DNA from: a virus
Strand: one strand, 5' to 3'
Length of the DNA stretch: 20,192 bases
Virus record (IMG/VR): IMGVR_UViG_3300032245_000033
Location: 1-20,192 of that record
Under the pieces are notes generated by a model. It was not told the DNA's origin. It worked only from the letters and a program-made list of their open reading frames with translations, and ran no database searches. A program made the position numbers and the translations under genes. Below, in pieces: positions 1 through 20,192 of this stretch. Position 1 is the stretch's first letter. Each line of letters begins with the position of its first letter.

Positions 1-48
1 AAGGCAAAAGCTAAAGCGATTTCGGCAAGAAATAAAGGAAAGAAGTAA
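1..48 (+). CDS. C-terminal end of an upstream gene (partial)
   Basis: The first 48 bases read in frame 1 without interruption as a short Lys/Ala-rich tail (KAKAKAISARNKGKK) ending in TAA at 46-48, directly abutting the ATG at 49. This is the 3' end of a gene that starts outside the window. Its position just before the adaptor gene suggests a morphogenesis gene, but 15 residues are too few to identify it. The purine-rich AGGAAAGAAG inside it probably serves as ribosome binding site for the next gene. Confidence 0.6.
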   Translation, partial: KAKAKAISARNKGKK

Positions 49-711
49 ATGGCTTTACCCACCTTTTTAAGTTTGGTCAATGATGTACTGGTTCGCTTAC
101 GTGAATCCACAGTGCAGACTGTTGACCAAACTTCATACTCAGCCCTGATTGGTAAATACGTTAACGATGCAAAGCGTCAAGTTGCTGATGCTTACGATTG
201 GGATGCTTTTAATCAAGCCGTAACGGTGACTACTGTTGCTGGTCAGGTCGGTAATTATTCTTTGACTGGTGCTGGTACTCGTTTCAAGACGATGGATGTT
301 ATTAACACCACTCGTTATTACCAGATGACCCCATTGGCTCACGACCAGCACGACATCTTCTATTACACAGTTCCTACACCAATTCAAAACTTGCCAATGT
401 ATTTCACTGTTCAAGGTGTAGATACAAACGGTGACTTGAAGGTTAAGTTCTGGCCTGTGCCTGATGGTGTTTACGACATCAGATTCAGTTTGATTGTTCC
501 TGAGTCTGACTTCTCTGCTGATGCAGATACAACCCTCTTAAACAAAGAGCCAATCATTTTGGGTGCATACGCTAGGGCATTGGTTGAACGTGGCGAGGAT
601 GGCGGTTTAAGCAGTTCTGAAGCCTATGCAATGTTCAAGTCTTCAATGGCTGACATGATTGCATTAGAGTTGGCTCGTTCCCCTGAAAACGATTCCTTTA
701 CGGCGGTGTAA
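49..711 (+). CDS. Head-tail adaptor protein (SU10/P22 gp4-like)
   Basis: A 220-residue protein beginning MALPTFLSLVNDVLVRLRE, a start typical of phage adaptor proteins of the SU10 type. That family forms the dodecameric ring between portal and tail in podoviruses. Visible features are a helical N-terminus, a central beta-rich part with a KVKFWPVPDG segment (about residues 131-140), and a helical C-terminus with a GAYARALVERGEDGG stretch (about 171-185) that recurs in such proteins. The start is set by AGGAAAG upstream and by abutting the previous stop. It overlaps the next gene by one base (TAATG at 709-713). The assignment rests on recalled family resemblance and gene order, not a search. 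Confidence 0.7.
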   Translation: MALPTFLSLVNDVLVRLRESTVQTVDQTSYSALIGKYVNDAKRQVADAYDWDAFNQAVTVTTVAGQVGNYSLTGAGTRFKTMDVINTTRYYQMTPLAHDQHDIFYYTVPTPIQNLPMYFTVQGVDTNGDLKVKFWPVPDGVYDIRFSLIVPESDFSADADTTLLNKEPIILGAYARALVERGEDGGLSSSEAYAMFKSSMADMIALELARSPENDSFTAV

Positions 712-2270
712 TGGCAGAAGCACTAACAGTCAGTAGCATCTCAGCCCCCGGCTTTTTCGGGCTGAATACGCAAGATTCACCGTTAGATTTAGCGGCTGGA
801 TATGCTTTGGTTGCGACTAATTGCATCATTGACCAGTATGGTCGTATTGGTTCACGTAAAGGTTGGGCAAGAGTTAACTCATCGTCTGGAAACCTTGACG
901 CAAATGACGTTAAGGTTATTCATGAACTTGTGCAAACTGATGGCACATTGACTGTTCTATTTGCTGGAAACAACAAGTTGTTTAAGTTAGGCGCAAGCAA
1001 TGTTGTTACAGAGTTGACCTATGGGGGTGGGGGTACTGCTCCCACCATCACGGCTAGTAACTGGCAATGTGCATCCTTGAATGGCATCACATACTTCTTT
1101 CAGTCTGGCTATAACCCACTGATCTATGACCCTGCTGTAAGCACCACTACATACCGTAGAGTTTCAGAGAAAACTGGTTATGCTGGTACTGTTCCTGATG
1201 CTGATATTTGCATTTCAGCTTATGGTCGTTTGTGGGCGGCAAATACAACATCCAACAACTCAACTGTTTACTTCAGTGACTTGATTTCAGGTCATGTATG
1301 GTCAACAGGTACTGCTGGTAGTTTGAACGTCAACAATGTTTGGCCTAACGGCGCTGACCAGATCACTGGTTTAGCGGCTCATAACGGTTTCTTGTTCATC
1401 TTTGGCAAGCGTCAAATCTTGGTTTACTCTGGTGCAACTTCACCATCTACCATGACACTGAGTGACACTGTTGAAGGTATTGGTTGCATTGCCAGAGACA
1501 GTATTCAAGTCACCAGTACTGATGTACTGTTCTTGTCTAATTCTGGCATTCGTTCCTTGATGAGAACGATTCAAGAGAAGTCTGCTCCAGAACGTGACTT
1601 GTCAAAAAATATCCGCAATGACTTGATGACTACCATTGCTGGTGAGACTTTGGCTAACGTCAAGTCTGTGTATTCAGAACGTGAGGCGTTTTACTTATTG
1701 TCTACGCCAAGTACAAAATCTGTCTGGTGTTTTGATACCAAGGCATATCTTCAAGATGGTTCTGCCCGTGTAACCACTTGGGACTCAATAGAGCCAACAG
1801 CATTCTTGTCTCGTAGAGATGGAAGTTTGTACATTGGTAAGAACGGCTATATTGGTTTGTACAGTACATATCAAGACCATACGTCTGCATATCGGATGTT
1901 GTACTACACAAACCATGCTGACCTTGGCGATCAAAGTATTACGTCAATCTTGAAGAAGTTGACCATTATTGTGATTGGTGGAAGCAATCAGACTGTTACT
2001 TTCAAGTGGGGCTTTGACTTCAAGACTAACTACCAGTCTGACAACGCAACCATTCCAACACAAGGCGTTTCCTATTATGGAATCGCTGAGTATGGTTCTA
2101 ATGCAACAACTGTTGCAGAGTACTCAAGTGGAGTTGCATTGCAAACTTTGATAGTCAACGCATCTGGAACTGGCAAGATTGTTCAAACAGGTTACGAGAC
2201 AGACATTAACGGTTCTGCTTTGTCAATTCAAAAGATTGAGATTCAATCTAAGAATGGCAAAATAAACTAA
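711..2270 (+). CDS. Tail nozzle / stabilisation-like structural protein
   Basis: A 519-residue protein whose N-terminus (APGFFGLNTQDSPLDL, then NCIIDQYGRIGSRKGW) matches a pattern I know from large phage virion proteins encoded directly after the adaptor. These are usually annotated as tail or DNA-stabilisation proteins and are comparable in position to T7 gp12 or P22 gp10. Most of the sequence is beta-rich with many Ser/Thr/Gly residues, fitting a propeller-like nozzle built on the adaptor ring. Translation is coupled to the adaptor gene by the TAATG overlap. No catalytic motif was seen. The role is inferred from gene order and sequence character. Confidence 0.6.
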   Translation: MAEALTVSSISAPGFFGLNTQDSPLDLAAGYALVATNCIIDQYGRIGSRKGWARVNSSSGNLDANDVKVIHELVQTDGTLTVLFAGNNKLFKLGASNVVTELTYGGGGTAPTITASNWQCASLNGITYFFQSGYNPLIYDPAVSTTTYRRVSEKTGYAGTVPDADICISAYGRLWAANTTSNNSTVYFSDLISGHVWSTGTAGSLNVNNVWPNGADQITGLAAHNGFLFIFGKRQILVYSGATSPSTMTLSDTVEGIGCIARDSIQVTSTDVLFLSNSGIRSLMRTIQEKSAPERDLSKNIRNDLMTTIAGETLANVKSVYSEREAFYLLSTPSTKSVWCFDTKAYLQDGSARVTTWDSIEPTAFLSRRDGSLYIGKNGYIGLYSTYQDHTSAYRMLYYTNHADLGDQSITSILKKLTIIVIGGSNQTVTFKWGFDFKTNYQSDNATIPTQGVSYYGIAEYGSNATTVAEYSSGVALQTLIVNASGTGKIVQTGYETDINGSALSIQKIEIQSKNGKIN

Positions 2271-2280
2271 CGAGGTAAAA

Positions 2281-2988
2281 ATGACAGACTACACCAAATC
2301 AACCAACTTTGCGACTAAAGACAGTTTGTCTTCTGGTAACGCCTTAAAGATTCTTAAAGGCACTGAGCTTGACACTGAGTTCAATAACATTGCTACTGCT
2401 GTTGCTACCAAGGCAGACTTAACAAGTCCGACATTTACTGGTACACCATCTTTACCAACTGGAACAACTGCTGTAACTCAATCAACAAGTGATAGTAGTA
2501 CCAAGTTAGCTACAACTGCTTTTGTTCAAGCTGTTGCACAAGTGTTATTTCCTGTTGGTGCAATTTACACGGCTACAGTTTCAACCAATCCTGCAACATT
2601 ATTAGGTTTTGGTACTTGGACTGCATTTGCGGCTGGTAGAACTATTATTGGTAATGGTGGTGGTTTTACTGCTGGTTCAACTGGTGGTAGTGCTGATGCG
2701 ATTGTTGTTAGCCATAGCCACACATTTACTGGTGATGCACTAGCGGCGCACAATCACACAATTACTGCCAACTCCAATGGCTCTGATTCTCCTAACGGAA
2801 CATTGGTTAGTCCCACTTATAACTCTGGCGCTGGTGATGGTGGTTCTTTAGGGACTCCAACTTCACCAACTTTGGCATCAGTATCTGCTGGTACGCCATC
2901 TGGCACTATTAGCACTGTAGGCTCATCTGCTACAAATGCTAACTTGCCTCCATACATTGTTGTCTATATGTGGCAAAGAACAGCATGA
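2281..2988 (+). CDS. Tail fibre protein with collar-type C-terminal domain
   Basis: A 235-residue fibre. Residues 48-82 carry the common fibre repeat signature (TSPTFTGTPSLPTGT followed by STKLATTAFVQ), which helps trimerise phage fibres. Residues 90-125 (FPVGAIYT...GFGTWTAFAAGRTIIG) are the tail-collar signature. Two His pairs, SHSH at 144-147 and HNH at 157-159, resemble the metal-binding HxH motifs of T4 gp12-type receptor-binding domains. The end, PPYIVVYMWQRTA, is the usual closing strand. It would bind the host surface at the virion tip. GAGG lies just upstream of the ATG. The stop overlaps the next start (ATGA, 2985-2988). Confidence 0.85.
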   Translation: MTDYTKSTNFATKDSLSSGNALKILKGTELDTEFNNIATAVATKADLTSPTFTGTPSLPTGTTAVTQSTSDSSTKLATTAFVQAVAQVLFPVGAIYTATVSTNPATLLGFGTWTAFAAGRTIIGNGGGFTAGSTGGSADAIVVSHSHTFTGDALAAHNHTITANSNGSDSPNGTLVSPTYNSGAGDGGSLGTPTSPTLASVSAGTPSGTISTVGSSATNANLPPYIVVYMWQRTA

Positions 2989-3281
2989 TTGCTCATCACT
3001 TCTCTGACGGCTTGTACGCAAAGGAAACGCATATTGCGGCTGGCGAGATGCTCATGCAACACAAGCATGAGTACAGTCATTTATCTGTGCTTGCCAAGGG
3101 TAAGGTTGTAGTTGTTAAAGATGGTGATATTCAGATTGTTGAAGCACCAGCTTGTATTGAGATTGTTGCTGGTGAGAATCATGGCGTTAAGGCCATCACC
3201 GATGTTGTTTGGTTTTGCATTCACGCTACTGACGAGAAAGACCCGTCTAAAGTGGATGAAGTTTTGATTAAAGGGGAATAA
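2985..3281 (+). CDS. Small cupin-domain protein in the tail-gene cluster
   Basis: A 98-residue protein starting at the ATG that overlaps the fibre stop. An in-frame GTG at 2970 would add five residues but is less likely. The first cupin motif is visible: G20, then H26 and H28 (HKH), then G39, with H32 where the motif usually has Glu. The second motif is partial (AGENHG). Cupins are small beta barrels that bind a metal through these His residues. Its place between fibre and internal-protein genes suggests an accessory virion or fibre-assembly role, but an enzymatic role on a small molecule cannot be excluded. The metal site is inferred; the substrate is unknown. Confidence 0.65.
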   Translation: MIAHHFSDGLYAKETHIAAGEMLMQHKHEYSHLSVLAKGKVVVVKDGDIQIVEAPACIEIVAGENHGVKAITDVVWFCIHATDEKDPSKVDEVLIKGE

Positions 3282-3282
3282 T

Positions 3283-4320
3283 ATGCCTTGGCTTGCAGTA
3301 GGTGGTTCATTACTTGGTGGAATGCTAACAGGTAGCTCAAATAGGAGTGCGGCTCAAACTCAAGCCAATGCTCAACTTGAATCTGCACGTTTAGCGGCTG
3401 ATGCGGCTAAGTTTCGTCCTGTAGGCGTTACAACCCGATTTGGCTCATCAAACTTTCAATTCAATCCTGAAGGCTATTTGACTGGTGCTGGTTATAACGT
3501 CAGCCCTGAAATGCAAGCCTATCAGAACAGATTGTCTGGTTTAGCTGGCGGTGCTTTAGGTCAAGCAGAACAAGCACAGCAACAGTTTGCGCCTTTAACT
3601 GGTGCGGCTCAAGGTTTGTTTAACTTGGGTCAGCAGTATATTGCTCAGTCACCTCAGCAAGCCGCCGCTGATTACATGGCTAAACAACAAGACTTGCTGG
3701 CTCCTAGCCGTGAACGTCAGTATGCTCAACTTCAAAATCAGTTGTATCAAACTGGTCGTGGTGGTCTATCTGTTGGTGCTACAGGTGCTAGACCAAGTGG
3801 TGCGGCTGGATTGGGTGCTACTACACCTGAAACAGAAGCCTATTACAACGCATTGGCTCAACAAGATGCACAGTTAGCGGCTCAAGCCCAACAAGCTGGA
3901 CAACAACAAACAGCCTTTGGTGCTGGTTTATTTGGCACTGGTGCTGGTCTATTGGGTCAGTATCAACAAGGCCAAGTCGGTGCATTGTCACCATTCCAGT
4001 CATATTTGAATGCGACTCAAGGCATTGAGACTATGGGTCAGCAACCATTGACTCTTGGCGCTTCTTTAGGCGGTAACGCCGCAACTGCTGGCGCTAATGT
4101 TGGTCAGTCATTGTTATATGGTGGCCTTGCGGCTAATAAGACATTGGCTGGAACTCCTCAATCCAATTTAGGTAACTGGGGAACTTTGCTGACTAGTGCC
4201 GCTGGTTCACCATATCTTCAAGACGCAATCAAAAATGGTGGATGGGGTGGTGGTTCTGACAGTTATTTTGGCAAGAGTAGCGGATGGGGTTTTGACCCAT
4301 CCAAACTGTTTAATTTTTAA
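3283..4320 (+). CDS. Putative internal virion (ejection) protein 1
   Basis: A 345-residue protein very rich in Ala, Gln and Gly. It has an N-terminal small-residue hydrophobic stretch (LAVGGSLLGGMLTG) followed by long Gln/Ala helices (about 90-150 and 185-235) and a Gly/Ser-rich C-terminus ending in Phe. Podovirus ejection proteins of the T7 gp14 class have this composition, and the gene sits first in a run of three such genes. No enzymatic motif was seen. GGGGAATAAT precedes the ATG. The role is inferred from composition and order. Confidence 0.55.
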   Translation: MPWLAVGGSLLGGMLTGSSNRSAAQTQANAQLESARLAADAAKFRPVGVTTRFGSSNFQFNPEGYLTGAGYNVSPEMQAYQNRLSGLAGGALGQAEQAQQQFAPLTGAAQGLFNLGQQYIAQSPQQAAADYMAKQQDLLAPSRERQYAQLQNQLYQTGRGGLSVGATGARPSGAAGLGATTPETEAYYNALAQQDAQLAAQAQQAGQQQTAFGAGLFGTGAGLLGQYQQGQVGALSPFQSYLNATQGIETMGQQPLTLGASLGGNAATAGANVGQSLLYGGLAANKTLAGTPQSNLGNWGTLLTSAAGSPYLQDAIKNGGWGGGSDSYFGKSSGWGFDPSKLFNF

Positions 4321-4330
4321 GGTGGCATAA

Positions 4331-5743
4331 ATGGCAGAACCAGACTTCTCAGGGTTGTTCACTACTCCTCAACAATACCAACAGGCTCAAGCCAAGGCTA
4401 TGCAAGATCAAGCCTTGAAATACATTGACTTGAACCCTAATCAACAGGCTCAGTATGGCTTCTCAATGGCTGGTCAGCAGTTGGGTCGTGCCATTGGTGG
4501 TGCTTTGGGTGGTGAAGACCCAGAGTTGCGCCGCATTACTCAACGTCAACAGATTCTTGGAATGATTGACCCAAGCAATCCAGACTCTTATGCTCAAGCC
4601 ATTCAAGCCGCATTGCAGTCAGGTGACACTCAAACTGCTTACGTTTTGCGTAATGAGATGATGAAGGCAAAACAGCAATTCCAAGAAAATCAGATGAATG
4701 AGTTTAAGTATCAAGACTACTTAACTCAACGTGGTCGTAATATGCAATTGGCTGGCTTGCAAGCTCAATTGTTTGACGCTGAAGGCAAGAGAAATCCTGA
4801 AGTTGAAAGAGCATTGATGGCGACACCTGATGGTCGTGCATTGCTTAAATCACTTGCGCCAGAAACCAAGGAACTCAAGAAGGGTGAGAAGTTACTTCAA
4901 CGCACTCCATCAGGAGGTTGGGAAGTTGTTACGCCTACTGGTATGCCTACTGCACCTACAACTGGTGACAATGCAATCAATGAATTGATTACTGGTAACG
5001 CAATTCATCCAACTGTTTTACCTTACGCAAAACAACTGTCCAAAAACTTCACAATGCTTGACCCTGAAGATCAGGACAAAGCAATTGAAAAACTCACTAA
5101 CATCAATAACACTGCGATGAATCGTGAGTCTGATAAAACAAATAAGCAGATGTATCAACAGTCAACATTAGCGACTCAGGAATTAACTCGCCAAATGTTG
5201 AAGTTGCAAATTAACAAGGCGCAAGAAGCGGCTCTCAAGGCGGCTGATGGCAAGGAAATCAAATTACCTGACGCTACCAAGTTGGCTAGTCAAGCTGGTA
5301 ATGTTGATAAATTAACTGATTTGACAACAACATTCAAACCTGAGTTTGCTGGTTATCCAACTAACGTGCTTGGTGAGGCTGACATTTGGAGGGCTAGTAA
5401 GTCCAATGACCCTAAAGATGTTGAGTTATATCAATGGTGGCAAGGTTACCAAGATCACGTAAACAAGGTTCGCAATGAGTTGTTTGGTGCGGCTTTGACT
5501 GCCCCTGAAAAGGCTGAGTTTGAAAAGGCTATGGTAACTAAAGGAATGAATCCAGCACAGGCAAAAGCCAATCTTGATAGACAGGCTCAGATTGCTTCAA
5601 AAGCCTATAACAAACTTGAAGGTGTTTTACGTGTTCAAGGTTACAGCAAGTCTGCTTTGGATATTTTGAGGCCATCAAGTCTCCAGCCTCAAGCACCAGC
5701 AGAGATTCCAACTGGCGTGGTTGTAAAGAAAAAAGGCGGTTGA
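4331..5743 (+). CDS. Putative internal virion (ejection) protein 2
   Basis: A 470-residue largely helical, Gln/Ala-rich protein. The N-terminal third contains DPELRRITQRQQILGMIDPS and DPSNPDSYAQAIQAALQSGD, a pattern I recall from internal virion proteins of podoviruses. The middle (about 250-320) looks like coiled coil. No transglycosylase or protease motif was found. It is preceded by AGGTGG, 10 bases after the previous stop, and followed one base after its stop by the next ATG. It probably travels in the capsid and is ejected with the DNA, by analogy only. Confidence 0.5.
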   Translation: MAEPDFSGLFTTPQQYQQAQAKAMQDQALKYIDLNPNQQAQYGFSMAGQQLGRAIGGALGGEDPELRRITQRQQILGMIDPSNPDSYAQAIQAALQSGDTQTAYVLRNEMMKAKQQFQENQMNEFKYQDYLTQRGRNMQLAGLQAQLFDAEGKRNPEVERALMATPDGRALLKSLAPETKELKKGEKLLQRTPSGGWEVVTPTGMPTAPTTGDNAINELITGNAIHPTVLPYAKQLSKNFTMLDPEDQDKAIEKLTNINNTAMNRESDKTNKQMYQQSTLATQELTRQMLKLQINKAQEAALKAADGKEIKLPDATKLASQAGNVDKLTDLTTTFKPEFAGYPTNVLGEADIWRASKSNDPKDVELYQWWQGYQDHVNKVRNELFGAALTAPEKAEFEKAMVTKGMNPAQAKANLDRQAQIASKAYNKLEGVLRVQGYSKSALDILRPSSLQPQAPAEIPTGVVVKKKGG

Positions 5744-5744
5744 A

Positions 5745-7364
5745 ATGGCTAAATTCACTTATGAAGTTACTATTCCTAATAGTGGTTCTTATGATATTGA
5801 ATCAGACCGTGAATTAACTGATGCACAGGCATATCAGTATGCCTTGCAACAGGCATCTAAATCTGTTGTTACAACACAAGCCAAAGAACCACAAACTCAA
5901 AGACCATTAACCGCTGGTCAGGTTGCGACTGGTGCTGTTATGAACTTCCCATCTTCATTGGGAAAGATGGCAACTGATGTCTTTAAGGCTGTAACTGACC
6001 CGTTGCAAACTGCAAGGGACTTGGGAACTTTATTTGTTGGTACAACCTCAAAGATTCTTGGCGAGCCTTTTCTTGAGTCTGACTTAGCAAAACAGATGCG
6101 TCTAAAAGGTGAGAAATCTGCTGAACAAATGGGCGCTTTCTTAGCTGATAGGTATGGAAGTGTTGAAAGCGCAAAAAATGCGTTAGCAACAGACCCTGCT
6201 GGCGTATTGTCTGATATATCTCTTTTGTTTACTGGCGGCGCTTCACTTGCGCCTAAAGCTAGTACTGTTGGTAAGGTGCTTACCAAAGGCGCTGAAGTCA
6301 CCAATCCATTGAACATTGCCGCCGCCCCTATTAAGTATGGTGTCAAATCTTTACCATCAGTACTTGGTGGAACTACAGGTGCTGGCGCTATGGCTGTTGA
6401 GGAAGCATTCAAGGCTGGTAAAGAAGGCGGCACTAAAGGTCAGGCATTCACTGAGAATATGCGTGGAACTGCTGACAGACTTCAAGTGTTGGAAGATACC
6501 AAAGCCAATTTGCAAGCCATGATTAAGCAACAACAAGATGCTTATCGGTCTGGCATGGTTGACATTAAGGCAGATCAATCAATCTTGAGTTTTGATGATA
6601 TTGACAAGGCATTAAAAAATGCTACCGATAGAGTCACATACAAGGGCAAAGTCACCAACAATTATGGAATGTCAAAGATTGAAGAAGCCCAGAAGTTGAT
6701 TAACGATTGGAGGAATTCAAATCCTCAAGACTTCCATACGCCAGAGGGTTTGGATAAATTGAAGCAATCTCTTTATGATGAAGTGATTGCCGATATTCCT
6801 TTGAATAAAAAGAATACTTTGAGTGCTGTTGGCGATATTTACAACAGTATCAAGTCAACTATTCAAACTCAAGCCCCGACCTATGCTGACACAATGAAAC
6901 AGTACGCTAATACAGCAGAGCAAGTTCGTGAAATTGAACGTGCATTGTCTCAAGGCAAGAAGGCGACTGCTGATGCTGGAATGCGTAAGTTGCAGTCTGT
7001 AATGCGTGACAACGTAAACACAAACTATGGTCAACGAGTCAATCTGGTTAACCAGTTGGAAGCTACATCACCTCAATTCGGTGGCGGTCTTCCAATCAAA
7101 CCAGCATTAGCGGGTCAGACCATGAGTTCTGGCTGGCCTAGAGGTGTTCAAGGTGTTGGTACTGTTGGCACTGCTGGTTTGTTAAGTCAGTTATCTAACC
7201 CTATGGCGGCGGCATACTTAGCCGCATCATCACCTAGATTGGTTGGTGAGGCTTCATACTTGGCTGGTCAAGGTGCTAGACAAGCTGGCAAAGTAACTGG
7301 CTTGTTCCCTGAACTTGATTACCCAACAATGTTTAATTTGCTGTCCAAGGCTCAAGTCCAATAA
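5745..7364 (+). CDS. Putative internal virion / structural protein 3
   Basis: A 539-residue protein. The first ~35 residues (FTYEVTIPNSGSYDIESDRE...TDAQAYQYALQQ) resemble the small beta-grasp-like N-terminal segment seen on many phage internal or cell-wall-acting virion proteins. The middle (210-440) is helical and charged. The C-terminus (ASSPRLVGEASYLAGQGARQ, about 496-515) is a recurrent motif in large phage ejection proteins. I see no convincing lysozyme or peptidase catalytic set. AAAGGCGG precedes the ATG. It is the last gene of the morphogenesis block. Confidence 0.5.
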   Translation: MAKFTYEVTIPNSGSYDIESDRELTDAQAYQYALQQASKSVVTTQAKEPQTQRPLTAGQVATGAVMNFPSSLGKMATDVFKAVTDPLQTARDLGTLFVGTTSKILGEPFLESDLAKQMRLKGEKSAEQMGAFLADRYGSVESAKNALATDPAGVLSDISLLFTGGASLAPKASTVGKVLTKGAEVTNPLNIAAAPIKYGVKSLPSVLGGTTGAGAMAVEEAFKAGKEGGTKGQAFTENMRGTADRLQVLEDTKANLQAMIKQQQDAYRSGMVDIKADQSILSFDDIDKALKNATDRVTYKGKVTNNYGMSKIEEAQKLINDWRNSNPQDFHTPEGLDKLKQSLYDEVIADIPLNKKNTLSAVGDIYNSIKSTIQTQAPTYADTMKQYANTAEQVREIERALSQGKKATADAGMRKLQSVMRDNVNTNYGQRVNLVNQLEATSPQFGGGLPIKPALAGQTMSSGWPRGVQGVGTVGTAGLLSQLSNPMAAAYLAASSPRLVGEASYLAGQGARQAGKVTGLFPELDYPTMFNLLSKAQVQ

Positions 7365-7376
7365 CAGGAGACTGAA

Positions 7377-8066
7377 ATTGACCCAATCACGATATGCCTC
7401 ATGGCGGGCAGTCTACTCAAAAATATCCAACAGGGTGTTGAGCAGTTCAAGATTGCAAAACAGTACATTGTTGAAGTTAAAAAGACTGCTAACGATGTCA
7501 TGTCAATCGGCAATGAGGCTGTTGACTTCTGGGGCTTACTGGTTAAATTCTTTAGCGGTAAGCCTAAGTCTCAAACTCCAAAACCTGTTGCTAAACCTAA
7601 AAAATCTGAGTTTGTCGCTGTTGAAGAAACTCAAATCAAAGCAGACATCGTAAAGAGTCTCACAGAGTTCTTTAAATTGCAAGCACAGCTAGAAGACCAT
7701 ATTAGGGAAGCTGAACTTAGGGCTAGAACAGTGGTCTTTGCTGATGATGTGAACTTGATGGAGGAAGCACTTAACAGGGTGCTGGCTCAACAAGAGATGG
7801 AGAAGTTGGTAGTCCAGATTCGTGAGTGTATGGTCTACGATGCACCGCCAGAGATGGGTGCTTTGTACAGTTCTGTATTTGAGATGAAAGACATTATTGC
7901 AACAGAACAAGAGAAAGCAAGAAAGAAACGAGATGATGACTCATGGCTACGCAAGCAAAACGAACGCCTTCTCCAAGAAAAGCAAGCGTACGTGATAGCA
8001 ACTATCCTATTCCTCCTGTATACATGGATGCTAATAGGGTTCGTAGCCAAGATTGGGAAAGCGTAA
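7377..8066 (+). CDS. Tail-anchored membrane protein, apparent ATT start
   Basis: The frame is open from the previous stop (7362-7364) onward. The first ATG (7401) has no Shine-Dalgarno sequence, while a clear AGGAG at 7366-7370 lies six bases before an in-frame ATT at 7377. Starting there gives (M)DPITICLMAGSLLKNIQQG, a beginning I recall from related phage proteins. That makes 229 residues; starting at 7401 gives 221. The middle is charged and helical. The C-terminus (AYVIATILFLLYTWMLIGFV) is a single membrane span, so the bulk should face the cytoplasm. It heads the lysis region and overlaps the next gene by one base (TAATG). Function is unknown. Confidence 0.6.
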   Translation: MDPITICLMAGSLLKNIQQGVEQFKIAKQYIVEVKKTANDVMSIGNEAVDFWGLLVKFFSGKPKSQTPKPVAKPKKSEFVAVEETQIKADIVKSLTEFFKLQAQLEDHIREAELRARTVVFADDVNLMEEALNRVLAQQEMEKLVVQIRECMVYDAPPEMGALYSSVFEMKDIIATEQEKARKKRDDDSWLRKQNERLLQEKQAYVIATILFLLYTWMLIGFVAKIGKA

Positions 8067-8287
8067 TGGGGTGGATTGCCGCTTGCGTTCTCGTATTGTT
8101 CATGTTGCCGATCATGGCTATGCTTCTGCTGGATACGCTAGAGGCAAAGCATGATGCTCAAAAGGCACTGAAGAAGTTGGAGAAGATTGAACAACGCATA
8201 GAAAGGAAACAGCGTGACAAAGACCGTAAAGAGCCTAATTCTTTTAACGACAATCCTGTTTTTGACAGGGTGCGAAGACCGTTTTAG
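8066..8287 (+). CDS. Small membrane protein with charged coiled-coil tail
   Basis: A 73-residue protein if started at the ATG in TAATG (8064-8068), the junction style used throughout the window. In-frame ATGs at 8027 and 7943 would lengthen it inside the preceding gene. A hydrophobic segment (IAACVLVLFMLPIMAMLLL, residues 3-21) is followed by an alternating Lys/Glu/Arg helix and a short tail. The next gene's lipoprotein start lies inside its 3' end. It could be an i-spanin-like partner of that lipoprotein, but its very basic tail fits a cytoplasmic location better. The start choice and role are both uncertain. Confidence 0.55.
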   Translation: MGWIAACVLVLFMLPIMAMLLLDTLEAKHDAQKALKKLEKIEQRIERKQRDKDRKEPNSFNDNPVFDRVRRPF

Positions 8288-8402
8288 GTATCCCTGCCAA
8301 GACCCTAAGAATTGGGAACTTGCTGAATGCAAGCCTCCAATCTGTACCGCTACAGGTACTTGTCCCGAGCAACTCGTTAAACCTGAACAGGAGAAAAAGT
8401 AA
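8214..8402 (+). CDS. Small Cys-rich lipoprotein
   Basis: A 62-residue protein starting with GTG, six or so bases after AAAGGAAA. The signal is clear: two Lys, a hydrophobic core (SLILLTTILF), and the lipobox LTGC with Cys20 as the lipidated residue. The mature part (EDRFRYPCQDPKNW, then C-PPIC-TATGTC) has four further cysteines. I recall this family from many phages near lysis genes without an assigned function. It overlaps the upstream gene by 74 bases in another frame and the downstream ATG by one base. It would sit in the periplasm, probably anchored to the outer membrane (Asp is not at +2). Confidence 0.75.
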   Translation: MTKTVKSLILLTTILFLTGCEDRFRYPCQDPKNWELAECKPPICTATGTCPEQLVKPEQEKK

Positions 8403-8722
8403 TGCCTACCATTGGATTCAAACCTAATACCCGCATGACTGCTGAAGAAATTGAAGTCAGAATTTGGGCAATCGTGATATTTTCTTTGACGATGATTCTT
8501 TTAGGGTCAGTCGCCATGTTCTTGTATTCTGTTTCATTCGTGACTCAACCAATGTCAGGAATGGCGGCAATCGACAAGGTATACACGCAACAGATCAACA
8601 CCATCATGGTCTTCATCACTGGTGTCTTGGGCGGTGTTGCAGGGCGTAGTGCTGTTTCAGCAACTGCCAAGGCTGTAGCCTCTGAACCAGAAGCCGAGCC
8701 ACCAATGGAAGCTAAAGAATGA
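8402..8722 (+). CDS. Holin candidate (two membrane spans)
   Basis: A 106-residue protein with two predicted spans: a long one at about 21-45 (IWAIVIFSLTMILLGSVAMF onward) and a shorter Gly/Ala-rich one at about 65-81 (INTIMVFITGVLGGVAG). An acidic tail ([11 protein letters not shown]) follows. Small two-span proteins directly before spanin and endolysin genes are usually holins, which open the inner membrane at the end of infection. AGGAG lies 9 bases upstream. It overlaps the Rz start as ATGA (8719-8722). It is the best holin candidate in the window, by topology and place rather than by motif. Confidence 0.6.
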   Translation: MPTIGFKPNTRMTAEEIEVRIWAIVIFSLTMILLGSVAMFLYSVSFVTQPMSGMAAIDKVYTQQINTIMVFITGVLGGVAGRSAVSATAKAVASEPEAEPPMEAKE

Positions 8723-9204
8723 GTTTGTTCAACCCTTGGGTACTGCTTGGTATCTTGATGGCTGTGGTGTCTTCCTTTGGTGGTGGTTATTACAAGGGAA
8801 GCACTGACGAGGTGACAAGGCAACAGTTAGAGATTGCCGCCCTTAATGCTGAAGCCAGACAAAAAGAACAGGCACTTGTCACCGCCATCCAAACTCAAGC
8901 AGATCAACTCGTAAAGGCCAACAATGAAGCCAAAGTTTTATTACAAAAGCGTAATTCTGACATCGACACTGGTGCTCTCAAGTTGCGGATTCCTGTCAAA
9001 GCCGCCAACTGCCCCGTACAAACCGCCGACAATCCCACCCCTGCCAGCGGAAATAGCGTTCAAGCAACAGCCGAACTTGACAGAGAGATTGCTAAATCTC
9101 TTGTCGCCATCACAGACCAAGGAGATGCCAACACAAGGCAACTCAACGCCTGTATTGACGCCTACAACGCCGCCTACCAAACCATAACGAAAGGAAACCA
9201 ATGA
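8719..9204 (+). CDS. Rz: Rz-like inner-membrane spanin
   Basis: A 161-residue protein with an N-terminal signal anchor ([20 protein letters not shown], residues 8-27) followed by a long charged helix (about 30-80) and a periplasmic C-terminal part with two Cys (CPVQT and NACIDAYN). This is the i-spanin layout: anchored in the inner membrane with a coiled coil spanning the periplasm. An o-spanin is embedded in its +1 frame, and it lies between the holin candidate and the endolysin, which supports the call. ATGA overlaps join it to both neighbours. Confidence 0.85.
8924..9187 (+). CDS. Rz1: Rz1-like outer-membrane spanin lipoprotein, embedded in Rz
   Basis: An 87-residue protein wholly inside the Rz gene in another frame. 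It has a basic N-terminus (MKPKFYYK), a short hydrophobic stretch and the lipobox LSSC with Cys21. The mature protein is rich in proline ([17 protein letters not shown]...TPTTPPTKP), as expected for Rz1. AAGG sits about 8 bases before the ATG. With Rz it should fuse inner and outer membranes at lysis. The signal, proline content and nesting together make this secure. Confidence 0.85.
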
Positions 9205-9812
9205 ACACCGAACAACTAGCCAAAATCCTTAAGATGAAACCCGCCAAAGCTGGTGAATGGATTGATGCCATTAACGCCACCTTTGAGAAGTTCGACATCT
9301 CCACCCCTGAACGTCAAGCCTGTTTCTTGGGTCAATGTGCTCATGAATCTGGCGGCTTTACAGCCCTGTCAGAGAACCTCAACTATTCGGCGGCTTCACT
9401 GTGCAGAGTCTGGCCTAAACGGTTCCCTACCGTGACAGATGGTCAGAACTATGAACGTAACCCCCAGAAGATTGCAAATAAGGTTTACGCCAATCGCATG
9501 GGTAACGGTGACGAGGAGTCAGGTGAAGGGTTCGCCTATCGTGGTCGTGGCCTCATTCAATTGACTGGTAAATCGAACTACGAAGCCTGTGGAGAGGCTA
9601 TCGGTGTTGACTTGGTGTCTAACCCTGACTTGGTGGCAACGCCTGAGTATGCGACTTTATCTGCTGGTTGGTTCTGGGACAAAAACAACCTGAACAAGTT
9701 TGCTGATGAAAATGATATGACTGGCTTGACCAAAAAAATCAACGGTGGCACTCACGGCATTGAAGACCGTGTTGCTAGGACTCAGCTTGCACTGGATGTG
9801 TTGTCTGCTTAA
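9201..9812 (+). CDS. GH19 chitinase-type endolysin
   Basis: A 203-residue protein of the glycoside hydrolase family 19 type used as phage endolysin. Diagnostic stretches are [13 protein letters not shown] (41-53), where Glu49 is the likely catalytic acid, and [16 protein letters not shown] (112-127), the family's best-known block. The ending [14 protein letters not shown] is also typical. It would cleave peptidoglycan glycan strands after the holin opens the membrane. No signal peptide is visible, so it needs the holin. The start overlaps the Rz stop (ATGA, 9201-9204). Its last 38 bases overlap the oppositely oriented gene ending at 9775. Confidence 0.9.
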
Positions 9813-9969
9813 TTAGAGACTTGCAGTAATGTTTGTGGGTGAGGTGTTCATACAGTATCACCTCCCCACACTTTTGACATAGCCAAGCCGTACCCATTAC
9901 AACATCAGTCTGGCGATCACCTCTGACCCCCTTAGTCCTGCCATAAAAAGTGCGGATTTTTACTATCAC
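9775..9969 (-). CDS. Small putative zinc-binding protein, last gene of the leftward block
   Basis: A 64-residue protein on the minus strand. It starts with GTG at 9969, overlapping the stop of the preceding small gene as GTGA, which argues for coupled translation; an ATG (residue 25) is an alternative start. Residues 31-49 ([19 protein letters not shown]) carry a CxxC followed by several His and a final Cys, a plausible zinc knuckle. The 3' end runs 38 bases into the endolysin gene on the other strand. The family is not recognised. DNA or RNA binding is possible but inferred only from the Cys/His pattern. Confidence 0.55.
9835..9869. terminator. Possible hairpin between convergent blocks
   Basis: GTGGGTGAGGTG (9835-9846) pairs with CACCTCCCCAC (9859-9869) over 5 and 6 bases with one bulged T around a 12-base loop. 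It lies 22 bases after the endolysin stop and inside the oppositely oriented 64-residue gene. Only a weak T-rich stretch (CTTTTG) follows on the plus strand. It may stop the rightward lysis transcript, but the call is tentative. Confidence 0.35.
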
Positions 9970-10142
9970 TTTGAAACTCTAGCTTTGCTGTAAACAGTAA
10001 AGTCCTGACGCTTTTTAAGACCCCTGTTTTTGAGTTCTGTATTGGCGGCATTAAGAGCCTTATTCTGACGCTTTGCCTTGGGGTCTGTCAGCCACAAACT
10101 TGGTTCGTTAATGGACTCAAATGCTGATTTAACTTGGCTCAT
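9966..10142 (-). CDS. Small basic protein of unknown function (58 aa)
   Basis: A 58-residue minus-strand ORF beginning MSQVKSAFESINEPSLWLTD, with a Lys/Arg-rich middle (DPKAKRQNKALNAANTELKN). The start is embedded in the stop of the gene before it (ATGA at 10142-10139) and its stop is embedded in the next start (GTGA at 9969-9966). These two junctions are the main evidence that this short frame is real. Unusually for this block there is no strong Shine-Dalgarno sequence, so translation probably depends on coupling. I do not recognise the family. Confidence 0.6.
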   Translation of the reverse strand: MSQVKSAFESINEPSLWLTDPKAKRQNKALNAANTELKNRGLKKRQDFTVYSKARVSK

Positions 10143-10294
10143 GTGTTTTTATCCAAAATAATTTCTTGTAATTTTTCGATTGATTCGCAAAGATTGTGGT
10201 GCAAATAATCGGGCAGTTCACATTTTGCAGAAAATGACCACGATTCCAATGCCGACAAAAGTTTAATAATTTTGAGTGCTTCTTCTTTAGTCAT
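10139..10294 (-). CDS. Small conserved phage protein (51 aa)
   Basis: A 51-residue minus-strand protein starting MTKEEALKIIKLLSALESWS, with an acidic helical C-terminus. This N-terminus recurs in small phage proteins I have seen annotated as hypothetical. A GAGG motif lies 7 bases before the ATG, the start falls two bases after the preceding gene's stop, and the stop overlaps the next start (ATGA). Trp19 and a central Cys pair separated by ten residues are the notable residues. Function is unknown. Confidence 0.7.
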   Translation of the reverse strand: MTKEEALKIIKLLSALESWSFSAKCELPDYLHHNLCESIEKLQEIILDKNT

Positions 10295-10296
10295 AT

Positions 10297-10602
10297 TTAT
10301 CCTCTGGCTCTAATGTCTTCAGCACAATGATGCGGCTCAGTCGCAGGAATATCCTGCAACTCATCACACACCTTTGCACAGGCTTCACGTTCAAACGCAA
10401 CCATCTTTTCACACATCAATGTCCAAGAAGCGTTGGCTCTTGCATTGGCTTCTTCTGTTGCTTTTTCTTCTACCAGTTTGGCAAAGGCTTGCAGATACCC
10501 TAGTACATCGCCAGTAGTGATGTCATCCTTGTAAATATCAACCGATGTTTTACTGTCAAAGTGCGCCTGTTTAGCCATTTCAATGATTTCATCTTGTGTC
10601 AT
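10297..10602 (-). CDS. Conserved small phage protein (101 aa)
   Basis: A 101-residue helical protein on the minus strand starting MTQDEIIEMAKQAHF. It ends with FEREACAKVCDELQ and a His/Cys-containing segment closing in EDIRARG. The REACAKVC...IRARG ending is widespread among small phage proteins of unknown role. It starts within the stop of the upstream gene (ATGA at 10602-10599) after a GGGG stretch. The cysteine/histidine distribution (CAKVC, then HHC) might bind a metal, which is inference. No enzymatic motif. Confidence 0.75.
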   Translation of the reverse strand: MTQDEIIEMAKQAHFDSKTSVDIYKDDITTGDVLGYLQAFAKLVEEKATEEANARANASWTLMCEKMVAFEREACAKVCDELQDIPATEPHHCAEDIRARG

Positions 10603-10802
10603 TTCAATCCCCTAATGTAAATAGCAAAGCTGTGCAATGTGTCCTTGCCAAACCCTTCCATCTTCAGAATGGCTTGGGCTACTTCTTCAATAACTTGGTC
10701 ACGATATGGATTGAGTTTCAAAGTGGATTCCACTGCACGTTTACGCCACAGGCTTTGACGTTCCATTTCGTTGAAGGCATCATCTTCAGGGTCTTGAATC
10801 AT
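10599..10802 (-). CDS. Conserved small phage protein (67 aa)
   Basis: A 67-residue minus-strand protein. Its start (MIQDPEDDAFNEMERQSLWR) and end (HSFAIYIRGLK) match a recurring family of small phage proteins that I recognise only as conserved hypotheticals. Both junctions are ATGA overlaps, so it is read in line with its neighbours. The N-terminus is acidic and the C-terminus ends in a short hydrophobic/basic motif. No membrane span or known domain. Confidence 0.75.
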   Translation of the reverse strand: MIQDPEDDAFNEMERQSLWRKRAVESTLKLNPYRDQVIEEVAQAILKMEGFGKDTLHSFAIYIRGLK

Positions 10803-11011
10803 TCGTAGTGCTCCAGTTCGTTGATACGTTTCATTAGCCTGAAGATTCTTTGCTCGTTGTAGTTCACGATGGCATTGGAATACTCAACAGATGTTTCAGC
10901 TTGCAACTTGGCAAGTTGAGCCTCATTGAGTTCCTTTTGTGCCATCTCCAATGGTGTCTTGGCTCTGAGCAAATCTTTGACGTATTTGATGGTTAAGTCT
11001 CGCCAGTTCAT
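10799..11011 (-). CDS. Small coiled-coil phage protein (70 aa)
   Basis: A 70-residue minus-strand protein. The frame is open further upstream, but the ATG at 11011 is chosen because it overlaps the previous stop (ATGA), and the protein then begins MNWRDLTIKYVKDLL. Residues 20-50 (PLEMAQKELNEAQLAKLQAE) are strongly helical and probably coiled coil. The PLEMA..EL.EAQL pattern recurs in small phage proteins next to zinc-ribbon genes. Function is unknown. Confidence 0.75.
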   Translation of the reverse strand: MNWRDLTIKYVKDLLRAKTPLEMAQKELNEAQLAKLQAETSVEYSNAIVNYNEQRIFRLMKRINELEHYE

Positions 11012-11169
11012 TTTTTCTTTCGTTGAGTTACAAGGATGACTCGTTCTACTTTTTCTTTTGTTGTAAATCGGTGCTCGTTGGCGCATTGGTAACGTCTGTA
11101 AGTTTCGTTTTTGTCTCTTGCTCTTGTCTCAAGGGTGCTAACCCATGCTTCACAAACAGGACACTTCAC
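11008..11169 (-). CDS. NrdR-like zinc-ribbon protein (53 aa, GTG start)
   Basis: Starting at GTG 11169 gives 53 residues, MKCPVCEAWVSTLETR followed by RRYQCANEHRFTTKEKVERV. This matches the zinc-ribbon domain of NrdR/Ogr-type regulators: C3, C6, C29 and H33 as ligands, then the FTT.E signature. The GTG overlaps the stop of the 36-residue gene (TAGTG), which supports the start. The same frame is also open to an ATG at 11364, see that entry. Small free zinc ribbons in phages are thought to bind DNA or RNA polymerase, but no partner can be named. Confidence 0.7.
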   Translation of the reverse strand: MKCPVCEAWVSTLETRARDKNETYRRYQCANEHRFTTKEKVERVILVTQRKKK

Positions 11170-11364
11170 TATTTTTCTACCCTGTTTAGTAGGTACAACG
11201 CAAACCCGATACACACTGACACTCCCAAGATCGAGCCGAAAATCCCTGCTAAGAACACGTAAGCGACTGTTTCTAACATTTGGTTCCTCCTTATCTTTTG
11301 AATCGAAATACATCAAAGCCATAGCGCAAAGCACTGCGATCATGATGGCATTCCAAACTTTCAT
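11008..11364 (-). CDS. Signal-anchor ORF reading through into the zinc ribbon (118 aa)
   Basis: The ATG at 11364 overlaps the preceding stop (ATGA), so ribosomes should start here. The first ~20 residues (MKVWNAIMIAVLCAMALMYF) form a membrane anchor, followed by an acidic patch (DSKDKEEPN). The frame then has no stop, runs across the whole 36-residue gene in another frame, and continues in frame into the zinc ribbon. It may be a true 118-residue membrane-anchored zinc-ribbon protein, or a ~30-residue membrane peptide whose stop was lost. The middle part looks non-native (Arg/Val-rich). I favour separate small genes but cannot exclude the fusion. Confidence 0.45.
   Translation of the reverse strand: MKVWNAIMIAVLCAMALMYFDSKDKEEPNVRNSRLRVLSRDFRLDLGSVSVYRVCVVPTKQGRKIVKCPVCEAWVSTLETRARDKNETYRRYQCANEHRFTTKEKVERVILVTQRKKK
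11169..11279 (-). CDS. Tiny membrane protein (36 aa)
   Basis: A 36-residue minus-strand ORF: MLETVAYVFLAGIFGSILGV, more hydrophobic residues, then a basic end (LLNRVEK). It is a single membrane span. It has the best Shine-Dalgarno sequence in the block, AAGGAGG six bases before the ATG. Its TAG overlaps the GTG of the zinc-ribbon gene by one base. The ORF lies entirely within a longer frame starting at 11364, so both cannot have been shaped freely. The strong ribosome site and tight downstream junction argue this is translated. Function unknown. Confidence 0.65.
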   Translation of the reverse strand: MLETVAYVFLAGIFGSILGVSVCIGFALYLLNRVEK

Positions 11365-11624
11365 TTTGTCGATGCAATCAGTTCAACCTCAAGGTCTTTG
11401 ATTCTGTCCTTGAGAATCTCAATCTCTTGTTCAAGATTAGTGACCTTTTTATCCAGACGCTTTCGGCTCATGGTTTCAGCCCTAGACCAGCCGATGATGA
11501 CAGCCTCATCAGCCACCTTGTTGATGAGTTGGATGATGTCATTGCGTGACATGAAGCCACCAGCAATGCCTTTGGCTGGCGCAATACGAGTTACCAATTC
11601 TTGAATTTCTGCTTGCATACTCAT
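11361..11624 (-). CDS. Coiled-coil small protein (87 aa)
   Basis: An 87-residue minus-strand protein. The N-terminal half (MSMQAEIQELVTRIAPAKGI) is mixed, and the C-terminal 35 residues (KKVTNLEQEIEILKDRIKDL) form an obvious heptad coiled coil. It starts inside the previous stop (ATGA at 11624-11621) and stops inside the next start (11364-11361). A second in-frame ATG six bases later is possible. The coiled coil suggests oligomerisation; the family is not recognised. Confidence 0.7.
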   Translation of the reverse strand: MSMQAEIQELVTRIAPAKGIAGGFMSRNDIIQLINKVADEAVIIGWSRAETMSRKRLDKKVTNLEQEIEILKDRIKDLEVELIASTK

Positions 11625-11818
11625 GCTTCCCTCGCTTTCAACATTGCGTCTGCCAAAGCGTAAGCCTGTGCTGGTATCTCTGAAAATAAACCATCGTTGT
11701 CAATCAACGCTTGCATAGCCTTTGCCGCAAAGTAGTCCAGCAAGGTCATGCCTCTTGAGTTTGTTTCTTGGTCTTCTATGTAAACGCTTTGAACTGGAAA
11801 TGCTGGCGGGTTGTTCAT
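11621..11818 (-). CDS. Conserved small phage protein, MTL.DYFAAKA family (65 aa)
   Basis: A 65-residue minus-strand protein with MNNPPAFPV at the start, GMTLLDYFAAKAMQAL in the middle and YALADAMLKARE at the end. This arrangement is very common in phages and prophages of proteobacteria and is carried as a hypothetical family. Both ends are ATGA overlaps. No known function; it is a useful family marker for this cassette. Confidence 0.85.
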   Translation of the reverse strand: MNNPPAFPVQSVYIEDQETNSRGMTLLDYFAAKAMQALIDNDGLFSEIPAQAYALADAMLKAREA

Positions 11819-11907
11819 TTCAGTAACTCCTTAACGATCTCAACGATAAAAGGTGAGGACACGATCAGTCCAACAATCGTGGCTTGGAATATTTCTTTAA
11901 GCGTCAT
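11815..11907 (-). CDS. Tiny membrane peptide (30 aa)
   Basis: A 30-residue minus-strand ORF, MTLKEIFQATIVGLIVSSPF ending in VKELLK. It has one hydrophobic segment framed by charged ends. Three consecutive in-frame ATGs (11913, 11910, 11907) follow GAGGAG. The third gives the best spacing (seven bases) and is used here. The stop overlaps the next gene's ATG (ATGA, 11818-11815), and the start lies inside the end of the upstream gene. The sandwich between two recognised families and the good ribosome site support it despite its size. Function unknown. Confidence 0.6.
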   Translation of the reverse strand: MTLKEIFQATIVGLIVSSPFIVEIVKELLK

Positions 11908-12058
11908 CATCATTCTCCTCGTCATCATCTTCACAAAGTTCACAACCAACATGGTCAGGGTCACGGCAATCTGGGTGAGCCGCAAGGTTTAATTGATAAC
12001 GGCGGCGGTGGAAGTCCTCCGCCCTCATCTGGTCTATTTCGTCTTCTGTGAGTCTCAT
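11897..12058 (-). CDS. Acidic small conserved phage protein (53 aa)
   Basis: A 53-residue minus-strand protein, starting MRLTEDEIDQMRAEDFHRRR with a Cys/His cluster (HPDCRDPDHVGCELC) and a very acidic tail (EDDDEENDDDA). The motif CRDPDH.GC..C recurs in phage hypotheticals and could bind a metal. AAGGAA lies about seven bases before the ATG. It overlaps the 30-residue gene by 11 bases. The acidic tail is reminiscent of DNA-mimic or protein-binding peptides, which is speculation. Confidence 0.7.
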   Translation of the reverse strand: MRLTEDEIDQMRAEDFHRRRYQLNLAAHPDCRDPDHVGCELCEDDDEENDDDA

Positions 12059-12069
12059 GGTGGTTTCCT

Positions 12070-12330
12070 TTAATAATCTTGACCAGCTTTAGCGGGTTGT
12101 GCGCCAAGGAATTGAGGGTTGTAAGGTGCATTGTGTGTCCAAGGTTTGTTGGACTTGATGCCAAGTTCTTCAATGTGACGAATGGCTACGTAGTCCAGTG
12201 GCAATGAAGAACCAAGAATCATAAACACCGCAGATTTTTCGGTGACAGGATGAGAAAACACCCGCTTAGAGCCATCATCTTCTTTGATGACAACTACATA
12301 TTCTTTTTTACCTTGGCCTTTGCATTTCAT
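12070..12330 (-). CDS. First gene of the leftward block, unknown (86 aa)
   Basis: An 86-residue minus-strand protein. The frame extends upstream to 12369, but ATG 12330 has AAGGAG seven bases before it and is chosen; it begins MKCKGQGKKEYVVVIKEDDG. The N-terminal half looks like a small beta sheet, with hydrophobic helical residues in the middle (AVFMILGSSLPLDYVAIRHI). It is the promoter-proximal gene, about 30 bases downstream of the predicted leftward start, so it should be the first and most strongly expressed product. The family is not recognised. Confidence 0.65.
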   Translation of the reverse strand: MKCKGQGKKEYVVVIKEDDGSKRVFSHPVTEKSAVFMILGSSLPLDYVAIRHIEELGIKSNKPWTHNAPYNPQFLGAQPAKAGQDY

Positions 12331-12364
12331 TTGTTTACTCCTTGAATTGCTTGCTGATGGGTGA

Positions 12365-12392
12365 ATCATATCAGAGTTGACTATCTAGTCAA
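12365..12392 (-). promoter_or_regulatory. Leftward sigma70-type promoter
   Basis: On the minus strand, TTGACT (12392-12387) and TATGAT (12370-12365) each match the sigma70 consensus at five of six positions, with a 16-base spacer. The start site would be near 12358, giving a leader of about 28 bases with the AAGGAG of the first small gene. The -35 hexamer is part of the palindrome at 12375-12394. Confidence 0.65.
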
Positions 12393-12394
12393 CT
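12375..12394. promoter_or_regulatory. Palindromic operator candidate
   Basis: The 20 bases AGTTGACTATCTAGTCAACT form a perfect 9-bp inverted repeat with a 2-bp centre. The site covers the -35 and most of the spacer of the leftward promoter, so a bound dimer would block it. It lies 90 bp from a gene for an HTH regulator. A related half-site (TTGACTAATCAA, 12446-12457) overlaps the -35 of that gene's own promoter, suggesting the same protein acts at both. Confidence 0.6.
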
Positions 12395-12445
12395 ACCCCC
12401 TATTTAATCCCACACGTTTAACTAGGTTATTAAATCACATACCAC

Positions 12446-12475
12446 TTGACTAATCAATCCAAAGTCCTATAGAAT
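12446..12475 (+). promoter_or_regulatory. Rightward promoter of the HTH gene, leaderless arrangement
   Basis: TTGACT at 12446-12451 and TAGAAT at 12470-12475 (five of six each) are separated by 18 bases. A start about seven bases after the -10 falls at or within two bases of the ATG at 12484. No Shine-Dalgarno is present (CCCCACCC precedes the ATG). The mRNA would therefore be leaderless or nearly so. The downstream genes of this block have their own ribosome sites. Confidence 0.55.
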
Positions 12476-12483
12476 CCCCACCC

Positions 12484-12714
12484 ATGAACACACAAACCAT
12501 GCAACTTATTGATTCCATTAGGGAAAAGGCTGAAAAGGCTGGCTTCACCATCACTGATGTGGCTCGTCAAGCTGGTCTTGACCCCTCTCAGGTCAGCCGT
12601 TACGCCACTGGAAAGACCATACCACTGGTAACCAGCATCAAACGGCTAGAAGAATCGGTAGATTCCCTCATTCAGAGCCGTTTACAAGCCCTGCAAGGGG
12701 GTCAAAATGACTAA
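12484..12714 (+). CDS. Cro/CI-like helix-turn-helix regulator
   Basis: A 76-residue protein with a helix-turn-helix of the XRE type at residues 21-47 (FTITDVARQAGLDPSQVSRY, then ATGKTIP), the second helix reading PSQVSRYATG. Such small DNA-binding proteins act as dimers on palindromes. There is no C-terminal LexA-like peptidase domain, so it is closer to Cro than to full CI. It is the first gene of the rightward block and probably acts on the palindrome at 12375-12394 and on its own promoter. It overlaps the next gene by 8 bases. The binding partner is inferred. Confidence 0.75.
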   Translation: MNTQTMQLIDSIREKAEKAGFTITDVARQAGLDPSQVSRYATGKTIPLVTSIKRLEESVDSLIQSRLQALQGGQND

Positions 12715-13180
12715 GCGCACCTTGGGTATTGACGTTGGTCTTAACGGTGCTATCGCCTTGGTTCAGGATGGTGAACTTGTTGGTGTTGTAGATATGCCAA
12801 CAGTCACCCTTGACCGTAATGGCAAAGCCAAGCGTCAGGTGTCAGTGCCTGAGTTGGTAGACATCATTAAAGCATTTGACCCTGATGAAGCCTATGTAGA
12901 AAAGGTCTTTGCGATGGCAGGGCAAGGCGTGACATCTGTTTTTTCTTTTGGTCGTTCTCTTGGCGTGGTCGAAGGAGTCCTAACAACTCTCAAGATCAAA
13001 ACAACTCTCATGACTCCACAGACTTGGCAAAAAGGTCTTGGCATGACAGGTGGTAAAGATGGCTCAAGAGCCAGAGCAATGGAGTTGTTCCCTGAACATA
13101 CTGCACTCTTTAAACGTGTTAAAGATGATGGTCGTAGTGATGCCGCACTCATCGCCTTGTGGGGGTCAAAGCATGGCTAA
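12707..13180 (+). CDS. RuvC-like Holliday junction resolvase
   Basis: A 157-residue RNase H-fold protein. The N-terminal strand GIDVGLNGAIALV carries Asp9; YVEKVFAMAGQGV (63-75) carries Glu65; KDDGRSDAALIALWG (139-153) carries Asp141 and Asp145. These are the four acidic positions of RuvC-type junction-specific endonucleases, and the length is normal. It should resolve branched intermediates before packaging or during recombination. It starts after GGGGGTC, overlapping the HTH gene by 8 bases, and overlaps the next gene by 8. Confidence 0.8.
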   Translation: MTKRTLGIDVGLNGAIALVQDGELVGVVDMPTVTLDRNGKAKRQVSVPELVDIIKAFDPDEAYVEKVFAMAGQGVTSVFSFGRSLGVVEGVLTTLKIKTTLMTPQTWQKGLGMTGGKDGSRARAMELFPEHTALFKRVKDDGRSDAALIALWGSKHG

Positions 13181-14003
13181 TCCATTCGAGATTATTGAGC
13201 CGACCTGCATCAGCTTTAGCGGTGGTCGTACCAGTGCCTATATGCTTTGGCGTGTTCTGGAGGCTAATAATGGCAAGTTGCCTGATGAGGCTGTAGTTTG
13301 CTTTGCTAACACTGGTAAGGAAGATGAGGCAACCCTCAAGTTTGTCCATGATTGTGGGACAAATTGGAATGTTCCTATCGCATGGCTTGAATATCGTGAT
13401 GCCGACCCTGCATTTGAGGTAGTGACTTACGAAACAGCCAGCAGAAATGGCGAACCATTTGAGGCTTTGATTCGTAAACGTCAGTATTTGCCCAATCCAG
13501 TGACAAGATTTTGCACCTCTGAATTGAAGATTCGCACCATACACAAGTATTTGAAATCTACAGGATGGACTGACCACAATGAAACTATGGACTGGATTGG
13601 TATGAGGGCAGATGAACAACGTAGAGCCGCCAAGATTGCCGATAAATCTAGGATTCCCTTGGTAACTGCTGGCGTTACTAAGGAAACAGTTGGAGAGTTC
13701 TGGCGTAATCAACCATTTGATTTGGAATTGCCAAACATCAATGGCGTGACTTACCACGGCAATTGTGATCTTTGCTTTCTCAAGGGCGGCTCTCAAGTGC
13801 TTTCTCTAATTGCAGAAAAACCTGAACGTGGTATATGGTGGGCGCAAATGGAGGCACTGGCACTGGCACTGGCAAGCAAGCCAAGCGGTGCGGTGTTTCG
13901 TTCCGACCGTCCATCCTATGCCTCAATGATTCAATTCGCATCAGAGCAAAAAGATATGTTTGACCCTAATGAGGAAACAATTGCTTGTTTCTGTGGAGAT
14001 TGA
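13173..14003 (+). CDS. PAPS-reductase-fold PP-loop protein
   Basis: A 276-residue protein. SFSGGRTSAYM (14-24) is the PP-loop of the adenine nucleotide alpha-hydrolase family, and TRFCTSELK (111-119) is the region that in PAPS reductases contacts nucleotide. Cys114, CDLC (198-201) and CFC (272-274) could hold an Fe-S cluster or zinc. The ECGLH active-site motif of true PAPS reductases is missing, so simple sulfate reduction is unlikely. An ATP-dependent modification of nucleotide, tRNA or DNA is possible. The start at 13173 follows GGGGGTCAAA and gives a family-like N-terminus; the longer open frame upstream is ignored. Confidence 0.75.
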   Translation: MANPFEIIEPTCISFSGGRTSAYMLWRVLEANNGKLPDEAVVCFANTGKEDEATLKFVHDCGTNWNVPIAWLEYRDADPAFEVVTYETASRNGEPFEALIRKRQYLPNPVTRFCTSELKIRTIHKYLKSTGWTDHNETMDWIGMRADEQRRAAKIADKSRIPLVTAGVTKETVGEFWRNQPFDLELPNINGVTYHGNCDLCFLKGGSQVLSLIAEKPERGIWWAQMEALALALASKPSGAVFRSDRPSYASMIQFASEQKDMFDPNEETIACFCGD

Positions 14004-14005
14004 GA

Positions 14006-14230
14006 ATGGATGACAAAGAACGTCAGGTGATGCGTGACCACATTGTTTGGTTGTCTCAGCAACTTGAACAAGAACGCAAGCAAAACCAATCAACAGTCGT
14101 GTTCCTCAAACGGTTCCTTGATCCTGAAGACTTGGGTCATGCAGTATCAAACGAAATAAGGCAACTCGCCTACCAATTACTCTTCAACCATCATCACATT
14201 GAAAGAGACACATGGCAACAAAGCAACTGA
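14006..14230 (+). CDS. Small helical protein of unknown function (74 aa)
   Basis: A 74-residue protein starting at ATG 14006, with GGAGA nine bases upstream. It begins MDDKERQVMRDHIVWLSQQL and continues as a charged helix with a His-rich end (FNHHHIERD). It sits between the PP-loop protein and the nuclease and overlaps the latter by 19 bases, so expression is linked. No recognised family. The shape could suit an adaptor or regulator of a neighbouring enzyme, which is inference. Confidence 0.6.
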   Translation: MDDKERQVMRDHIVWLSQQLEQERKQNQSTVVFLKRFLDPEDLGHAVSNEIRQLAYQLLFNHHHIERDTWQQSN

Positions 14231-15300
14231 ACTTGAGAGCATCAGCATCATCACGTTGGATAGCCTGTCCCGCCTCTGCCAAGTTGTCAGCACAAATGCC
14301 CTATGTGGAGAGTGGCGAGGCGGCGAAGATAGGTACAGCGATTCATTCATTGGCAGAGCACTGCTTCAAAGGTGACCTTGACCCTACAAAGTTTGAAGGC
14401 CAAGTCTATGAAGGCATCACAATGACTGAGGAGAATTGTGAGTTTGCCCTTGAACATCTCAAAGCCATCTGGAAGATAGAAGATGAACTTGGTGCTGGCA
14501 GTGTTCAGGTTGAACAATTCATCCCCTATCAGGACACACAAGTCTGCAAGGTGGGTGGCACGACTGACGTTATCGGCATCAGCAAAGAGAAGCGCAAACT
14601 CATCATTGCTGACTTGAAAACTGGTCGTGGCTACGTTGACGCTGACAGTGAACAACTCAAGCTCTACGCCCTGTCAGCCCTCAATCAGAACAACTTGTTT
14701 CGGGACATCTCGACTGTTGAACTGTGGATTGTTCAACCCCATCATGGTGAGTTGCGTAAGCACTCGATGACGATTCAGGAGTTGGTTGATTGGGAGCATT
14801 ACATCTTGATGCCAGCTATTGAGAATGCCTTGAACCCTGCATATCCACCAACACCATCGGATTCAGCCTGTCAGTATTGCCCCGCTAAGACTATTTGCCC
14901 TGCACAGCAACAGATTGTTGAAGTGGTTGCATCTGCGCCACCAATTGCAGTGCTTACAGAGCAACAGATTAGCGTCTTGCTGGCGCAATTTGATATGGTT
15001 GAGGACTACATCAAGGCAGTGAGAGATCATGCCTTAAAACGCATGGAATCAGGCGCTGTCATTGATGGATGGCAACTCACGCCCAAGAGAGCATTGCGTT
15101 CATGGACAAAAGAATCAGATGTTGTTCCTGCACTCTTGTCCTTGGGACTCACCATAGATCAGATCGTCAAGCAAGAACTCATCACTCCTGCACAAGCGGA
15201 GAAACTGTTACCGAAAGACTTGAAGCAATCTATTGAACCGTTAACTTCCCGCATATCTTCAGGATTAACGCTTGCAAGAGACAAAGGTTTGACTCAATAA
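14212..15300 (+). CDS. Fe-S Cas4/RecB-like nuclease (DUF2800 type)
   Basis: A 362-residue protein of the DUF2800 family, part of the PD-(D/E)XK nuclease superfamily. Visible are GTAIHSLAEH (41-50), GGTTDVIG (115-122, Asp119), IADLKTGRG (132-140, Asp134 and Lys136) and the QLKLYA motif (148-153). Four cysteines, Cys19 near the N-terminus and C220, C223, C229 in ACQYCPAKTICP, copy the 4Fe-4S arrangement of Cas4 and AddB. It is a probable 5' DNA exonuclease working with the SSB and resolvase in recombination. The active-site and Fe-S calls are read from the sequence; the activity is inferred. Confidence 0.8.
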   Translation: MATKQLNLRASASSRWIACPASAKLSAQMPYVESGEAAKIGTAIHSLAEHCFKGDLDPTKFEGQVYEGITMTEENCEFALEHLKAIWKIEDELGAGSVQVEQFIPYQDTQVCKVGGTTDVIGISKEKRKLIIADLKTGRGYVDADSEQLKLYALSALNQNNLFRDISTVELWIVQPHHGELRKHSMTIQELVDWEHYILMPAIENALNPAYPPTPSDSACQYCPAKTICPAQQQIVEVVASAPPIAVLTEQQISVLLAQFDMVEDYIKAVRDHALKRMESGAVIDGWQLTPKRALRSWTKESDVVPALLSLGLTIDQIVKQELITPAQAEKLLPKDLKQSIEPLTSRISSGLTLARDKGLTQ

Positions 15301-15310
15301 TCACACCCCC

Positions 15311-16000
15311 ATGAACACAAGAATCGAAACAATCGGAGATGCAACGCTGTACTTGGGCGACTGCATGGACATTCTGCCCACATTGCCACAAGTTGATTCT
15401 GTTGTCACAGACCCACCTTACGGCATGAATTTTCAAAGTAACTTTAGAGTTGAGAAGCATTTAAAAATCGCAAATGATGACAGTTCTTTTATTGCCAACA
15501 GAATTATTCATTGGTCAATACAAAACGCATCTCATTCAATTTATGCCTTTGGGAGATGGGACAATATTTATGACTACCCAAAACCCAAGAGCCTCATAAC
15601 ATGGGTCAAAAATAATTGGTCTATGGGTGATCTTGAGCATGAACACGCTAGGCAAACTGAGGTTGCATTTTTTTACGCCTTGCAAGATCATTTTTTTCCA
15701 AAGCAAAGACCAACAGATGTAATAGAGTGGGCTAGAACAAAAAATGAATTTCATCCTACAGAAAAACCCGTGGGGTTGATGTGCAAATTTATCGAATGGA
15801 CTTCAGGTGTAGTCCTCGACCCATTCATGGGTAGTGGAACAACAGGAGTTGCCGCTATACAAATGGGGCGAAAGTTCATAGGCATTGAACGTGAGCCAAA
15901 ATACTTTGACATTGCTTGCCAGCGAATTGAGCAAGCCGTTGCTCAACCAAGATTGTTTGAAGATGTAAGACCCAAGCAAGAGCAAGCATCTTTAATATGA
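15311..16000 (+). CDS. Orphan N6-adenine/N4-cytosine DNA methyltransferase
   Basis: A 229-residue methyltransferase of the N6_N4 family. TDPPYG (33-38) is the catalytic motif IV and DPFMGSGTTG (170-179) is the S-adenosylmethionine-binding motif I, in the order of the beta class. HPTEKP at 148-153 is also typical. The recognition domain lies between, and that stretch of DNA (about 15430-15760) is visibly richer in A/T and T-runs than its surroundings. No restriction nuclease is next to it. It has no Shine-Dalgarno (CACCCCC precedes the ATG), and a start at 15339 is possible. The likely role is to protect phage DNA or mimic host methylation. Confidence 0.85.
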   Translation: MNTRIETIGDATLYLGDCMDILPTLPQVDSVVTDPPYGMNFQSNFRVEKHLKIANDDSSFIANRIIHWSIQNASHSIYAFGRWDNIYDYPKPKSLITWVKNNWSMGDLEHEHARQTEVAFFYALQDHFFPKQRPTDVIEWARTKNEFHPTEKPVGLMCKFIEWTSGVVLDPFMGSGTTGVAAIQMGRKFIGIEREPKYFDIACQRIEQAVAQPRLFEDVRPKQEQASLI

Positions 16001-16010
16001 ATCCCCCACC

Positions 16011-16031
16011 GTGACATCTGTCACATTTTTT
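16011..16031 (+). terminator. Short hairpin with T-run upstream of the SSB gene
   Basis: GTGACATCTGTCAC (16011-16024) is a 6-2-6 inverted repeat, forming a 5-bp stem with a 4-base loop, and is followed after one A by six T (16026-16031). This fits a weak intrinsic terminator after the methyltransferase. It could also be an operator or mRNA leader element for the SSB gene, whose AAGGAA follows at 16041-16046. Confidence 0.4.
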
Positions 16032-16053
16032 AACTTTAAAAAGGAAACATCAA

Positions 16054-16638
16054 ATGAACTTAAATCTCTCAGGCGGCGGCGGTAACGGTAACTACATCCG
16101 ATTCAGCCCACAAGCAAACGCATGGTCAAACCAAGATGGTGAATTCAATCTTGGTAAGTTCGTATTCGACATTGATAACATCCAAACAGGTTGGATGCAC
16201 ATTGCAACTGGCATCTTTGAATTCGTGGCTGATGACTCGTTGGGTCGTAAAGGTGCTCAACCATCACCCGAACACAAACGAGGCTTCAAGGTCACGTTTT
16301 ACAACAAAGAGATCGGAGTTGCAGAATGGTCGGCTAACGGCGCAGGAAGTAACATGGGCTTGGAGGCTCTGTACAAACTGGCTTCTTCAGGCTTGTCAGC
16401 TAATGCTGGTAAATTGCCTGTCGTGGAGTACAAGGGTTCACGCCCTGAGAAGGTAGGCAAAGGCTCCACCAGAGTGCCGATCTTTGAAATCACAGGTTGG
16501 GTGGCACGACCAGCGGCATTGGCAGGTGGTGAGAGTGCAGAGCCTGAGTTCCAAGCGCCAGCATCAAAGCCAGCACCTACACCAGTTGCCAAACCCGCAC
16601 CATCACCAGCAATGAGTGATGATGAGATGTTCAGCTAA
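16054..16638 (+). CDS. SSB-like single-stranded DNA-binding protein
   Basis: A 194-residue protein. The first ~150 residues look like an OB-type beta fold (FNLGKFVFDIDNIQTGWMHI, FKVTFYN, VPIFEITGWVA). A Pro/Ala-rich linker (residues 168-187) and an acidic tip ending SDDEMFS follow. The disordered linker plus acidic aromatic tip is the layout of single-stranded DNA-binding proteins, whose tip recruits replication partners. It is a phage-specific type, not the bacterial SSB family. It has a good ribosome site and lies between two hairpins (16011 and 16658), so its transcript may be made at its own level. Confidence 0.7.
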   Translation: MNLNLSGGGGNGNYIRFSPQANAWSNQDGEFNLGKFVFDIDNIQTGWMHIATGIFEFVADDSLGRKGAQPSPEHKRGFKVTFYNKEIGVAEWSANGAGSNMGLEALYKLASSGLSANAGKLPVVEYKGSRPEKVGKGSTRVPIFEITGWVARPAALAGGESAEPEFQAPASKPAPTPVAKPAPSPAMSDDEMFS

Positions 16639-16657
16639 TAACTGACCACCTCACAGT

Positions 16658-16689
16658 ACCAGAGTTTCGGGGGAGACTCTGGTTTTTTT
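16658..16689 (+). terminator. Rho-independent terminator after the SSB gene
   Basis: ACCAGAGT (16658-16665) pairs with ACTCTGGT (16676-16683) over eight bases around a ten-base loop containing five G. A run of seven T (16683-16689) overlaps the end of the stem. It stands 19 bases after the SSB stop and 25 before the primase-helicase start on the same strand, so it would lower expression of the latter. Confidence 0.8.
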
Positions 16690-16714
16690 GTCCCCTCAAT
16701 TGGAAACGCCATAA

Positions 16715-18742
16715 ATGTCAGCACAAGAATTAGCCACTACGCTTGGAAACGCCAAGAAAGTAGGGAATGGTTACTTAGCATCTTGCCCTGTACCCTCACA
16801 CGGTCAAGGTAACGGCGACAAGCATCCAAGCCTTTCCATCACTGAATCAGCAGATGGGAACTACCTATTCAAATGTCACGGTGGATGCGATCAGCACACC
16901 GTATTTAACACGATCAAGGAAATGGGACTTCTCCCTGCCCTACCCCAACAAGATAGACCCGAATACCTATCAAGTATCAAACCGCTACCCTACATCCAGA
17001 CACCGACATTCCAACAGGAGTGGCATTACACCGATGAAGATGGTGTCAGTCTGTTCGTGAAGCAAAGATTCAAGACAAACGACACCAAGGGCAAGACATA
17101 CAAAACTCTGAGAGTCATGCCTGACAACTCAAGGGTTGGGAAATTGGGAGATTGCAGAATTGTCCCCTACAAGCTACCCGATCTGCAACAGGCAACAGCC
17201 GCTGGACGAGTTGTCTACATCACTGAAGGTGAGAAGGCGGCAGATGCCTTGGGCAGTTTGGGTGTGGTAGCTACAACAAGTCATGCTGGTTCAGGGTCGT
17301 GGAATCCTGAGTTGAATCAATACTTCACAGGTGCAAACGTGGTCATCGTGCCTGACAACGATGTCTCAGGCTGGAGTTACGCTACCAAGGTGGTGGAGGC
17401 ACTTCTACCAGTTGCTAAGAGTGTGAGAGTCTTGGATTTGGGACTTAATGAGCCTAAAGAAGATGCTTTTGAATGGGTCAATAAGTATGGTGGCGTTAGG
17501 GAAACATTGGCTTCAATGGCTAGAGCCTGTACCCCGATAACGCAAATCTATCAGGTTCAGCCACCAGATAGGTTAACTGTTCAGCCTGAAGTTGAAGCAT
17601 CTCAGGACGCAAATACCCAAAAATCACGGTTTCTGGTCGAGTCTTGGGATTCCATTAAGGATGAGCCAGTAGAGTGGCTCATAGAAGACATCATACCGAG
17701 ACGAGCATTTGTAGCCTTGTATGCACCACCAGCTAGTTACAAGTCATTCATTGCCCTTGATATGGCTGAGGCGATAGCTACAGGCCGTGACTGGATGGGT
17801 AAAGCCGTTAAGCAGTCAGGTGTGGTGCTGTACATAGCGGGTGAAGGTCATGGAGGACTAGGCGCAAGGATTAAGGCTTGCAAGATCAAGAATGACAGCC
17901 CCGATGGTGCTCCTTTGTACGTCATCAGGGCGCAAATCAACCTGAGATCGTCACAGGAAGACTTTGACAATTTAATCAGCGCAATCAACGACTTACTTGA
18001 GGAAATTGGACAACCACTTGTAATGATCGTTCTAGATACGCTAATGAGGATGTCTGGAGGTGGCTTTAACGAGAACAGTTCTGAAGATATGGGTGGTTTC
18101 ATCACCCAAGCTGGCAAGCTACAAGCCTTATACGACTGTGCTTTGCTAGTCATCCATCACAGCGGTAAGGACGTAACAAAGGGACTGCGAGGACATAGTT
18201 CCCTACTTGGAGCCGTAGACACTGAACTTGAGATTAACCGCCTAGATTCGGTCATCAACACTGGTGACCCATCAGTTAAAGGCTCAGGAACTATCACCGT
18301 GACCAAGCAAAAAGATGGGTCAGATGACATTGCGATTGGCTTTGATGTCGTGGCAATTGATGTCTCAATGTCAGCATTGGGGTTCGAATCCATCACCTCT
18401 TTAGCTGTTCAGGCCAACACTGAGATCGTCCAGACAACAAAGAAGAACGCTAAAAACAATGCTGGAAGTGGTGGAAATCAGCGTTTGGAGATGGATTCAC
18501 TCATGAAAGTGATTAAGGCTAAAGCATCATATCGTGAAGTAGATGGTACTAACAGGTATGGCGTGAGTTTGGAGGCTTGGAGGGATGAATTTTGGAGCAT
18601 GAAGGGTTGCACGAATGACGATAAGGCGGCGTTTCAGAAGGCTTGGACACGTGCAAGGGAGAGACTTGTGGACGCTAAAAAGATTGTCATTGGTCAGGGA
18701 TTTGTCTGGTTGAAGACAGATTTGGAGAGGTTTGGAGCATGA
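16715..18742 (+). CDS. Primase-helicase fusion (zinc finger, TOPRIM, RepA-like ATPase)
   Basis: A 675-residue replication protein with three parts. A zinc finger: C24, H29, C54, C58 (SCPVPSH and FKCHGGC). A TOPRIM-like region: ITEGEKAADAL (169-179) with Glu171, and VPDND (212-216). A RecA/RepA-type ATPase from about 310: ALYAPPASYKSF (334-345) is the Walker A loop with Lys343-Ser344 but Ala and Tyr where glycines are usual, MIVLDTL (437-443) is Walker B, and IHHSGKD (480-486) follows. It should prime and unwind phage DNA like T7 gp4. The TOPRIM may only bind DNA if degenerate. The C-terminal ~90 residues look like a winged helix. Its stop overlaps a small ORF (ATGA). Confidence 0.85.
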   Translation: MSAQELATTLGNAKKVGNGYLASCPVPSHGQGNGDKHPSLSITESADGNYLFKCHGGCDQHTVFNTIKEMGLLPALPQQDRPEYLSSIKPLPYIQTPTFQQEWHYTDEDGVSLFVKQRFKTNDTKGKTYKTLRVMPDNSRVGKLGDCRIVPYKLPDLQQATAAGRVVYITEGEKAADALGSLGVVATTSHAGSGSWNPELNQYFTGANVVIVPDNDVSGWSYATKVVEALLPVAKSVRVLDLGLNEPKEDAFEWVNKYGGVRETLASMARACTPITQIYQVQPPDRLTVQPEVEASQDANTQKSRFLVESWDSIKDEPVEWLIEDIIPRRAFVALYAPPASYKSFIALDMAEAIATGRDWMGKAVKQSGVVLYIAGEGHGGLGARIKACKIKNDSPDGAPLYVIRAQINLRSSQEDFDNLISAINDLLEEIGQPLVMIVLDTLMRMSGGGFNENSSEDMGGFITQAGKLQALYDCALLVIHHSGKDVTKGLRGHSSLLGAVDTELEINRLDSVINTGDPSVKGSGTITVTKQKDGSDDIAIGFDVVAIDVSMSALGFESITSLAVQANTEIVQTTKKNAKNNAGSGGNQRLEMDSLMKVIKAKASYREVDGTNRYGVSLEAWRDEFWSMKGCTNDDKAAFQKAWTRARERLVDAKKIVIGQGFVWLKTDLERFGA

Positions 18743-18909
18743 CACTACTGTATGTTTATCCACTGGACAAACCGGACAAACCAGACAAATGTCCAAATTG
18801 TCTGTCCGAGAAAATGTGGACAAACCACCTCTTGTCTATGAACAAGAGGTTTGTCCACTGTCGGTTTGTCTGTTGTCTGTTTTTGTTGATGGAGGTTAGT
18901 TATGGTTAG
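18739..18909 (+). CDS. Possible 56-aa ORF across the 9-bp repeats
   Basis: An ATG overlapping the primase-helicase stop (ATGA, 18739-18742) opens a 56-residue frame beginning MTLLYVYPLDKPDKPDKCPN, with CPNC (18-21) and a Cys/Phe/Leu-rich end (CRFVCCLFLL). The DKP repeat is encoded by the 9-bp DNA repeat. It overlaps the next gene's start by eight bases. Coupling and the CxxC argue for a gene. The repeated DNA and odd composition after residue 30 argue that it is a by-product of a non-coding element. I cannot decide. Confidence 0.35.
   Translation: MTLLYVYPLDKPDKPDKCPNCLSEKMWTNHLLSMNKRFVHCRFVCCLFLLMEVSYG
18765..18870. repeat. Cluster of 9-bp GGACAAACC repeats with a long hairpin
   Basis: GGACAAACC occurs at 18765-18773, 18774-18782 and 18818-18826, with a degenerate copy (AGACAAATG) at 18783-18791. 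It occurs inverted as GGTTTGTCC at 18848-18856 and as GGTTTGTC at 18863-18870. Within this, 18816-18835 and 18841-18857 pair over 9 and 8 bases, with a three-base bulge and a short loop, forming a strong hairpin. There is no T-run directly after it. It sits just downstream of the primase-helicase gene. Confidence 0.7.
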
Positions 18910-19549
18910 AAAAGCGTCACGTAAAGAAGTGCCAGAGGTTCAGGTTCCGAGAAGGAAGGCTTCGGATTTTGAAATTCAATCCAACGCTATTTTGGTTGAG
19001 TTGGATAAGCGCAAGGTGCAACATGAGGAAAAATGGGGTGTTGACCGATTGATTACTTTAGTTGACAGTGAGTTTAGGACGAAGTTTTGGGGTCAGATGG
19101 GTAGAGTTTGGGACTCGTTGGACTTTCAGGATATTGATCGGTTGAGTCGAGCCGTTCAAGGCATGGTCAAAGGTTATGACCATCTGGAGAAGTGGGCTGA
19201 GGAAAATGAGGTTGAACCTAACCCGCCGATCAGGTTCGTGGAATGGATGAACCAAAAGGGGATTCGTATGGCTGTCTGTCAGACAGTCAACGATGCGGTC
19301 AATCTACAGAACAAACGCAAAGACCTCACCATCTGGAGCATGGAGGAGATGGAAGTGTTCTTGAATGAGGAGATCGTTCAAGAAGTCATCAAGGTCAAGG
19401 CACTGTACCCAACTGCTAAGGTTGTCAGCTTCAAGGCCGAGGAAGGGTTTGGCAAAGGTTCAGGGTTTGAGGATATGGAGAACGATCTTCACGCCTTTGA
19501 AGGTGGTGGCGACTATGTGCCGAAGTATCGCAAGATTGGAGAGGATTGA
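18902..19549 (+). CDS. Conserved phage protein of unknown function (215 aa)
   Basis: A 215-residue protein with GGAGG six bases before the ATG. The N-terminus is basic (VRKASRKEVPEVQVPRRKAS). The segment EEKWGVDRLITLVDSEFRTK (42-61) followed by FWGQMGRVWD and a run of charged helices resembles a family of phage proteins often encoded shortly before the terminase, known to me only as hypothetical. No catalytic motif, membrane span or zinc site. The next ATG overlaps its stop (TGATG). A role in packaging or replication is a guess from position. Confidence 0.7.
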   Translation: MVRKASRKEVPEVQVPRRKASDFEIQSNAILVELDKRKVQHEEKWGVDRLITLVDSEFRTKFWGQMGRVWDSLDFQDIDRLSRAVQGMVKGYDHLEKWAEENEVEPNPPIRFVEWMNQKGIRMAVCQTVNDAVNLQNKRKDLTIWSMEEMEVFLNEEIVQEVIKVKALYPTAKVVSFKAEEGFGKGSGFEDMENDLHAFEGGGDYVPKYRKIGED

Positions 19550-19764
19550 TGGCGAGGCATCCAAGCACCTCGACAGTCCAGTTCAGACGCAAACTGTCTG
19601 AAGCTGACAGGACAATTCTGCTTTGTGCTGGCAAGGGAAACATCAGCCTTGGCTTTAAGAATGTCTTGGATTGCTACGCAATCTTGTGGGAACTTGGATA
19701 CCGCCCTAGAAGCGATTTGAGAGATTTCTTAGGGGTAGACAAGGAAAGCCATGAAAGCGTCTAA
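19549..19764 (+). CDS. Small protein of unknown function (71 aa)
   Basis: A 71-residue protein starting at the ATG that overlaps the previous stop (TGATG). GGAGAGG lies upstream. The N-terminus is Ser/Thr-rich and basic (ARHPSTSTVQFRRKLS); the rest is helical (NVLDCYAILWELGYR, about 39-53). It is the last gene before the 428-base gene-poor stretch. The family is not recognised. It may act with the preceding protein since they are coupled. Confidence 0.6.
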   Translation: MARHPSTSTVQFRRKLSEADRTILLCAGKGNISLGFKNVLDCYAILWELGYRPRSDLRDFLGVDKESHESV

Positions 19765-19836
19765 AAACCCTGTTTTAATGCGTTTTAGAGGCATTGCTAT
19801 GCCGATTCATTGCATGGCTTTGGTAACGAATATAAA

Positions 19837-19895
19837 TGTCATCAAAACCCCATTACGATGACAAAGTCATCCAAATGCCAATCCGATGACAAAGT
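19837..19895. repeat. CGATGACAAAGT direct repeats with inverted copies
   Basis: CGATGACAAAGT is present exactly at 19856-19867 and 19884-19895, 28 bases apart. The first copy is also half of a palindrome, GATGAC-AAA-GTCATC (19857-19871). A reversed core, TGTCATC, lies at 19837-19843. The pattern looks like binding sites for a dimeric protein next to the DnaA-box cluster. Confidence 0.6.
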
Positions 19896-19956
19896 ACCCC
19901 GATAAAGCACCATCCGCTTCTCTCATCCCGCCGAATCGCCAGCCGCCGATTTCCAG

Positions 19957-20189
19957 TTATCAACAGGTTATCCACAGATTTAAGGTCGAGTTATGCACAA
20001 TCGTGCCGACTGGTTTCAATTCCAGTTTCATTTGCTGGTTGCGTGTAGTGCTTTCAGATATTCTGACTTAACATAATGGACATTGTGTAAAGCCAGATAT
20101 GTCAGCAACTTGTAATCGTTTAGAAAAACATCAATAGAATCAACGACTTGCAGATGTTATCCACAATATCCACAGTTGCCTGTGGATAA
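19957..20189. other. DnaA-box cluster
   Basis: The consensus box TTATCCACA occurs exactly at 19968-19976 and 20157-20165 on the plus strand and at 20181-20189 on the minus strand (TGTGGATAA). One-mismatch versions are TTATCAACA (19957-19965), TTATGCACA (19991-19999, still within the relaxed consensus) and ATATCCACA (20166-20174). Two spacings are close to one or two helical turns (11 and 23 bases between starts). Six such 9-mers in 233 bases is far above chance. Confidence 0.7.
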
Positions 20190-20192
20190 CTC

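Follow-up and report, generated by a model that had tools for sequence, protein, structure and literature searches.

What does a cluster of DnaA boxes do in a long non-coding gap of phage DNA? The window analysed here is a whole IMG/VR contig of 20,192 bp, and its right edge lies 3 bp past the last box. A preliminary description had reported three exact TTATCCACA boxes (two direct and one inverted) and three close variants within 233 bp, and re-reading gave the same positions (Table 1). TTATCCACA is the standard high-affinity DnaA box. The stretch 19957-20189 holds six boxes with at most one mismatch, three of them exact, while the maxima per 233 bp over 1000 first-order Markov shuffles of the window were three and one, ruling out chance clustering. 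Boxes 1 and 2 are separated by 2 bp (an 11-bp period), and the position of box 1 reads TTATCCACA in many relatives.

Table 1. Features of the window, with box and IHF-site offsets counted from the start of the Xer-like core.
Feature	Position	Strand	Offset (bp)	Remarks
GH19 endolysin-like protein	9201-9812			
RuvC-like resolvase	12707-13180			
DUF2800/PD-(D/E)XK nuclease	14212-15300			
N6/N4 DNA methylase	15311-16000			
Primase-helicase with AAA_25/RepA-like domain	16715-18742	+		
215-aa protein	18902-19549	+		Left of the module in the window's phage family; query for relatives
DnaA-like box 1, TTATCAACA	19957-19965	+	−109	One mismatch
DnaA box 2, TTATCCACA	19968-19976	+	−98	Exact
DnaA box 3, TTATGCACA	19991-19999	+	−75	One mismatch
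28-bp Xer-like site	20066-20093	−		Imperfect palindrome; best dif-arm PWM match of the window
XerD arm, TTATGTTAAGT	20066-20076	−		Part of the 28-bp Xer-like site
Centre, TGTCCA	20077-20082	−		Part of the 28-bp Xer-like site
XerC arm, GCTTTACACAA	20083-20093	−		Part of the 28-bp Xer-like site
IHF consensus site, AATCAACGACTTG	20138-20150	+	+72	Matches WATCARNNNNTTR at 13/13 positions
DnaA box 4, TTATCCACA	20157-20165	+	+91	Exact
DnaA-like box 5, ATATCCACA	20166-20174	+	+100	One mismatch; weakly conserved
DnaA box 6, TTATCCACA, inverted	20181-20189	−	+115	Exact

The array sits in non-coding phage DNA, as had been proposed; the gap that holds it is flanked by the primase/helicase side and by terminase genes. 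The 215-aa protein to its left has no PHROG or Pfam match and, with an AlphaFold mean pLDDT of 78, no PDB match at E <= 0.001. It has 53 relatives in IMG/VR (about 30-92% identity) and no match in INPHARED, and the array itself had no full-length match in the phages or plasmids searched. Every relative that holds the aligned intergenic region keeps the array, so the proposal survives the first objection foreseen in the preliminary description, a lack of conservation in such relatives. The suggestion that the array might continue past the window was not borne out, as relatives with longer contigs show little further extension: to the right of their arrays comes a run of G, followed by terS. This G run (such as GGGGGGGAGGGGG) is conserved between array and terS, for example in L004 shortly past the last box, and is possibly a packaging signal.

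A further element lies between boxes 3 and 4. The preliminary description was correct about the boxes and missed this Xer-like site, the IHF site and the fixed spacing, so its reading of the locus stands in part. We built a dif-arm PWM from 23 published dif sequences (PMC2731167), ignoring the centre. The core in the window scored 20.4 bits, against a mean of 7.4 and a maximum of 17.8 in 100 shuffles, and nothing else in the window matched better; the core likewise ranked first in each of the five large relatives and of the eight further loci scanned. For four of the five large genomes, some shuffles equalled the core's score, so what we weighed most was that the genomes agree with one another and that host dif matches. 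The core is present in every relative holding the region. XerCD sites are 28-30 bp long, with two 11-bp arms and a centre of 6-8 bp, the XerD arm and the inner arm bases being best conserved (PMC11724359). The core has this length, 11-bp arms, such a centre and a conserved XerD arm.

Burkholderiaceae dif reads ACTT(T/C/G)ATACGA-TGTATA-TTATGTTAAGT across five genomes, and in three relatives (L032-L034) both 11-bp arms, ACTTTATACGA and TTATGTTAAGT, are identical to it, with only the central hexamer (CAGGCA) differing. A second lineage, typified by L079, has the arms AGTGCGTATAA and TTATGTTAAAT. The psi site of pSC101 (from NC_002056) reads GGTGCGCGCAA-GATCCA-TTATGTTAAAC, and shares ATCCATTATGTTAA with the viral locus L053. 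Centres differ even between close relatives (TGTCCA, CATCCA, CGACCA, CAGGCA and others), and the dif centre TGTATA occurred in none of 102 viral sites among the matches listed, as expected for sites that recombine with their own copies. On these tested sequence features, 20066-20093 is a candidate XerCD site with accessory sequences.

Boxes, core and IHF site keep a fixed register. Sites were grouped by geometry, single-linkage clustering having merged distinct geometries. The close group shares all six box offsets of Table 1, including the inverted box at +115. Nearly all near-class sequences space boxes 2 and 3 by 23 bp and boxes 3 and 4 by 166 bp (165 bp in L021). The upstream gene, by contrast, lies anywhere from about 405 to 454 bp from box 2, a variation of some 50 bp among relatives. 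The right-hand boxes are missing from L007. More distant groups have boxes at −88/−64/+131 or −98/−74/+107, and a compact class at −29/+47, where the gap between left box and core was identical in 49 of 51 matches. The IHF site lies at +72 in the near class and at +61 or +73 in other classes; it is one mismatch off consensus in some far-class members and missing from the compact class. Between classes it moves from +72 to +61 as the main left box moves from −75 to −64, a shift of about one helical turn. Conservation was 1.9-2.0 bits in the boxes (1.1 in the box at −109), 1.93 in the XerD arm and 1.75 in the IHF site, compared with 0.9-1.3 in the spacers and 0.5-0.7 outside the module.

Other conserved or repeated elements were seen in some lineages. 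The near class, as well as L024, L040 and L053, has a second conserved motif, TCTGTAAGC, between core and IHF site at a core offset of about +45. In L079, L084 and L091 (core at L091:2682) the centre is CACCCA and boxes flank the core on either side with a period of about 11 bp. The L079-type offsets are −94, −83, −72, −61 and −49 on one side and about +119 to +153 on the other, a periodicity that would fit a DnaA oligomer. Xer-driven swapping of modules between phages found no support: pairs of sites with a conserved left and a divergent right half part at about +40 to +60, and not at the crossover.

We asked how widely boxes and Xer site occur together. The pattern GTTATCCACA-N55-85-TTMACATAATG gave at least 120 matches in IMG/VR, with the gap taking only a few discrete values, and the arrangement recurs in more than 100 uncultured tailed-phage contigs. 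Because a query that contains the boxes would be circular, a second search used the Xer arms alone. Among the matches listed, 83 of 92 distinct sites with full flanks had at least two DnaA-type boxes within 160 bp; for control windows drawn from those contigs the figure was 21 of 1789 (1.2%). No DnaA box was found within 250 bp of chromosomal host dif in any of five loci, and viral sites with canonical CGCATAA arms had such boxes in only 4 of 115 cases among the matches listed. Thus, the boxes belong to a particular module and are not a general companion of Xer sites. Three Xer sites of the group lack nearby boxes (L206, L256 and L263). Lineages that differ in their primases share the module, which mostly sits next to terminase genes and can face either way with respect to the genes. 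Separately, at least 100 viral contigs (L331 onward) carry canonical dif arms with very varied centres and almost no DnaA boxes, and possibly form a broad set of Xer-exploiting elements.

Which recombinase would act on the core? No tyrosine recombinase (PF00589) was found in 35 related records and no serine recombinase (PF00239) in 18, the control genomes being positive in both searches. A ParA-type partition ATPase was likewise found in none of 18 related records, leaving plasmid-like maintenance without independent support. Four contigs have overlapping ends: G001 over 36 bp and G015 over 123 bp, both exact, G007 over 197 bp at 98.5% identity, and G006 over 918 bp at 91%. From this overlap they appear to wrap genomes of about 34-35.5 kb that are circular or circularly permuted, and in the genomes with wrapping ends neither a tyrosine nor a serine recombinase was found. 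With no phage recombinase found, host XerCD most likely acts on the core.

On balance, we think the array is probably the accessory sequence of a phage-borne XerCD site through which the host carries out monomerisation, and it may also be an origin; this assessment draws on sequence comparisons. Host XerC and XerD would bind the 28-bp core, and host DnaA on the flanking boxes, with IHF bending 20138-20150, would fold the region into one complex. Within the folded complex, two phage copies carried by one circle would be able to recombine, converting multimers of circular replication, or the terminal redundancy of a permuted genome, into monomer circles, and the same DnaA complex may also start replication. 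Recombination of the site with its own copies, as at psi, cer and P1 lox, fits better than integration at dif, because strand exchange needs matching centres, the centres vary and avoid TGTATA, and no prophage was found. In favour of this explanation are the match to Xer sites, the conserved and fixed geometry, the company of boxes at sites sought without them, the lack of recombinase genes in the records searched and the non-dif centres. The role of DnaA as accessory factor is our inference. Counting against this explanation, some lineages carry boxes only on the XerD side, L007 is without its right-hand boxes, L206, L256 and L263 have none near their Xer sites, and boxes combined with an IHF site and AT-rich DNA are equally what an origin would show. 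It is possible, though we would lean against it, that DnaA and IHF license XerCD recombination in several uncultured tailed-phage lineages, with the nucleotide state or availability of DnaA timing the resolution of phage multimers. In the open-access literature searched we found no description of DnaA as an Xer accessory factor, or of anything of the module's kind.

It had been suggested that the phage uses host DnaA to start its replication. At a DnaA-dependent origin, DnaA and IHF would melt an AT-rich stretch where the phage primase-helicase loads, and the Xer site would be a companion for dimer resolution. Clustered TTATCCACA boxes, which some lineages repeat in tandem every 11 bp, agree with this, and so do the IHF site and the nearby primase-helicase. 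An AT-rich stretch between the boxes is clear in G007 (where AT peaks at 0.62 and the genome averages about 0.41) and G015 and weaker in G006 and G001. However, in the four relatives with overlapping ends the two flanks of the array agree in the sign of their GC skew. The preliminary description had itself offered a skew minimum as a check, and the origin fails it: the raw minimum close to the array merely marks the point at which the genome was rotated. Unidirectional replication would need no such switch. Boxes and Xer core also stay in fixed register in lineages whose primases differ, and an origin alone needs no such register. We regard an origin as the main function as rather unlikely; origin and Xer functions could coexist.

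Dif-like arms without an integrase are also what is seen in CTXphi, VGJphi and Jorvik (PMC5357621, PMC10589892), so the core might be the attP of a phage that integrates through host XerCD, with the boxes regulating integration. On the XerC side, TGTCCA and the dif centre TGTATA have TGT in common, which is what an attP of the VGJphi type would show. We nevertheless consider this improbable, given the absence of TGTATA from the 102 listed sites noted above, the many centres that differ from dif on the XerC side, and the lack of any prophage or junction among our results. The box-core pattern was found in none of 399 genomes of a beta-proteobacterial order, the flanking 215-aa protein in none of 301 genomes of the Hydrogenophaga family, and the primase gave only distant matches in 85,000 species, all in searches run without a positive control. 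Jorvik integrates at non-dif sites (PMC10589892), and either integration of that kind or a VGJphi-type reaction stays formally conceivable.

A packaging site (cos or pac), with the palindrome cut and the boxes bound by terminase, would account for the position of the module, which usually adjoins terS or terL in the lineages inspected. We judge it very improbable, as host dif and the core match in their arms, contigs continue across the core, the wrapping contigs end elsewhere as in circular permutation and not as at cos, and the orientation of the module relative to the terminase genes varies. Least probable of all, the boxes would be arm-type sites of a phage-encoded integrase or initiator that recognises the DnaA box: core, IHF site and flanking short repeats do resemble lambda attP, which has this layout, but no PF00589 or PF00239 gene was found in the records searched, and the same 9-mer, the standard DnaA box, is common to lineages with different gene content.

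Should DnaA be the accessory factor at these sites, it would be a new Xer regulator, linking replication initiation to recombination across a widespread class of phages. The Xer sites known from plasmids depend on ArgR, ArcA and PepA, those of chromosomes on FtsK. The module hints at a way for tailed phages without an integrase to deal with genomes in circular or multimeric form, and its sequence is an easy marker by which to recognise a large group of uncultured phages, probably with Burkholderiaceae as hosts.

The closest known systems are the plasmid sites psi (pSC101, XerCD with ArcA/PepA) and cer (ColE1, XerCD with ArgR/PepA), which like the module have 11-bp arms and a non-dif centre. 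The centre of psi, GATCCA, is 6 bp long, as are the non-dif centres of the phage module. Both plasmid sites and the module have a stretch of about 200 bp of host-protein sites at a fixed distance and no recombinase of their own. They differ in that cer and psi lie on plasmids and use ArgR or ArcA sites, whereas the module lies on tailed phages and its conserved elements are DnaA boxes and an IHF consensus. The accessory sequences of cer and psi are placed next to the XerC arm (PMC11724359), and those of the module flank the core or occupy its XerD side. Chromosomal dif of Burkholderiaceae has arms identical to those of L032-L034 and similar to those of the window, but it differs in its TGTATA centre and has no boxes within 250 bp in the five loci examined. 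The IMEX phages (CTXphi, VGJphi and TLCphi) and Jorvik are likewise integrase-less with dif-like sites. The module phages, in contrast to these, are tailed phages with genomes of about 34-36 kb, an array of DnaA boxes with an IHF site, centres unmatched to dif and no prophage found. The chromosomal loci oriC, datA and DARS combine DnaA boxes with an IHF site, to which the module adds a centrally placed Xer site in fixed register, without a GC-skew switch. Site-specific monomerisation or circularisation of a phage genome is described for P1 loxP/Cre (PMC2409434). P1 encodes its own recombinase, whereas none was found in the module phages. Our analysis suggests that these phages borrow host XerCD, DnaA and IHF to manage their own circular DNA.
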